DNA of 64,000 bases, from positions 3,212,001 through 3,276,000 of the forward strand of contig NZ_AP018907.1 in the NCBI RefSeq assembly GCF_003966715.1, read 5' to 3'. A program made the position numbers and the translations under genes. Of the stretch, positions 1 to 64,000 are shown in pieces; positions within the stretch are counted from its first letter, which is position 1; each line of letters starts with the position of its first letter. Below the pieces are notes generated by a model. The model made no database searches, had not been told where the DNA came from, and was given only the letters and a program-made list of their open reading frames with translations. This stretch comes from Blastochloris tepida. Lineage in GTDB: Bacteria > Pseudomonadota > Alphaproteobacteria > Rhizobiales > Xanthobacteraceae.

Positions 1-1
1 C

Positions 2-2026
<2,025 letters not shown>

Positions 2027-2044
2027 TCGCGGCAGCGGCGCGGT

Positions 2045-2073
2045 CTTCCCTCTCCCCCAAGGGGAGAGGGAAG
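2045..2073. terminator. perfect 13-bp-arm hairpin between convergent genes
   Basis: The arms CTTCCCTCTCCCC (2045-2057) and GGGGAGAGGGAAG (2061-2073) pair perfectly around a CAA loop. The element sits between two convergent stop codons and so can serve both strands. No T-run follows on either strand, so it may instead be one of the CCTCTCCCC-type intergenic repeats frequent in Rhizobiales. I infer a shared terminator or 3'-end stabiliser. Confidence 0.6.
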
Positions 2074-2082
2074 AAACACTCC

Positions 2083-4266
2083 TCACCGCGCGCCCGCCTG
2101 CTCGTTCTGCCGCTCCTCCAGCACCGTGCGGGCATGGCGCACCACATGGTCGGCGACCACGGCGTGGCCTTCCGCCGTGGGGTGGAAGGCGCCGCCATAG
2201 AGCGCGGCATAGACCGGCTGCAGCACATCGAAGGGCGAGATGTCCTCGCGGTGGGTGTTGGCGGTGAGAAACGCGTCGTTGGGCGTGTGGAACAGCCGCC
2301 AGCGCTTGCCATAGGGCAGCGCCGCCGCGGGCGAATAGGGCACGAACTCGCCGCTCGACAGCGACCGGCGCGGCACCGCCATCATCGCCTGATCGATCTG
2401 CAGGCGCTGCGGATCGCGCGCGCACAGGCCGCGCCGGCCGAAGGCGGCGAGGTGATCGCCGACCAGATGGAAGCCGGTGCCGGCGCCGGTGGCGAGATCG
2501 AGCGGACAATCCGCTCCCCTGGAACTGGTGATGCAGCCCAGGCGCTGCGCCAGCTTGGCATGGAACGCCGAGACCTCGCGCAGGCGCTGCCGGCTGAGCC
2601 GCAGATTGGGCGCGACGTCGAGGCCGAGCGCCGGAAGGCTGCCGCAGAGCTGGCCGGTCTCGTCGAACTGCAGCGGCTCGTAATGGGTCTGCACCACCCG
2701 CGCCGGGGCGACGCCGAAGCCGTCGCCCAGCGCCTGCTTCACCGCCTGCAGCCGCTCGTCGAGCGCTTCGAGATAAATGTCGGCGACGCTCGGCGGGAAG
2801 CGGATCTCGTGTCCGACCCACACCGCGATCGGCGCAACGTCGGCGGCGCTCTCGGTCACCGAATAGAGCGCGAGCGAGGAGAAGCCGACGTCATTGCCGC
2901 CGATCGACAGCAGCACGAGATCGATCGGCCGCTTCAGCGCCGCGCGCGCGCACCAGCTCAGGGTCACCGGCTCGACGCCGATCTCGGGCGAGCCGCGCCG
3001 GAACACCGGCAGGCGGTAGGTCGCGCGCTCCGAGCGCGGCCCGGCGCACATCAGCTCGGCGAGCTGGTCGAACTGCGGCGGCACGCGGGCGCCGCCCGGC
3101 TCGGAGAAGCCCTCGCGCGCCGCACGCGGCAGGAACAGGCCGTCGGTGACCTCCGAGCCGGTGCAGGCGAGGCTGATCAGCGTCACCGCGCGACGGCGGT
3201 TCTCCAGCGCGAGCTCGAGGCCGACCCGCATCGGATAGCCATAGAGCGAGCGGTGGCAGTCCGGGCTCAGCCAGCGGGCGCCGGCCCGCTCGAAGGCACG
3301 GTTGAACTCACGCGAGGCGAGGCGGAAGGCGGCGTCGCGGTCCTCGTCCTCCATCCGGCGGCGCGGCAGGGTCTTGGGATCGAAATCCGGCGCCACCGAC
3401 GCCAGCCCGAAGGTCTGGACCGGCGCGAGCTTCTTCTTCAGCGCCGCGATGTCGTCGCGCAGCAGCGTCGGGTCGTAGACCATCTCGCGCCGGGCGCTGA
3501 ACACCACCGGCCGGTCGGGATTGCTGTCGCCGGAGGCGAACGAATCACCCAGCGCGACGATCAGCAGATCCTCCACCACCACGTCGGGATCGGCGAGCAC
3601 CTGCCCGGTCGGCAGCGTCACCGACACCGACACGCCCGACTCCGCGGCATCGGGCGAATAGGGCACGCGGGCGATCACCAGCGGCACCTTGCAGGCCTGC
3701 CGGCGAGTCTCGACCCGGCCGCCGGGGCGGCGCGGCTGCCACGTCCAGGTGCAGGCGCCCTTGGGCTCGGCGGAATTGGCTTCGGCGGAATTGACCTCGG
3801 CGAGGCGCGCCGGCGACAACCGCACCTGCACGGTGTGCGCCTCGGGCAGGACGTAGCTCTCCGTCGCCGTGCCCCACGAATACTGGCGCTCGCAGGTCTG
3901 GCCGTAGCGGCGCGGGCGGACGTCGCGATCGTAGCAGGTGTCTTCGAACACCTGCGCCGCCCAGCCGAGACGCGACGCCTCGTAGCGCGCCCGGGCGGTC
4001 GCCTCGCAGGTGGCGGGGGTCGTCGGGTTGGCGCAGTCGGGGTCGTTGAGCCGGCGCTCGGTGCGCCAGACGATATCGGCCGGCAGCCGCGCCGTGCCCT
4101 TCACCGCATTGAAGGCGCGTTCGTGCAGCGCGAAGGCCGCGGGCTTGCGGAACAGGCGGAACGGATTTTCCACCTCCCACACCAGATCGCCCGCTGCGGA
4201 AGCGGGCGCCATGTGCGCCAGCGCGCAGGCCAGCGTCAGACACAGCGAAGAGACGGATAGACGCAT
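2083..4266 (-). CDS. large secreted SGNH/GDSL-type hydrolase
   Basis: The 727-residue protein begins with a typical signal peptide (cleavage after about residue 25, ending APASAA), so it is exported. Esterase/lipase-like SGNH signatures appear in order: block I as VALGDSFASGDS (residues about 237-248), block III as SIGGNDVGF (near 450), and the C-terminal HPTAEGHAV carrying the catalytic Asp/His region. The first 230 residues are a Cys-containing domain I do not recognise, with a short NSAE duplication. The start is supported by GGAAGG 6 bases upstream of the ATG. The protein is much longer than simple GDSL esterases (about 200-300 aa), and the catalytic blocks are separated by a long insertion. 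The substrate is unknown; an exported lipase or polysaccharide esterase is possible. It is monocistronic and divergent from the HerA-like gene. Confidence 0.8.
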   Translation of the reverse strand: MRLSVSSLCLTLACALAHMAPASAAGDLVWEVENPFRLFRKPAAFALHERAFNAVKGTARLPADIVWRTERRLNDPDCANPTTPATCEATARARYEASRLGWAAQVFEDTCYDRDVRPRRYGQTCERQYSWGTATESYVLPEAHTVQVRLSPARLAEVNSAEANSAEPKGACTWTWQPRRPGGRVETRRQACKVPLVIARVPYSPDAAESGVSVSVTLPTGQVLADPDVVVEDLLIVALGDSFASGDSNPDRPVVFSARREMVYDPTLLRDDIAALKKKLAPVQTFGLASVAPDFDPKTLPRRRMEDEDRDAAFRLASREFNRAFERAGARWLSPDCHRSLYGYPMRVGLELALENRRRAVTLISLACTGSEVTDGLFLPRAAREGFSEPGGARVPPQFDQLAELMCAGPRSERATYRLPVFRRGSPEIGVEPVTLSWCARAALKRPIDLVLLSIGGNDVGFSSLALYSVTESAADVAPIAVWVGHEIRFPPSVADIYLEALDERLQAVKQALGDGFGVAPARVVQTHYEPLQFDETGQLCGSLPALGLDVAPNLRLSRQRLREVSAFHAKLAQRLGCITSSRGADCPLDLATGAGTGFHLVGDHLAAFGRRGLCARDPQRLQIDQAMMAVPRRSLSSGEFVPYSPAAALPYGKRWRLFHTPNDAFLTANTHREDISPFDVLQPVYAALYGGAFHPTAEGHAVVADHVVRHARTVLEERQNEQAGAR

Positions 4267-4494
4267 GCGATACCTTCCGGCTGGTCCGCGATCGGCGGTC
4301 TCGGGACAGGTTCCCGCGGCCGCCGCTTGCCGCCGGCCCTATGGGAACCCGGCGGGCGGAGCCTATCGCGGTCTTGATCGTGAGGCGACCCTCGGCCTCA
4401 CCACAGCTTCACCGTCCCGCTCGTCCTTTGGGGACGCTTGGAAACCGGCCGTCCCCGCGCCTATATCCTGAGGTCGGAAAACGAGGGGGACGGC

Positions 4495-6111
4495 ATGGCC
4501 GGCGATACCGAGGACAGGATCTTCATCGGCCGGAGCGTGCCGGCGAAGGGCGACAAGGCGGCCGACCAGTATCTGACGCTGAAGTTCGGCAACCGCCACG
4601 GCCTCGTCACCGGCGCCACCGGCACCGGCAAGACGGTGTCGCTGCAGGTGCTGGCCGAGGGCTTCTCGCGCGCCGGCACGGCAGTGTTCGCCGCCGACAT
4701 CAAGGGCGACCTTTCCGGCATCGCAGCACAGGGCGAGCCGAAGGACTTCCTGGTCGAGCGCGCCAAGGCGGTCGGCCTCGACGGCGGCTGGCAGCCCGAC
4801 GAGTTCCCGGTGACGTTCTGGGACCTGTTCGGCGAGCAGGGCCACCCGATCCGCGCCACCATATCGGAGGTCGGCCCGCTGCTGCTGGCGCGGCTGATGG
4901 ACCTCAACGACACCCAGGAGGGCGTGCTCAACATCGCCTTCCGGGTGGCGGACGATGACGGCCTGCTGCTGCTCGACCTGAAGGATCTGCGGGCGCTGCT
5001 CGGCCATATCGCCGAGCGGGCGGGTGAACTCACCACCGAATACGGCAACGTCACCAAGCAGAGCATCGGCGCCATTCAGCGCCAGCTGCTGGTGCTGGAG
5101 AACCAGGGCGGCGCCAAGTTCTTCGGCGAACCGGCGCTGTCGATCAAGGACCTCATCCGCAAGGACCGCGACGGCCGCGGCATGATCAACCTGCTCGCCG
5201 CCGACCGGCTGATGAACTCGCCGCGGCTCTACGCCACATTCCTGCTGTGGCTGCTGTCCGAACTGTTCGAGGAACTGCCGGAGGTCGGCGATCCCGATAC
5301 GCCCAAGCTGGTGTTCTTCTTCGACGAGGCGCACCTTTTGTTCGACGACGCGCCCAAGGCGCTGCTCGACAAGATCGAGCAGGTGGTGCGGCTGATCCGC
5401 TCCAAGGGCGTCGGCGTCTATTTCGTCACCCAGAACCCGCTCGACGTGCCGGAGAGCGTGCTGGCACAGCTCGGCAACCGGGTGCAGCACGCGCTGCGCG
5501 CCTTCACTCCGCGCGACCAGAAGGCGGTACGCACCGCGGCCGAGACCTTCCGGCCCAACCCCAAGCTCGACACCGCCCAGGTGATCATGGAGATGGGCAA
5601 GGGCGAGGCGCTGGTATCGATGCTGGAGGGCAATGGCGTGCCCGGGATCGTGCAGCGGACGCTGATCCGGCCGCCGGCCGGGCGCATCGGCCCGATCACG
5701 GCGCAGGAACGGGCGGCGATCCTCGGCCGCAGCCTGCTGCGCGGCAAGTACGACACGGCGATCGATTCCGAATCCGCCTATGAGGTGCTGAAGGGGCGGG
5801 CCGGCGAGCGCGCGGCCGAGCGCAATGGCGGCCGGTCCGGCGCGCCCACCAGCGTCCCCTCCGGTCCTTGGGGCGGCCAGCCGGCCCCGCAACAGCCAAG
5901 CGAGGCGCCCTCTTCCGGCGGAGGACTGGGCGGCATTCTCGACAGCATCTTCGGCGGCGGTAAGCCGGGACCGCGCGGCGGCCGCCCGGCGGGCCGCGCC
6001 AGTGTCACGGAAGTTGTAGCCAAGCAGGTGGCCCGTTCGGTGGCCAGCCAGGTCGGCACCCAATTGGGCAAGGCCATCCTGCGGGGCGTGCTGGGCGGCA
6101 TGCGACGTTAA
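4495..6111 (+). CDS. HerA-like ATPase (DUF853 family)
   Basis: This is a 538-residue cytoplasmic P-loop ATPase of the HerA/FtsK superfamily, DUF853 (YjgR-like) type. Visible motifs are Walker A GATGTGKT near residue 40, the adjacent ADIKGDLSG, Walker B VFFFDEAHLLF near residue 280, and a sensor-like VYFVTQNPLDVP. The C-terminal 100 residues are a Gly/Pro-rich linker followed by a small hydrophobic VASQVGTQLGKAILRGV segment. I chose the ATG at 4495 because GAGGGGG lies 6 bases upstream; an in-frame ATG at 4438 lacks a ribosome-binding site. The family's role is unknown; DNA pumping or unwinding is inferred from HerA homology. It is monocistronic. Confidence 0.88.
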   Translation: MAGDTEDRIFIGRSVPAKGDKAADQYLTLKFGNRHGLVTGATGTGKTVSLQVLAEGFSRAGTAVFAADIKGDLSGIAAQGEPKDFLVERAKAVGLDGGWQPDEFPVTFWDLFGEQGHPIRATISEVGPLLLARLMDLNDTQEGVLNIAFRVADDDGLLLLDLKDLRALLGHIAERAGELTTEYGNVTKQSIGAIQRQLLVLENQGGAKFFGEPALSIKDLIRKDRDGRGMINLLAADRLMNSPRLYATFLLWLLSELFEELPEVGDPDTPKLVFFFDEAHLLFDDAPKALLDKIEQVVRLIRSKGVGVYFVTQNPLDVPESVLAQLGNRVQHALRAFTPRDQKAVRTAAETFRPNPKLDTAQVIMEMGKGEALVSMLEGNGVPGIVQRTLIRPPAGRIGPITAQERAAILGRSLLRGKYDTAIDSESAYEVLKGRAGERAAERNGGRSGAPTSVPSGPWGGQPAPQQPSEAPSSGGGLGGILDSIFGGGKPGPRGGRPAGRASVTEVVAKQVARSVASQVGTQLGKAILRGVLGGMRR

Positions 6112-6190
6112 CGCGGCGCGATTACCGTTAAGGCTGCCTAATTGCGGCGCAAGCATAACAGTTGCGCACAACCTCCCGGCTGGGTAAGAA

Positions 6191-6254
6191 GGGGCTGCGG
6201 CATTCCGCGTCGGTACCGTGCCTGCAGGGCGGGGCCACGCGGAACCCCAGCCCC
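6191..6254 (+). other. long interrupted hairpin in the leader of the receiver gene
   Basis: GGGGCTG (6191-6197) pairs with CAGCCCC (6248-6254), and inside it TTCCGCGT (6203-6210) pairs with ACGCGGAA (6237-6244). This gives 15 base pairs with one small internal loop. The structure ends 29 bases before the start codon of the next gene and has no T-run. It could be a regulatory leader or the 3' end of the HerA-like transcript. Confidence 0.5.
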
Positions 6255-6283
6255 TGGCGCCCTGCGACGAAACCGACTCGACG

Positions 6284-6760
6284 ATGAAACTGATCCTGTC
6301 CGCCCACGTGCTCGTGGTCGACCCCGACCCCCAGACCCGGCACGAGACCGGCGAAGCGTTGCGCTTGCTCGGAATCCAGCGGATCACCGAGGTGGGAACC
6401 CTTGAAGAGGCCAGCGCGGCTTTCGACGCCGCGCGGGTCGATGTCGCCGTCGTCAGCGGCGTCGGCGGCCCCGATGGCGAGCCGCTCGCCGGCCAGCCGC
6501 GCCAGTTTCCAGCGGCACCAGGACGCGATCTCAACGCGCCGTCGATTCTCCTGCTCGCCGACCCGGTGCGCAGCGACATCCGCGCCGCCAACGCCGCCGG
6601 CTACGATGCCGTGGTGCCGCTGCCGCTGGTCCCGCGCACGCTCTACCGGCGGATCGGCTCGCTGATGCAGCGGGCGCGCCGGCAGGAGCGGACACGCCCG
6701 CCGGCCGGCTTCCCCGGCGGCCCGGTGATGCTGCCGGCCGCGGCCGAAGCCAAGGAATGA
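6284..6760 (+). CDS. degenerate response-regulator receiver-like protein
   Basis: The 158-residue protein has the shape of a stand-alone receiver: beta-1 HVLVVDPDPQTRHE (acidic pair replaced by D-P-D), then VDVAVVSGV where the phospho-acceptor Asp is expected but Ser is found, then PSILLLADP (Thr position changed) and AAGYDAVVPLPL (conserved Lys lost). A basic tail follows. I chose the ATG at 6284 because the receiver fold begins directly after it; upstream in-frame sequence is the leader hairpin. Loss of Asp, Thr and Lys suggests a pseudo-receiver that cannot be phosphorylated in the usual way and may act by protein contact. No output domain and no adjacent kinase are present. The assignment rests on pattern only. 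Confidence 0.6.
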   Translation: MKLILSAHVLVVDPDPQTRHETGEALRLLGIQRITEVGTLEEASAAFDAARVDVAVVSGVGGPDGEPLAGQPRQFPAAPGRDLNAPSILLLADPVRSDIRAANAAGYDAVVPLPLVPRTLYRRIGSLMQRARRQERTRPPAGFPGGPVMLPAAAEAKE

Positions 6761-6770
6761 AGCTAAGGAA

Positions 6771-6810
6771 TGATGCGGTTTCCGGCCCACGCGGCCGGAT
6801 TTTCGTATGA
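6771..6810. repeat. short copy of intergenic repeat family A
   Basis: The sequence TGATGCGGTTTCCGG ... CCGGATTTTCGTATGA forms an imperfect palindrome. It matches the ends of the longer family A copies at 16915, 25513 and 27789. It lies 10 bases after the stop codon of the receiver-like gene. Confidence 0.6.
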
Positions 6811-6911
6811 CAGCTTCAATGATTTGCGAGCGGCGCCCGGCCGGCGCGCCGCAAAATGACGTGGTCCGCAAAATTCGGTATAGGGTCGGGCGACATCACC
6901 GGAGCCGCCTG

Positions 6912-8294
6912 ATGCCGGACATCAACCGTATCCTCGACGCCGTCGACTGCGAACTCGACCGCAGCCTGGAGCGCCTGTTCGCGCTCCTGCGAATCGCCTC
7001 GATCTCCACCGACCCGCTGCATGCCGGCGAGTGCCGCCGCGCCGCCGAGTGGATCGCCGCCGACCTGACCGACCTCGGCTTCGAGGCGAGCGTGCGCGAG
7101 ACCGGCGGCCACCCGGCGGTGATCGGCAAGCACCTCGACGGCAGCCGCCACCGCGTGCTGTTCTACGGCCACTACGACGTGCAGCCGGTCGATCCGCTGT
7201 CGCTGTGGGAAACCGCGCCGTTCGAGCCGCGCATCACCACCGGCCGGACCGGCACCCAGCACATCGTCGCCCGCGGCGCCAGCGACGACAAGGGTCAGAT
7301 CATGACCTTCATCGAGGCCTGCCGCGCCTACAAGATCGCCACCGGCACGCTGCCGATCGGCGTCACCATGCTGATCGAGGGCGAGGAGGAGATGGGCTCC
7401 AAGCACCTGCCCGCCTTCGTCGAGGCTCATCGCGACGAGCTTGCCGCCGACGTCGCGCTGGTATGCGACACCGGCATGTGGGACCGGGCGACGCCCGCCA
7501 TCACCCTGTCGCTGCGCGGTCTGGTCTATGAGGAGGTGCGCGTCCGCTGCGCCGACCGCGACCTGCATTCCGGCCTGTTCGGCGGGGCTGCGCGCAATCC
7601 CATCCACGTGCTGTCCGCCATCCTCGCCGCCCTGCACGACGAGACCGGCCGCATCACCCTTCCCGGCTTCTATGACGGGGTGGCGGAGCTGCCGGCCGAC
7701 GTGCGCGACGAATATGCGCGGCTCAATCTGACGCCGGAGGGCTTCCTCGGTCAGGTCGGCCTCAAGGTGCCGGCCGGCGAGCGCGACCGGCTCCTGATCG
7801 AGCAGATTTCGACCCGGCCGACCTGCGACGTCAATGGCATCTGGGGCGGCTACGCCGGCGAGGGCACCAAGACCGTCATCCCCGCCGAGGCCTCGGCGAA
7901 GGTGTCGTTCCGGCTGGTCGGCGCGCAGGATCCGGCCAAGGTGCGCGATGCGTTCCACGCCTTCGTGCGCGCCCGGATCCCGGAGGATTGCCGCGTCGAA
8001 TTCATCTCGCACAAGGGCTCGCCGGCCGTCAGCGTGCCATTCGACCACCCCAAGCTCGAATGCGCCCGCGCCGCACTCGCCGACGAATGGGGCAAGCCGG
8101 CGGTGCGCATCGGCTCGGGCGGCTCGATCCCGATCATCGGCGACTTCAAGCGGGTGCTGGGGCTCGATTCGCTGATGATCGGCTTCGCGCTGGAGGACGA
8201 CCGCGTCCATTCGCCCAATGAGAAGTACGACCTCACGTCCTTCCACAAGGGCATCCGCTCATGGGTGCGCATCCTGCACGCGCTGGCGCAGTAA
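6912..8294 (+). CDS. M20 family metallopeptidase (dipeptidase)
   Basis: This 460-residue enzyme should hydrolyse dipeptides or related amide substrates with a two-zinc centre in the cytoplasm. The M20 motifs are in order: FYGHYDVQP (first zinc ligand region), ARGASDDKGQ (bridging Asp), EGEEEMGS (catalytic and ligand Glu), CDTGMWD, and the late ligand in HSPNEKYD. The central dimerisation lid follows DLHSGLFGGAARNP, a hallmark of the M20 dipeptidase group. The ATG at 6912 has GGAG 8 bases upstream; no signal peptide is seen. The substrate cannot be told from sequence. The gene ends 24 bases from the convergent GGDEF-EAL gene. Confidence 0.92.
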   Translation: MPDINRILDAVDCELDRSLERLFALLRIASISTDPLHAGECRRAAEWIAADLTDLGFEASVRETGGHPAVIGKHLDGSRHRVLFYGHYDVQPVDPLSLWETAPFEPRITTGRTGTQHIVARGASDDKGQIMTFIEACRAYKIATGTLPIGVTMLIEGEEEMGSKHLPAFVEAHRDELAADVALVCDTGMWDRATPAITLSLRGLVYEEVRVRCADRDLHSGLFGGAARNPIHVLSAILAALHDETGRITLPGFYDGVAELPADVRDEYARLNLTPEGFLGQVGLKVPAGERDRLLIEQISTRPTCDVNGIWGGYAGEGTKTVIPAEASAKVSFRLVGAQDPAKVRDAFHAFVRARIPEDCRVEFISHKGSPAVSVPFDHPKLECARAALADEWGKPAVRIGSGGSIPIIGDFKRVLGLDSLMIGFALEDDRVHSPNEKYDLTSFHKGIRSWVRILHALAQ

Positions 8295-8318
8295 GGTTCC
8301 GCCTCGCCCGGGCCGCGT

Positions 8319-10997
8319 TCAGGCTGCAGCACCCGCCTGCTTCGCCGCGGCCGGGCGCGAGAAGTCGAGGTCGGCGGCCGGCGCCGGGCGTCCGAACAGA
8401 TAACCCTGGCAGAAATCGACGCCGGCCCCGCGCAGCAGTTCGAGCTGCGCATGGCTCTCGACGCCTTCGGCGATGGTCGCCACGCCCAGGCAGCGGGTCA
8501 AAGTGATGACCGAGGCGATCACCGCCGCGCAATCGGCGCGCTTGGTCATGTTCATGGTGAAGGAGCGGTCGATCTTCACCTTGTCGAACGGGAAGGTGGT
8601 CAGATAGCTCAGCGACGAGTAGCCGGTGCCGAAATCGTCCAGCGCGATCGACACGCCGAGCTCCTTCATCCGCCGGACGGTGGCGATATTGTCCTCCGCG
8701 CCGGTGAGAAACACGTTCTCGGTGATCTCGATCTCCAGCCGGCGGGCCGGAAGTCCGGAATCCGCCAGGGCCTGCCGGATCATCGCCACCGGATCGGCGC
8801 GGCGGAACTGGACCGGCGACAGATTGACCGCCACCACCGTATCGTCCGGCCACCCGCGCGCCTCGACGCAGGCGCGGCGCAGCACCCATTGGCCGATCTG
8901 CTCGATCAGGCCCGACTCCTCGGCAAACGGAATGAATTCGAGCGGCGGCACCAGCCCGCGGCGCGGGTGGCGCCAGCGCACCAGCGCCTCGGCGCCGCAG
9001 ACACGGCGCGTGCGGGCGTCGATGATCGCCTGATAGTGCAGCTCGAACTCGCCATTGGCGATGGCGTGGCGCAGCTCGCTGTCCAGCCGCTGGCGGGCGT
9101 CGGCCACCTCCATCAGCCCGTCATCATAGACGCTGTAGCCGTTGCGGCCTTCGCCCTTCACCCGGTACATCGCCAGATCGGCATTGCGGATCAGCTTGTC
9201 GGCCTCGACGCCGTGCTCGGGCGCCAAGGCGATGCCGATGCTGACGCTGACCGTCACCTCCTGGCCGCCGAGATCGTAGGGCGCCGACAGGCAGGCGATC
9301 AGCCGTCCGCTGAACGCGGTCGCCGCGTCGAGCTGATTGTCGGCGCCGACCTGGATGATGGCGAATTCGTCGCCGCCGAAGCGGGCCAGGATGTCGGTCT
9401 CGCGCAGCGTCGCCTTCAGCCGCTCGGCGGTTTGCTTCAGCAGCATGTCGCCGGCCAGATGGCCGAGCGTGTCGTTGACCTGCTTGAAGCGGTCGAGATC
9501 GAGCAGCAGCACCGTGAAGGTTTCGCCGAACCGGCGCTGGCGCGCGGCCGCCTCCTCGATCTTCTCGGAGAAAGCAGCGCGGTTGAACAGGCCGGTCAGG
9601 AGATCGTGCCGCGCCATGTAGGCGATCTGGGTTTCGCTGCGGTGGCGGTCGGTGATGTCCTCGTGGGTGGTCATCCAGCCGCCATCGGCCATGCGCTGGC
9701 AGCGGATGTGGATGGCGCGCCCGTCCGGCAGAAGCTGCACCTCGGCGGGATTGCCCGCGAGATCGGCGAAATAGTTGCGCGGCGGCGCGCCGGCGTGCGT
9801 GCCGTTGCGGATGCGGCAGTCGAATATCGCGGCGAGCGAAGTACCGGGCGCGGCCTCGTCCGGCGACAGCCCGTAGATTTCGGCGAAGCGGGCGTTCGAC
9901 ACGACGATGCGCTCGTCGGCGTCGAACATGCACAGGCCCTGCGAGATGTTGTTGAGCGCCGAATCGAAGCGGATGTTCGACACGGCGAGCGCCCGGCTCT
10001 TGTCGCGCAGCTTGCGCTCGGAGCGGCGAAGCCGCTGGAACTGCCCCATCACCGCCCACAGCAGAACGGTCGCCGCCGACACCAGCAGGGCCGCGCCGAT
10101 GGCGATGGCGACGGCGCGGCGATACCAGCGGGCCAGCATCTCGCGCTCCGAGATGCCGACATTGAGCACCAGCGGATAATTCTGCAGCGGCCGCACCGCG
10201 AACCAGCGCGCCACCCCGTCGAAATAGCCCGGCGAGCGGAACTCGCCGCCGCCCTTGGCCACCAGCCCGTACCAGGGCGAGGAACTCGGCAGGCTGGCGC
10301 CGGTGGCGGCGTTCGCCAGATCGGGATAGCGCAGCATCACCGTGCCGTTGCGCCGCACCAGCGTGAGCCGCATGTCGCCGAGCGACTTGATCGGCGCATA
10401 GATGGTCTCGAAATAGTCGACGGTGACGGTGATCAGCGCGACGCCGGCGAACTCGCCTGCGGCGTCGGTGATGCGGCGTGCAAACGCAATGTTGCTCACG
10501 CCGGTCATGCGGTTGGTCAAAGGCTGCGAGATGAAGAGGCCGCGCGCGGCATCGCTCTTCAGCTCGCGGAAATAGTCGCGGTCGGAAACGTCGATGGCCC
10601 ACTTGATGTCGGGAAACGTGGTGACGAGGTTCCTGCCGTCGGCGCCATAGACCGAGGCGCCATAGGCCTGCGGCAGTCTCTCGACGCGCTCGCGCAGCAG
10701 GTTCTGGAAGCGGTCGCCGGTGACGAGATCGGCGAGGTCGCGCTGGTCCTTCACACCGGCCAGCGCGATGAACTCCATCAGATCGAGCAGCGTGATGTCG
10801 ATCGCCTCGATCGAGCGTTCGAGCTGGCCGGACAGCACGATGGCGAGATTGCGCACATGGGCGGTGCTGTCCTCGATGTCGTCGGCCCGGAACTGCCAGG
10901 TCGCGAGCCCGACGCCGACGAAGCAGGCGACCAGGAACGCCGCGGCGACGCTCAGGATGCTGCGCACCGAGAAGCGGTTCAGAACCGACAGGGTCAC
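8319..10997 (-). CDS. membrane PDC-PAS-GGDEF-EAL cyclic-di-GMP enzyme
   Basis: The 892-residue inner-membrane signalling protein has a transmembrane helix at residues about 13-32, a periplasmic PDC/dCACHE-like sensor to about 285, a second helix near 287-312, a PAS domain (about 340-450), GGDEF (about 460-625) and EAL (about 635-880). The GGDEF motif RFGGDEFAI is intact, and RETD five residues before it matches the inhibitory I-site. The EAL side has EALVRWRHP, DDFGTGYSSLSYL, KIDRSF and AEGVES, so both synthesis and hydrolysis of c-di-GMP look chemically possible. The start codon is GTG with a modest AGGG upstream. It stands alone and converges on the M20 gene. The sensed ligand is unknown. 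Confidence 0.93.
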   Translation of the reverse strand: MTLSVLNRFSVRSILSVAAAFLVACFVGVGLATWQFRADDIEDSTAHVRNLAIVLSGQLERSIEAIDITLLDLMEFIALAGVKDQRDLADLVTGDRFQNLLRERVERLPQAYGASVYGADGRNLVTTFPDIKWAIDVSDRDYFRELKSDAARGLFISQPLTNRMTGVSNIAFARRITDAAGEFAGVALITVTVDYFETIYAPIKSLGDMRLTLVRRNGTVMLRYPDLANAATGASLPSSSPWYGLVAKGGGEFRSPGYFDGVARWFAVRPLQNYPLVLNVGISEREMLARWYRRAVAIAIGAALLVSAATVLLWAVMGQFQRLRRSERKLRDKSRALAVSNIRFDSALNNISQGLCMFDADERIVVSNARFAEIYGLSPDEAAPGTSLAAIFDCRIRNGTHAGAPPRNYFADLAGNPAEVQLLPDGRAIHIRCQRMADGGWMTTHEDITDRHRSETQIAYMARHDLLTGLFNRAAFSEKIEEAAARQRRFGETFTVLLLDLDRFKQVNDTLGHLAGDMLLKQTAERLKATLRETDILARFGGDEFAIIQVGADNQLDAATAFSGRLIACLSAPYDLGGQEVTVSVSIGIALAPEHGVEADKLIRNADLAMYRVKGEGRNGYSVYDDGLMEVADARQRLDSELRHAIANGEFELHYQAIIDARTRRVCGAEALVRWRHPRRGLVPPLEFIPFAEESGLIEQIGQWVLRRACVEARGWPDDTVVAVNLSPVQFRRADPVAMIRQALADSGLPARRLEIEITENVFLTGAEDNIATVRRMKELGVSIALDDFGTGYSSLSYLTTFPFDKVKIDRSFTMNMTKRADCAAVIASVITLTRCLGVATIAEGVESHAQLELLRGAGVDFCQGYLFGRPAPAADLDFSRPAAAKQAGAAA

Positions 10998-11337
10998 GTC
11001 GCCCTCGCCCGGTTGCCGGCGGGCAACGTCCTGCCGGCCATCGGCACCCGTGCCGGCTCAGGCCGCCAATCCGACATTGCGCGCATCCGAAATGCCTCCC
11101 CGCCGGCCGGTTGAATCGGCTCAGCCGTTGCGTGTACGCATCAGCAGCCTGCACCGTAACGTTTTAATCGGCGCTAACGGTCGCCCGGCCGGGGGAGGAC
11201 ATTGCCGAGAGGGTGAATTTTCTGCAACCGCCGATGGGGGGCGGTTGCTGGTGTCCAAGCTGTACCCGTGGGATGGCCACGGATTGCGTTTCGGACGGCG
11301 TACGGTGGCCCCGCGGCACGTTGCGCCGGCAACCGTG
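10998..11337. other. intergenic region with a single hairpin
   Basis: This stretch lies between two minus-strand genes. It holds the upstream region of the GGDEF-EAL gene. It also holds a hairpin GCAACCGCC (11224-11232) / GGCGGTTGC (11240-11248), which may end the aldehyde dehydrogenase transcript although no T-run follows. I see no further gene or repeat in it. Confidence 0.5.
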
Positions 11338-12771
11338 TCAGGCCAGCGTGTAGGCCACCTTCACCGCGGTGTAGAATTCGCGCGCATAGGCGCCCTGCTC
11401 GCGCGGGCCGTAGGAGGAACCTTTCCGGCCGCCGAACGGCGCGTGATAGTCGATGCCGGCGGTCGGCAGATTGACCAGCACCATGCCCGCCGCCGAGCGC
11501 TTCTTGAAATCGGAGGCGTATTTCAGCGAGGTGGTGCAGATGCCCGACGACAGGCCGAACTCGGTGTCGTTGGCGACCGCCACCGCCTCCTCGTAATCGC
11601 GGACGCGGATCACCGAGGCCACCGGCCCGAACACCTCCTCGCGATTGATGCGCATGGCGTTGTCGGTGTCGGTGACCAGGGCCGGCGACATGTAATAGCC
11701 CGGCGTCTCGCGATTGAGCCGCTCGCCGCCGGTGACCACGCGCCCGCCTTCCTTGCGCGCGATCTCGACATAGGCGAGGTCCTGCTCAAGCTGGCTTTGC
11801 GACACCACCGGCCCAAGCTCGCTGCCGGGGGAGAGCGCATCGCCCACCTTCAGCGCCGCAGTCTTCTCGGTCAGCGCCGCAACGAAGCGGTCGTGAATGC
11901 CGGCGGTGACGATGAGACGCGACGACGCGGTGCAGCGCTGGCCGCACTGGAAGAAGGCGCCGTTGAGGGCGGCCGCCACCGCCACGTCGAGATCGGCGTC
12001 GTCGAGCACGACAAGCGGATTCTTGCCGCCCATCTCGAGCTGCACCTTCTTGCCGCGGCTGACGCATTCGACCGCGATCGCCCGCCCGACCTCGACCGAG
12101 CCGGTGAAACTCACCGCCCGCACCTTGGGCGACGTCACGATGGCGTTGCCGACCTCGCGGCCGGAGCCCATCACCAGATTGAACACGCCGGCCGGCACCC
12201 CGGCGCGCGAGATGATCTCGGACAGCGCCCAGGCCGAGCCCGGCACCAGATCGGCGGGCTTCAGCACCACCGTGTTGCCGAAGGCGAGCGCGGGTGCAAT
12301 CTTCCAGGCGGGAATGGCTATCGGGAAATTCCAGGGTGTGATCAGCCCGACCACGCCTTCCGGCTCGCGGGTGATCTCGACATCGACGCCGGCCCTGACC
12401 GAGGGAATGCGGTCGCCGCCCGGGCGCAACGCTTCGCCGGCAAAGAACTTGAACACCCGACCGGCGCGCACCACCTCGCCGATGCCGTCGGCGAGCGGCT
12501 TGCCCTCCTCGCGCGAAAGCAGGCGGCCGAGCTCATCCTTGCGGGCCAGGATCTCGGTGCCGATGCGGTCGAGGATATCGGCGCGCTGCTCGATGGTGGT
12601 GGCCCGCCACACCGGCAGCGCCGCGAACGCGGCGTCGATCGCGGCCTCGGCCTGCGCAGCGCTGGCGCGGGCGTATTCGCCCACCACGTCGTCGAGATTG
12701 GACGGGTTGACGTTTCGGTTGAGGTCGGTGCCCTCGACCCAGTCGCCGGCGATGAAGTTCCTGTGCAGCAT
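11338..12771 (-). CDS. NAD(P)-dependent aldehyde dehydrogenase (ketoglutarate-semialdehyde type)
   Basis: This 477-residue ALDH-superfamily enzyme oxidises an aldehyde to the acid in the cytoplasm. The cofactor-binding stretch is TPWNFPIAIPAWKIAPALA and VVLKPADLVP; the general-base Glu lies in LEMGGKNPLVV; the catalytic Cys lies in FQCGQRCTASSR; the C-terminal part has EEVFGPVASV. Overall pattern and length resemble 2,5-dioxovalerate (alpha-ketoglutarate semialdehyde) dehydrogenases of sugar-acid breakdown, but the substrate is inferred. I chose the ATG at 12771 because GGAAGGAT precedes it and the mature fold begins with NFIAGDWVEG. Three 12-bp repeats lie just upstream. It follows hslO on the same strand after 93 bases. 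Confidence 0.9.
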   Translation of the reverse strand: MLHRNFIAGDWVEGTDLNRNVNPSNLDDVVGEYARASAAQAEAAIDAAFAALPVWRATTIEQRADILDRIGTEILARKDELGRLLSREEGKPLADGIGEVVRAGRVFKFFAGEALRPGGDRIPSVRAGVDVEITREPEGVVGLITPWNFPIAIPAWKIAPALAFGNTVVLKPADLVPGSAWALSEIISRAGVPAGVFNLVMGSGREVGNAIVTSPKVRAVSFTGSVEVGRAIAVECVSRGKKVQLEMGGKNPLVVLDDADLDVAVAAALNGAFFQCGQRCTASSRLIVTAGIHDRFVAALTEKTAALKVGDALSPGSELGPVVSQSQLEQDLAYVEIARKEGGRVVTGGERLNRETPGYYMSPALVTDTDNAMRINREEVFGPVASVIRVRDYEEAVAVANDTEFGLSSGICTTSLKYASDFKKRSAAGMVLVNLPTAGIDYHAPFGGRKGSSYGPREQGAYAREFYTAVKVAYTLA

Positions 12772-12776
12772 GCCCG

Positions 12777-12812
12777 ATCCTTCCCGAACTCTTGCCCGAA
12801 CGCTTGCCCGAA
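12777..12812 (-). repeat. three tandem 12-bp repeats including the ALDH ribosome-binding site
   Basis: Read on the minus strand, the units are TTCGGGCAAGCG, TTCGGGCAAGAG and TTCGGGAAGGAT. The last unit contains the Shine-Dalgarno sequence of the aldehyde dehydrogenase. The unit length is a whole number of codons. Confidence 0.7.
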
Positions 12813-12864
12813 ATCCTGCGCGGACGGAGCGAGCCCGCACGCGCGGGACGCGGACGGTGGCGGC

Positions 12865-13851
12865 TCAGCCCGGCAGACCGATGTCCTCGGGCAGAACGAC
12901 GTAGCGGGTGGAGCAGAATTCGCACGTCACCGTGATCCTGCCGTCCTCGACCATGTGGGCGCGGTCATCCAGCGGGAAACGGGACAGCATGTCGCGGATG
13001 GCCTCCTGCGAGCAGCGGCAGAAATTGGTCACCGGCTGCGGTTCGAACACCCGCACGCCGCGCTCGTTGAACAGCCGCCACAGCAGCCGCTCCGACGACA
13101 GGCCGGGATCGACCAGCTCGTGGTCCTCGACGGTGGCGGCCAGCGTGCGCGCCTCCACCCAGGCGTCATCCTCCGCCACCTCGTGCGGGGCGGTGCCCTC
13201 GGGCGCATCGCCGGGGTCGAGATCGGCGCGCGCCAGCCGGGCCGGATCCTTGGGCATGAACTGCACCAGCAGGCCGCCGGCCCGCCAGCTTCGCCGCGTG
13301 CCCTGCCCGGTCGCCGACATCTCTTCGGCGACCGCCAGACGCACGAAGGTGGGGATCTGCTCCGACTGGGCGAAATACTGGTGGGCGGCAGCTTCCAGCC
13401 CCTGCCCCGACAGCTCGACCACGCCCTGATAGCGGGCCATGTCCGACCCCTGGTCGATGGTCATGGCGAGGTGGCCGCGGCCCAGCAGCGCCGCCGGCCG
13501 CACGTCCTCGGCCGCCGCCACCGCCGCGGCATCGAAGCGGGCGCAGGCGCGCACCTTGTTCGGGCTCTCGAAATCGACCACCAGCATCCGCACCGGGCCG
13601 TCGGTCTGGGTCTGGAGGATGAAGCGGCCCTCGAACTTGAGCGAGGCGCCGAGCAGCGCCCCCAGCGCCACCGCCTCGCCGAGCACGCGCGACACCGGCT
13701 CAGGGTAGCCGTGGCCGGCGATCATGGCATCGACCGCCGGACCGAGGGTGACGATGCGGCCGCGGACATCCAGCCCCTCGACCTGGAACGGCGTGATGCG
13801 GTCCTGCCCGGCGTTGTCGTCGGGCAGGCGCTCGCGAACGTCCCCGCTCAT
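12865..13851 (-). CDS. hslO: Hsp33 redox-regulated holdase chaperone
   Basis: HslO protects unfolding proteins under oxidative stress in the cytoplasm. The 328-residue protein ends with the zinc redox switch, C-x-C in NFCRCSQE followed by C-x-x-C in CEFCSTRY. These four cysteines release zinc and form disulfides on activation in known Hsp33 proteins. The start ATG at 13851 overlaps the argF stop as ATGA, so the two genes are translationally coupled. The order argD-argF-hslO is common in Hyphomicrobiales. The C-terminus ends shortly after the cysteine pair. Confidence 0.96.
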
Positions 13852-14786
13852 GCCGCCGTCCCGCTGTCGAGGCACCAGGCGAGGATGCTCTTCTGGGCGT
13901 GCAGCCGGTTCTCGGCCTCGTCGAACACCGCCGACTGCGGCCCGTCCATCACCTCGTCGGTGACCTCCTCGCCGCGATGGGCCGGCAGGCAGTGCATAAA
14001 GATCGCATCCGGCGCCGCCAGCGCCATCAGCTGCGCATTGACCTGGAAGGATTTCAGCATGTTGTGGCGGCGGGCGCTCTCGCGGTCGCCCATCGACACC
14101 CAGGTGTCGGTCAGCACGCAATCGACGCCGCGCACCGCGGCTTCCGGATCATGGCCGAAGCTGACGCGGGCGCCGGTGCGCTGCACGAACTCGGTCATGG
14201 CGGGGCGCGGCGCCAGCTCCGGCGGCGTCGCCACCCGCAGCGAGAAATCGAAGCGCTCGGCGGCGTGGATCCACGAGGCCAGCACATTGTTGGCGTCGCC
14301 GCTCCAGGCCACCGTGCGGTCGCGGATCGGCCCCTTGCGCTCCTCGAAGGTCATGACGTCGGCCATCACCTGGCAGGGATGCGACAGGCGGGTGAGGCCG
14401 TTGATGACCGGGATGGTGGCATAGTGCGCCAGCTCCATCACCGCCTCATGGTCGAGGGTGCGGATCATGATCGCATCGACATAGCGCGACAGCACGCGCG
14501 CGGTGTCGGCGATGCTCTCGCCGCGGCCGAGCTGCATCTCGGCGCCGGTGAGCATGATGGTTTCGCCGCCGAGCTGGCGCATCGCCACGTCGAACGACAC
14601 GCGGGTGCGGGTCGACGGCTTGTCGAAGATCATCGCCAGGATGCGGCCCTCGAACGGCCCCTTGGCGCGGGCACCGGCGGCGCGGGCGCGCTTCATCTCG
14701 ACGCCGTGGTCGAGAATGCGGCGCAGCTCCGAGGCCGGAAGCTGGTCGAGATCGAGAAAATGCCGGGGGGCGCCGTTGCTGCTCAT
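13848..14786 (-). CDS. argF: ornithine carbamoyltransferase
   Basis: ArgF makes citrulline from ornithine and carbamoyl phosphate in arginine synthesis. The 312-residue protein contains the carbamoyl-phosphate site [12 protein letters not shown], then [10 protein letters not shown] (OTC HPxQ), and the ornithine-loop sequence [13 protein letters not shown]. The length is typical. The ATG at 14786 overlaps the argD stop and its own stop overlaps the hslO start, both as ATGA. It is the middle gene of the argD-argF-hslO operon, driven by the promoter at 16127-16154. Confidence 0.97.
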
Positions 14787-16006
14787 GCCGCGGCTCCCGC
14801 CTGCGGGGCGGCGGCAAGCCGCACGCACGCCCGGTCGATCGCGTCGATGGCGGCGGCAATCTCGGCCTCGCCGATGATCAAAGGCGGCAGGAGCCGCACG
14901 ACATTGTCGCCGGCCGCCACCGTCAACAGCTTCTCGGCGCGCAATGCCGCCTGCATCTCGGTGTTGGGGACGGTCGGGCGCAGGCCGAGCAGCAGCCCTT
15001 CGCCGCGCACCTCGTCGATGATCGCGGGATGGCGGTCCTTCAACTCGGCGAGGCGCTGCTTGAGCCGCAGCGCGGTCTCGCGCACCTGCTCCAGGAAGCC
15101 GTCGGCCAGCACGATGTCGAGCACCGCATTGCCCACCGCCATGGCCAGCGGATTGCCCCCGAAGGTCGAGCCATGGGTGCCGGCGGTCATGCCGCGGGCG
15201 GCCTCGGACGTGGCGAGGCACGCCCCCATCGGGAAGCCGCCGCCGATGCCCTTGGCGATCGCCATGATGTCGGGGGTGATGCCGGCCCATTCGTGGGCGA
15301 ACAGCTTGCCGGTGCGGCCGACGCCGGTCTGCACCTCGTCGAGCACCAGGAGCAGGCCGGTCTCGTCGCAGATCTGGCGCAGCGCCCGGAGCGTCTGCGG
15401 CGGCAGCGGCCGCACGCCGCCCTCGCCCTGGACCGGCTCGACCAGGATTCCGGCGGTGGCCGGGCCGATCGCCGCGCGCACGGCGTCGAGGTCGCCGAAC
15501 GGCACCTGATCGAAGCCGTCGACCGGCGGGCCGAACCCATCGAGATATTTCTTCTGGCCGCCGGCGGCGATGGTGGCCAGCGTGCGGCCGTGGAACGCGC
15601 CCTCGAAGGTGATCAGCCGGTAGCGCTCCGGCTGGCCGCCGCTGGCGTGATACTTGCGGGCGGTCTTGATGGCGCACTCCAGCGCCTCGGCGCCGGAATT
15701 GGTGAAGAACACCAGATCGGCGAAGGTGGCCGCGACGAGGCGCGCAGCCAGCCGCTCACCTTCGGGAATGCGATAGAGATTGGAGACGTGCCACAGCCGC
15801 GACGCCTGCTCGGTGAGCGCCGCCACCAGATGCGGATGGGCGTGCCCGAGCGAGACGACGGCGACGCCGCTGCCGAAATCGAGATATCGCTGCCCGTCGA
15901 GCGCGGTCAGCCACGCACCCTCGCCGCGGGCGAAGGCGAGGTCTGCGCGGGCATAGGTCGGCAGCAGGGCGGACGGGGCGTTCGACGTCACGGGCTCGGC
16001 AGTCAC
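14783..16006 (-). CDS. argD: acetylornithine/succinyldiaminopimelate aminotransferase
   Basis: This PLP enzyme transaminates N-acetylglutamate semialdehyde in arginine synthesis, and in many bacteria also a lysine-pathway intermediate. The 407-residue class-III aminotransferase shows [15 protein letters not shown], the PLP-phosphate region [14 protein letters not shown], the cofactor Asp in [14 protein letters not shown], and the Schiff-base Lys in [13 protein letters not shown]. The GTG at 16006 is preceded by GGAGAG at 7 bases. Further upstream in-frame codons run into the palindromic leader and are unlikely to be translated. It is the first gene of the operon. Confidence 0.95.
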
Positions 16007-16093
16007 GGGCACCTCTCCGACACGCTCGCGCCGGATGGGGCTTGATGCCGGAGCGCGAGGCGGAACGGGCAGAAAGAGGGCAGTAAACGAAAC

Positions 16094-16115
16094 GTGCCGC
16101 CCCGCGGGGCGGCAC
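16094..16115. promoter_or_regulatory. perfect 22-bp GC palindrome in the argD leader
   Basis: Each half is GTGCCGCCCCG (16094-16104) and its exact reverse complement CGGGGCGGCAC (16105-16115), with no spacer. It lies a few bases after the predicted transcription start of argD and 88 bases before the start codon. It may be an operator or a leader hairpin. Its all-GC character is unlike a typical AT-rich ARG box. Confidence 0.7.
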
Positions 16116-16126
16116 ATTCGCGCTAG

Positions 16127-16154
16127 ATAGTACCCCCGAAGGGCCGTGTGTCAA
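16127..16154 (-). promoter_or_regulatory. sigma70-type promoter of argD-argF-hslO
   Basis: On the minus strand a perfect -35 TTGACA (16149-16154) and a -10-like TACTAT (16127-16132) are separated by 16 bases. The predicted start is near 16120, just before the 22-bp palindrome. Confidence 0.65.
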
Positions 16155-16210
16155 CCGCGCCACACTCATCGGGATTGTTGCGGTCCGGCGGGGCGTTTTT
16201 TGGGGAAAAT

Positions 16211-16245
16211 GAGTCGCGAGTCCGGCAGACTCTTGTCGGCGAGTC
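16211..16245. promoter_or_regulatory. cluster of four GANTC (CcrM methylation) sites
   Basis: GAGTC at 16211 and 16218, GACTC at 16228 and GAGTC at 16241 all fall within 35 bases of the gcrA/argD intergenic region. CcrM methylates GANTC in alphaproteobacteria, and GcrA acts at such methylated promoters. The cluster lies 162-196 bases upstream of gcrA, so methylation-linked control of gcrA is plausible. Confidence 0.65.
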
Positions 16246-16406
16246 AACGCATATGTAGCCTCTGCCTTGCCTGATACGACATCTCGTCTGCGGCGGCTGT
16301 TCCCCTGAGTGATGTGGCGCGTTTGGCCGAACCCCTATGGGCTCGGCAGGGGGAAGGATTCTGCCACAGGCGAGGTGACGCGACCCCGGACGAGAGGCTG
16401 ACGACC

Positions 16407-16916
16407 ATGTCGTGGAACGACGAGCGGATCGAACAACTCAAGAAGCTGTGGGCGGATGGCCTTTCGGCCAGCCAGATCGCGGCGGAACTTGGCGGGATCA
16501 CCCGCAACGCGGTGATCGGAAAGGTCCACCGGCTCGGCCTGTCGGGCCGCGCCAAGACGGCTACGGCGGCCGCGCCGCGCTCGCGCAAGCAGCGCACCCC
16601 GGCGCCGGCGCCCCGGCAGAACGGCTTCGTCCGCGGCAATGTGGTGCTGGCGCCGCGGGTCGCCCCCGAGGAGGTTCCCGAGGTCGAGACGGAGCTGGCG
16701 ACCGAGCCGGTCGAGAACGTCGTGCCCATCGGCCAGCGCTGCTCGATCCTCGAACTGAACGAGGCCACATGCCGCTGGCCGATCGGCGAGCCGGGAAGGC
16801 CCGACTTCTCCTATTGCGGCGGACGGGCGATCTCCGGCCTGCCCTATTGTTCCTTCCACGCGCGCATCGCCTACCAGCCGGTGGCCGACCGCCGGCGCGA
16901 CCGGCGCGTGGGCTGA
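16407..16916 (+). CDS. gcrA: GcrA cell-cycle regulator
   Basis: GcrA is a sigma70-associated transcription factor that activates cell-cycle genes at CcrM-methylated promoters. The 169-residue protein starts with the family hallmark MSWNDERIEQLKKLW, then the helix-turn-helix GLSASQIAAELGG and NAVIGKVHRLGL. It ends with the Cys/Trp-rich C-terminal part CRWPIGEPG ... YCGGRAISGLPYCSFHARIAY. The ATG at 16407 is the conserved family start. The gene is divergent from argD across a 400-bp region with clustered GANTC sites. Its stop codon TGA (16914-16916) forms part of the repeat element that follows. Confidence 0.97.
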   Translation: MSWNDERIEQLKKLWADGLSASQIAAELGGITRNAVIGKVHRLGLSGRAKTATAAAPRSRKQRTPAPAPRQNGFVRGNVVLAPRVAPEEVPEVETELATEPVENVVPIGQRCSILELNEATCRWPIGEPGRPDFSYCGGRAISGLPYCSFHARIAYQPVADRRRDRRVG

Positions 16917-17110
16917 TACGGTTTCCGGCCGATCAAGCCGGAAAACCGAATTCCGATCGCCGAAAAATCCTCATCGGTTCAAGGATTTTTCGGCGAGACC
17001 GTTGCCGGTATCCCGAAGGGATCAACCGGAAACCATATGACACCCGACGAAGTCCGGGATCGCCGCCCCCCTCGTTCGACAACGGGATTTTCGGCGATCG
17101 GACTTCGGAT
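16915..17110. repeat. long composite copy of intergenic repeat family A
   Basis: This fills the convergent gap between gcrA and phoB. It starts with TGATACGGTTTCCGG, whose TGA (from 16914) is the gcrA stop codon. It contains a perfect 13-bp-arm hairpin, GCCGAAAAATCCT (16959-16971) with AGGATTTTTCGGC (16982-16994). An inverted copy of the first module follows (around 17005-17035). It ends with module 2, GTTCGACAACGGGATTTTCG, flanked by arms CGAAGTCC (17048-17055) and GGACTTCG (17100-17107). The hairpins probably also terminate both converging transcripts. Confidence 0.75.
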
Positions 17111-17179
17111 CGCAGGCGGATGGGATGAAGGCGGATCGGCCGGAAGCCGCATGAAGCCGGCCCCGAACCGGACCGCGCT

Positions 17180-17881
17180 TCACGAATTGCGGGCGAACAG
17201 CTCGTTGAAGGAATAGCCGGCGCCGCGCACCGTGCGGATCGGGTCCGGCTCGCGGCCGCGGTTGATCGCCTTGCGCAGCCGGCCGACATGAACGTCCACC
17301 GTGCGCTCGTCGATATAGACGTCGTGACCCCACACGCCGTCGAGCAGCTGCTCGCGGGTGAAGACGCGGCCGGGCGACTGCATCAGGAATTCCAGCAGGC
17401 GGAACTCGGTGGGGCCGAGATGAATCTCGCGGCCGGCGCGATGGACGCGGCGGGTTTCGCGATCGAGCTCCAGATCGCCATAGCGCAGGAGCATGGCGAT
17501 GTGCTCCGGCTTGGCGCGGCGCAGCAATGCGCGGATGCGGGCGATCAGCTCCGGCACCGAGAACGGCTTGGTGATGTAGTCGTCGGCGCCGGTGGCGAGG
17601 CCGCGCACCCGCTCGGATTCCTCGCCGCGGGCGGTGAGCATGATCACCGGCAGGCGCTGCGTCTCCGGCCGTGCCCTGAGGCGCCGGCACAGCTCGATGC
17701 CGGACAGGCCCGGCAGCATCCAGTCGAGCAGCACGAGGTCGGGCAGCCGCTCGCGCAGCAGTGTCTCGGCCTCGTCGCCGCGGGCGACGGCATCGACCTC
17801 GTAGCCTTCAACTTCAAGATTGTAGCGCAGGAGGAGCGTCAGCGGCTCCTCGTCCTCGACGATGAGAATCTTGGTACCCAT
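17180..17881 (-). CDS. phoB: phosphate regulon response regulator PhoB
   Basis: PhoB is activated by PhoR under phosphate limitation and binds Pho boxes. The 233-residue OmpR/PhoB-family protein has the receiver with ILIVEDEEPL, phospho-acceptor Asp in LVLLDWMLPG, Thr in IMLTARGEE and Lys in YITKPFS. The C-terminal winged helix has GPTEFRLLEFL and DERTVDVHVGRLRKAI. I chose the ATG at 17881, the start usual in this order. A GTG at 17917 would overlap the phoU stop as GTGA and add 12 residues, so coupling with phoU cannot be excluded. It is the last gene of the regulon and converges on gcrA. Confidence 0.96.
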   Translation of the reverse strand: MGTKILIVEDEEPLTLLLRYNLEVEGYEVDAVARGDEAETLLRERLPDLVLLDWMLPGLSGIELCRRLRARPETQRLPVIMLTARGEESERVRGLATGADDYITKPFSVPELIARIRALLRRAKPEHIAMLLRYGDLELDRETRRVHRAGREIHLGPTEFRLLEFLMQSPGRVFTREQLLDGVWGHDVYIDERTVDVHVGRLRKAINRGREPDPIRTVRGAGYSFNELFARNS

Positions 17882-17913
17882 CGTCCGGGGACCATGCGGG
17901 GTGTGTTCGAGGG

Positions 17914-18636
17914 TCACGTCTCCACCGCCACTTGATTGGGACTGAGCGTGGTCGTGTCGGCCTTGGGCCGTTCGACCGGCAGCAGCTCCCCGGTGATCAG
18001 ATAGTGGGCGGTCTCGGCGATGTTGGTCGCGTGGTCGCCGATCCGCTCGATGTTCTTGGCGCAGAACAGAAGGTGGGTGCAGAAGGTGATGTTGCGGGGA
18101 TCCTCCATCATGTAGGTGAGGAGCTCCCGGAACAGCGAGGTGTAGAGGGCGTCGACCTCGTCGTCGCGCTTCCACACCTGCGTCGCCAGTTCGAGGTCGC
18201 GCCGCGAATAGGCGTCGAGCACGTCCTTGAGCTGGGCCAGCACCAGCGTAGACAGGTTGACGGCGCCGAACACCACCTTGAGCGGCGGGTATTCGCCATT
18301 CATCGCCACCACCCGCTTGGCGATGTTCTTGGCGAGATCGCCGATGCGCTCGATGTCGCTGGCGAGCCGCATCGCCGAGATGATCTCGCGCAGGTCCGAG
18401 GCCATCGGCTGGCGCTTGGCGATGGTCAGCACCGCCTTGTCCTCGACCTCGCGCTGCAGCAGGTCGAGCCGGCGGTCGGCGATGATCGCGGTCTGCGCCA
18501 GCGTGGTGTCGCGCTTGAGCAGGGACTGCATGGCGTCCGACAGCATCTTCTCGGCGAGGCCGCCCATTTCGGCGATGCGCTGGCGCAGCTCGATGAGTTC
18601 GGTGTCGTAGGCGCGCACGGTGTGGTCGGTGATCAT
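17914..18636 (-). CDS. phoU: phosphate transport regulator PhoU
   Basis: PhoU links the Pst transporter to PhoR and represses the Pho regulon when phosphate is plentiful. The 240-residue protein is two tandem three-helix PhoU domains. Recognisable stretches are IAEMGGLAEKMLSDAMQSL and MRLASDIERIGDLAKNIA in the first half, and the echo KNIERIGDHATNIAETAHY in the second. The E/DxxRIGD repeats mark the metal clusters. It starts 13 bases after pstB, and its stop overlaps a possible GTG start of phoB. Confidence 0.97.
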   Translation of the reverse strand: MITDHTVRAYDTELIELRQRIAEMGGLAEKMLSDAMQSLLKRDTTLAQTAIIADRRLDLLQREVEDKAVLTIAKRQPMASDLREIISAMRLASDIERIGDLAKNIAKRVVAMNGEYPPLKVVFGAVNLSTLVLAQLKDVLDAYSRRDLELATQVWKRDDEVDALYTSLFRELLTYMMEDPRNITFCTHLLFCAKNIERIGDHATNIAETAHYLITGELLPVERPKADTTTLSPNQVAVET

Positions 18637-18649
18637 GTTCGCTCGTTCC

Positions 18650-19471
18650 TCAGCCGAACCGGCCGGTGATGTAGTCGAGGGTGCGGCGGTCCTTCGGATT
18701 GGTGAAGATGCTGTCCGTGAGCCCGTCCTCGACCACCACGCCGAGATGGAAGAAGGCCGTGCGCTGCGACACGCGCGCCGCCTGCTGCATCGAATGCGTG
18801 ACGATGATGATGGTGTAGTTCTCGCGCAGCTCGTCGATCAGTTCCTCGACCTTGGCGGTGGCGATCGGGTCGAGCGCCGAGCAGGGCTCGTCCATCAGGA
18901 TCACTTCGGGCGACACCGCAATGGCGCGGGCAATGCACAGGCGCTGCTGCTGGCCGCCGGACAGGCCGGTGCCGGGGTCGTCGAGCCGGTCCTTGACCTC
19001 TTCGAACAGCCCCGCCTTCTGCAGCGAGCCGATGACGATCTCCTCCAGCTCGGCCTTGGTGCGGGCGAGCCCGTGGATGCGCGGACCATAGGCGACGTTC
19101 TCGAAGATCGACTTGGGGAACGGATTGGGCTTCTGGAACACCATGCCGACACGGGCGCGCAGGTGAACGACGTCGAGCGCCGGATCGTAGATGTCTTGGG
19201 AATCGATCTCGATCCGGCCGGTGACGCGGCAGCCGGCGATCGTGTCATTCATCCGGTTGATGCAGCGCAGAAAGGTCGACTTTCCACACCCCGAGGGTCC
19301 GATGAACGAGGTCACCGAGCGGGCCTCGATGTCGAGCGAGACGTCCTTGAGCGCCTGCTTGTCGCCGTAATAGACATTGACGTTCCGGGCAATGACTTTG
19401 GCCGGGCGCTCCAACTGAGGCTCGGCCGCACCGGCGGTCATTGTTTCGAGAGTCGGCATTGTAGTCATCAT
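18650..19471 (-). CDS. pstB: phosphate ABC transporter ATP-binding protein PstB
   Basis: PstB powers high-affinity phosphate import at the inner membrane. The 273-residue protein has Walker [14 protein letters not shown]-loop [10 protein letters not shown], signature [14 protein letters not shown], Walker [14 protein letters not shown] and H-loop [10 protein letters not shown]. The 'ALDPIAT' and 'TKAELEEIV' stretches are typical of PstB. The ATG at 19471 has GGAG at 7 bases; the in-frame codons upstream overlap pstA and lack a site. It is separated from pstA by 25 bases. Confidence 0.97.
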
Positions 19472-19496
19472 AACACTCCAAATGGATGGCTGCGGC

Positions 19497-21329
19497 TCAC
19501 CAGCGCCGCTCAAAACGTCTGCGCATGACGATCGCAGCGCCGTTCATGACGAACAGAAAAGCCAGAAGCACGATGATGGCCGCCGCTGTCTTCGCCTGAA
19601 AACCGATCTCGGGAAGATCCGACCAGAGATAGATCTGCACGGGAAGCACCGTCGCCGCATCGGTGATGCCGCCGGGAACCTCCACAATGAATGCGACCAT
19701 TCCGATCATCAGCAGCGGAGCTGTCTCACCGAGCGCGTGGGCCATGCCAATAATCGTGCCGGTCATGATACCCGGCATGGCCAGAGGAAGAACGTGGTGA
19801 AAAACCGCCTGCTGGTGGGAGGCTCCGACACCAAGAGCCGCCTCCTTGATTGAGGGCGGCACTGCCTTGAGTGCGGCGCGCGCCGCGATGATGATCGTCG
19901 GCAACACCAGCAGTGCGAGGACGAGGCCGCCGACCAGAGGCGCCGAGCGCGGCAGGCCGAAGAAGTTCAAGAACATCGCAAGGCCCAGCAAGCCGAAGAC
20001 GATCGAAGGCACGGCTGCGAGATTGTTGATGTTGACTTCCATGATCTCCGTCAACGTATTCTTCGGCGCGAACTCTTCAAGATAGACAGCGGCGGCGACC
20101 CCGATCGGCAGGCACAATATGAGCGTCACGAAAAGTGTCAGCGCCGTTCCGGTGAGGGCGCCTCGGATGCCCGCGAGTTCGGGTTCGCGGCTGTCGCCAG
20201 AGGTGAAGAACGACCAATTGAAGGCATTTATAACCAGCCCCCGTTCCTTCAAACGCTCCATCCACGCGACCTCGCGGTCGGAAACGCGGCGATTGGACTC
20301 CGGTGTCTCGTAGATGATGATTTGCCACGCTCCGGATTCAGCCGCATCGGCTGAGTCCAGCGGCTTCAGCACGTCGCCCCTGACGTCGGAACTGCCCAGT
20401 TCCTTGACCTTCACAAGGCCGCCATTGATCGCCACGAGCAAAGACGGGAGCAACGCGCCGATTTGCTCGTTCACCGCCAAGCCGTCGAACCGTCGCTGAA
20501 GCTCCGCCGCTTCGGTCTCCAGATCCTGCGCCTTCTGCGACAAGCTTTGGATCTCGGACTCGAGATCTTTGATCTCGGATTCGAGAGCCTTTTTGCTGGA
20601 GTCGCCGGGTGCCGCGAGGAGCGCACGGTTCCGCTCGGACTTATGGACCTCGACTTCCTCGACACTCTGACGCAGCCTGTTCGCTTCGCGACGCAGCGCA
20701 CGGGCTTGGCGCTGCACGTGTTTCTTGATCAGACCGAGGTCTTCAGCGAACGCATTGGCTCCGACAGAAATCGTTATCTCACCCGTCGTCCCACTCGGCG
20801 TGGCCACGCCGTTGCCGATGTGACGGGTGATTTCGGTACCGATGCCCTTGAAGTAGAGATCGGCATTGGCGGAAAGTCGGACCGGCACCCGCACCGTCTC
20901 GCCGACCAATCCGGGGTTTGCGACGACCCGATCGCGCAGAACGTCGGACGCCCCATTGGACAACAGCCCATCAAGGAGACGCCGACCGGCCCGGTCCGTC
21001 ACCTCGGGAAACTCGCGCCGCAACGCATCACGGACGAGCTTATGGAAATCGCCCGCCCGGATCGTCTCCGGTCGACCGGTGGCTTGGGGATCGACATCCT
21101 CCCGCGCCACGTTCACCTCCAGCATCAATTCATGCTGGGTGAAGGCCGGCAGACCCTTTACAAGAATGTCTCCCAGCACCACGGCCAGAAACAGCGTGGT
21201 CATCGCGATCGCCACAATGCCGTAGAGGCGAAAACGGAACTCCCTGCGATGGCGCGCACGGGTCCGCGCTTTCGCCGCCTCTGAGGTGGTATCAAGGCCG
21301 GTGGAACGGGGTAACGCGAGGTCAGTCAT
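19497..21329 (-). CDS. pstA: phosphate ABC transporter permease PstA with long N-terminal domain
   Basis: PstA is a membrane permease subunit of the Pst phosphate importer. At 610 residues it is about twice the length of enterobacterial PstA. After a first transmembrane helix (about residues 35-58) comes a large extracytoplasmic region. It includes a clear coiled coil near residues 200-290 ([20 protein letters not shown], then [19 protein letters not shown]). The usual permease helices occupy the last 270 residues, with the EAA-like loop around [20 protein letters not shown]. The long N-terminus resembles the DUF3333-type extension of alphaproteobacterial PstA. The start overlaps the pstC stop by 8 bases. 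Base composition is visibly lower in GC than phoU or phoB. Confidence 0.94.
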
Positions 21330-22689
21330 ACTGCTCTCGATATCTCTTGATCAACTGCATGGCGAAGACGTTGAGGGCCAGCGTGAAGAAAAACAGCACG
21401 AAGCCGAGGGCAAAGGCCGCCAGCGTCTTGGCGCTGTCGAACTCCTGATCGCCGACCAGGATCGTCTTGATCTGGACGGTGAAGGTGGTCACCGCTTCGA
21501 GCGGATTGAAGGTGAGGTTTCCGGCCAACCCGGCGGCCATCACCACGATCATCGTCTCGCCGACCGCACGGCTGATGGCGAGCATGAAGGCCGACACGAT
21601 GCCGGCGAACGCGGCCGGAAGCACGACCTTCTTGACCGTCTCGGAACGCGTTGCGCCGAGTGCATAGGATCCGTCGCGCAGCGACTGCGGCACGGCGTTG
21701 ATGACGTCGTCCGAGAGCGAGGAGATGAACGGAATGATCATCATTCCCATCACCATACCAGCGGCGAGCGCGCTCTCCGAAGCGACGTCGAGACCCGCGC
21801 CCTCGCCGAGTTCGCGGATCAGCGGCGCCAGCGATAGCGCCGCGAAGAAGCCGAGCACCACCGTCGGAATGCCGGCAAGGATTTCCAGAATCGGCTTTGC
21901 GACTGCCCGGAAGCGAGGTGTCGCGTACTCCGCGAGGTATATCGCCGAAAACAGACCTATCGGACCGGCAATGAGAATGGCGATGAACGTGATCAGAAAG
22001 GTTCCGGTGACGAGAGGAACGATGCCGAAGGCACCCGAAGAGCCGACCTGATCGGCACGAATCGCCGTTTGCGGGCTCCATTGCAGCCCGAACAGAAAAT
22101 CGAGCACCGGCACGCGTTGGAAAAATCTGAAAGTCTCAAACAAGACTGAAAAAACGATACCGATCGTGGTCAGTATCGCGATCACCGCACAGAAAAAAAG
22201 TATAATTTGGACGAAACGCTCCACCATGTTTCGGGCACGGAAGCTCGCCGATATCTTTTGGAGGGCAACTGAAATTCCCAAGAGACCGAGAACGAATCCG
22301 GAGCCCAGAATGAGACTGTTCGCGAGATTGTCGAGCGTTTGGTAAGCATCGGCCGCACGCACGAGTTCGGGAGATGCAACACCCCGGTAATTTCCGGAGA
22401 CAACAGCGCGAATGTCCCGCAAAGCAGCACCTCGCCTGAGATCGTCGTTCACGATGGATGGATCGAGCGTCTCGATCGCCTGCGTTTCGACAATGTGTCG
22501 GGAAACCGGCACGCCGATCACGAACACCGCGATCAGCGGCACAAGGGCTGCGATGGCAACAAACGCACCGTGATAAATCGGACGGGAATGGTTGTCGCGT
22601 GTGTCGGCAGATTTCATCGCGCGATTGCGGCCGCGAATGTAGCCGAGCACGATCAGAAGGATGAGGCCAGCGAAATAGATACCGTACAT
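21322..22689 (-). CDS. pstC: phosphate ABC transporter permease PstC
   Basis: PstC is the second permease of the phosphate importer. The 455-residue protein starts with a transmembrane helix (MYGIYFAGLILLIVLGYIRG), followed by a second helix near 45-65 and an extra periplasmic stretch. The conserved permease core follows, with FGIVPLVTGTF, LAEYATPRFR, AGIPTVVLGF and the EAA loop LRDGSYALGATRSETVKKV. I chose the ATG at 22689, with GGGAG upstream, over a TTG at 22731. It overlaps pstA by 8 bases. The 5' third is AT-richer than its neighbours. Confidence 0.93.
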   Translation of the reverse strand: MYGIYFAGLILLIVLGYIRGRNRAMKSADTRDNHSRPIYHGAFVAIAALVPLIAVFVIGVPVSRHIVETQAIETLDPSIVNDDLRRGAALRDIRAVVSGNYRGVASPELVRAADAYQTLDNLANSLILGSGFVLGLLGISVALQKISASFRARNMVERFVQIILFFCAVIAILTTIGIVFSVLFETFRFFQRVPVLDFLFGLQWSPQTAIRADQVGSSGAFGIVPLVTGTFLITFIAILIAGPIGLFSAIYLAEYATPRFRAVAKPILEILAGIPTVVLGFFAALSLAPLIRELGEGAGLDVASESALAAGMVMGMMIIPFISSLSDDVINAVPQSLRDGSYALGATRSETVKKVVLPAAFAGIVSAFMLAISRAVGETMIVVMAAGLAGNLTFNPLEAVTTFTVQIKTILVGDQEFDSAKTLAAFALGFVLFFFTLALNVFAMQLIKRYREQYD

Positions 22690-22780
22690 GGCCGCACCAC
22701 TCCCTTGCGACACATTGAACTTTTCACCCAACCGCGAGCCAAAGCCGAGACGGGCCCAAAGCCGAGACTTGCGGACGGAA

Positions 22781-22809
22781 CCGCGGCCGGCCCTCAGGGC
22801 CGGCCGCGG
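22781..22809 (-). other. very stable all-GC hairpin after pstS
   Basis: CCGCGGCCGGCCC (22781-22793) and GGGCCGGCCGCGG (22797-22809) pair perfectly around three bases. It begins 6 bases after the pstS stop codon, inside the operon and without a T-run. Such hairpins often protect the 3' end of a binding-protein message, so it may let pstS be expressed above pstCAB. Confidence 0.65.
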
Positions 22810-22815
22810 ACTTAA

Positions 22816-23868
22816 TCAGTGCAGCGGATCGGCTGTCATCGGAGTCATGTCGGCAGCGCCCTTGCGGACCTGCTCCAACTCGCTCTTGGGCAGCGTCACC
22901 AGCCCCTTCTTGCCGAGATAGCCGTCCTCGCCGAGCGCCTTGTTCGACACGTATTCGGCGACGAACGCATCAAGTCCCGGGATCACGCCGACATGCGCCT
23001 TCTTGACATAGACGTACATGCGGCGAGCACCGACGTACTTGCCGGCCGTGATGGCATCGAACTCGGGAGCGACGCCATTGAGCGGCACGCCGCGCAGCTT
23101 CGCGGAGTTTTCCTCGAGGAAGGAGAAGCCGAACACGCCGAAGGCGTTCTTGTTGGCCTCGAGCTTGGCAACGATCACGTTGTCGTTTTCGCCCGCCTCG
23201 ACATAGGCGCCGTCTTCACGCAGCGTCTTCCAGACCTTGTCGAACGCCTTGCTGTCGGTCTTCTTGAGCGCCGCGAGTTCCGGGATCTGCTCGGCGCCCT
23301 TTTCAAGCAGCAACTCGTGGAACGAATCGCGGGTGCCCGAGGTCGGCGGCGGGCCGAGAATCTCGATCTTGGTGTTGGGCAGCGACTTGTCGATGTCCGA
23401 CCAGTTCTTGTACGGGTTGGCGATGAGCTTGCCATCCGGGCCAGGCACCTCTTTGGCGACCGCGAGCAGAAGCTGCGGCAAGGTGAGGTTGACCGGCGTG
23501 CCCTGCTTCGACTGAGCAACCGTGAGGCCATCGAAGCCGATATTGATCTCGACGATGCCCTCGACGCCGTTCTTCTGGCACTGCTCGAATTCGGACTTCT
23601 TCATGCGGCGCGAGGCGTTGGTCGCGTCGGGATGCTCGACGCCAACGCCGGCGCAGAACAGCTTCATGCCACCGCCGGTACCGGTCGATTCGACGACCGG
23701 CGTTTTGTTGCCGGAAGTCTTTCCGAACTGTTCCGCCACGGTTGTCGTGAACGGATAGACAGTCGACGAACCAACGATACGGATCTGGTCGCGCGCTTCG
23801 GCCGCGCCGGACACGAACGCACCGGCCGCCGCGAGCGCAACCGCGCTGGCGAGAGTCGTGAGCTTCAC
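22816..23868 (-). CDS. pstS: periplasmic phosphate-binding protein PstS
   Basis: PstS captures phosphate in the periplasm and delivers it to PstCA. The 350-residue protein has a signal peptide (KLTTLASAVALAAAGAFVSG, cleavage near AEA). The binding-site stretches are IVGSSTVYPFTTTVAEQFGK, ESTGTGGGMKLFC, DATNASRRMKKSEF and GPPPTSGTRDSFHEL. The GTG at 23868 has a perfect AAGGAG at 7 bases and gives a clean signal peptide; no upstream start does. Expression should be induced by phosphate starvation through the Pho box 109 bases upstream. Confidence 0.97.
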   Translation of the reverse strand: MKLTTLASAVALAAAGAFVSGAAEARDQIRIVGSSTVYPFTTTVAEQFGKTSGNKTPVVESTGTGGGMKLFCAGVGVEHPDATNASRRMKKSEFEQCQKNGVEGIVEINIGFDGLTVAQSKQGTPVNLTLPQLLLAVAKEVPGPDGKLIANPYKNWSDIDKSLPNTKIEILGPPPTSGTRDSFHELLLEKGAEQIPELAALKKTDSKAFDKVWKTLREDGAYVEAGENDNVIVAKLEANKNAFGVFGFSFLEENSAKLRGVPLNGVAPEFDAITAGKYVGARRMYVYVKKAHVGVIPGLDAFVAEYVSNKALGEDGYLGKKGLVTLPKSELEQVRKGAADMTPMTADPLH

Positions 23869-23976
23869 GAGAAATCTCCTTGGTTGCGAGCCCAGCCCCG
23901 AGAACGTCTGCAAAAGCGACAACGGGCACAAGCTCAATCGGGCGCGGACAGTGCTACAGGTCCGCCGGCACGCTTG

Positions 23977-24005
23977 TATGACTCTTACATGAAGGCTGTA
24001 TGACG
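23977..24005 (-). promoter_or_regulatory. Pho box with three tandem half-sites upstream of pstS
   Basis: Read on the minus strand, CGTCATA, CTTCATG and AGTCATA are 7-bp direct repeats separated by exactly 4 bases (CAGC, TAAG). This is the layout bound by PhoB dimers. A fourth, 10-bp-spaced TGTCATG lies at 24009-24015, next to the phoR stop codon. This makes pstSCAB-phoU-phoB a predicted PhoB target. Confidence 0.8.
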
Positions 24006-24007
24006 TG

Positions 24008-25381
24008 TCATGACATTGATCGGTCTATCTTTTCCGACTCCGGCAGAACTTGCGCCAAACCCATCCGGACCGCAAAGATCGTGCCCTTGCCGGCCTCGCT
24101 GGCGATCGACAGGCGGCCGCGATGGCGATTGACGATGTGCTTGACGATGGCCAGCCCGAGGCCGGTGCCGCCCTGCTCGCGGCTGCGCGGCACATCCACG
24201 CGGTAGAAGCGCTCGGTCAGGCGCGGCAGGTGCTCGGGCGCGATGCCGGGGCCGTAATCGATCACCGACACCACCGCCTCGCGGCTGCCATCCTCGCGCG
24301 CCGCCTCGGCACAGACGACATCGACGCCCCGCTCCGAGCCGCCGTATTTCAACGCGTTCTCGACCAGATTCTCGAAGACGCGGATCAGCTCGTCGCGGTC
24401 GCCCTGCACCGGCAGGGCGGCGGCCTGCTCGGCCAGCCGCAGCTCGATGCCGCGGTCGAGCGCCAGCGGCGCGAGCGCGTCCATCACCTCGCGCAAGACG
24501 TGCACGAGATCGACCCGGGTGTCGGGCCGGATATGCAGATTGAGCTCGATGCGCGACAGCGACAGCAGGTCGTCGATCAGCCGCGACATGCGCTTGGCCT
24601 GCTCGGCCATGATGACGAGGAAGCGCTCGCGCGCGGCCGTGTCGTTGCGGGCCGGCCCCTGGATGGTCTCGATGAAGCCGGACAGCGAGGCGAGCGGCGT
24701 GCGCAGCTCATGGCTGGCATTGGCGACGAAATCGGCTCGCATCTGCTCCAGCCGGCGCTGCTGGGTAAGATCGCGCAGCAAGACCAGCACCACGTCCGGC
24801 AATCCCGGCGCCGCCGCCTCTTCGGCCGAGAAGCGGACTGGGGCGACGTGGGCCTCGTACCAGCGATCGACCGGAATGCGGGCCTGGAACTCGACACGGC
24901 GCGCAGCGGCGCCGCCGGCCACCGCGCGCACCGCCTCCAGCACCTCCGGAACGCGCAGCGTCAGGGTCAGCGGCTCGCCGATGCGCGCCGGGCCGATCGC
25001 CACCTCGACCCGCGAATTGGCCGCCAGCACCCGGGCGCGCCGGTCGACCAGCATCGCCGGCTCGGGCAGCGCCGCCACCAGATGACCGAGCCGGTCGTCC
25101 TGGACGCGCTCGTCCCGGGCGCGCCCATTCTGGAGGCGGCCGTTCGGGGCGGGCGGGCGCAGGATGGCGGCCGGACCCAGCCGGCGGCGGCCGGGCAGCG
25201 CGGCAGCAGCCGTCACCAGGGCGAAGCCGGCGACCGCGACCAGCGGATCGAGCCCGCCGAGGGCGACGCCGCCAGCCGCGGCGAGCGCCGCAGCGGCGAG
25301 AATCCGGCGCGCCGCCACCAGACGCCCCGGAAGATCCAGGCCGGCGAAGTCGGCGGCGTCGGACTGGTCGCGAAAACTCAT
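24008..25381 (-). CDS. phoR: phosphate regulon sensor kinase PhoR
   Basis: PhoR is the membrane histidine kinase that phosphorylates PhoB. The protein (457 residues from the chosen start) has two close N-terminal transmembrane helices (about residues 20-65) and a PAS region around HLVAALPEPAMLVDRRARVL. The dimerisation/H-box is FVANASHELRTPLASL and the ATPase domain has NLVENALKYG (N-box), DYGPGIAPEH (G1) and GGTGLGLAIVKHIV (G2). I chose the ATG at 25381; another ATG at 25405 is also possible. It lies upstream of pstS on the same strand, with the Pho box at its 3' end. Confidence 0.95.
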   Translation of the reverse strand: MSFRDQSDAADFAGLDLPGRLVAARRILAAAALAAAGGVALGGLDPLVAVAGFALVTAAAALPGRRRLGPAAILRPPAPNGRLQNGRARDERVQDDRLGHLVAALPEPAMLVDRRARVLAANSRVEVAIGPARIGEPLTLTLRVPEVLEAVRAVAGGAAARRVEFQARIPVDRWYEAHVAPVRFSAEEAAAPGLPDVVLVLLRDLTQQRRLEQMRADFVANASHELRTPLASLSGFIETIQGPARNDTAARERFLVIMAEQAKRMSRLIDDLLSLSRIELNLHIRPDTRVDLVHVLREVMDALAPLALDRGIELRLAEQAAALPVQGDRDELIRVFENLVENALKYGGSERGVDVVCAEAAREDGSREAVVSVIDYGPGIAPEHLPRLTERFYRVDVPRSREQGGTGLGLAIVKHIVNRHRGRLSIASEAGKGTIFAVRMGLAQVLPESEKIDRSMS

Positions 25382-25724
25382 GGTGATCCGCCCGATCTGG
25401 TGCATAACCCGAGGACCGGCCGGCGCCAACCACGGCCGGCGCGCAACCGCGCATGGTTCGCCCGCCGATCCGGCCGCCCCGCATGGCCTCTCTCCGGTCC
25501 GGCGTGCGGCGAATCATGCGGTTTCCGGTCGATCCCCCCGGGATGCCGGAAGCGATTTCGCCGCCCCCCTGTTCGGAAAGGGGTTTTCGGCGAACGGACT
25601 GCGAGGCTCCGGCTTGATCGGCCGGATTTCGTATCATGCGCCCTCCGGGTGATCCCTTCGTGACCCCGGAACCGGACGCGCCGGATTTCATATCGGGTGC
25701 CAAGACACCCTGGAGGCTTCGACG
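25382..25724. other. divergent intergenic region carrying a family A repeat
   Basis: This gap separates phoR from the secreted-protein gene. About 130 bases are a family A repeat (25513-25640). After it comes a second fragment with CCGGAACCGG and a degraded element end, ATTTCATATC. GGAGG at 25712-25715 is the ribosome-binding site of the next gene. No small gene is evident. Confidence 0.5.
25513..25640. repeat. intergenic repeat family A copy
   Basis: It starts ATCATGCGGTTTCCGGTCGA and continues with module 2 as CTGTTCGGAAAGGGGTTTTC. It ends CGGCCGGATTTCGTATCATG, so the ends are inverted copies of each other. The same modules occur at 16915-17110, 27789-27918 and 39986-40080. Confidence 0.7.
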
Positions 25725-26339
25725 ATGCGGTTCGGCCAGAGGCCGGTTGGCCACATGCTTCTCACCCTGCTTGCGCTCTGGCCGGCGGCGGCCGTCGCCG
25801 CCGAACCGCTGCCGCTGCCGAGCGTCGATTTCGCCGCCCAGGGCACCTTCATCGGCGGCGGCACGCTGACCATCCGCCACCATGGCGGCATGCTGCGCAC
25901 CGACATGGCCATTCCAGGCGCGCCGATGCCGATGACCGGCTATTTCGACCTCGCGACCCGCAAGGCGCTGATGGTGGCCTCGACCCCGGCCGGCCCGATG
26001 GCGATGGAGGTCAACCTTGCCGATCAGGCCGGTTATGGCGCGATGATCGGCACCGGCGTGCGCGAGGGACGCGACACGGTGGCCGGCGAGCCCTGCGACA
26101 TCTGGCGCATCGAGACCAACCGCCCCGAGGAGCCGGTACGCTCCTGCATCACGTCCGACGGCATCGCGCTGCGCACCGACGCGGTGGTCGGCGGCAAGCC
26201 CCAGACCGTGTTCGAGATCACCGGCCTGACGCGCGGCGCCCAGAACCCAGACGATCTGCGCATGCCGCGCGACGTGCCGGTGATGCGCCTGCCGATGCCG
26301 CAGCCCGGCGCGCCGCGGCCCGCTCTGCCGGCACGCTGA
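25725..26339 (+). CDS. secreted protein of unknown function
   Basis: The 204-residue protein has a signal peptide (LLTLLALWPAAAVAAEP, cleavage near residue 25), so it is exported to the periplasm or beyond. The mature part is rich in Met, Pro and Gly. It has one possible disulfide pair (Cys in GEPCDIWRI and VRSCITSDG). The recurring pattern GTLTIRHHGGMLRTDM, GYFDLATRKALMV and GVREGRDTVAGEPCDIW suggests a beta-rich fold like the DUF4412-type periplasmic proteins, but this is a loose resemblance. The start is fixed by GGAGG at 9 bases. It is monocistronic, between phoR (divergent) and a membrane protein (convergent). Function unknown. Confidence 0.75.
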   Translation: MRFGQRPVGHMLLTLLALWPAAAVAAEPLPLPSVDFAAQGTFIGGGTLTIRHHGGMLRTDMAIPGAPMPMTGYFDLATRKALMVASTPAGPMAMEVNLADQAGYGAMIGTGVREGRDTVAGEPCDIWRIETNRPEEPVRSCITSDGIALRTDAVVGGKPQTVFEITGLTRGAQNPDDLRMPRDVPVMRLPMPQPGAPRPALPAR

Positions 26340-26388
26340 CCGCGATCCGGTCTTTGGACGATCGCTTCGGGGTCAACCGGAAACGGCC

Positions 26389-27495
26389 TCAAGCCCCGGG
26401 CGCAGCGCCGTCCCGCTTGCCGGGGCAGCCGGCATTGGTCGCTGCATTGGTCTCGTCGGAGGCACCGGCGCCGGCGCTCCGGAACGACAGCGCGTCGCGC
26501 AGGCCGCGGAAGCCGCCCAGCCAGATCTCGCGCGCCGCCAGCAGCACCAAAGCGACGGCGAACGGCATCAGATAGTAGAACACCCGAAACAGCAGGAGCG
26601 AAGCCAGGAGCTGCTCCTTGTCGAACACCGGCACGCCCCACTTGCCGCTGGTGAAGGCCACCAGCATGGCGGCATCGAACACGCCGATGCCGCCGGGGGT
26701 GTGGCTGGCGAAGCCGAGCAGGGTCGCGGTGATGAACACCACCGCCACGGTGATGAAGTCGGCGTCGGGGTGATCCGGCATCAGCACGAACATCGCCAGC
26801 GCGCAGCAGGTGAGATCGACCACGCCGATGACGATCTGCAGCAGCGTCGGGCCGCGCGCCGGCAGCGTGACGTACCAGCTGCCGCGGCCATAGATGCGCG
26901 GCTTGCGGCCGATCCAGATCACATAGGCCACCAGCCCGCACAGCGCGGCGACGGCGATGATGCGATTGACCACCGGCGGAAGCTGATCCACCGCCGAGGC
27001 GGCCTCGGGATGGATGAAGATGCCGATGCCCAGCACGGTGATGTTGCCGAGCCAGAAGGTGAGGCCGGCGACGAAGGCCAGCCGTGCGACGTCGAGCAGA
27101 TTCAGGCCCCAGCCCGAATAGAGGCGATAGCGCACGGTGCCGCCGGTGAACACCGTGGCGCCGACATTGTGGCCGATCGAATAGCTGGAGAAGCCGGCCA
27201 GCGCCGCCACCCGGTAGGGGATGTGACCCTTGCCGATGGTGTGCAGGCCGAACCAGTCATAGAAGGTGAGCGTGAAATAGCCGAGCACGACGAACAGCCC
27301 GGCCAGCAGCAGCGCATGCACCGGCTTGCTGGTGAACGCCTCGCCCACCTCGGCGAAGTTGATGCCGTGCAGCATCTTCCACAGCACGTAGCAGGCAATG
27401 CCGAGAATGAGCACCGACAGGAAGAGCCCGAGGCGGTGCCAGCCGATCCGGTTACGCAGCAGATGGCCGACTCGACTCAACAAACTGCCGGCCAT
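26389..27495 (-). CDS. YbhN/UPF0104-type lysylphosphatidylglycerol-synthase-like membrane protein
   Basis: This 368-residue inner-membrane protein belongs to the flippase-like LPG-synthase transmembrane family. About eight transmembrane segments can be seen, with typical stretches GFSSYSIGHNVGATVFTGG, TVRYRLYSGWGL, FVAGLTFWLGN and FASHTPGGIGVFDAAML. The C-terminal GNAT-like catalytic domain of MprF is absent, so lipid translocation rather than lysyl transfer is the more likely role. I chose the ATG at 27495 because GGGGAGAG precedes it and a hydrophobic N-terminus follows; the upstream frame is low-quality. The extreme C-terminus is an Ala/Gly-rich tail. Confidence 0.85.
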   Translation of the reverse strand: MAGSLLSRVGHLLRNRIGWHRLGLFLSVLILGIACYVLWKMLHGINFAEVGEAFTSKPVHALLLAGLFVVLGYFTLTFYDWFGLHTIGKGHIPYRVAALAGFSSYSIGHNVGATVFTGGTVRYRLYSGWGLNLLDVARLAFVAGLTFWLGNITVLGIGIFIHPEAASAVDQLPPVVNRIIAVAALCGLVAYVIWIGRKPRIYGRGSWYVTLPARGPTLLQIVIGVVDLTCCALAMFVLMPDHPDADFITVAVVFITATLLGFASHTPGGIGVFDAAMLVAFTSGKWGVPVFDKEQLLASLLLFRVFYYLMPFAVALVLLAAREIWLGGFRGLRDALSFRSAGAGASDETNAATNAGCPGKRDGAAPGA

Positions 27496-27914
27496 GCTCT
27501 CTCCCCGCTGCGGTCCACGCGAAACTGCCCGCACCCACGTCCGGACAAGCCGGCCGTCTGGGTAGCAGAGCCGCGCCGGGTCGAGAACATCAATTTTGCA
27601 GCACCCGTCGGCCGCCTCGCTCGGCGGACGCCTGCGGGCGCATGACCCAACGTCCGGCGGTCCCGTCGCCATCCCCGGACGGCCATCCCGCCGGAAATCG
27701 TCGTTCGGCCAGGAGGCGGCGATCGCAGGATGAAGGCCCGGCCCGCGGGCCGGGCCTTCGCCCGATCGATCGGATCAGTTCACCGTCTTGTCATACGGTT
27801 TCCGGTTGATCCCTTCGGGATACCGGAAACGGCCTCGCGGAAAATCCTCTGTTCGATAACGGGATTTTCGGCGACCGAATTACGGTTCTCCGGCCTTGAA
27901 GGCCGGAAACCGTA
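27496..27914. other. intergenic region with a 28-bp palindrome and a family A repeat
   Basis: Both flanking genes are on the minus strand. The region holds the upstream part of the membrane-protein gene, a palindrome at 27732-27759 and the family A repeat from 27789. I see no gene in it. Confidence 0.5.
27732..27759. other. perfect 28-bp GC palindrome
   Basis: The half-sequence GAAGGCCCGGCCCG (27732-27745) is followed by its exact reverse complement. It lies downstream of rlpA on the minus strand and would fold into a very stable hairpin. It has no T-run; it is probably a 3'-end structure of the rlpA message. Confidence 0.65.
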
Positions 27915-27918
27915 TCAG
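27789..27918. repeat. intergenic repeat family A copy overlapping the rlpA stop
   Basis: This is the cleanest copy. Module 1 has ACGGTTTCCGGTTGATCCC and GGGATACCGGAAAC, which fold into a hairpin with a TTC loop. Module 2 has CTGTTCGATAACGGGATTTT, followed by CCGGAAACCGTATCA. The minus-strand stop codon of rlpA (27915-27917) is the TGA of the element end TGATACGGTTTCCGG. Confidence 0.8.
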
Positions 27919-28442
27919 TCGACGACCTGGACGGTGACCGGGGCGAGGCCCGCCGAGATCATGCCGATGCGCTGGGCCGCGGCCCGCGACAAGTCGATCA
28001 CCCGGCCGCGCACATAGGGTCCGCGATCATTGATGCGGACGCGGACCGAGTTGCCATTGCGGTGATTGGTGACGCGCACCACCGTGCCGAGCGGCAGGGT
28101 GCGGTGGGCGGCGGTGAGAGCGTTGGGGTTGAAGCGCTCGCCATTGGCGGTGCGCTGGTCCTGCCAGTAGTAGGAGGCGACGCCGCGCTGGCCGCCCTGC
28201 GCCTTGCGGCCGCTGTCGGCGTCTGCGCGTTCGCCCGCGGCCGGCTGAGACTTGGCGACCTGCGTCTTGGTCGTTTGCTGTGTCGTTTGCGGCTTGGCGG
28301 GTTGCGTCTTGGCAGATTGCGTCTTGGCGCTCCACCCCTCGACGCTCGCCGCGGCCATGCCGGGGGCGACGACGCTGCCGGACGCAGCCAGGGCCGCAAG
28401 AACACCGGAGACCTTCAGCAACGCTCCTGTCCGTCTAAGCAA
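27915..28442 (-). CDS. rlpA: RlpA-type septal/cell-wall lytic protein (double-psi beta-barrel)
   Basis: RlpA family proteins are exported lytic transglycosylases acting on peptidoglycan. From the chosen TTG start the protein has 175 residues: a signal peptide ([20 protein letters not shown]), a Lys/Gln/Thr-rich repetitive linker, and the barrel domain with [35 protein letters not shown] and [20 protein letters not shown]. The TTG at 28442 has AGGAGAG 6 bases upstream and places the signal peptide at the N-terminus. An ATG at 28553 would add 37 polar residues before it and has no ribosome-binding site. No lipobox Cys or SPOR domain is seen. The stop codon lies inside a repeat. Confidence 0.85.
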
Positions 28443-28679
28443 CAGCTTCTCTCCTATACTCGATAGTTCACCATGGTTTTCTTCCAAACCAGCGGATGCC
28501 CGGGCAATATCCCTATGAATTTGACCATTATTCGAAGCCTTGGGCATAACCATGGAACAATCATGTCATCTATGAGTTTTCACATATCAGGCATAACATC
28601 ATTCATTCTAAATCGTTTTTCGTGAAAACCCGGCAGCTATTCCATTGCGAATCTCTCGTTCCGGCTGCAGATCCCAGGA

Positions 28680-28703
28680 TCATCCACAATGGACTTATCC
28701 CCA
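28680..28703 (+). promoter_or_regulatory. two near-consensus DnaA boxes
   Basis: TCATCCACA (28680-28688) and TTATCCCCA (28695-28703) each differ by one base from the DnaA box TTATCCACA. They are in the same orientation, 15 bases apart. They may reflect DnaA control or chance in an AT-rich patch. Confidence 0.35.
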
Positions 28704-28916
28704 TCCGGCCTGTTCGGGACGCGGGACGCCGGAGCCTGCAGGTTCTCATCACTCGACGCCCGGCGCGCAGGGCTTGCGGCCGTATCGTCTTGCCGACCTG
28801 GTTTGGGGCGAAACCGTGGGAGGGCCGCCCGGAGCGGGCGGGGGCGCGGCCAGCCCGCCGGTGCGGGGCGAGGCTGCAAGTTGAGGCTGCGGCGCTGGCG
28901 GCGACGTACTGGCAAC

Positions 28917-28945
28917 TTGCACCGGCTGGCCGTTTCCGGCATATT
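28917..28945 (+). promoter_or_regulatory. candidate promoter of the rimP-nusA operon
   Basis: TTGCAC (28917-28922) and CATATT (28940-28945) are spaced by 17 bases. Transcription from it would run through the terminator at 28995 before reaching rimP. Confidence 0.45.
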
Positions 28946-28994
28946 GGCGCGGTCCGTTATGGATTCTCATCCGGGCCTGATCGGCCGCAGTTGA

Positions 28995-29030
28995 GAGTGG
29001 GCCCCGCCCCGGGACCCGCTCTTTTTTATT
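28995..29030 (+). terminator. intrinsic terminator/attenuator in the rimP leader
   Basis: GAGTGGGCCCCG (28995-29006) pairs with CGGGACCCGCTC (29010-29021) over 12 positions with one mismatch and one G-T pair. TTTTTTATT follows directly. It ends 31 bases before the rimP start codon and no gene lies immediately upstream on the same strand. It is therefore best read as an attenuator in the operon leader. Confidence 0.75.
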
Positions 29031-29061
29031 ACCTGCGGTATGGCGGCCCGCGGGAGCAGCA

Positions 29062-29717
29062 ATGAGTGTGATCGCCGCGGCCGATGAGCCGCGTTTCGCC
29101 ACGGAGCAGGGGCTGGCCGCGCGCGTGGCCGCCATCGTCGAGCCGGTGCTGGGCGGCATCGGCCTCCGGCTTGTGCGCGTGCGCATCTCCGGCATGGCCG
29201 GCAAGACCGTGCAGATCATGGCCGAACGGCCGGACGGCACGATGACCATCGACGATTGCGAGGCGGCGAGCCAGGCGATCTCGCCGGCGCTCGACGTCGA
29301 CGACCCGATCGAGGGCGCCTACCATCTGGAGGTATCCTCGCCCGGCATCGACCGGCCGCTGGTGCGCCGCAGCGATTTCGCCCGCTGGGCCGGCCACGTC
29401 GCCAAGATCGAGATGCGCCTGCCGCAGGCGCGCGGCCGCAAGCGCTTTCACGGCCTGATCAAGGGGCTGGAGGGCGACGCGGTGCGGCTGGAGCGCAGCG
29501 ACGCCGGCGCGGAAGAGCCGGCGGAGGCGCTGCTGCCGATCGACGAGATCGGCGAGGCGCGGCTGGTGCTGACCGACGAGCTGATTGCGGACGCCCTGAA
29601 ACGGGGACGCGCCGACGAGCCGGATGAACCGTCGGCCGACGAGCCCGTTCTTTCCAACGACGCCGACCGGGCGCCGCGCCGCGGCCCCGGGCGATTCAAA
29701 CGCAAGGAGACCCACTG

Positions 29718-29718
<1 letters not shown>
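29062..29718 (+). CDS. rimP: ribosome maturation factor RimP
   Basis: RimP is needed for maturation of the 30S ribosomal subunit. The 218-residue protein contains [16 protein letters not shown], the family signature [20 protein letters not shown] and the conserved [14 protein letters not shown], then the second SH3-like domain with [14 protein letters not shown] charged Asp/Arg-rich tail of about 45 residues is extra compared with E. coli (about 150 aa) but usual in this order. The ATG at 29062 follows GGGAGCAGCA. Its stop overlaps the nusA start by one base (TGATG). Confidence 0.96.
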
Positions 29719-31349
<1,631 letters not shown>

Positions 31350-31361
31350 CGGAGAGCGCGC

Positions 31362-32078
31362 GTGCTGGCAGACCTCGACCCCGCCAATGCCGAGCCTGAG
31401 ACCGATCGCGGCCCCCGCGACGGCCGGGCCGGACCGGTGCGCACCTGCATCGCCACCCGCCGCCAGGGCGCGCGGGATGCGATGCTGCGCTTCGTGGCCG
31501 GGCCGGACGGCACGGTGGTGCCCGACCTCGCCGCGCGCCTGCCGGGCCGCGGCGCCTGGGTCGGCCTCGGCCGCACCGCGGTCGAGACCGCGGTGAAGCG
31601 GCGGGCGTTCGCGCGGGCGTTCCGGCGCGAAGTGACGGTCGACCCGGCCCTGGCCGATCAGGTCGACCGGCTGCTGGAGCGGTCGGCGCTGGAGGCGCTG
31701 TCGCTGGCCAACAAGGCCGGCGCGGTGGTGGCGGGCTTTGCCAAGGTCGAGGCGGCGATTGCCGCGGGCGACGTGGCGGCGCTGATCCATGCGCGCGAGG
31801 CGGCCGATGACGGCGTTTCCCGGCTCGACCGGGCCTTGCGTGCGTCTTTGTCCGGATATGGGCCCGGAAATGCCCCAGATGGCGGAGAACTACCGATCCT
31901 CCGCCTGTTCACCGTCGAGCAATTGAGTTTGTCACTCGGGCGATCAAATGTGATACATGCAGCCGTGCTCGCTGGCGCGGCGGGCAGCGGGTTTCTCGCG
32001 CGAACAACTCGGCTCGGCCACTACCGCTCGGACGACCCGGCGGAGGCAGGCTTGCAGCAACCTTGCGTGCGATATTAG
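31362..32078 (+). CDS. YlxR/DUF448 RNA-binding protein
   Basis: This protein is encoded between nusA and infB in most bacteria and is thought to bind RNA. The 238-residue form has the DUF448 fold at the N-terminus: [20 protein letters not shown], then [16 protein letters not shown]. An L7Ae-like domain follows ([20 protein letters not shown]). The C-terminal segment [20 protein letters not shown] is typical of the longer alphaproteobacterial version. The GTG start at 31362 has GGAGAG 6 bases upstream. Its exact role is unknown; context suggests ribosome or transcription-translation work. Confidence 0.9.
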
Positions 32079-32090
32079 GACCAGGACCGG

Positions 32091-34832
32091 ATGACCGAGA
32101 CGAAGACCCCCGGCGACAAGACACTGAGCGTCTCGAAGACGCTGACTCTGAAGCGCCCCTCCGAGCAGGGCTTGGTGCGCCAGAGCTTCAGCCACGGGCG
32201 CACCAAGGCCGTGGTGGTGGAGAAGGTGAAGCGGCGATCGAGCCCCGGCGAGACCGGCGGCGGTGCCGCGCCGGCGACCCCGGCGAAGTCCACGTCGACG
32301 ACGACGCCGCTGTCGACCAAGCCGCGCGTCGGTGGTCCGCCCGCCAGTCCGTCGGCCGGCACCCGCCCCTCCGGCGTGGTGCTGCGCACCCTCACCGAGG
32401 ACGAGCGCGACGCCCGCACCCAGGCGCTGCAGGAAGCCCGCATCCGCGAGGCCGAGGAACGCCGCGCCGCCGTGGAAGAGGCGCGCCGCCGGGCCGAGCG
32501 CGAGGAAAAGGAGCGCGTCGAGCGCGAGGCTGCCGAAGCCCGCAAGCGCGAAGAGGATGCGCGCCGCGTCGCCGAGGAGGAGGCTCGCCGCAAGGCCGAG
32601 CAGGAAGCCCGCAAGCGCTTCGGCGAGGAAGAGGCCGCGCGCCGCAGCGCCGCAGCCGCCGCGCCCTCGACCACGTCCTCGCCCCAGCAGACCCCAGGTT
32701 CGCAGCGCCCGTCCTACCGGTCGGGCGGCGGCGCGGGTGGACCGCGTCCGGCCGGGACCGGAGGACCGCGCCCCGGCCCCGGTGGTGCGCCCGCGATCGC
32801 GCGTCCCGGCGGTGCCCCTGCCGGACGGCCGGGGGGCGAAGAAGAAGAGGAAGCCCGCAAGGTTCGCCGTCCCGGCGGCGGCGGCCCGGCCAAGCCGGCC
32901 ATCCCGCCCAAAGCGCCCAAGGCCACGCCCGGCGAGGAGAAGCGCCGCGGTCGCCTGACCGTGGTCACCGCCTATCAGGAGGGCGAGCAGCGCGAACGCT
33001 CGGTGGCGGCCTTCCGCCGCCGCGTCCAGCGCATGACCGGCCACCGCCAGAGCGAAACCAAGGAGAAGATCTCGCGCGAAGTCGTCATCCCCGAGACCAT
33101 CACCATCGCCGACCTGGCCAACCGCATGTCCGAACGTGCGGTCGACGTCATCAGGATGCTGATGCGCCAGGGCCAGATGGTGAAGATCAACGACGTCATC
33201 GACGCCGACACCGCCCAGCTCATCGCCGAGGAACTCGGCCATACGGTGAAGCGCGTCTCCGAGGCCGACGTCGAGGAGGGTCTGTTCGACGCGCCGGACG
33301 ATCCGGACGCGCTGGAGTCGCGGCCGCCGGTGGTCACCATCATGGGCCACGTCGACCACGGCAAGACCTCGCTGCTCGACGCCATCCGGCAGGCCAATGT
33401 GGTGGCCGGCGAGGCCGGTGGCATCACCCAGCACATCGGCGCCTATCAGGTGACTTCGCCCACCGGCGGCAAGGTCACCTTCATCGACACGCCCGGCCAC
33501 GCCGCCTTCACGGCGATGCGCGCCCGCGGCGCCAAGGTGACGGACGTGGTGGTGCTGGTGGTGGCGGCCGACGACGGCGTGATGCCGCAGACGGTCGAGG
33601 CCATCAATCACGCCAAGGCGGCCAAGGTGCCGCTGATCGTGGCGATCAACAAGATCGACAAGCCCGACGCCAAGCCCGAGCGCGTGCGCACCGAACTGCT
33701 GCAGCACTCGATCGTGGTCGAATCGATGGGCGGCGACACGCTCGAGGTCGAGGTGTCGGCCAAGCAGAAGATCAATCTCGACAAGCTGCTCGAGGCGATC
33801 TCGCTGCAGGCCGAGGTGCTCGACCTCAAGGCGAACCCCGAGCGCGCCGCCGAGGGCACGGTGATCGAGGCCAAGCTCGACCGCGGCCGCGGCCCGGTGG
33901 CGACCGTGCTGGTGCAGCGCGGCACGCTGCGGGTGGGCGACATCGTGGTGGCCGGCGCCGAATGGGGCCGCGTCCGCGCGCTGGTCGCCGACACCGGCAC
34001 CCAGGTCGACGATGCCGGACCGTCCTTCCCGGTCGAGGTGCTGGGCTTCAACGGCACCCCGGAAGCCGGCGACCGCCTTGCGGTGGTCGAGAACGAGGCG
34101 CGCGCCCGCGAGATCGCCGACTATCGCGCCCGTCAGCGCCGCGAGAAGGCGGCGGCCAAGGTCACCGGCCGCGGCTCGCTGGCCGAGATGATGAAGGAGC
34201 TGAAGGCCGGCGCCGGCCGCAAGGAGTTCACGCTCCTGGTCAAGGCCGACGTGCAGGGCTCGCTGGAGGCCATCGTCGGCTCGCTCGACAAGCTCGGCAC
34301 CGACGAGGTGGTGGCCCGCGTCGTCCATTCCGGCGTCGGCGGCATCAGCGAGTCCGACGTCACGCTGGCGGCGGCCTCGGGGGCGGCGATCATCGGCTTC
34401 AACGTGCGCGCCCACAAGGAAGCGCGCGAGGCGGCCGAGCGCGCCGGCATCGAGATCCGCTACTACAACATCATCTACGACCTCGTGGATGACGTGAAGC
34501 AGGCGATGAGCGGCCTCCTGCCGCCCACCGTGCGCGAGATCATGCTCGGCAATGCGCTGGTGCTGGAGGTGTTCAACATCACCAAGGTCGGCAAGATCGC
34601 CGGCTGCCGCGTCACCGACGGCACGGTCGAGCGCGGCGCCCATGTCCGCCTCATCCGCGACAATGTCGTCATCCACGAAGGCAAGCTCAGCCAGCTCAAG
34701 CGCTTCAAGGACGACGCCAAGGAAGTCCTCGCCGGCCAGGAATGCGGCATGGCGTTCGAGAACTACCAGGACATGCGCGCCGGCGACGTGATCGAGTGCT
34801 ACCGCGTCGAGACGGTGAAGCGCTCGCTGTGA
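32091..34832 (+). CDS. infB: translation initiation factor IF-2
   Basis: IF-2 is the GTPase that brings initiator tRNA to the 30S subunit. The 913-residue protein has a long, low-complexity N-terminal region. It is rich in Arg/Glu/Ala with a helical stretch near residues 110-185, then Pro/Gly-rich to about 300. The conserved part starts near residue 325 and the G-domain has G1 GHVDHGKTS (about 417), G3 DTPGHAAF, G4 NKIDK and G5 SAK. Domains II to IV follow, ending [23 protein letters not shown] precedes the ATG. The N-terminal domain is longer than the E. coli one, as in related organisms. Confidence 0.98.
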
Positions 34833-34924
34833 CGCTGATCTGATCCCCGTTCTGCGCCGCCCGGGCCACTGGCCCGGGCGCCCGAACCGCGACGGCTTGG
34901 CCGTGCGCGGCCAAAGGCATCCCC

Positions 34925-35368
34925 ATGGCCATGTCCCGAAACCGCCCTGACAGCTCACAAGCGGGTCCGTCGCAGCGCCAGCTGCGGGTGGCCGAACTGG
35001 TGCGGCACGCGATCGCCGAAATCCTGGCGCGCGGCGAGATCGCCGACCCGGTGATCTCAAGCCACATGATCACCGTGCCCGAGGTGCGCATGTCGCCCGA
35101 CATGCGGCTTGCCACGATCTATGTCGTCGCGCTCGGCGGCAAGGACGAGACGGCCGTGCTCAAGGCCTTGGAAGCCCACCACAAGTTCATCCGCACCGAG
35201 ATCGCCCACCGGGTCAATCTGCGCTACGCCCCCGACATCCGCTTCCGCCGCGACGACCGGTTCGAGGAGGCCGAGCGCATCGACCGCCTGCTGCGCTCGC
35301 CCGAGGTGGCGCGCGATCTCGATGCTTCCGAAACGACCGACGAGTCCGACGAGGAGACCAGGTCTTGA
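34925..35368 (+). CDS. rbfA: 30S ribosome-binding factor RbfA
   Basis: RbfA helps late 30S maturation and cold adaptation. The 147-residue protein carries [19 protein letters not shown] at the N-terminus, then [21 protein letters not shown] (rendered here in part) and the helix-kink region [20 protein letters not shown]. The end is acidic. It starts 92 bases after infB; the ATG at 34925 is used, with a second ATG two codons later. Its stop overlaps the truB TTG start (TTGA). Confidence 0.96.
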
Positions 35369-36309
35369 ACGCTCCGCGCCGCATCAAACGCGATGTCGAT
35401 GGCTGGCTCATTCTCGACAAGCCGGTCGGCATGACGTCGACGCACGCCGTGTCGATCGTCAAGCGCGCCTTCCAGGCCAAGAAGGCCGGCCATGCCGGCA
35501 CGCTCGATCCGCTCGCCTCCGGCGTGCTGCCGATCGCGCTGGGCGAGGCCACCAAGACGGTGCCGATGGTGATGGACGGCCGCAAGGCCTACCGCTTCAC
35601 CGTGCGCTGGGGCGTTGAGACCGATACCGACGACGCCGAGGGCCGCGCCATCGCCACCTCCGACGTCCGCCCCGACCCGGCGGCGGTCAAGGCGCTGCTG
35701 CCGCGCTTCACCGGCGAGATCGCCCAGGTGCCACCGCGCTTCTCGGCGATCAAGATCGACGGCGAACGCGCCTACGACCTCGCCCGCGAGGGCGAGGAGG
35801 TGGTGCTGGCGGCGCGCCCGGTGATCATCGACAGCCTGGAGCTGGTGTCGGTGCCCGACCGCGACCATGCCGAGTTCGAGGCGATCTGCGGCAAGGGCAC
35901 CTATGTGCGCGCGCTCGCCCGCGACATCGGCCGGGCGCTCGGCACCCATGGCCATGTGGTGGCGCTGCGGCGCATGTCGGTCGGCCCGTTCCAGGCCGAG
36001 ACGGCAGTGCAGGTCGCGCCGCTGGAGGCGTTGTTCGACGCCGAGCCCGAGGCCCGGCTCGCCGCCCAGACGGCGCTGCTGCAGCCGGTCGCCTCGGCCT
36101 TGACCCAGCTCGTCTGCATCCCGGTGAGCCACAATGACGCGGCGCGGCTGCACCGCGGCCAGCCGGTGCTGCTGCGCGGGCGCGACGCGCCGGTGATGGA
36201 GGGCCTCGTCTACGTCACCGCCGGCGGCAATCTCGTTGCATTGGCCGACGTCGAGCAGGGCGAGCTGGTGCCGAAGCGGGTGTTCAAGCTCGCCGGCGCG
36301 CGGACGTGA
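35365..36309 (+). CDS. truB: tRNA pseudouridine(55) synthase
   Basis: TruB makes pseudouridine 55 in the T-loop of tRNAs. The 314-residue protein has the N-terminal [16 protein letters not shown], the catalytic Asp in [18 protein letters not shown], then [20 protein letters not shown] and [12 protein letters not shown]. The start codon is TTG, overlapping the rbfA stop by 4 bases. An upstream start is excluded by the overlap and the family pattern. It is the last gene of the rimP operon and is followed by a family C hairpin. Confidence 0.96.
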
Positions 36310-36310
36310 A

Positions 36311-36338
36311 ACCAACGGCCAGCTTCGCTGCCGTTGGT
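36311..36338 (+). repeat. intergenic repeat family C hairpin after truB
   Basis: ACCAACGGC (36311-36319) pairs with GCCGTTGGT (36330-36338), with AGC/GCT pairing inside. It begins one base after the truB stop and may end that transcript, although no T-run follows. Related units lie at 40784 and 43059-43254. Confidence 0.65.
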
Positions 36339-36359
36339 GTGACGCGGGTTCCCGGTCAT

Positions 36360-36388
36360 TTGCCGCACTGTCGCGAAGATGTTATACG
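36360..36388 (+). promoter_or_regulatory. candidate rpsO promoter
   Basis: TTGCCG (36360-36365) and TATACG (36383-36388) are separated by 17 bases. They stand about 130 bases before the rpsO start, giving a leader in which S15 autoregulation could occur. Confidence 0.45.
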
Positions 36389-36519
36389 CGCCCCCTCGGG
36401 TCTGCCCGAAGGGGCACGACACGGCTGGACGACATCCCGGCCGTTGCCGCCCGGGCGGAGGACGCCACCCGATTGCGTCATCCGCCATTGTTTTCCCTGA
36501 AGATAGAAAGGACTGCCCG

Positions 36520-36789
36520 ATGTCGATCACAGCCGAGCGCAAGGCTCAGCTCATCAAGGACTACGCCACCAAGCCGGGCGACACCGGCTCGCCCGAGGTC
36601 CAGATCGCGGTGCTCACCGAGCGCATCGTCAACCTGACCGAGCACTTCAAGAGCCACGTCAAGGACAACCATTCCCGTCGCGGGCTTCTGAAGATGGTGT
36701 CGCAGCGCCGGTCGCTGCTCGATTACGTCAAGGCCAAGGACGAGCAGCGCTATCGCTCGCTGATCGAGCGGCTCGGCATCCGCCGCTGA
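36520..36789 (+). CDS. rpsO: 30S ribosomal protein S15
   Basis: S15 binds 16S rRNA early in 30S assembly and forms a bridge to the 50S subunit. The 89-residue protein is complete: [18 protein letters not shown], then [39 protein letters not shown] and the end [12 protein letters not shown]. The ATG at 36520 has AAAGGA at 8 bases. It precedes pnp, the usual order, with a 348-base structured gap. Confidence 0.99.
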
Positions 36790-37137
36790 GGCGGCGCCGT
36801 CCGGCCCTCTGGGCCGGACGCCCGACCGGAGGCCGCGCCAGCCTGCGCGGCCGCCGCAGGCGGAGGGCAATGGGGCCCTCCCGGCGGATGAAGCCCGGCA
36901 GGCCGCCATTGCGGGCCGGGTGCGTTTCATCCGCGATTTCAAAAGCAAAGGCAGACAAGCCGGGTGCCGCAAGGCGTGCGTGCCCGGACGGGGATCTGCC
37001 AGGATGTTCACCCGTGACGAAAGCCATCGGCAGGATCGCCGGATGCTGTGGTGCGCAGGAGCTCCCGCTCCGCGACACAGCCTCTCGCCGTCTTGCTCGT
37101 GGCTTTCGCGCGGCCGAAAGTCATGGAGACAGACCGA
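36790..37137 (+). other. rpsO-pnp intergenic region with leader hairpins
   Basis: A perfect hairpin GTCCGGCCC (36799-36807) / GGGCCGGAC (36811-36819) lies 10 bases after rpsO and lacks a T-run. Just before the pnp ribosome-binding site, GGCTTTCG and CGAAAGTC (about 37101-37122) can pair. In E. coli this interval contains an RNase III site through which PNPase controls itself; a similar role here is inference. Confidence 0.5.
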
Positions 37138-39303
<2,166 letters not shown>

Positions 39304-39330
39304 ACTGACCTTCCGAAGGTGCGAAGATTG

Positions 39331-39357
39331 AAGGGCGGCCCTTTGGCCGCCCTTTTT
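39331..39357 (+). terminator. intrinsic terminator of pnp
   Basis: AAGGGCGGCC (39331-39340) and GGCCGCCCTT (39345-39354) form a 10-bp stem around CTTT. The 3' arm runs into TTTTT. Confidence 0.9.
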
Positions 39358-39439
39358 CATTGGTCCGGTGACGATCCACCGGCGCGAGGCTTGTCGGCCG
39401 CGCCGCGAAACGCTACCTCCGCAGCAACGAGGTCCGCTC

Positions 39440-39763
39440 ATGATCCGTTTCCTGATCCGTCTTGCCGGATTCCTGCTGCTCGCCGGGGGGTTCGCCTCGC
39501 TGGTCATCGACGGCACCCGCTCGATCGCCGTCTCGGCGGTGACCGTCACCCGCGCCGGTGACGCGTGGTATGCGCTGTCGCCCTCGACGCTCAATCTCGT
39601 GCAGGCTGCGACCGAACGCTACGCCGCACCCTGGCTGTGGGATCCGCTGCTGGTGAGCGTGCTGTTCGTGCCGGTGTTCCTGCTGCTCGGCGGCCTCGGC
39701 TTCCTGCTGCTGGTGATCGGCCGTCAGCCCGCGGCACCGATCGGCTGGTCGTCGCGCGACTGA
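39440..39763 (+). CDS. small two-helix membrane protein of unknown function
   Basis: The 107-residue protein has an N-terminal transmembrane helix (FLIRLAGFLLLAGGFASLVI) and a second one near the C-terminus (LLVSVLFVPVFLLLGGLGFL). Between them is a polar loop with TRSIAVSAVTVTRAGDAWYA. No recognised catalytic motif is present. The ATG at 39440 matches the start of the first helix. It stands alone after the pnp terminator. I do not recognise the family. Confidence 0.7.
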   Translation: MIRFLIRLAGFLLLAGGFASLVIDGTRSIAVSAVTVTRAGDAWYALSPSTLNLVQAATERYAAPWLWDPLLVSVLFVPVFLLLGGLGFLLLVIGRQPAAPIGWSSRD

Positions 39764-40114
39764 GCCGGACCGCCAGCCCCTCGCCTCCTCGCGATTTGTT
39801 GACCGCTGCGGTGATCGCAGCCCGGCGGATGCGCGCCCATATGCCGGTGGACGCGACACGAACGCCGGGCGGGCAGGCCTGCGTTCGGCGGCGCGCCCGC
39901 CGGAAATCTCCCCCGCATGCGGATTTCCGGTGACAGTCGGATCCGGGAGACCGAGGATTGGTCTCCCGGATCCCGTGTTCCCCTTCGTTTCCGGCTGATC
40001 CTCTCGGAATCCCGGAAACAATGTCGCCGACTCCCCTGTTCGAGAACGGGTCGTTCGGCGATCGGAATACGGATCGAAGGGCCTGCGGGACGGAAACCCT
40101 TTCGGGAGCTGCCG
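39764..40114. other. intergenic region packed with hairpins and a family A repeat
   Basis: Two perfect hairpins follow each other. CCGGAAATC (39900-39908) pairs with GATTTCCGG (39922-39930). GGATCCGGGAGACC (39939-39952) pairs with GGTCTCCCGGATCC (39960-39973). A family A copy comes next, to 40080. The msrA ribosome-binding site GGGAG is at the end. No gene is seen. Confidence 0.55.
39986..40080. repeat. intergenic repeat family A copy
   Basis: Module 1 reads GTTTCCGGCTGATCC then GGAATCCCGGAAAC, and module 2 reads CCCCTGTTCGAGAACGGG with TTCGGCGATCGGAATACGG. It matches the copy at 27789-27918 in order and spacing. Confidence 0.7.
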
Positions 40115-40771
40115 ATGTTTCCCTTCAAGATCGCCTCCGCCTTGCCCGGCGCGCACGAGGCCTTGCCCGGCCGCCTCGTCCCGATCGACACGGCCGAGCG
40201 CCACGCCGTCTCGGGACGGCCGCTGAAGGGGCCCTACCCGGCGGGGTTCGAGTCCGCGGTGTTCGGGCTCGGCTGCTTCTGGGGCGCCGAACGCAAGTTC
40301 TGGCAGATTCCCGGCGTGTGGGTGACCGCGGCCGGCTATGCCGGCGGCCACACCCCCAATCCCACCTATCGCGAGGTCTGCACCGGCCGAACCGGCCATG
40401 CCGAGGTGGTGCTGGTGGTGTTCGACCCCGCCCGCGTGTCCTACGACACGCTGCTCAAGACCTTCTTCGAGGCGCACGATCCGACCCAGGGCATGCGCCA
40501 GGGCAATGACGTCGGCACCCAGTACCGCTCGATGATCCAGGTCGCCGATGCCGGCCAGCGCGCCCAGGCGGAGGCCGCCCAGCGCGCCTACGCGGCGACG
40601 CTGGCGCAGCACCGCTTCGGCCCGATCACCACCGAGATCGCCCCGCGCGGCCCGTTCTATTTCGCCGAGGCCGACCACCAGCAGTATCTCGCCAAGAACC
40701 CGGCCGGCTATTGCGGCCTGGGCGGCACCGGCGTGAGCTGCCCGGTGGGCGAGGCGGCCGGCGCCGCCTGA
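40115..40771 (+). CDS. msrA: peptide-methionine (S)-S-oxide reductase
   Basis: MsrA reduces methionine-S-sulfoxide in proteins and so repairs oxidative damage. The 218-residue protein has the catalytic Cys in the family signature [13 protein letters not shown], then [31 protein letters not shown], and the resolving-Cys tail [15 protein letters not shown]. The length matches the E. coli-type MsrA with its N-terminal extension ([18 protein letters not shown]). GGGAG lies 6 bases before the ATG at 40115. It is monocistronic, between repeat-filled gaps. Confidence 0.97.
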
Positions 40772-40783
40772 CGAAAATCCGCG

Positions 40784-40871
40784 CGTGTCAGCGGCTCCAC
40801 GCTCAGCGTTCGGGGCCGTTGCCATGATCCGGTTTCGGCGCGGGCCTTCCGGGTTTCCTGAAACGGCTTCA
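40784..40871. repeat. family C unit followed by a degraded family A unit
   Basis: GTGTCAGCGGCTCCACGC and GCGTTCGGGGCCGTT form the hairpin, followed by CATGATCCGGTTTCGG and CCGGGTTTCCTGAAACGG. The same order of a GGCCGTT hairpin then a TATGAT-GG sequence recurs at 43150-43200. Confidence 0.55.
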
Positions 40872-40975
40872 AGCTTGCCCTGTGCCGGGCCGCCATGGCA
40901 TCAACCTTACCGGTTGCCGGGGATCGCGGCGCGATCTGCCGGACAACCACATGATGCGACAGGCGGAGGGGCGGG

Positions 40976-41509
40976 ATGCTTGAGAAGCCGATCGAAAAGA
41001 CGATCTTCTTCAGCCGCTGGCTGATGGTGCCGTTCTATCTCGGCCTGCTGGTCAGCCTCGCGGTGCTGGTCGTCACCTTCGTCAAGGAGCTCGGCCACCT
41101 TCTCGCCCACGCCTTCGACGCCACCGAGGCCGACATCATTCTCGGCGTGCTGGCGCTGATCGACCTGTCGCTCGCCGCCAATCTGGTGCTGATCGTGGTG
41201 TTCTCCGGCTATGAGAACTTCGTTTCCAAGATCGACGCCACCGGCCATCCCGACTGGCCGGACTGGATGACCAAGGTCGATTTCCCCGGCCTGAAGCAGA
41301 AGCTGATGGCCTCGATCGTGGCGATCTCGGCGATCCAGCTTCTCAAGGCGTTCATGCACATCGACACCTCCGCCGCCGGCACCTTCAACAGCGAATCGCT
41401 GATGTGGCTGGTGATCGTGCACATGGTGTTCGTGGTCTCCGGCGTCATCCTGGCCTGGACCGACGCCATCGGCTCGAAGGGCCACGGCGACGCCGGCGAC
41501 GCACACTGA
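40976..41509 (+). CDS. UPF0114 (YqhA-like) membrane protein
   Basis: The 177-residue inner-membrane protein matches the UPF0114/TIGR00645 family: EKTIFFSRWLMVPFYLGL, then LGVLALIDLSLAANLVLIVV with SGYENFVSKID, and KLMASIVAISAIQLLKAFM. Four transmembrane helices are visible, the last in MWLVIVHMVFVVSGVILAW. The ATG at 40976 fits the family start; upstream AGGCGGAGGGG provides the ribosome-binding site. The family's function is unknown. It is followed after 25 bases by the small Cys-rich protein on the same strand. Confidence 0.9.
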   Translation: MLEKPIEKTIFFSRWLMVPFYLGLLVSLAVLVVTFVKELGHLLAHAFDATEADIILGVLALIDLSLAANLVLIVVFSGYENFVSKIDATGHPDWPDWMTKVDFPGLKQKLMASIVAISAIQLLKAFMHIDTSAAGTFNSESLMWLVIVHMVFVVSGVILAWTDAIGSKGHGDAGDAH

Positions 41510-41534
41510 CCAGACCGCCGCCGAGGAGGGGCCC

Positions 41535-41774
41535 ATGCTGATGCGAAACCGATCCCTGGCTGCACTTCTGATCCTCGCAGCTTCCGTCTCCGGGGCGGCG
41601 GCGGAGACGACCGCGCGCGAGGCGCTGCGCGAGGCCTGCAGCGCCGACTTCAAGACCTTCTGCGCCACCGTGACACCGGGCGGCGGGCGCATCCTGCGCT
41701 GCCTTCAGGACAACCGCGAAAAGCTCTCCGACGCCTGCCGCGCCGCACTCGCGGCGGCCAAGCCGGCGCGATAG
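41535..41774 (+). CDS. small secreted cysteine-rich repeat protein
   Basis: The 79-residue protein has a signal peptide (SLAALLILAASVSGAAAE). The short mature part has four cysteines spaced as in Cys-rich (GLG1/FGFR-type) repeats: EACSADFKTFCATV, then RCLQDNREKLSDAC. GAGGAGGGG precedes the ATG. It is probably co-transcribed with the UPF0114 gene. Periplasmic location is predicted; function unknown. Confidence 0.8.
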   Translation: MLMRNRSLAALLILAASVSGAAAETTAREALREACSADFKTFCATVTPGGGRILRCLQDNREKLSDACRAALAAAKPAR

Positions 41775-41825
41775 CGCGTCTCCCGCAAGACGAACCAAGC
41801 TTGGCCGCCCATGCCGGATTTCGTG

Positions 41826-42341
41826 TCATTTCGGCCCCGACGAGGGCGGGCAGCTCAGATTGGCCGCCATCTGCATCAGCACCGCCAGGAACGCCCGCGT
41901 CTGCACCTCGCCGAGGCCGCGCGCGGCGAGGCGGTTGACCTCGTGGGCGGCGGCAACGGCAGGCGCCTGCACCGCGCGGCCGCGCTCGGTCAGCCGCACC
42001 AGAGCGCGGCGGCGGTCCTCGGGGTCGGCGGCGCGCGCGATCAGGCCGTCGCGTTCCATGCGCGAGAGCGCCTGCGCCATGGTCGGCTGCTCGACCCGCA
42101 CGATCCGCACCAGCTCGGCCTGCGCCAGCCCGTCGCGCTCCCACAGCGCCAGCAGCACCGGAAACTGGCCGGTGGTGAGGCCGAGCGGCGCGATGCGCTC
42201 GGCCAGCGCCCGCTCGAACAGCCGCGCCACCAGATTGACCATGTAGCCGCAGGATTCGTAGCGCCACGGCAGCACCTCGGCCTCTGGGCCGGGGCAGGTT
42301 TCGGGGCCGGTCTCGGCGGATTGGGGTTCGGGTTTCGCCAT
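41826..42341 (-). CDS. MarR family transcriptional regulator
   Basis: The 171-residue winged-helix regulator has YMVNLVARLFERALAERI, the recognition region AELVRIVRVEQPTMAQALSR, and the wing ARAADPEDRRRALVRLTERG. MarR proteins usually bind palindromes as dimers and release DNA on ligand binding or oxidation. It carries Cys in its N-terminal and C-terminal ends. It is divergent from a membrane-protein gene across an operator with two identical palindromes (42377-42410). It probably represses both itself and that gene. Confidence 0.92.
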   Translation of the reverse strand: MAKPEPQSAETGPETCPGPEAEVLPWRYESCGYMVNLVARLFERALAERIAPLGLTTGQFPVLLALWERDGLAQAELVRIVRVEQPTMAQALSRMERDGLIARAADPEDRRRALVRLTERGRAVQAPAVAAAHEVNRLAARGLGEVQTRAFLAVLMQMAANLSCPPSSGPK

Positions 42342-42376
42342 CGAAGGTCTCCGGGCCGCGATTGGATTGACTTAAC

Positions 42377-42410
42377 ATAGGATCCTATGCAATAAAAGAT
42401 AGGATCCTAT
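42377..42410. promoter_or_regulatory. double palindromic operator between marR-like gene and membrane-protein gene
   Basis: ATAGGATCCTAT occurs twice as a perfect 12-bp palindrome (42377-42388 and 42399-42410). The centres are 22 bp apart, two helical turns. The first copy lies within the spacer of a plus-strand promoter with -35 TTGACT (42367-42372). Binding there would block transcription of the divergent gene. Confidence 0.8.
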
Positions 42411-42458
42411 CAAAAGACCGCCGCTTGCGGCACCGACACATGCGCCAGGGAGATCGCC

Positions 42459-42986
42459 ATGACCACCACCAACCCCAACACCACCGACCCCGCCGGAACC
42501 GCGGCCACGCTCGACCGCTCCGACATGCCGCCGCTCTTGCGCCTCATCCACCCCGTCGCCGGGGCGGTGGCGCTCCTCACCATCGCCACCTTCTGGATTT
42601 CGACGGTCGCGGTCGAGGCGCTGGGCACCCCCGCCGATGTCGCCCGGCTGAAGAATGCGATCCTGTGGGGCATGCTGGTGCTCGTGCCGGCGATCGCGAT
42701 TGCCGGTGCCTCCGGCATGCGCCTGGGCCGCACCTCGCTCCACCCGCTGATCGAGGCCAAGCAGAGCCGCATGCCGATCATCGCGCTGAACGGCCTCCTG
42801 GTGCTGGTGCCGGCGGCGTTCTTCCTCGCCGACCGCGCCGCGGCGGGCATGCTGGATCAGGTGTTCTACACCGTGCAGGCGATCGAACTGGCCGCTGGTG
42901 CGTTCAACTTCTACCTGATCGTGCTGGCGATGCGCGACGGCTTCCAGCTCTCCGGCCGCTTCGGCTTCCTGACCGCCGGGCGCTGA
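42459..42986 (+). CDS. four-helix membrane protein under MarR control
   Basis: The 175-residue protein has a polar N-terminus followed by four hydrophobic segments: PVAGAVALLTIATFWISTVA, AILWGMLVLVPAIAIAGASG, PIIALNGLLVLVPAAFFLAD and a last one around VQAIELAAGAFNFYLIVLAM. Positions of charged residues between helices (MRLGRTSLHPLIEAKQSR) suggest a small integral protein. I do not recognise the family. Its only clue is the shared operator region with the MarR gene. Such neighbours are often stress- or drug-related, but this is inference. GGGAG precedes the ATG at 42459. Confidence 0.75.
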   Translation: MTTTNPNTTDPAGTAATLDRSDMPPLLRLIHPVAGAVALLTIATFWISTVAVEALGTPADVARLKNAILWGMLVLVPAIAIAGASGMRLGRTSLHPLIEAKQSRMPIIALNGLLVLVPAAFFLADRAAAGMLDQVFYTVQAIELAAGAFNFYLIVLAMRDGFQLSGRFGFLTAGR

Positions 42987-43293
42987 GCGCCGCCGCCACG
43001 TCCACCCCGGCCAGCGAAATCCGGCCGGCGGCTTCGGGTTTCCGCGACGTCTCTGAGACCAACGGCCCCAGACGCTGATGCGTGGGGCCGTTGGCCCTCG
43101 CGGATTTTCTTTCGGAAAATCAACGATTTCGCGAAAGTCCGCCAGCGGAACCAACGGTCCGCGTCCGCGGCCGTTGGTATGATTTCCGGAACGAAAATCC
43201 GAATGGATGCCCTGCTAGTGTCAACGGCCCCACGCCTCGGCGTTCGGGGCCGTTCGTATGATGCGCTCAGAGCGGTGCTTCAGGGGCCCGCCG
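42987..43293. other. convergent intergenic region with three family C hairpins
   Basis: The gap lies between the membrane-protein gene and the convergent engB. It contains three hairpins of the ACCAACGG / CCGTTGGT type. Short AT-richer spacers between them resemble family A ends (ATGATTTCCGG, CGAAAATCC). No gene is seen. Confidence 0.55.
43059..43254. repeat. cluster of three intergenic repeat family C hairpins
   Basis: CCAACGGCCCCA (43059-43070) pairs with TGGGGCCGTTGG (43083-43094). ACCAACGGTC (43150-43159) pairs with GGCCGTTGGT (43169-43178, one G-T pair). AACGGCCCC (43223-43231) pairs with GGGGCCGTT (43246-43254), with ACGCC/GGCGT pairing inside. The first and third copies share the loop theme ACGC..GCGT. 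Confidence 0.75.
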
Positions 43294-43950
43294 TTACACC
43301 GGCCCGCGCTCGGCGATGAGGCGGGCCAGCGAGGCCCGCAACTCGGGAATGCCGGCGCCGGTGCGGCTGGAGGTCACGAGGATCTCCGGAAACGCTGCCG
43401 GGTGCTTGGCCAGCGCCGCCGTCACCTTGGCGACGGTGTCGGCCAGCGCCGACGCCTTGGTGTCGTCGGCCTTGGTCAGCACCACCTGATAGGACACCGC
43501 GGCGCGGTCGAGCGTATCCAGCACCGGGGCGTCGGTGTCCTTGAGCCCATGGCGGGCGTCGATCAGCACCAGCACGCGGGCGAGGTTGGCGCGGCCGCGC
43601 AGGAAATCGTGGATCAGCCCGGTCCAGGCAGCCACCTTGTCCTTGGCCACCGCGGCATAGCCGTAGCCGGGCATGTCGACCATCGTCAGCGCGCCGCCGG
43701 CCGAGAAGAAGATCAGCTCCTGCGTGCGGCCCGGCGTGTGCGAGGTGCGGGCGAGCGCATTCTGCCCGACCAGCGCGTTGATCAGGCTCGACTTGCCGAC
43801 ATTGGAGCGGCCGGCGAAGGCGACCTCAAGCCCGGCCATTGCCGGCAGCGAGGCGAGCGAACTCGCGGCGGTCGCGAACCCCCAGGGGGCGGCGAACATC
43901 CGCCGACCGGTCTCGATTTCGTCGGGCGAGAACGGCTTGACGCTGGACAT
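43294..43950 (-). CDS. engB: ribosome biogenesis GTP-binding protein YsxC/EngB
   Basis: EngB is an essential GTPase of large-subunit assembly. The 218-residue protein has G1 GRSNVGKSSL, the switch region TSHTPGRTQELIFF, G3 DMPGYGYA, G4 TKAD and the G5-like SSRTGAGIPEL. The N-terminal extension of about 45 residues with FAAPWGFATAASSLASLP is longer than in E. coli and usual for the order. It lies 121 bases after yidC on the same strand, the conserved rpmH-rnpA-yidC-engB order. Confidence 0.96.
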   Translation of the reverse strand: MSSVKPFSPDEIETGRRMFAAPWGFATAASSLASLPAMAGLEVAFAGRSNVGKSSLINALVGQNALARTSHTPGRTQELIFFSAGGALTMVDMPGYGYAAVAKDKVAAWTGLIHDFLRGRANLARVLVLIDARHGLKDTDAPVLDTLDRAAVSYQVVLTKADDTKASALADTVAKVTAALAKHPAAFPEILVTSSRTGAGIPELRASLARLIAERGPV

Positions 43951-44071
43951 ATCGGGCCTTTGGCTCTCGCTTGTCAGTCGGACCCGGCGACACAGGGTCC
44001 ATTCAACCGAAATCCCGGCGCGGCGTGCGGCGCCGGCCGGGACTTTGGGGAGGGAGAAACGCGGCGCCGCC

Positions 44072-45922
44072 TCAGCTCGACGCCGGCTTCTTCTTGTCCG
44101 ATGCCGGCTTCTTGACCGACTTCTTGAGGTTGTCCCACAGCTCGACCTTGACCCCGTGCTTGCGCATGATGACGTACTGCTGGGCCAGCGACAGGAAGTT
44201 GTTCCAGGTCCAGTAGATCACCAGCCCCGCCGGGAAGCTCGCCAGCATGAAGGTGAACAGCACCGGCATCCAGGCGAAGATCATCTGCTGCGTCGGGTCG
44301 GGCGGCGGCGGGTTCATCTTCATCTGGACCCACATCGTCACGCCCATGATGATCGGCCAGGCACCGAGCATCAGGAAGGCCGGCGGCGCCCACGGGATCA
44401 GCCCGAACAGGTTGAAGATGGTGGTCGGATCGGGCGCCGCGAGATCGTGGATCCAGCCGTAGAACGGCGCGTGCCGCATCTCGATGGTGACGAACAGCAC
44501 CTTGTAGAGCGCGAAGAACACCGGGATCTGGATCAGCACCGGCCAGCAGCCGGCCAGCGGGTTGATCTTCTCCTTGCGGTAAAGCTCCAGCATCGCCTGC
44601 TGCAGCTTCATCTTGTCGTCGCCGTAGCGCTCCTTGATCGCCAGCAGCTGCGGCTGGACCGCCTTCATCTTGGCCAGCGAAGCGTAGGACTTGTTCGCCA
44701 GCGGGAAGAAGATGATCTTGATGAACACCGTGACGATGAGGATGGCGAGGCCGAAGTTGCCGACCATCTTGTAGAAGAAGTCCAGCGCGTAGAACAGCGG
44801 CTTGGTGATGAAGTAGAACCACCCCCAATCGATCAACAGCTCGAAGCGCTTGATGCCGAGATTGACCTCGTAGCCGTCGACGACCTGCACCTCCTTGGCG
44901 CCGGCGAACAGCCGGCCGACCACCTCGGCGGTGGCGCCGGGAGCGACGGTGACCGAATCCGACAGGAAGTCGGTCTGATAGGTCTTGAGCGCGCCGAGTT
45001 GGCCGGCGGAGAAGCGCGACTGCACCGGGCTCGCCTGATCCGGGATCAGGGTCGCCGCCCAGTACTTGTCGGTGATGCCGAGCCAGCCGCCGGTGGACTT
45101 CCAGGTCTTGGGGCTCTCGCCGGCGATGCTGGAATAGGTCACCTCCTGCAGGCCGTCGTCGCCGAACACGCCGATCAGACCCTCGTGCAGGATGTAGAAG
45201 CCGGAGGTGGGCGGCGTGCCGTGGCGCGAGATCAGGCCGTAATTGTAGAGGCTGACCGGCTCGCCGCCGCGGTTCTGGACCTGGTCGGTGACCGTGAACA
45301 TGTAGCGGTCGTCGACCGCGATGGTGCGGCGGAAGACGAGGCCCTTGCCATTGTCCCAGGTGAGCACCAGCGGCTGGGCCTCGGTGAGCGGCCCCGAGGT
45401 GACGGGCGTCCAGTCCGTGGTCGGACCGGGCAGCGGGATCGCGCCGTTCGCCGGGCCGACCCAGCCGAACTCGGCATAGAACGGATGCTCGGAGCCCGAC
45501 GGCGACAGCAGAACGATGTTCGGGCTCTTGGGGTCGACCGTCTCGTGATAGTTCAGCAGCGACAGATCGTCGATGCGGCCGCCGCGCAGATTGACCGAGC
45601 CCCGCAGGCGGCCGGTCTCGATGGCGACGCGCGGGCTGGCGGCAAGCGCCGCGGCGCGGTCGACCGCCGGGGTGGTGGTGGCGCCCGGCGGCGTGGCGCC
45701 GGAGGCGGGCACGGGCGGCTGGCCCGGCTGGGCGGCCGGCTGCGGCGCGCCCTGGGGTGTTCCCTGAGCGGCCGGCGCAGGCTGGGTCTGGCTGAGCTGG
45801 GCCTGCTGGGCGGCCTGACGCTGCTTTTCCGACTGCGGCACGCCGACAAAGTACTGCCAGGCCAGCAGCACGATGAGCGACAGGCCGATGGCCAGGCCCA
45901 GATTCTTGTTGTCATCGCTCAT
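44072..45922 (-). CDS. yidC: membrane protein insertase YidC
   Basis: YidC inserts and folds inner-membrane proteins, alone or with SecYEG. The 616-residue protein has the N-terminal anchor ([20 protein letters not shown]), a Pro/Gln/Ala-rich linker, the periplasmic beta-sandwich (about residues 75-365) and the conserved five-helix core. Core stretches are [39 protein letters not shown] and [20 protein letters not shown]. The C-terminal tail is Lys-rich. The ATG at 45922 follows GGAG and overlaps the rnpA stop by 11 bases. No yidD gene is present between rnpA and yidC. Confidence 0.97.
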
Positions 45923-46298
45923 CGCGATCATCTCCGGTACGCGCCGGCGCCGCCCGGCCGGATCGACCGCGGCGGTCTGCGGCGTGGACGCGGCTGAGCG
46001 TCCGCGAAAACTCTCGGGCAAGCTCCGCGAACGGAGCGTTGATGGCGTCGCGCCGAGCCACGACGACATAATCGAAGCCCGCACGGGCGCCACCGCCCTC
46101 CTGGCGCACGATCGCGCGCAGGCGGCGGCGGATGCGGTTCCGCTCGACGGCGGTTCCGACCTTCTTGGTGATGGTCAGGCCGAACCGCGGACCGGCGGCG
46201 TCGCCACGGTCGCGGCTCTGTAGCACAAAGGCACCGGCATGGGCACGCGCGCCGCGCTGGGCGGCGAGAAAATCGGCGCGTTTCCGCAGGCGGTCCAT
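45912..46298 (-). CDS. rnpA: ribonuclease P protein component
   Basis: RnpA is the protein subunit of RNase P, which trims tRNA 5' ends. From the ATG at 46298 it has 128 residues: [39 protein letters not shown] (the RNR signature) and [20 protein letters not shown]. Two in-frame ATGs upstream (46310 and 46322) are possible, as no strong ribosome-binding site settles the choice. The tail is Arg-rich. It lies between rpmH and yidC and overlaps the latter. Confidence 0.93.
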
Positions 46299-46389
46299 CG
46301 CTGTCGACATCTGGCCCGTCATTCGCGGCCCGTCACACCTGATCGGCCACGGGCAGGCCGGGGACGCGCCCCGGCGTCCCACCCGGCCG

Positions 46390-46524
46390 TCAGGCCGACA
46401 GGCGCTTGCGGCCCTGCGCGCGGCGCGCGGCGATCACCTTGCGGCCGCCCTTGGTTGCCATGCGCGCGCGAAAGCCGTGGCGGCGCTTGCGCACCAGCTT
46501 GCTCGGTTGATAGGTCCGCTTCAC
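46390..46524 (-). CDS. rpmH: 50S ribosomal protein L34
   Basis: L34 is a small basic protein of the large ribosomal subunit. The 44-residue frame reads [18 protein letters not shown] at the start and ends GRKRLSA, an exact match to the expected size and pattern. The start is GTG at 46524 with CCGGAG 7 bases upstream. It is the first gene of the rpmH-rnpA-yidC-engB cluster, with a leader of about 250 bases from the promoter at 46783-46812. Confidence 0.98.
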
Positions 46525-46782
46525 GTTCGATCTCCGGAAGTTGCGGCGAGAGCCCTCTGCGATCGCATCGAATCGGGCCCCGGGTCTTCGGTCAGTCGCG
46601 CCCCCGTCGGCAGGCCCTGTCGTGGCCGCTGCGGAAGGCGCTGCAAATCCTTGAGTTTGTCGCGTCGCCCGGCGCCCGGCTGGACCCCAGCCATGACCGA
46701 AAACGCTTCGCCCCCGGGGACCGCTGCTGGCAGGCCAACCGATACCGGCCCGTCAAGCCGCCCCGGCTGCGAGTTGGCGGGG

Positions 46783-46812
46783 CTTATACTGGCGCCCCGC
46801 CCGCAAAGTCAA
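46783..46812 (-). promoter_or_regulatory. promoter of rpmH-rnpA-yidC-engB
   Basis: On the minus strand TTGACT (46807-46812) and TATAAG (46783-46788) are separated by 18 bases. Transcription should start near 46775. Confidence 0.65.
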
Positions 46813-46818
46813 TTGAAG

Positions 46819-46837
46819 CCGGCCGGACCCCGGCCGG
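46819..46837. other. CCGGCCGG hairpin after the FYDLN-protein gene
   Basis: Two copies of CCGGCCGG (46819-46826 and 46830-46837), each self-complementary, form an 8-bp stem with a 3-base loop. It lies 32 bases downstream of the FYDLN gene on the minus strand and just before the rpmH -35 box. It probably separates the two transcription units. Confidence 0.5.
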
Positions 46838-46869
46838 GCCTTGAGCGGAAGCTGAGCCGCGGCGGGCGC

Positions 46870-47277
46870 TCAGCGCTCCTCGTCGTCCTCAACGTCGCCG
46901 ATCACGTCGGAGAGGTCGTCGTCGCCCTCTTCCTCCTCTTCGAGGAAGGTCTCGTCATCGTCGTCGAGGGCCTCGTCCTCGATCTCGATGTCCTCCTCGG
47001 AGGTCACGGTCTTGCCCGCATCCTCCTCGGCCTCCTCGAGCGGCACGATTTCGACGTCGCTCGCCTCCTCGATGTCGGGCTCCTCGTCCGAAGACGGCGC
47101 GGCGGCGGCACGCGCCGCCACGCCGCGCGCGCTCAGCCGGCCCGCGACGGGATCGAACATGCTGCGCGGATAACTCTCGCCGGTATAGGGCGAAACGATC
47201 GGGTCCTTGTTCAAGTCGTAGAACTTGCGCCCCGTGACGGGGCAGACCCGCTTGGTGCCGAGTTCGTCTTTGGCCAC
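46870..47277 (-). CDS. FYDLN acid domain protein (TIGR02300 family)
   Basis: The 135-residue protein starts with the conserved AKDELGTKRVCPVTGRKFYD, which gives the family its name and contains one Cys. It continues IVSPYTGESYPRSMFD and then turns into a strongly acidic tail of Glu and Asp runs (for example ETFLEEEEEGDDDLSD). The GTG at 47277 has AAGGA at 9 bases; upstream frame sequence is not conserved-looking. The family is restricted to alphaproteobacteria, has no known function, and is usually next to aroA, as here (divergent). Confidence 0.92.
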   Translation of the reverse strand: MAKDELGTKRVCPVTGRKFYDLNKDPIVSPYTGESYPRSMFDPVAGRLSARGVAARAAAAPSSDEEPDIEEASDVEIVPLEEAEEDAGKTVTSEEDIEIEDEALDDDDETFLEEEEEGDDDLSDVIGDVEDDEER

Positions 47278-47429
47278 CGCGGACGTTCCTTCGAATAATG
47301 TCTTCGGAGAAACGATGCGGTTAGCGGCGCGGAACGCCCCCGTCAATCCCCTCCCGCGCCCCGGTTGACGGTCCCGGCCCGCCATGTCACAGCCCGCGGC
47401 CGAACGAGGCTGGCCAAGATCCCAACACC

Positions 47430-48785
47430 ATGACACCAGATCCCGGCTCCCACGCCGTCACCCGTCCCGTCACGGCGCGCCGCTCCGGCCCGCTGCGCGG
47501 CCAGATCCGCGCCCCCGGCGACAAATCGGTGTCGCACCGGGCGCTGATCTTCGGGCTGCTCGCTTGCGGCACAACCGAGATCGCGGGCCTGCTGGAGGGC
47601 GCCGACGTGCTGGCCACGGCGCGGGCCTGCGCCGCGCTCGGCGCCAAGGTCGACCGGCTGGGGGAAGGCCGCTGGCGGGTCGAGGGCGTGGGCGTCGGCG
47701 CCCTGCTCGCGCCGACCGACACCCTCGATTTCGGCAATTCCGGCACCGGCGCAAGGCTGATGATGGGCGTGGTCGCCGGCCACCCGGTCACCGCCCGGTT
47801 CGATGGCGATGCCTCCTTGCGCAAGCGGCCGATGAAGCGGGTGCTCGACCCGCTGGCGCTGGTCGGCGCCCGTGTTCTCGAATCCGCCGAGGGCGGCCGC
47901 CTGCCGCTGGTGCTTCAGGGCGCCCGCGAGCCGCTGCCCGTCACCTATGAGACGCCGGTGCCCTCGGCGCAGGTGAAATCCGCCGTGCTGCTCGCCGGCC
48001 TCGCTGCACCCGGCGAGACCACGGTGATCGAGCGCGAGGCGACGCGCGACCATACCGAATCCATGCTGGCCTATTTCGGCGCCGACGTGCGCGTCGTGCC
48101 CGAGGGCGCGCATGGCCGGCGCATCACGCTCATCGGCCGTCCCGAGTTGCGCCCCGCCCCGGTGCGGGTGCCCGCCGACCCGTCGTCGGCCGCCTTCCCG
48201 CTGGTGGCGGCGCTGCTTCTCAAGGGCTCCAAGCTGGCGATCGAGGGGGTGATGGCCAATCCGCTGCGCAACGGCCTCGTCGTAACGCTCCGCGAGATGG
48301 GCGCCCGCATCGAGGTGCTGGACGAGCGCCGCGAGGGTGGCGAATTGGTCGAGGATCTGGTGGTGCAGTTCTCTGAGCTGGCCGGCGTCGAGGTGCCCGC
48401 CGAGCGGGCGCCGTCGATGATCGACGAATACCCCATCCTCGCCGTCGCCGCCGCCAATGCCCGCGGCGTCACCCGCATGCGCGGGCTCTCCGAACTCAAG
48501 GTCAAGGAAAGCGACCGGCTGGCCGCGGTGGCCGACATGCTGCGTGCGGCCGGCGTCGAAGCCCAGATCGAGGGCGACGACCTCATCGTCGAGGGCAAGG
48601 GGCCGGGCGGCGTGCCGGGCGGCGGCACCGTCGTCACCCACATGGACCACCGCATCGCCATGAGCGGGCTGGTGCTGGGCCTCGCCACTGATGCCGGCAT
48701 GGCGGTGGACGACGTCGCCTTCATCGCCACCTCCTTCCCCGACTTTCTGCCCCTGATGGCGGGGCTCGGCGCGGAGATCGGCTGA
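47430..48785 (+). CDS. aroA: 3-phosphoshikimate 1-carboxyvinyltransferase (EPSP synthase)
   Basis: AroA joins shikimate-3-phosphate and PEP in the shikimate pathway and is the glyphosate target. The 451-residue protein shows [57 protein letters not shown] and the late [13 protein letters not shown]. The GDKS, SAQVK and RDHTE stretches are class II (Agrobacterium CP4-type) signatures. However, the NxTR motif reads NPLR and the PEP-site loop has Gly (NSGT) where the CP4 enzyme has Ala, so natural tolerance cannot be claimed. It overlaps cmk by one base. Confidence 0.97.
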
Positions 48786-49414
48786 TGTCGGACAATCTGG
48801 TCATCGCGCTCGACGGCCCGGCCGCCTCCGGCAAGGGAACGCTGGCGAAGAAAATCGCCGGCCATTTCGGCCTGCCGCATCTCGACACCGGCCTGCTCTA
48901 CCGCGCGGTCGGCCGCGGCGTGCTGGACCAGGGCAAGGACCCCGGCGACACGGCGGCCGCGGCGGCGGTGGCGGCAGCCCTCGACGTCTCAGCCCTCGAC
49001 GAGGACCGGCTGCGCGGCGCCGAGATGGGTGAGGCCGCAAGCCGGGTCGCCGCCATTCCGGCGGTGCGCGCGGCGCTGTTCGAGCTGCAGCGCGCCTTCG
49101 CCGCCCGCCCCGGCGGCGCGGTGCTCGACGGGCGCGACATCGGCACGGTGATCTGCCCGGACGCCACGGTGAAGATCTTCGTCACCGCCACGCCCGAGGT
49201 GCGGGCCGAGCGGCGCTTCAAGGAGCTGAAGGGCCGCGGCGAGAGCATCGCGTTCGACGACGTGCTGGCCGACATCCGCCGGCGCGACGAGCGCGATTCC
49301 AGCCGCAGCGCCGCGCCGCTGGTGGCGGCGGCCGATGCGCACTTGCTCGATACCACCACTTTGGATATAGACGCGGCGTTCCAGACGGCTCTCGGCATCA
49401 TCGGTCGCAGGTAG
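48785..49414 (+). CDS. cmk: (d)CMP kinase
   Basis: Cmk phosphorylates CMP and dCMP in nucleotide metabolism. The 209-residue protein has the P-loop [38 protein letters not shown], the CMP-binding [15 protein letters not shown], and the lid [15 protein letters not shown]. The ATG overlaps the aroA stop (TGATG). The order aroA-cmk-rpsA is conserved in alphaproteobacteria. Confidence 0.97.
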
Positions 49415-49519
49415 CGCGGACGGCGCGGTTCAATCCCACCGTCGGCCCGGCTTCCTCCGCTCCTGCCACGGCCTTCCAGGACCGAACCCTGTCCCGATCG
49501 ACGTGGTTCACGCGCCGGC

Positions 49520-49594
49520 CCGCCGGATCTTCCGGCGGCTCGCCCGATCAGGCATCGGGCGCGCGTCGAACGGGACGTCACGCAACACGTGACG
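49520..49594 (+). promoter_or_regulatory. three consecutive hairpins in the rpsA leader
   Basis: Hairpin I pairs CCGCCGGA (49520-49527) with TCCGGCGG (49531-49538). Hairpin II pairs GCCCGAT (49542-49548) with ATCGGGC (49554-49560). Hairpin III pairs CGTCACG (49576-49582) with CGTGACG (49588-49594). All are perfect. The last ends 35 bases before the rpsA start. A three-hairpin translation-initiation region is known for E. coli rpsA, so S1 autoregulation is plausible. Confidence 0.6.
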
Positions 49595-49629
49595 CCGGCG
49601 CCGCCAACCCAACCATTTCAGGACACTGC

Positions 49630-51330
49630 ATGACCGCTGTCGCCGCTCCGACCAAGGAGGACTTCGCCGCACTTCTCGAGGAGAGCCTTGCCCAGACCGA
49701 ACTCAATGAGGGAACGGTGGTCAGGGGCACCGTCGTCGGGATCGAGAAGGATCTCGCCATCATCGACGTCGGGCTCAAGACCGAAGGCCGCGTGCCGCTG
49801 CGCGAGTTCGCCGGCCCCGGCCGCGAGGCGACGCTCAAGATCGGCGACACCGTCGAGGTCTATCTCGACCGGGTCGAGAATGCGCTCGGCGAAGCGGTGA
49901 TCTCGCGCGACAAGGCGCGCCGCGAGGAAAGCTGGGGCAAGCTGGAGAAGGCGTTCCAGAACAACCAGCACGTCTCGGGCGTCATCTTCTCGACGGTCAA
50001 GGGCGGCTACACGGTCGATCTCGACGGCGCGGTGGCGTTCCTGCCCCGCAGCCAGGTCGACATCCGCCCGGTGCGCGACGTCGGCCCGCTGATGCATCAG
50101 CCGCAGCCCTTCCAGATCCTCAAGATGGACCGCCGCCGCGGCAACATCGTGGTGTCGCGCCGCACGGTTCTCGAAGAGACCCGCGCCGGCCAGCGCCAGG
50201 AGCTGGTGGCCTCGCTGGAAGAGGGCCAGGTGATCGACGGCGTGGTCAAGAACATCACCGATTACGGTGCGTTCGTCGACCTCGGCGGCATCGACGGCCT
50301 GCTGCACGTCACCGACATTGCGTGGCGCCGCGTCAACCACCCGTCCGAGGTGCTGAACATCGGCCAGCAGGTCAAGGTCAAGATCATCAAGATCAACCAC
50401 GAGACCCACCGCATCTCGCTCGGCATGAAGCAGCTGCTCGCCGACCCGTGGGAGGGCATCGAGCGCCGCTATCCGGAAGCCACCCGCTTCAAGGGCCGCG
50501 TGACCAACATCACCGACTACGGCGCGTTCGTGGAGCTGGAGCCGGGCATCGAGGGCCTGATCCACGTCTCCGAGATGAGCTGGACCAAGAAGAACGTCCA
50601 CCCCGGCAAGATCGTCTCCACCTCCCAGGAGGTCGAGGTGGCGATCCTCGAGGTGGATCCGGTCAAGCGCCGCATCTCGCTCGGCCTCAAGCAGACCCTG
50701 CGCAACCCGTGGGAAGTGTTCGCCGAGAAGCACCCGCCCGGCACCATGGTCGAGGGCGAGGTCAAGAACAAGACCGAGTTCGGCCTGTTCCTCGGCCTCG
50801 ACGGCGAAGTCGACGGCATGGTCCACCTGTCGGATCTCGACTGGAACCGTCCCGGCGAGCAGGTGATCGAGGAGTTCAAGAAGGGCGACATGGTGCAGGC
50901 GGTCGTTCTCGACGTCGATGTCGAGAAGGAGCGCATCTCGCTCGGCATCAAGCAGCTCCAGGGCGACCCCTTCGCCACCTCGGGCGAGGTCAAGAAGGGC
51001 TCGGTCGTCACCTGCGAGGTGATCGAGGTGAAGGAAGCCGGCCTCGAGGTGAAGATCGCCGGCTCCGACCTCACCGCCTTCATCAAGCGCGCCGAGCTGG
51101 CCCGTGACCGTGCCGACCAGCGCCCCGAACGCTTCGCGGTGGGCGAGAAGTTCGACGCCCGCGTCACCCTGATCGACCGTCGCGCCCGCAAGGTCACCGT
51201 CTCCATCAAGGCGCTGGAAATCGCCGAGGAGAAAGAGGCCGTGGCGCAGTACGGCTCGCAGGACGCCGGCGCCTCGCTCGGCGACATCCTGGGCGCCGCC
51301 CTCAAGGAGCGCGAGAAGCAGCGCCGCTGA
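49630..51330 (+). CDS. rpsA: 30S ribosomal protein S1
   Basis: S1 holds mRNA on the 30S subunit and helps start translation on structured messages. The 566-residue protein consists of six S1 repeats. Easily seen are VVKNITDYGAFVDLGGIDGL (third), RVTNITDYGAFVELEPGIEG (fourth), VKNKTEFGLFLGLDGEVDGM (fifth) and VIEVKEAGLEVKIAGSD (sixth). The ATG at 49630 has only a weak AGGA upstream, as is common for rpsA. The leader has three hairpins and a strong terminator follows the gene. Confidence 0.98.
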   Translation: MTAVAAPTKEDFAALLEESLAQTELNEGTVVRGTVVGIEKDLAIIDVGLKTEGRVPLREFAGPGREATLKIGDTVEVYLDRVENALGEAVISRDKARREESWGKLEKAFQNNQHVSGVIFSTVKGGYTVDLDGAVAFLPRSQVDIRPVRDVGPLMHQPQPFQILKMDRRRGNIVVSRRTVLEETRAGQRQELVASLEEGQVIDGVVKNITDYGAFVDLGGIDGLLHVTDIAWRRVNHPSEVLNIGQQVKVKIIKINHETHRISLGMKQLLADPWEGIERRYPEATRFKGRVTNITDYGAFVELEPGIEGLIHVSEMSWTKKNVHPGKIVSTSQEVEVAILEVDPVKRRISLGLKQTLRNPWEVFAEKHPPGTMVEGEVKNKTEFGLFLGLDGEVDGMVHLSDLDWNRPGEQVIEEFKKGDMVQAVVLDVDVEKERISLGIKQLQGDPFATSGEVKKGSVVTCEVIEVKEAGLEVKIAGSDLTAFIKRAELARDRADQRPERFAVGEKFDARVTLIDRRARKVTVSIKALEIAEEKEAVAQYGSQDAGASLGDILGAALKEREKQRR

Positions 51331-51357
51331 GGCGTCTCCCTCGCGACCGGAAATCGA

Positions 51358-51386
51358 CCCCGGCGGGCCTCCCGCCGGGGTTTTTT
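51358..51386 (+). terminator. intrinsic terminator of rpsA
   Basis: CCCCGGCGGG (51358-51367) and CCCGCCGGGG (51371-51380) form a perfect 10-bp stem around CCT, followed by TTTTTT. Confidence 0.92.
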
Positions 51387-51537
51387 CTTGCGCCGAGCCC
51401 TGCCATGGCCGGACCCGGACGTTTCGCGCGGCAAGGGGTGAACGTTCCCGGCCAAACGTATTATATGTGCTCCAACCCGTGTCCCCGGCCGCCCCGGCGG
51501 CCGGGAGCGCCCCTCTCCGCCGCTTCGGGAACGCCGC

Positions 51538-52509
51538 ATGTCGCTTGATGCCGATCTGATTGTCGAACGCCGCCGCCTGCGCCGCTCCCTGACCACGTGG
51601 CGCGTCGCCGCCGTGCTGGCCGCCGCCGCCGCCCTCGGCGCGCTCGCCATCGGGCTCGACGGGCCCGAATTCGTCGAGCGGCGTCAGGCCCACATCGCCC
51701 GCATCCCGATCACCGGCCTCATCCGCGCCGACCGCGAACGCCTCAAGATGATCGAGGAGGTCGCCAAGTCGGGCGCCAAGGCGGTGATCGTGGCGATCGA
51801 CAGCCCCGGCGGCACCGTGACCGGCTCCGACAGCCTGCAGACCGCTATCCGCCGGCTGGCCGAGAAGCGGCCGGTAGTGGCGCTGGTCGAGGGCATGGCG
51901 GCCTCCGGCGCCTATGCTGCGGCGCTGGGCGCCGACGAGATCATCGCCGGCCGCAACAGCATCGTCGGCTCGATCGGCGTGATCGTGCAGTTCCCCAATG
52001 TCAGCGGGCTGCTCGACTCGGTCGGCGTCAAGGTCGAGGAGGTGAAGTCGACCCCGCTCAAGGCGGCGCCGTCCGGCTTCGTGCCGACCTCGCCCGAGGC
52101 GCGTCAGGCGCTGCAGGCGGTGGTCGACGACAGCTATGCCTGGTTCAAGGATCTGGTGAAGACCCGGCGCAGCCTGGATGATTCGCTGGCCCAGACGGTG
52201 GCGAGCGGCCGGGTGTGGACCGGCGCCCAGGCGCTGGAGCTGAAGCTGGTCGACCGGCTGGGCGACCAGGACACGGCGGTGGCGTGGCTCGCCGAGACCC
52301 ACGGCATCGACAAGACCCTGCCGGTGCGCGACTGGCGGGCGGGCCGGGCGGCGACCGACGAGATCCGGCTGTCGACCCGCATCCTCGCTTGGCTGGCGGA
52401 GGCCGCCGGTTTGACGCAGCTGGCGCAAAACCTGCGGACGGAAACACCTGCGCTTTCCACCGCGCTTGACGGTGTTCTGGCGGTTTGGCACCCTCCCGCG
52501 GGTCAGTGA
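51538..52509 (+). CDS. sppA: signal peptide peptidase SppA
   Basis: SppA digests leftover signal peptides at the inner membrane. The 323-residue protein has one N-terminal transmembrane helix (WRVAAVLAAAAALGALAIGL). The S49 protease core follows: IVAIDSPGGTVTGSDSLQ, the catalytic-Ser region EGMAASGAYAAALGADEI, and RNSIVGSIGVIVQFPN. The Lys of the Ser-Lys dyad is probably in VEEVKSTPLKAAPSGF. The length matches the short, single-domain form. It lies upstream of ihfB as in many relatives, with a family B repeat between. Confidence 0.95.
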   Translation: MSLDADLIVERRRLRRSLTTWRVAAVLAAAAALGALAIGLDGPEFVERRQAHIARIPITGLIRADRERLKMIEEVAKSGAKAVIVAIDSPGGTVTGSDSLQTAIRRLAEKRPVVALVEGMAASGAYAAALGADEIIAGRNSIVGSIGVIVQFPNVSGLLDSVGVKVEEVKSTPLKAAPSGFVPTSPEARQALQAVVDDSYAWFKDLVKTRRSLDDSLAQTVASGRVWTGAQALELKLVDRLGDQDTAVAWLAETHGIDKTLPVRDWRAGRAATDEIRLSTRILAWLAEAAGLTQLAQNLRTETPALSTALDGVLAVWHPPAGQ

Positions 52510-52546
52510 GGGTTGAGTTCGTCACGCTGTTTCGGACGCTGGAACG

Positions 52547-52644
52547 TCCGACGATCCGATTGAACCGGGCGGCGCTCCAAGTTATTGAGTTGTCGCATTC
52601 TCTTTCGCAAAGCCAGTTCCCGCTTCTGCGGAGAATGCTCCAGC
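52547..52644. repeat. intergenic repeat family B copy
   Basis: The unit has GATCCGATTGAACC, GGCGCTCCAAG, then GTCGCATTCTCTTTCGCAAA and the inverted TTCTGCGGAGAATGCTCCAG. It aligns base by base with the copy at 63669-63767 over about 98 bases. GCATTC and GAATGC mark the palindromic ends. Related sequences are widespread in Rhizobiales genomes. Confidence 0.75.
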
Positions 52645-52654
52645 GACGGGCCTC

Positions 52655-52936
52655 ATGATCAAATCCGAACTCGTTCAGAAGATTGCCGAAGCCAATCCCC
52701 ATCTCTACCAGCGCGATGTCGAGACCATCGTGAACGCGATTCTCGACGAGGTGACGGCTGCGCTCGCGCGTGGCGACCGGGTGGAGCTGCGCGGGTTCGG
52801 CGCATTCTCGGTGAAATCCCGTCCGGCGCGGGTCGGACGCAATCCGCGGACCGGCGAACACGTGCCGGTCAATGAGAAGTACGTGCCGTTCTTCAAGACC
52901 GGCAAAGAGATGCGCGACCGGCTGAACGCCGACTGA
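52655..52936 (+). CDS. ihfB: integration host factor beta subunit
   Basis: IHF bends DNA for recombination, replication and transcription. The 93-residue HU/IHF-family protein reads [40 protein letters not shown] and [20 protein letters not shown]. The beta-ribbon arm PRTG and the length identify IhfB rather than HU. The start ATG is at 52655. The order sppA-ihfB-lapA-trpF is usual in this group, but here a toxin-antitoxin pair follows lapA. Confidence 0.96.
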
Positions 52937-52958
52937 CCGACGCCGAAGGAGGATCGCG

Positions 52959-53321
52959 GTGCTCAGGAAGCTGCTGTTTCTGGTTCTCGGGCTGCCGCTC
53001 GGGATCGTGCTGGTGGTGTTGTCGGTGGAGAACCGCGCGCCGGTGACGCTAATTCTCGACCCCTTCACCAGTGATGCGGCGACGGCCGCCTACACCGTCT
53101 CGGTGCCGCTCTATCTGCTGCTCCTCGGCACGCTGACCCTCGGCGTCATCATCGGCGGCGTCACGAGCTGGCTCACCACCGGGCGCTGGCGCGGCACCGC
53201 CAAGCGGGCGCGGGCCCACATCCACCAGCTCCAGGCCGAGATCGAGCGGCTGCGCGGCACCTCCGCCGCCCCGACCGAGGCCGTGCCCACCCTGCCGCGT
53301 CCGCGCCGCAACGCTGCCTGA
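52959..53321 (+). CDS. lapA: LapA (DUF1049) family membrane protein
   Basis: LapA-domain proteins are small inner-membrane proteins; in E. coli LapA works with LapB in lipopolysaccharide control. The 120-residue protein has two transmembrane helices (LLFLVLGLPLGIVLVVLSV and LYLLLLGTLTLGVIIGGVTSW) separated by the typical VENRAPVTLILDPF. A cytoplasmic coiled-coil-like tail RARAHIHQLQAEIERLRG follows. The start is GTG with a perfect AAGGAGG at 8 bases. It lies 22 bases after ihfB. Confidence 0.93.
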   Translation: MLRKLLFLVLGLPLGIVLVVLSVENRAPVTLILDPFTSDAATAAYTVSVPLYLLLLGTLTLGVIIGGVTSWLTTGRWRGTAKRARAHIHQLQAEIERLRGTSAAPTEAVPTLPRPRRNAA

Positions 53322-53431
53322 CCGCACGGCTGCGGGTCGATACGGGGGTGCCCGCGACGGGAACGCAGGTGACTGTGCCGGCTTGAGGTGGAATGGCGCA
53401 CCGCGCGGCTTGGTGCCGACGCGGATGACGG

Positions 53432-53461
53432 GGGCTGGCGGGCGGTGGGCTGGCGGGCGGA
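53432..53461 (+). repeat. two tandem 15-bp repeats before the MNT-like gene
   Basis: GGGCTGGCGGGCGGT (53432-53446) is followed directly by GGGCTGGCGGGCGGA (53447-53461). The second unit carries the ribosome-binding site of the gene starting at 53469. It could be an operator for autoregulation of the toxin-antitoxin pair. Confidence 0.65.
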
Positions 53462-53468
53462 GGGTGGC

Positions 53469-53762
53469 ATGAACGTTCCGATCCTCGACCGCTCGACGCT
53501 GCTCAAGCATATCCGCGCCGTCGAGCAGGACCATCCGCTGAAGATCGTCGCGCTTCTGCCGCGGGGTGCCGCCCCGCATGTCGAGGGCGACGATGCCGTC
53601 GATTTCCTGGCGGAGAAGCGGGAAGGTCTGTCGCTGCTCGGCCTGACCAGCGCCGAGCTCGACCTTGCCGCCCGTCTCGGGCGCCCGGTCGGCATCGTGC
53701 TGGCGAGCGAACTCAGCGGCACCGAGAAGGCGCGGGTCGAAAGGTCCGCGAGACCCTTATGA
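53469..53762 (+). CDS. mntA: MNT-type nucleotidyltransferase antitoxin with degenerate active site
   Basis: The 97-residue protein is placed as the antitoxin partner of the HepT gene it overlaps (ATGA at 53759-53762). It has the MNT-like layout: an N-terminal helix, KIVALLPRGAAPHVEGDDAV with DFLAEK, then SLLGLTSAELDLAARLGRPV. In active MNT proteins the first stretch reads FGSRARG...DSDID. Here the GS pair is replaced by PR, the second Gly by Pro and the first Asp of the DxD pair by Ala. Catalysis (AMP transfer to the toxin) therefore looks lost. GGAGGG precedes the ATG at 53469. The assignment rests on context plus the residual pattern. Confidence 0.75.
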   Translation: MNVPILDRSTLLKHIRAVEQDHPLKIVALLPRGAAPHVEGDDAVDFLAEKREGLSLLGLTSAELDLAARLGRPVGIVLASELSGTEKARVERSARPL

Positions 53763-54103
53763 GCGGCCGCACGACCGTCGACTTTCTGACCGACGCGCGA
53801 GACCACTGCCTCATGCTGGCCGACCGGGCGCGCGACGTGGCACCGGCCGCCTTTGCCGTCGACGAGGTGCGCCTGCAGTCGGCGATCTATTGCGTGCTGG
53901 TGATCGGCGAAGCGATGAACCGTGTCCCGAAGGAAGTCCGCACGCTGGTGCCCGAGGTCGCCTGGGAGCCGGCGATCGCCATGCGCAACCGCCTTGTCCA
54001 CGCCTATTGGCTGGCCGATCCGGAGATCGTGTTCCGCGTCGCCGCCGACGATGCGCCGAAACTGGCCGGACAACTCGACCGTCTGATCCTTCGCCTGAGC
54101 TGA
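53759..54103 (+). CDS. hepT: HepT-like (DUF86) ribonuclease toxin
   Basis: HepT toxins are HEPN-domain ribonucleases; known ones are neutralised by AMPylation of a Tyr by the MNT partner. The 114-residue protein is alpha-helical, with FLTDARDHCLMLADRARDV, LQSAIYCVLVIGEAMNRVPK and the catalytic RX4HXY motif in MRNRLVHAYWLADPEIVF, which is intact (Arg, His and Tyr present). It overlaps the upstream gene by 4 bases and ends 6 bases before trpF, so it is embedded in the lapA-trp transcription unit. The location between lapA and trpF is not the usual order, so insertion is inferred. Confidence 0.9.
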   Translation: MSGRTTVDFLTDARDHCLMLADRARDVAPAAFAVDEVRLQSAIYCVLVIGEAMNRVPKEVRTLVPEVAWEPAIAMRNRLVHAYWLADPEIVFRVAADDAPKLAGQLDRLILRLS

Positions 54104-54109
54104 GCGCCG

Positions 54110-54786
54110 ATGACCCTGCTCGTCAAGATTTGCGGGCTCACCACCCCGCCCACGCTCGAGGCGGCGCTGGAGGCCGGCGCCGACATGGTCGGGCTGGTGT
54201 TCTTCGCCAGGAGCCCGCGCCACGTCTCGCTCGACGCCGCGGCGGGGCTTGCGGCGCAGGCCCGCGGCCGGGCGCGAATCGTGGCGCTGACGGTCGATGC
54301 CGACGACGCGACGATCGAGGCGATCGCCAAACTGGTCGAGCCCGACCTCTTCCAGCTCCATGGCCGCGAAATCCCGGCGCGCGTGGCGGACGTCCGCGCC
54401 CGCTGCGGCCGGCCGGTGATCAAGGCGCTGCCGATCGCCGTGCGCGACGACCTCGCGCCGGTCGAATCCTTCGCCGAGGTCGCCGACATGCTGCTGTTCG
54501 ATGCCAAGCCCGCCCCCGGCGCGGCGCTGCCGGGCGGCAACGGCCTCGCCTTCGACCATACGCTGGTGGCCGGCCTTGACCCCGGCGTGCCGGTCATGCT
54601 GTCTGGCGGCCTTGATCCCGCAACGGTGGCGCAGGCGATCGGCCTTGTCCGGCCCGCCGCGGTCGACGTCTCCTCGGGGGTCGAACGGGCGCCGGGCGAC
54701 AAGGACCCGGCGAAAATCCGCGCCTTTGTCGCGGCGGCGCGGGCCGCGGATGCGGCAGCGCGCGAGATTCGAGAGGAGCCACCGCT

Positions 54787-54790
<4 letters not shown>
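54110..54790 (+). CDS. trpF: phosphoribosylanthranilate isomerase
   Basis: TrpF performs the third step of tryptophan synthesis. The 226-residue TIM barrel starts [20 protein letters not shown] (catalytic Cys in KICG), then [52 protein letters not shown] (catalytic Asp) and the phosphate loop [16 protein letters not shown]. It starts 6 bases after the HepT toxin gene and overlaps trpB by 4 bases (GTGA). Confidence 0.97.
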
Positions 54791-56003
<1,213 letters not shown>

Positions 56004-56004
<1 letters not shown>

Positions 56005-56837
56005 TGACCGCCCGCCTCGACGCCAAATTCGCCGCGTTGGCCCAGGAAGGCCGTGCCGGCCTCGTGACCTTCCTCACCGCCGGCGATCCCGACCCGGCCA
56101 CCACGCTGGCGCTCCTGAAGGGCCTGCCGGCGGCCGGCGCCGACGTGATCGAGCTCGGCATGCCGTTCTCCGACCCGATGGCCGACGGTCCGGCGATCCA
56201 GTGGGCCTCGATGCGGGCGCTGAAGGCCGGCCAGACGCTGGCGAAGACGCTCGACCTCGTGCGCGCCTTCCGCGCAAGCGATGCCACCACGCCGCTGGTG
56301 CTGATGGGCTACTACAATCCGATCTATGTCTATGGCGTCGAGCGCTTCCTGGATGAGGCGAAGGCGGCCGGCGTCGACGGGCTGATCGTGGTCGACCTGC
56401 CGCCGGAGGAGGACGACGAACTCTGCCTGCCGGCGCTGAAGGCGGGGCTCGCCTTCATCCGGCTCGCCACCCCCACCACCGACGATCACCGCCTGCCCAA
56501 GGTGCTCGCGAATACCGCCGGATTCGTCTATTACGTCTCGATCACCGGCGTCACCGGCACCGTGACGCCCGATTTCGACAAGGTCGGCTCGGCCGTCGCC
56601 CGCCTGAAGCGCCACACCGCGCTGCCGGTTGCGGTCGGCTTCGGCGTCAAGACCGCCGCCCACGCCGCCGCGGTGGCGAAGGGCGCCGATGCGGTGGTGG
56701 TCGGCTCGGCGCTGGTCGAGGCGCTGCGCACCTCGCTCGATGCCGAGGGCCGCGCCACCGAGAAGACCGTGCCGGCCGTGCTCGGCCTCGCCGAGGATCT
56801 CGCCGCTGGCGTGCGCGCCGCCGCCAAGGCGGCTTGA
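56004..56837 (+). CDS. trpA: tryptophan synthase alpha subunit
   Basis: TrpA cleaves indole-glycerol phosphate to release indole for TrpB. The 277-residue TIM barrel shows [20 protein letters not shown], the catalytic Glu in [34 protein letters not shown], and the phosphate site [13 protein letters not shown] and VVVGSALVE. The ATG at 56004 overlaps the trpB stop (TGATG); a GTG one codon earlier is also possible. It is followed by accD after 11 bases. Confidence 0.97.
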
Positions 56838-56848
56838 AAGGACCGGCC

Positions 56849-57808
56849 ATGAACTGGATTTCGACGACGCTGCGACCCAAGATTCGCACGCTGTTCAAGA
56901 CCGAGACGCCGGAAAATCTCTGGATCAAGTGCCCGGAAACCGGGCAGATGGTGTTCCACCGCGACCTCGAAGCCAACCAGTACGTGGTGCCCGGCTCGAA
57001 CTACCACATGCGGATGGGCGCCACCCAGCGGCTGAAGTCGATCTTCGACAACGCCACCTGGTTCGACGTGCCGCTGCCGGAGGCGCCGGTCGATCCGCTG
57101 AAGTTCCGCGACGAGAAGCGCTACATCGACCGCCTCAAGGACGCCCGCGCCAAGACCGGCATGCAGGATGCCGTGAAGCTCGGCTTCGGCAAGCTGGAAG
57201 GCCTGCCGGTGGTGATCGGCGTGCAGGACTTCAGCTTCATGGGCGGCTCGCTCGGCATGGCGGCCGGCGAGGCGATCATCAAGGGGCTCGACACCGCGCT
57301 GGAGAAGGGCACGCCCTTCATCCTGTTCGCCGCGTCCGGTGGCGCCCGCATGCAGGAGGGCATCCTGTCGCTGATGCAGATGCCGCGCACCACCGTGGCG
57401 GTGCAGCGCCTGCGCGACGCCAAGAAGCCCTACATCGTGGTGCTGACCAACCCGACCACCGGCGGCGTCACCGCCTCCTACGCCATGCTGGGCGACGTCC
57501 AAATCGCCGAGCCCGGAGCGCTGATCGGCTTCGCCGGCCCGCGCGTCATCGAGCAGACCATCCGCGAGAAGCTGCCGGAGGGCTTCCAGCGCGCCGAATA
57601 TCTGCGCGCCCACGGCATGATCGACATGGTGGTGCACCGCCACGACATGCGCGCCACTCTGGCCCGGCTGTGCCACCTGCTCACCAAGACGCCGCGGCCG
57701 GAACCGCCGGCGCCGCCGGCCCCCGCGCCGGTGCAGGACGCGGCACCGCCGGAGCCCGAGGCACCGCCCGCCGCCGAGCCGGCCCCGGCCGAAACCCCGG
57801 CGGGGTGA
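56849..57808 (+). CDS. accD: acetyl-CoA carboxylase carboxyltransferase beta subunit
   Basis: AccD with AccA transfers carboxyl from biotin to acetyl-CoA in fatty-acid synthesis. The 319-residue protein has [20 protein letters not shown] at the N-terminus, where E. coli AccD has a four-Cys zinc ribbon; only one Cys is left here. The carboxyltransferase core is intact: [57 protein letters not shown] and [20 protein letters not shown]. The C-terminal 40 residues are a Pro/Ala/Glu tail. I chose the ATG at 56849; a TTG at 56834 overlapping trpA is the alternative. In many relatives folC follows, but here a cassette does. Confidence 0.97.
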
Positions 57809-57849
57809 GACGGGGCGACCGGCAGTTGCAGCTTGACGGGAAGCATCCA

Positions 57850-57876
57850 CCGAGAGCGGGCGATTGCGGCTCTCGG
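57850..57876. promoter_or_regulatory. inverted repeat upstream of the ATPase-PIN cassette
   Basis: CCGAGAGC (57850-57857) and GCTCTCGG (57869-57876) are exact inverted repeats with an 11-base spacer. They lie 24 bases before the ATPase start codon. They may end the accD transcript or act as an operator for the cassette. TTGACG (from 57833) upstream is a possible -35 box. Confidence 0.5.
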
Positions 57877-57900
57877 AAGGGGTGTGGCATGATTTGATCT

Positions 57901-59256
57901 ATGTTGGCTCGCCTGCGATTTACCAACTTCAAGACTTGGGCCGAGGCGGATTTGCCGCTTGGCAACGTCACGGGGCTGTTCGGCACCAATTCCTCGGGCA
58001 AGACCAGCATTCTGCAGTTCCTGCTGATGCTGAAGCAGACCAAGCAGGCCACCGACCGCGCAATTTCGCTGGAGCTGAACGGCCCGCTCGTTCAGCTCGG
58101 AACCATCAAGGACGCCATTCACCAGCACGACGAAGACAAGGCGGTCGAATTCTCGATTGGATTCGAATTGAAATCCGAACTGGCGCTTCAGGATGTGCGC
58201 GGAAGTCGAAGCACCGACCTCGTCAAATCCAAGTCACTTGAAATCCGAAGCGAGGTCATCGTTCAACAGATGGCCCCGCTGGCCAAGCGTTTGACCTATT
58301 GCCTTGGGACTGCAGAATTCTCGCTGCTGCCGCGACCAGGAAGCGACGGTAAGTTTGAGCTTGCAGCCGCAGGTGTTCCCGATTTCGAGTTTGTCCGAAC
58401 CCTTGGTCGCCCGTGGGCACTGCCCGGGCCCGTCAAGACCTATGCGTTCCCGGACCAGGCCCGAACCTACTTTCAAAACGCCAGTTTTCTGTCGGAACTT
58501 GAAGCGGCCTACGAGGCTGAGATGGACCGGATTTTCTATCTCGGTCCTTTAAGAAATTACCCCCAGCGTGATTATCTTTGGGCACGCTCACGTCCCAGCG
58601 ATGTCGGCCTACGTGGGGAGAAGGCGATTGATGCCATTCTCGCCGCAACGGAAGCCAACGAGACCCGAAACCTCAAGCCGAAAGCTCATCTGAAATCATT
58701 CCAAGAGATGATTGCTTATTGGCTTCGCGAGATGGGCCTCATCCACGCCTTCAAGGTCGAGGAAATCGCTCCGGGATCGAACCGCTGGCAGGCTCGGGTG
58801 ACGACAAGACCCGGAGGCACCCAGGTTCTGCTCACCGACGTCGGCTTCGGTGTATCGCAGGTGCTGCCGGTCATCACCCTGCTCTACTACGTGCCCGAGG
58901 GTTCGACTGTCATTCTGGAGCAGCCGGAAATCCATCTGCATCCGCTGGCCCAGGCTGAACTGGCCGACGTCATCCTCAATGTTGCCACTCACCGCCGAGT
59001 GCAGGTCATTGTCGAAAGCCATTCGGAGCACCTGCTGCTGCGACTGCAGCGGCGGATTGCGGAGGAAAAGGCGTCGGCCAAAGACGTGAAACTCTATTTC
59101 TGCCGCGCTGAGAAGGAGCGCTCCATTGCCGAGCCGCTCAACCTCGACATGCTCGGCAACATCCTGAACTGGCCAGACAAGTTCATGGGCGACGCGTTCA
59201 CCGAGACTGCCCAGGCCGAGCTTGCACGGCTGAAACGGATGAAAGCCGCGGAATGA
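57901..59256 (+). CDS. SMC/ABC-type AAA ATPase (DUF3696-like), candidate defence ATPase
   Basis: The 451-residue protein is an AAA_15/21-type ATPase of the SMC/OLD branch. It starts ARLRFTNFKTW and has Walker A GTNSSGKTS (28-36), the ABC-like signature TDVGFGVSQVLPV (312-324), Walker B STVILEQPEIHLHP (335-348) with LAQAEL after it, and the H-switch VIVESHSEHLLLRLQ (369-383). The C-terminal region with KLYFCRAEKE resembles DUF3696. No long coiled coil, TOPRIM or HNH domain is fused. Its stop overlaps the PIN gene start (ATGA). Base composition and codon use are clearly less GC-rich than in accD or radA, which suggests transfer. ATPase-nuclease pairs of this kind (Septu, Gabija, PARIS) are antiviral; the same role is inferred here. 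Confidence 0.88.
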   Translation: MLARLRFTNFKTWAEADLPLGNVTGLFGTNSSGKTSILQFLLMLKQTKQATDRAISLELNGPLVQLGTIKDAIHQHDEDKAVEFSIGFELKSELALQDVRGSRSTDLVKSKSLEIRSEVIVQQMAPLAKRLTYCLGTAEFSLLPRPGSDGKFELAAAGVPDFEFVRTLGRPWALPGPVKTYAFPDQARTYFQNASFLSELEAAYEAEMDRIFYLGPLRNYPQRDYLWARSRPSDVGLRGEKAIDAILAATEANETRNLKPKAHLKSFQEMIAYWLREMGLIHAFKVEEIAPGSNRWQARVTTRPGGTQVLLTDVGFGVSQVLPVITLLYYVPEGSTVILEQPEIHLHPLAQAELADVILNVATHRRVQVIVESHSEHLLLRLQRRIAEEKASAKDVKLYFCRAEKERSIAEPLNLDMLGNILNWPDKFMGDAFTETAQAELARLKRMKAAE

Positions 59257-59789
59257 CCCGTTGCGTCGTCGACACCAATGTTCCGATCGTCGCCAATGGA
59301 CGAGCGGATGAAGGTAGCTCCCTGCCATCGATCGACTGCCGACAGGCGGCCGTTGAATTCCTCATCAAGCTTCGTGCAACCGGGCGAGTTGTTCTCGACC
59401 TTGCCGGGGAAATCCAATCTGAATATCGCCACAAGCTCTTGCCCAGTGGCCAGCCCGGCGTTGGGGATCGGTTTTACCAGATCGTTCTCAGCAGCGACCC
59501 ACGCTTGGTGGAATTCATTCCTTTGCCAAAGACGCCCAATGGCAATTATGCTGATTTTCCGGCGGACCCAAGACTTGAAAGATTCGATCCGTCCGACCGC
59601 AAGTTCGCGGCCTTGAGTCGCCGGGAGCAGATTCCCGTCATCAACGCCACCGATTCCGACTGGCTGGAGCACCGGGAAGCTTTGACTGCCAATGGCATCG
59701 AGATCCGCTTTCTGTGCGGATGCGAGCCATCGACATGGTTCGAGCGTCCGGCCAATAGACGCCGGAAGTCATCGAACCGGCGTCGCTGA
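59253..59789 (+). CDS. PIN-domain nuclease-like protein, partner of the ATPase
   Basis: The 178-residue protein begins RCVVDTNVPIVAN, with the first PIN acidic residue at Asp7. The second acidic position fits Glu53 in DLAGEIQSEYRHKL, the third Asp115 in FDPSDRKFAALS, and the last ones Asp134/Asp136 in VINATDSDWLEH. So the metal-binding set looks complete. The C-terminus has two Cys in FLCGCEPSTW and an Arg-rich end (RPANRRRKSSNRRR) that could bind nucleic acid. It overlaps the ATPase by 4 bases and its stop overlaps the radA start by one base. PIN proteins often cut RNA. A VapC toxin is an alternative reading, but no small antitoxin is adjacent. Confidence 0.78.
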   Translation: MTRCVVDTNVPIVANGRADEGSSLPSIDCRQAAVEFLIKLRATGRVVLDLAGEIQSEYRHKLLPSGQPGVGDRFYQIVLSSDPRLVEFIPLPKTPNGNYADFPADPRLERFDPSDRKFAALSRREQIPVINATDSDWLEHREALTANGIEIRFLCGCEPSTWFERPANRRRKSSNRRR

Positions 59790-61312
59790 TGGCCAAGCGC
59801 ACCACGACCTTCGTCTGCCAAGCCTGCGGCGCGGTCTATACCCGCTGGCAGGGCAAGTGCGACGCCTGCGGCGAGTGGAACACCATCGCCGAGGAGGCGA
59901 GCCCGCTCGCCAGCGCGCCGGCGGCGCAGCGCCCCGGCCGCAAGGGCCGCCTCGTGGCGCTGGAGACGCTGGCCGGCGGCAGCGCCGATGCGCCGCGCAC
60001 CCCGAGCGGCATCCATGAGCTCGACCGCGTCACCGGCGGCGGCTTCGTGCGCGGCTCGGTGATCCTGATCGGCGGCGACCCCGGCATCGGCAAGTCGACG
60101 CTGCTGATCCAGGCCGCCGCCGCCATGGCCGGCCGCGGCGAGCGGGTGGTCTATGTCTCGGGCGAGGAGGCGACCGGGCAAGTGCGGCTGCGCGCCGAGC
60201 GGCTGGGCCTTGCCGGCGCCAAGGTGGCGCTCGCCGCCGAGACCAATGTCGAGGACATTCTGGCGACGCTTTCCGACGATCCGCCGCCGCGGCTGGCGGT
60301 GATCGATTCGATCCAGACCATGTGGACCGACGCGGTGGACTCGGCGCCGGGCACGGTGGCCCAGGTGCGCGGCTCGGCCCAGGCGCTGATCCGCTACGCC
60401 AAGACCAGCGGCGCGGCGGTGATCCTGGTCGGCCACGTCACCAAGGACGGCCAGATCGCCGGCCCGCGCGTGGTCGAGCACATGGTGGATGCGGTACTCT
60501 CGTTCGAGGGCGAGGGCGGCCACCATTTCCGCATTCTGCGCGCGCTCAAGAACCGCTTCGGCCCGACCGACGAGATCGGCGTGTTCGAGATGACCGGCCG
60601 CGGCCTCGCCGAGGTGGCCAACCCCTCCGAGCTGTTCCTGTCGGAGCGCGATCTCGGCGCGCCGGGCACCGCGGTGTTTGCCGGCATGGAGGGCACGCGG
60701 CCGCTCCTGGTCGAGATCCAGGCGCTGGTGGCGCCGAGCCCGCTCGGCACGCCGCGCCGCGCGGTGGTGGGGTGGGATTCCAACCGGCTGGCCATGGTGA
60801 TCGCCGTGCTGGAGGCCCATTGCGGCGTGCGGCTTGGCCAGCACGACGTCTATCTCAACGTCGCCGGCGGCCTGCGCATCGGCGAGCCCGCCGCCGATCT
60901 CGCCGCCGCCGCGGCGCTGGTGTCCTCGCTCACCGGAGCGGCGCTGCCGGCGGACGCGGTCTATTTCGGCGAGGTGAGCCTGTCGGGGGCGATCCGGCCG
61001 GTGGCGCATGCGGCGGCCCGCCTCAAGGAGGCGATGAAGCTCGGCTTCAAGCGCGCGGTGTGCCCGGAGGGCGGACGCGAGCCGGTCGAGCCGGGGCTCG
61101 CGCTCGCCGCGACCGGCGCGCTTGCCGGCCTCGTCGCCGACATCGCAGCCGAGGCGCCGCGCCGTGAGCGGAGGGAAGACCCGCGGCGCGAGCGGGAGGA
61201 GTCGCCGCGGCGCGAGCGCAAAGATGACCCGCGGCGCGAGCGGAACGAACCACCGCGCCGCGAAAGCCCCGATCGTCCCCCGGCTGTCACAAGCCGGCGA
61301 CAAGACGGGTGA
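59789..61312 (+). CDS. radA: DNA repair protein RadA with charged repeat tail
   Basis: RadA is a RecA-like helicase that drives branch migration in recombination. The 507-residue protein has the zinc finger FVCQACGAVYTRWQGKCDAC, Walker A GGDPGIGKSTLL, Walker B LAVIDSIQTMW, the family motif LKNRFGPTDEIG, and the Lon-like C-terminal domain (LNVAGGLRIGEPAADLAAA). After it, residues 457-496 are five 8-residue repeats beginning PRRE, which is unusual. The ATG at 59789 overlaps the PIN gene stop (TGATG). So radA has no leader of its own and depends on upstream transcription. Confidence 0.96.
   Translation: MAKRTTTFVCQACGAVYTRWQGKCDACGEWNTIAEEASPLASAPAAQRPGRKGRLVALETLAGGSADAPRTPSGIHELDRVTGGGFVRGSVILIGGDPGIGKSTLLIQAAAAMAGRGERVVYVSGEEATGQVRLRAERLGLAGAKVALAAETNVEDILATLSDDPPPRLAVIDSIQTMWTDAVDSAPGTVAQVRGSAQALIRYAKTSGAAVILVGHVTKDGQIAGPRVVEHMVDAVLSFEGEGGHHFRILRALKNRFGPTDEIGVFEMTGRGLAEVANPSELFLSERDLGAPGTAVFAGMEGTRPLLVEIQALVAPSPLGTPRRAVVGWDSNRLAMVIAVLEAHCGVRLGQHDVYLNVAGGLRIGEPAADLAAAAALVSSLTGAALPADAVYFGEVSLSGAIRPVAHAAARLKEAMKLGFKRAVCPEGGREPVEPGLALAATGALAGLVADIAAEAPRRERREDPRREREESPRRERKDDPRRERNEPPRRESPDRPPAVTSRRQDG
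61157..61276 (+). repeat. five 24-bp in-frame repeats at the 3' end of radA
   Basis: The units encode PRRERRED, PRREREES, PRRERKDD, PRRERNEP and PRRESPDR. They share the core CCGCGGCGCGAGCG and keep the reading frame. Confidence 0.85.
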
Positions 61313-61408
61313 CTTTCGGCGCGCGGCAAGGGTATAGAGGGCTGCGCGCCTTGCCGTTCCATCCTTCCCGTCCCGCCCGAAAGCGCCGACTCTTCCCGGC
61401 GATATGCT

Positions 61409-61969
61409 ATGCCGCTGACCCCTCTCGACATCGCATTGCTCGTCATCATGCTGATCTCCGGGCTGCTCGCCATGGTGCGCGGGCTGGTCCGGGAACTGTT
61501 CTCGATCGGCTCCTGGATCGCCGCCGGTGCCGCCGCGGCGGTGTTCTATCCGCAGGTGCTGCCGTTCGCCCGCCAGTACATCAGCCATGACACGCTGGCG
61601 CTCGCCGCCTCGGCCGCCGGCATCTTCCTCGTCACGCTGCTGGTGGTGTGGATCCTCACCGCCCAGATTTCCGACGCCATCCTGGACAGCCGGATCGGCG
61701 CGCTCGACCGCTCGCTCGGCTTCGTGTTCGGGCTCGGGCGCGGCCTGATCGTGATGGTGGTCGCCTTCCTGTTCCTGACCTGGCTCCTGGAGGACAAGCA
61801 GCCGGCCTGGATCAAGGAGGCCAAGTCCTACACAGTGCTGCGCTCCACCGGCGACTGGCTGATGTCGCTGCTGCCGGACGATCCCGAGGCGATGCTGCGC
61901 AACCTGAAGCCGCCCAAGGATGACGCCGAGCCCGCCGCCCAGCCGCGCCCCCCGGGCACGAAACCGTGA
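61409..61969 (+). CDS. cvpA: CvpA family membrane protein
   Basis: CvpA-family proteins are inner-membrane proteins linked to colicin V production and envelope stress; in many bacteria the gene lies next to purF, as here. The 186-residue protein has four transmembrane segments: IALLVIMLISGLLAMVRGLV, IGSWIAAGAAAAVFYPQVL, ALAASAAGIFLVTLLVVWIL and LIVMVVAFLFLTWLL. The typical stretch DSRIGALDRSLGFVFGLGRG lies between the third and fourth. A polar tail follows. Molecular function is unknown. Confidence 0.93.
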   Translation: MPLTPLDIALLVIMLISGLLAMVRGLVRELFSIGSWIAAGAAAAVFYPQVLPFARQYISHDTLALAASAAGIFLVTLLVVWILTAQISDAILDSRIGALDRSLGFVFGLGRGLIVMVVAFLFLTWLLEDKQPAWIKEAKSYTVLRSTGDWLMSLLPDDPEAMLRNLKPPKDDAEPAAQPRPPGTKP

Positions 61970-62090
61970 TGGGACTTCCGGATCGGCACGGCCGGCGGCA
62001 CCTGATACAAGGCAGCCCGATGACGGGCCGCGAGCTTGCGCGGTGACGGCTGCGGCGCCGGCCCGATTTCCATTTCCGGCACAGCACAGG

Positions 62091-63560
62091 ATGCACGACA
62101 TGATCGGGCGCGATGAGGATTTGGACGGCGACACCCTGCGCGAGGAGTGCGGGGTGTTCGGCATTTTCGGCCATCCCGATGCCGCCGCCATCACCGCGCT
62201 GGGCCTGCACGCGCTGCAGCACCGCGGCCAGGAGGCCGCCGGCATCGTCACCTTCGACGGCCAGCGCTTCCATTCCGAACGCCGGCTCGGCCTCGTCGGC
62301 GACACCTTCTCCGACCCCGCCGTCATCGCCCAGCTTGCCGGCGATTCGGCGATCGGCCACGTGCGCTACTCCACCACCGGCGAGACCATCCTACGCAACG
62401 TCCAGCCGCTGTTCGCCGAGATCGACGGCGGCGGCTTCGCCATCGGCCACAATGGCAACCTCACCAACGGCCTGACGCTGCGTCATCAATTGGTCAAGGA
62501 CGGCGCCATCTGCCAGTCGACCACCGACACCGAGGTGATGCTGCACCTCGTCGCCCGCTCCAAGCGCAACCGCTTCATCGACCGCTTCGTCGAGGGCCTG
62601 CGCCAGCTCGAGGGCGCCTACGCCTTCGTCGGCCTGACCAACAAGAAGCTGATCGGCGCCCGCGATCCCAACGGCATCCGGCCGCTGGTGCTGGGCATGC
62701 TCGACGGCCACCCGATCCTGACCTCGGAGACCTGCGCGCTCGACATCATCGGCGCGCGCTATGTGCGCGACGTCGAGAATGGCGAAGTGATCGTGGTGTC
62801 GGAGGAGGGCGTGGAGAGCGTGAAGCCGTTCCCGCCGATGCCGCCGCGGCCCTGCATCTTCGAATTCATCTATTTCGCCCGGCCCGATTCGGTGGTGGGC
62901 GGCAAGTCGGTCTATCAGGTGCGCAAGGCCTTCGGCCGCGAGCTGGCGCGCGAGACGGCGGTGGAGGCCGACGTGGTGGTGCCGGTACCCGATTCCGGCG
63001 TGCCGGCGGCGATCGGCTATGCCCAGCATTCCGGCGTGCCCTACGAGCTCGGCATCATCCGCAACCATTATGTCGGGCGCACCTTCATCCAGCCGACCCA
63101 GACCATCCGCGAGATGGGGGTGCGGCTGAAGCACTCGGCCAACCGGGCGGTGGTCAACGGCAAGCGCATCGTGCTGGTCGACGATTCGCTGGTGCGCGGC
63201 ACCACCTCGGTGAAGATCGTGCAGATGATGCGCGATGCCGGCGCCCGCGAGGTGCACTTCCGCATCGCCTCGCCGCCGATCACCCACCCCGACTATTACG
63301 GCATCGACACGCCCGAGCGCGACAAGCTGCTCGCCGCCAATCACGACCTCGACGGCATGCGCCACTATATCGGCGCCGACACGCTGGCCTTCCTGTCGGT
63401 GGACGGGCTCTACCGCGCCATGGGGGTGGAGCAGCGCGACCCATCGCGGCCGCAATTCACCGACCACTGCTTCACCGGCGAGTACCCGACCGCGCTGACC
63501 GACCGCAACGGCGAGGCGCCGCCGCCGCGCCAGCTGTCGCTGCTGGCGGAGGCGAGTTGA
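62091..63560 (+). CDS. purF: amidophosphoribosyltransferase
   Basis: PurF commits PRPP and glutamine to purine synthesis. The 489-residue protein has a short propeptide and then the nucleophile Cys in REECGVFGIFGHPDAAA (Cys becomes N-terminal after cleavage). Glutaminase stretches are LQHRGQEAAGI, IGHVRYSTTGE and GHNGNLTN. The PRPP loop of the transferase domain is RIVLVDDSLVRGTTS. I use the ATG at 62091; the ATG at 62100 has a better spaced AGGA and may be the real start. The order cvpA-purF is conserved. Confidence 0.97.
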   Translation: MHDMIGRDEDLDGDTLREECGVFGIFGHPDAAAITALGLHALQHRGQEAAGIVTFDGQRFHSERRLGLVGDTFSDPAVIAQLAGDSAIGHVRYSTTGETILRNVQPLFAEIDGGGFAIGHNGNLTNGLTLRHQLVKDGAICQSTTDTEVMLHLVARSKRNRFIDRFVEGLRQLEGAYAFVGLTNKKLIGARDPNGIRPLVLGMLDGHPILTSETCALDIIGARYVRDVENGEVIVVSEEGVESVKPFPPMPPRPCIFEFIYFARPDSVVGGKSVYQVRKAFGRELARETAVEADVVVPVPDSGVPAAIGYAQHSGVPYELGIIRNHYVGRTFIQPTQTIREMGVRLKHSANRAVVNGKRIVLVDDSLVRGTTSVKIVQMMRDAGAREVHFRIASPPITHPDYYGIDTPERDKLLAANHDLDGMRHYIGADTLAFLSVDGLYRAMGVEQRDPSRPQFTDHCFTGEYPTALTDRNGEAPPPRQLSLLAEAS

Positions 63561-63610
63561 GGGCGGAGCAGCCGCGCGCCAAATCCCCATTGAGGCCCTG
63601 ACGATCTGAG

Positions 63611-63668
63611 CGTCCGCATTCTTGCCGCAAGAGCAGACACATGCCTTTGCGGAGAATGCTCTGGAGCA
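63611..63668. repeat. intergenic repeat family B, shorter copy
   Basis: CGTCCGCATTCTTGCCGCAA ... TTTGCGGAGAATGCTCTGG is an imperfect palindrome of family B. It is directly followed by the fuller copy. Confidence 0.65.
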
Positions 63669-63767
63669 TCCGCCGATCTGATTGGATCCAGCGGACGCTC
63701 TAGGTTCTTGTTTTATCGCATTTTCTTTCGCAAAACCGGAATCCGCTTTTGCGGGAAATGCTCTAGC
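63669..63767. repeat. intergenic repeat family B, full copy
   Basis: The unit has GATCTGATTGGATCC, GGACGCTCTAGG, then ATCGCATTTTCTTTCGCAAA and the inverted TTTTGCGGGAAATGCTCTAG. It aligns over its whole length with the copy at 52547-52644. It ends 16 bases before the next start codon, so it could influence that gene's expression. Confidence 0.78.
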
Positions 63768-63783
63768 TTTGGAGTGCACACCC

Positions 63784-64000
63784 ATGGACCGTCCGCTCGC
63801 CGGCCGCATCGCTTTGGTCACCGGCGCCTCGCGCGGCATCGGCCGCGCCACCGCCCTCGCGCTCGCCAAGGCCGGCGCCCACGTCATCGCCATTGCCCGT
63901 ACCGAGGGCGGCCTCACCGAGCTCGACGACGAGATCCGCGCGGCCACCGGCGAGAGCGCGACCCTGGTGCCGCTCGACGTCAAGGATGGCGACGGGCTCG
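63784..64000 (+). CDS. SDR family oxidoreductase, 3'-truncated by window edge
   Basis: The visible 72 codons start DRPLAGRIALVTGASRGIGR, containing the Rossmann TGxxxGIG cofactor motif of classical short-chain dehydrogenases. They continue LALAKAGAHVIAIARTEGGL and TLVPLDVKDGDGL. An Arg after the first strand end (IARTE) suggests NADP(H) but this is weak. The catalytic Tyr-x-x-x-Lys lies beyond the window. The position after purF is typical for relatives. The substrate is unknown. Confidence 0.88.
   Translation, partial: MDRPLAGRIALVTGASRGIGRATALALAKAGAHVIAIARTEGGLTELDDEIRAATGESATLVPLDVKDGDGL

Follow-up and report, generated by a model that had tools for sequence, protein, structure and literature searches.

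Between accD and radA of Blastochloris tepida lie two overlapping genes whose low GC content sets them apart from their neighbours, and the question they raise is whether they form an undescribed defence system, a catalogued one, or an arrangement without any role in immunity. The pair was analysed within a stretch of 64,000 nucleotides, referred to as the window, and all coordinates without a prefix are positions of this stretch.

The cassette and its place in the genome

The pair is encoded on the + strand, as are all features described for it here, and consists of a gene for a 451-aa SMC/ABC-type ATPase with DUF3696 (57901..59256; supported by the open reading frame, Pfam, PADLOC-DB and a structure model) followed by a gene for a 178-aa PIN-fold protein (59253..59789; open reading frame, PADLOC-DB, family alignment and structure model). 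The ATPase stop codon and the PIN start codon share an ATGA (59253..59256), and the stop codon of the PIN gene overlaps the start of radA (TGATG). Motifs recognized by sequence and family conservation in the ATPase are Walker A (GTNSSGKTS, residues 28-36, 57982..58008), an ABC-signature-like GFGVSQ (residues 315-320, 58843..58860), Walker B (VILEQPE, residues 337-343, 58909..58929) and an H-switch-like VESHSEH (residues 371-377, 59011..59031). The DUF3696 region (residues 393-436, 59077..59208) matches Pfam PF12476 with an E-value of 1.4e-6 and 28.9 bits (cut-off 22). The two-gene ATPase-PIN cassette proposed in the earlier note is real, with its motifs and its ATGA overlap.

The predicted model of the second protein has VapC toxins as its closest folds, in agreement with the PIN domain that had been proposed; a search of the sequence against the PDB returned one chance-level row only. 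Over 26 sequences D7 (59271), E57 (59421), D112 (59586) and D115 (59595) are invariant, and D134 (59652) is conserved in at least 90%. The acidic set originally put forward (Asp7, Glu53, Asp115 and Asp134/136) holds for D7, D115 and D134; E53 was rejected as a catalytic residue, and position 136 exchanges D and K.

Both cassette genes have a GC content of 58.1% (GC3 0.70 and 0.65), as against 68-74% (GC3 0.89-0.94) in trpF, trpB, trpA, accD, radA, cvpA and purF, which confirms the lower GC relative to accD and radA noted at the outset; in 100-base steps, no other 1.9 kb within the 64 kb has a GC content as low as the cassette. Relatives of the ATPase at E<=1e-20 were found in none of 40 related genomes, both congeners among them. 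DNA similarity to the congener G002 ends at 57815, just past accD, and restarts with the first base of radA (59789), so that a low-GC segment (57816..59788) has no counterpart at this place in G002. Relative to G002, a rearrangement of about 141 kb also has one of its breakpoints here, the other place being G000:C1 about 3413063-3413086: radA is inverted relative to accD in G002, and the G002 sequence upstream of radA has its counterpart in the present genome some 141 kb from the site. In the congener G001, accD and radA are far apart. These comparisons support the view that the pair is a genuine, horizontally acquired two-gene cassette. Its location among housekeeping genes and outside any defence island, at a rearrangement breakpoint and overlapping the start of radA, would also suit a chance arrival with no present function; yet both frames are open, of full length and in possession of the residues conserved in the family, and a PIN protein 94% identical to that of the window exists elsewhere (P0001), which makes an arrival of this kind very improbable.

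About 4 kb upstream of the cassette there is a small gene for a HepT-like ribonuclease (53759-54103, + strand; RNRLVHAYW; PF01934, 59.8 bits), preceded by an ORF (53388-53762) that resembles a shortened MntA-type nucleotidyltransferase and has no Pfam match. No Rfam family matched in window positions 53000-64000, and no tRNA gene was found within the window.

Correspondence with the catalogued candidate HEC-03

The ATPase matches HEC-03B of PADLOC-DB 2.0.0 (2023) over positions 1-452 of 458 (PDLC04148, E 6.5e-180, 597 bits), and the PIN protein matches HEC-03A over positions 3-152 of 159 (PDLC04147, E 9.7e-27, 92 bits). The ATPase and an HEC-03A protein beside it, the two features tested for HEC-03, are both present. 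Judged by these profile matches, the pair is a member of a catalogued candidate anti-phage system. The earlier note had called it undescribed, a label to be dropped should the pair match a named system, and it is dropped here. The 'Hma-embedded candidates' are named, after a 2024 preprint, in PMC12988326, which reports antiviral activity for several of them, including HEC-06; in PMC13356809, HEC-03 is mentioned once, as a detected subtype. The PADLOC output had no description for HEC-03A, which now gains a predicted fold and active site.

Co-occurrence of the two genes, another point on which the proposal had been made to depend, is borne out in 398 sampled genomes of the phylum. HEC-03B matches 15 of these at E<=1e-60 and HEC-03A matches 11 at E<=1e-8, all within the same 15; in the four that HEC-03A missed, the PIN protein is more divergent. 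The PIN gene is found directly 3′ of the ATPase gene in all 15 (by family-built profiles in 14, the window being the other one), with a gap of -4 or -8 bases in 14 and +8 in one, start codons having been chosen by script. Nine loci of the genome_contigs set were found with the window PIN protein; the ATPase is present in eight, and the ninth is truncated by a contig end within the PIN gene. The PIN gene was found on 12 plasmid records, of which 11 have an overlapping DUF3696 protein annotated and the twelfth an adjacent AAA ATPase. Among 35 viral contigs with a related ATPase the PIN gene occurs in four; the other 31 (L104-L134) carry more distant ATPase relatives and have no PIN gene of the cassette type. 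No match to the PIN gene was obtained in the phage collection, and the cassette DNA of the viral contig L100 was not found in the E. coli genomes searched.

A third gene and the surroundings of the relatives

In 10 of the 15 phylum genomes the PIN gene is followed, at -11 to -4 bases, by a gene of 225-245 aa that matches a profile of the plasmid ligases. Across the 398 genomes this profile has 16 hits at E<=1e-15. The ten beside the PIN gene are exactly the ten with the best E-values (E<=2.4e-74); the remaining six (E>=3e-48) have no PIN or ATPase gene in about 1.5 kb of flank. All 11 ligases examined exceed the cut-off of the Pfam family RNA_ligase, PF09414 (four from plasmids, two of the ten from the phylum, those of L044 and L045, and three from viral contigs), and the residues of the catalytic motifs are invariant across 16 aligned ligases. 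The ligase is also present in three of the four viral contigs with the PIN gene, and of the 12 plasmid records six were opened, five of which have an 'RNA ligase family protein' after the PIN gene and one, from Acinetobacter, an HNH gene. On this Acinetobacter plasmid the HNH gene (L065:10538-11296) stands where other operons have the ligase, and the ATPase is annotated in two pieces. PADLOC models matched none of seven ligases (four searched at E<=0.001, three at E<=0.01), and a description of an ATPase-PIN-RNA ligase operon was not found in the open-licence literature.

The five phylum genomes without the ligase are the present one, G235 (with a weaker ligase elsewhere in the genome), G056, G389 and G117. 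In the window the PIN gene is followed by radA and there is no ligase; the whole genome is without a PF09414 match at E<=0.001, and the ligase profile (A6) has no match in G000 at E<=1e-15. Among the nine genome_contigs loci a distant ligase is present in two (L044 and L045) and none in seven, of which L041 and L046 end 413 and 761 bases past the PIN gene. By these matches, the wider HEC-03 family often has a third gene, for a predicted RNA ligase, and the window represents a ligase-free subtype; an example of the three-gene form is the copy of Azotobacter chroococcum (L064). This third gene, for which no description was found, lends HEC-03 an interest beyond that of its catalogue entry.

RNA ligases of a second and distant subfamily follow altered-looking PIN frames in two gammaproteobacterial MAG contigs (L044:7938-9092 and L045:7926-9148), the PIN frame being without the D7 motif in L044 and read in two pieces in L045. 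These ligases share about 21-31% identity (local BLAST) with the other operon ligases and are nearer to the stand-alone ligase of L150; they may represent a separate recruitment, to which little weight is given.

In a tree of 28 ATPase rows the two-gene and three-gene forms cluster, with four changes versus a shuffled mean of 8.9 and 0 of 500 shuffles as low, and the PIN tree (28 rows) agrees. The window ATPase falls within an alphaproteobacterial set of four rows, all two-gene, together with Methylobacterium (99/100). L077 is without a ligase and its sister, an Aeromonas plasmid, has one; the ligase has likely been lost recently in L077. The motif NATDSDW of the window clade contains PIN residue 136 (59658-59660); its counterpart in the main lineages with a ligase is QAxDxKW or a sequence much like it. 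K for D at this position was rejected as a mark of ligase use: K occurs without a ligase in L077 and L065, D occurs with one in L078-L080, and the exchange tracks lineage.

The relatives are found in varied surroundings. The viral contigs L100 and L103 have an integrase immediately upstream (L100 also a DNA primase), L102 has portal and terminase genes, and L101 has genes for a portal and a major head protein; because the PIN protein of L101 is the same as that of G235, these two are not independent. As the matches are read here, hosts of the three-gene form appear to include P4-like satellites and a P2-like prophage. In P4-like satellites, anti-phage systems are known to concentrate next to the integrase, and PARIS was found there, beside int (PMC9122126, a source whose main text contains none of the terms RNA ligase, PIN domain and DUF3696). 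Cassettes are also carried by conjugative or mobilizable plasmids. Defence genes are found close to some copies, with BREX PglX directly upstream of the ATPase in L071, Ppl upstream and BrxHI and PglZ after the ligase in L074, PtuA about 2 kb away in L043 and a restriction-enzyme match nearby in L075; on the Acinetobacter plasmid, genes for a helicase and a methylase precede the operon. From 142 neighbours picked, 74 from 19 loci were screened for defence genes, and 20 of the 74 then singly. Six of these 20 matched, from four of the 19 loci (E<=1e-30 or E<=1e-20), an uncontrolled count; the screen of 74 gave a few more matches, not tied to loci, and many loci have no known defence neighbour. 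Defence or mobile-element surroundings are supported for part of the relatives, and the window copy itself lies among housekeeping genes and in no defence island.

Carriage by plasmids, satellites and prophages would, together with the VapC-like PIN fold and the solitary position of the window cassette, also fit a toxin-antitoxin or addiction module, in which the ATPase restrains a VapC-like toxin and the role is maintenance of the mobile element rather than immunity. Antitoxins, however, are usually small and encoded upstream, immune systems make use of ATPases of this class, and the operon adjoins BREX genes in L071 and L074, so that an addiction module must be rated quite unlikely.

Proposed function and comparison with known systems

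Computation has established the order and coupling of the genes, the folds, the conservation of catalytic residues, the co-occurrence and, for some of the relatives, mobile or defence surroundings. The pair is probably a horizontally acquired HEC-03 member in which RNA cleavage by the PIN protein, controlled by the ATPase, serves anti-phage defence, with the ligase reversing the cuts in many relatives. Here, the SMC/Rad50-head ATPase would bind ATP, watch for a sign of infection, and hold or recruit the PIN protein. Once triggered, the PIN protein would cut RNA, most likely RNA of translation such as tRNA, and growth would be halted before phage is made. The coupled ligase of many relatives would undo stray or earlier cuts, serving as an inbuilt antidote or for recovery, and the ligase-free subtype of the window would rely on the ATPase for restraint. 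What we infer in this scheme is the defence function, the trigger, RNA as the target and the ligase as an off-switch.

Metal-dependent PIN enzymes normally leave 5′-phosphate and 3′-OH ends, exactly the ends that Rnl-type ligases join. The pairing of PIN protein and ligase is therefore chemically consistent, which favours RNA as the target, and the PIN-made ends could be joined by the ligase without end healing; in the operons read, no obvious end-healing enzyme follows the three genes (by reading, not by profile). Since the window genome is without a PF09414 ligase, it is kinship that points to RNA targeting by the window copy. PIN domains occur in DNA-acting nucleases too, and in a Septu- or Gabija-like scheme the PIN protein, loaded by the ATPase, would nick phage DNA, and the ligase, if present, would seal nicks in the host. 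Such DNA targeting is unlikely, however, given that the coupled ligase belongs to the Pfam RNA_ligase family and that the VapC toxins closest to the PIN model are RNases.

An RNA-cleaving defence with its own repair enzyme in many lineages is the most likely reading. A bolder form of it, held tentatively and at somewhat less than even odds, is that HEC-03 may be the part without a ligase of a larger ATPase-PIN nuclease-RNA ligase immune system that has so far gone unrecognised. Bacteria and their satellites would then possess the effector that cuts RNA together with the enzyme that reseals it, in a reversible, self-repairing immunity from which survivors recover and which could back up BREX where the two lie side by side. 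In the defence field, RNA ligases figure mainly as countermeasures to RNA-cutting immunity. If the proposal is true, a ligase that is repeatedly coupled in translation to the presumed cutter, in part of the cases at recognized defence sites, would imply that reversal is built into some growth-arrest defences.

Among known systems, HEC-03 (Hma-embedded candidate 3) is matched by both window proteins and no difference was seen for the window pair; many relatives, in contrast to the PADLOC-DB entry, add an RNA ligase that matches no PADLOC model. The window ATPase is of the same broad class as AriA, PtuA and GajA, and the plan of the cassette, an SMC-like ATPase that would control a small nuclease, resembles by analogy those of PARIS and Septu. 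AriA models are the second-rank match of the window ATPase, but at 96 bits versus 597 for HEC-03B, and AriB is a TOPRIM/DUF4435 protein whereas the window partner is a PIN protein. Membership of PARIS (AriA-AriB) was rejected, as the partner matches nothing but HEC-03A in PADLOC-DB at E<=1 and its model has PIN structures as matches. By the structure model, the ATPase head fold is common to the window ATPase, Septu (PtuA-PtuB) and Gabija (GajA-GajB); both systems were rejected, Septu because the partner, with a PIN fold and no match to an HNH family, is no PtuB, and Gabija because the 451-aa ATPase has DUF3696 and no TOPRIM family match, and its neighbours are accD and the PIN gene, with no GajB helicase. 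VapC toxins share the PIN fold and the acidic set, but the window protein has no VapB, is paired with the ATPase and is longer (178 aa versus about 130). AriB is a tRNA-cutting enzyme, and the anticodon loop is where PIN RNases such as VapC cut (PMC12409363). Finally, ATP-dependent RNA ligation, described after ribotoxin cuts (PMC4411300, PMC3506569), is common to that case and the three-gene operon; the ligase there is a countermeasure that needs end-healing partners, whereas the three-gene operon co-encodes its ligase with the presumed cutter.
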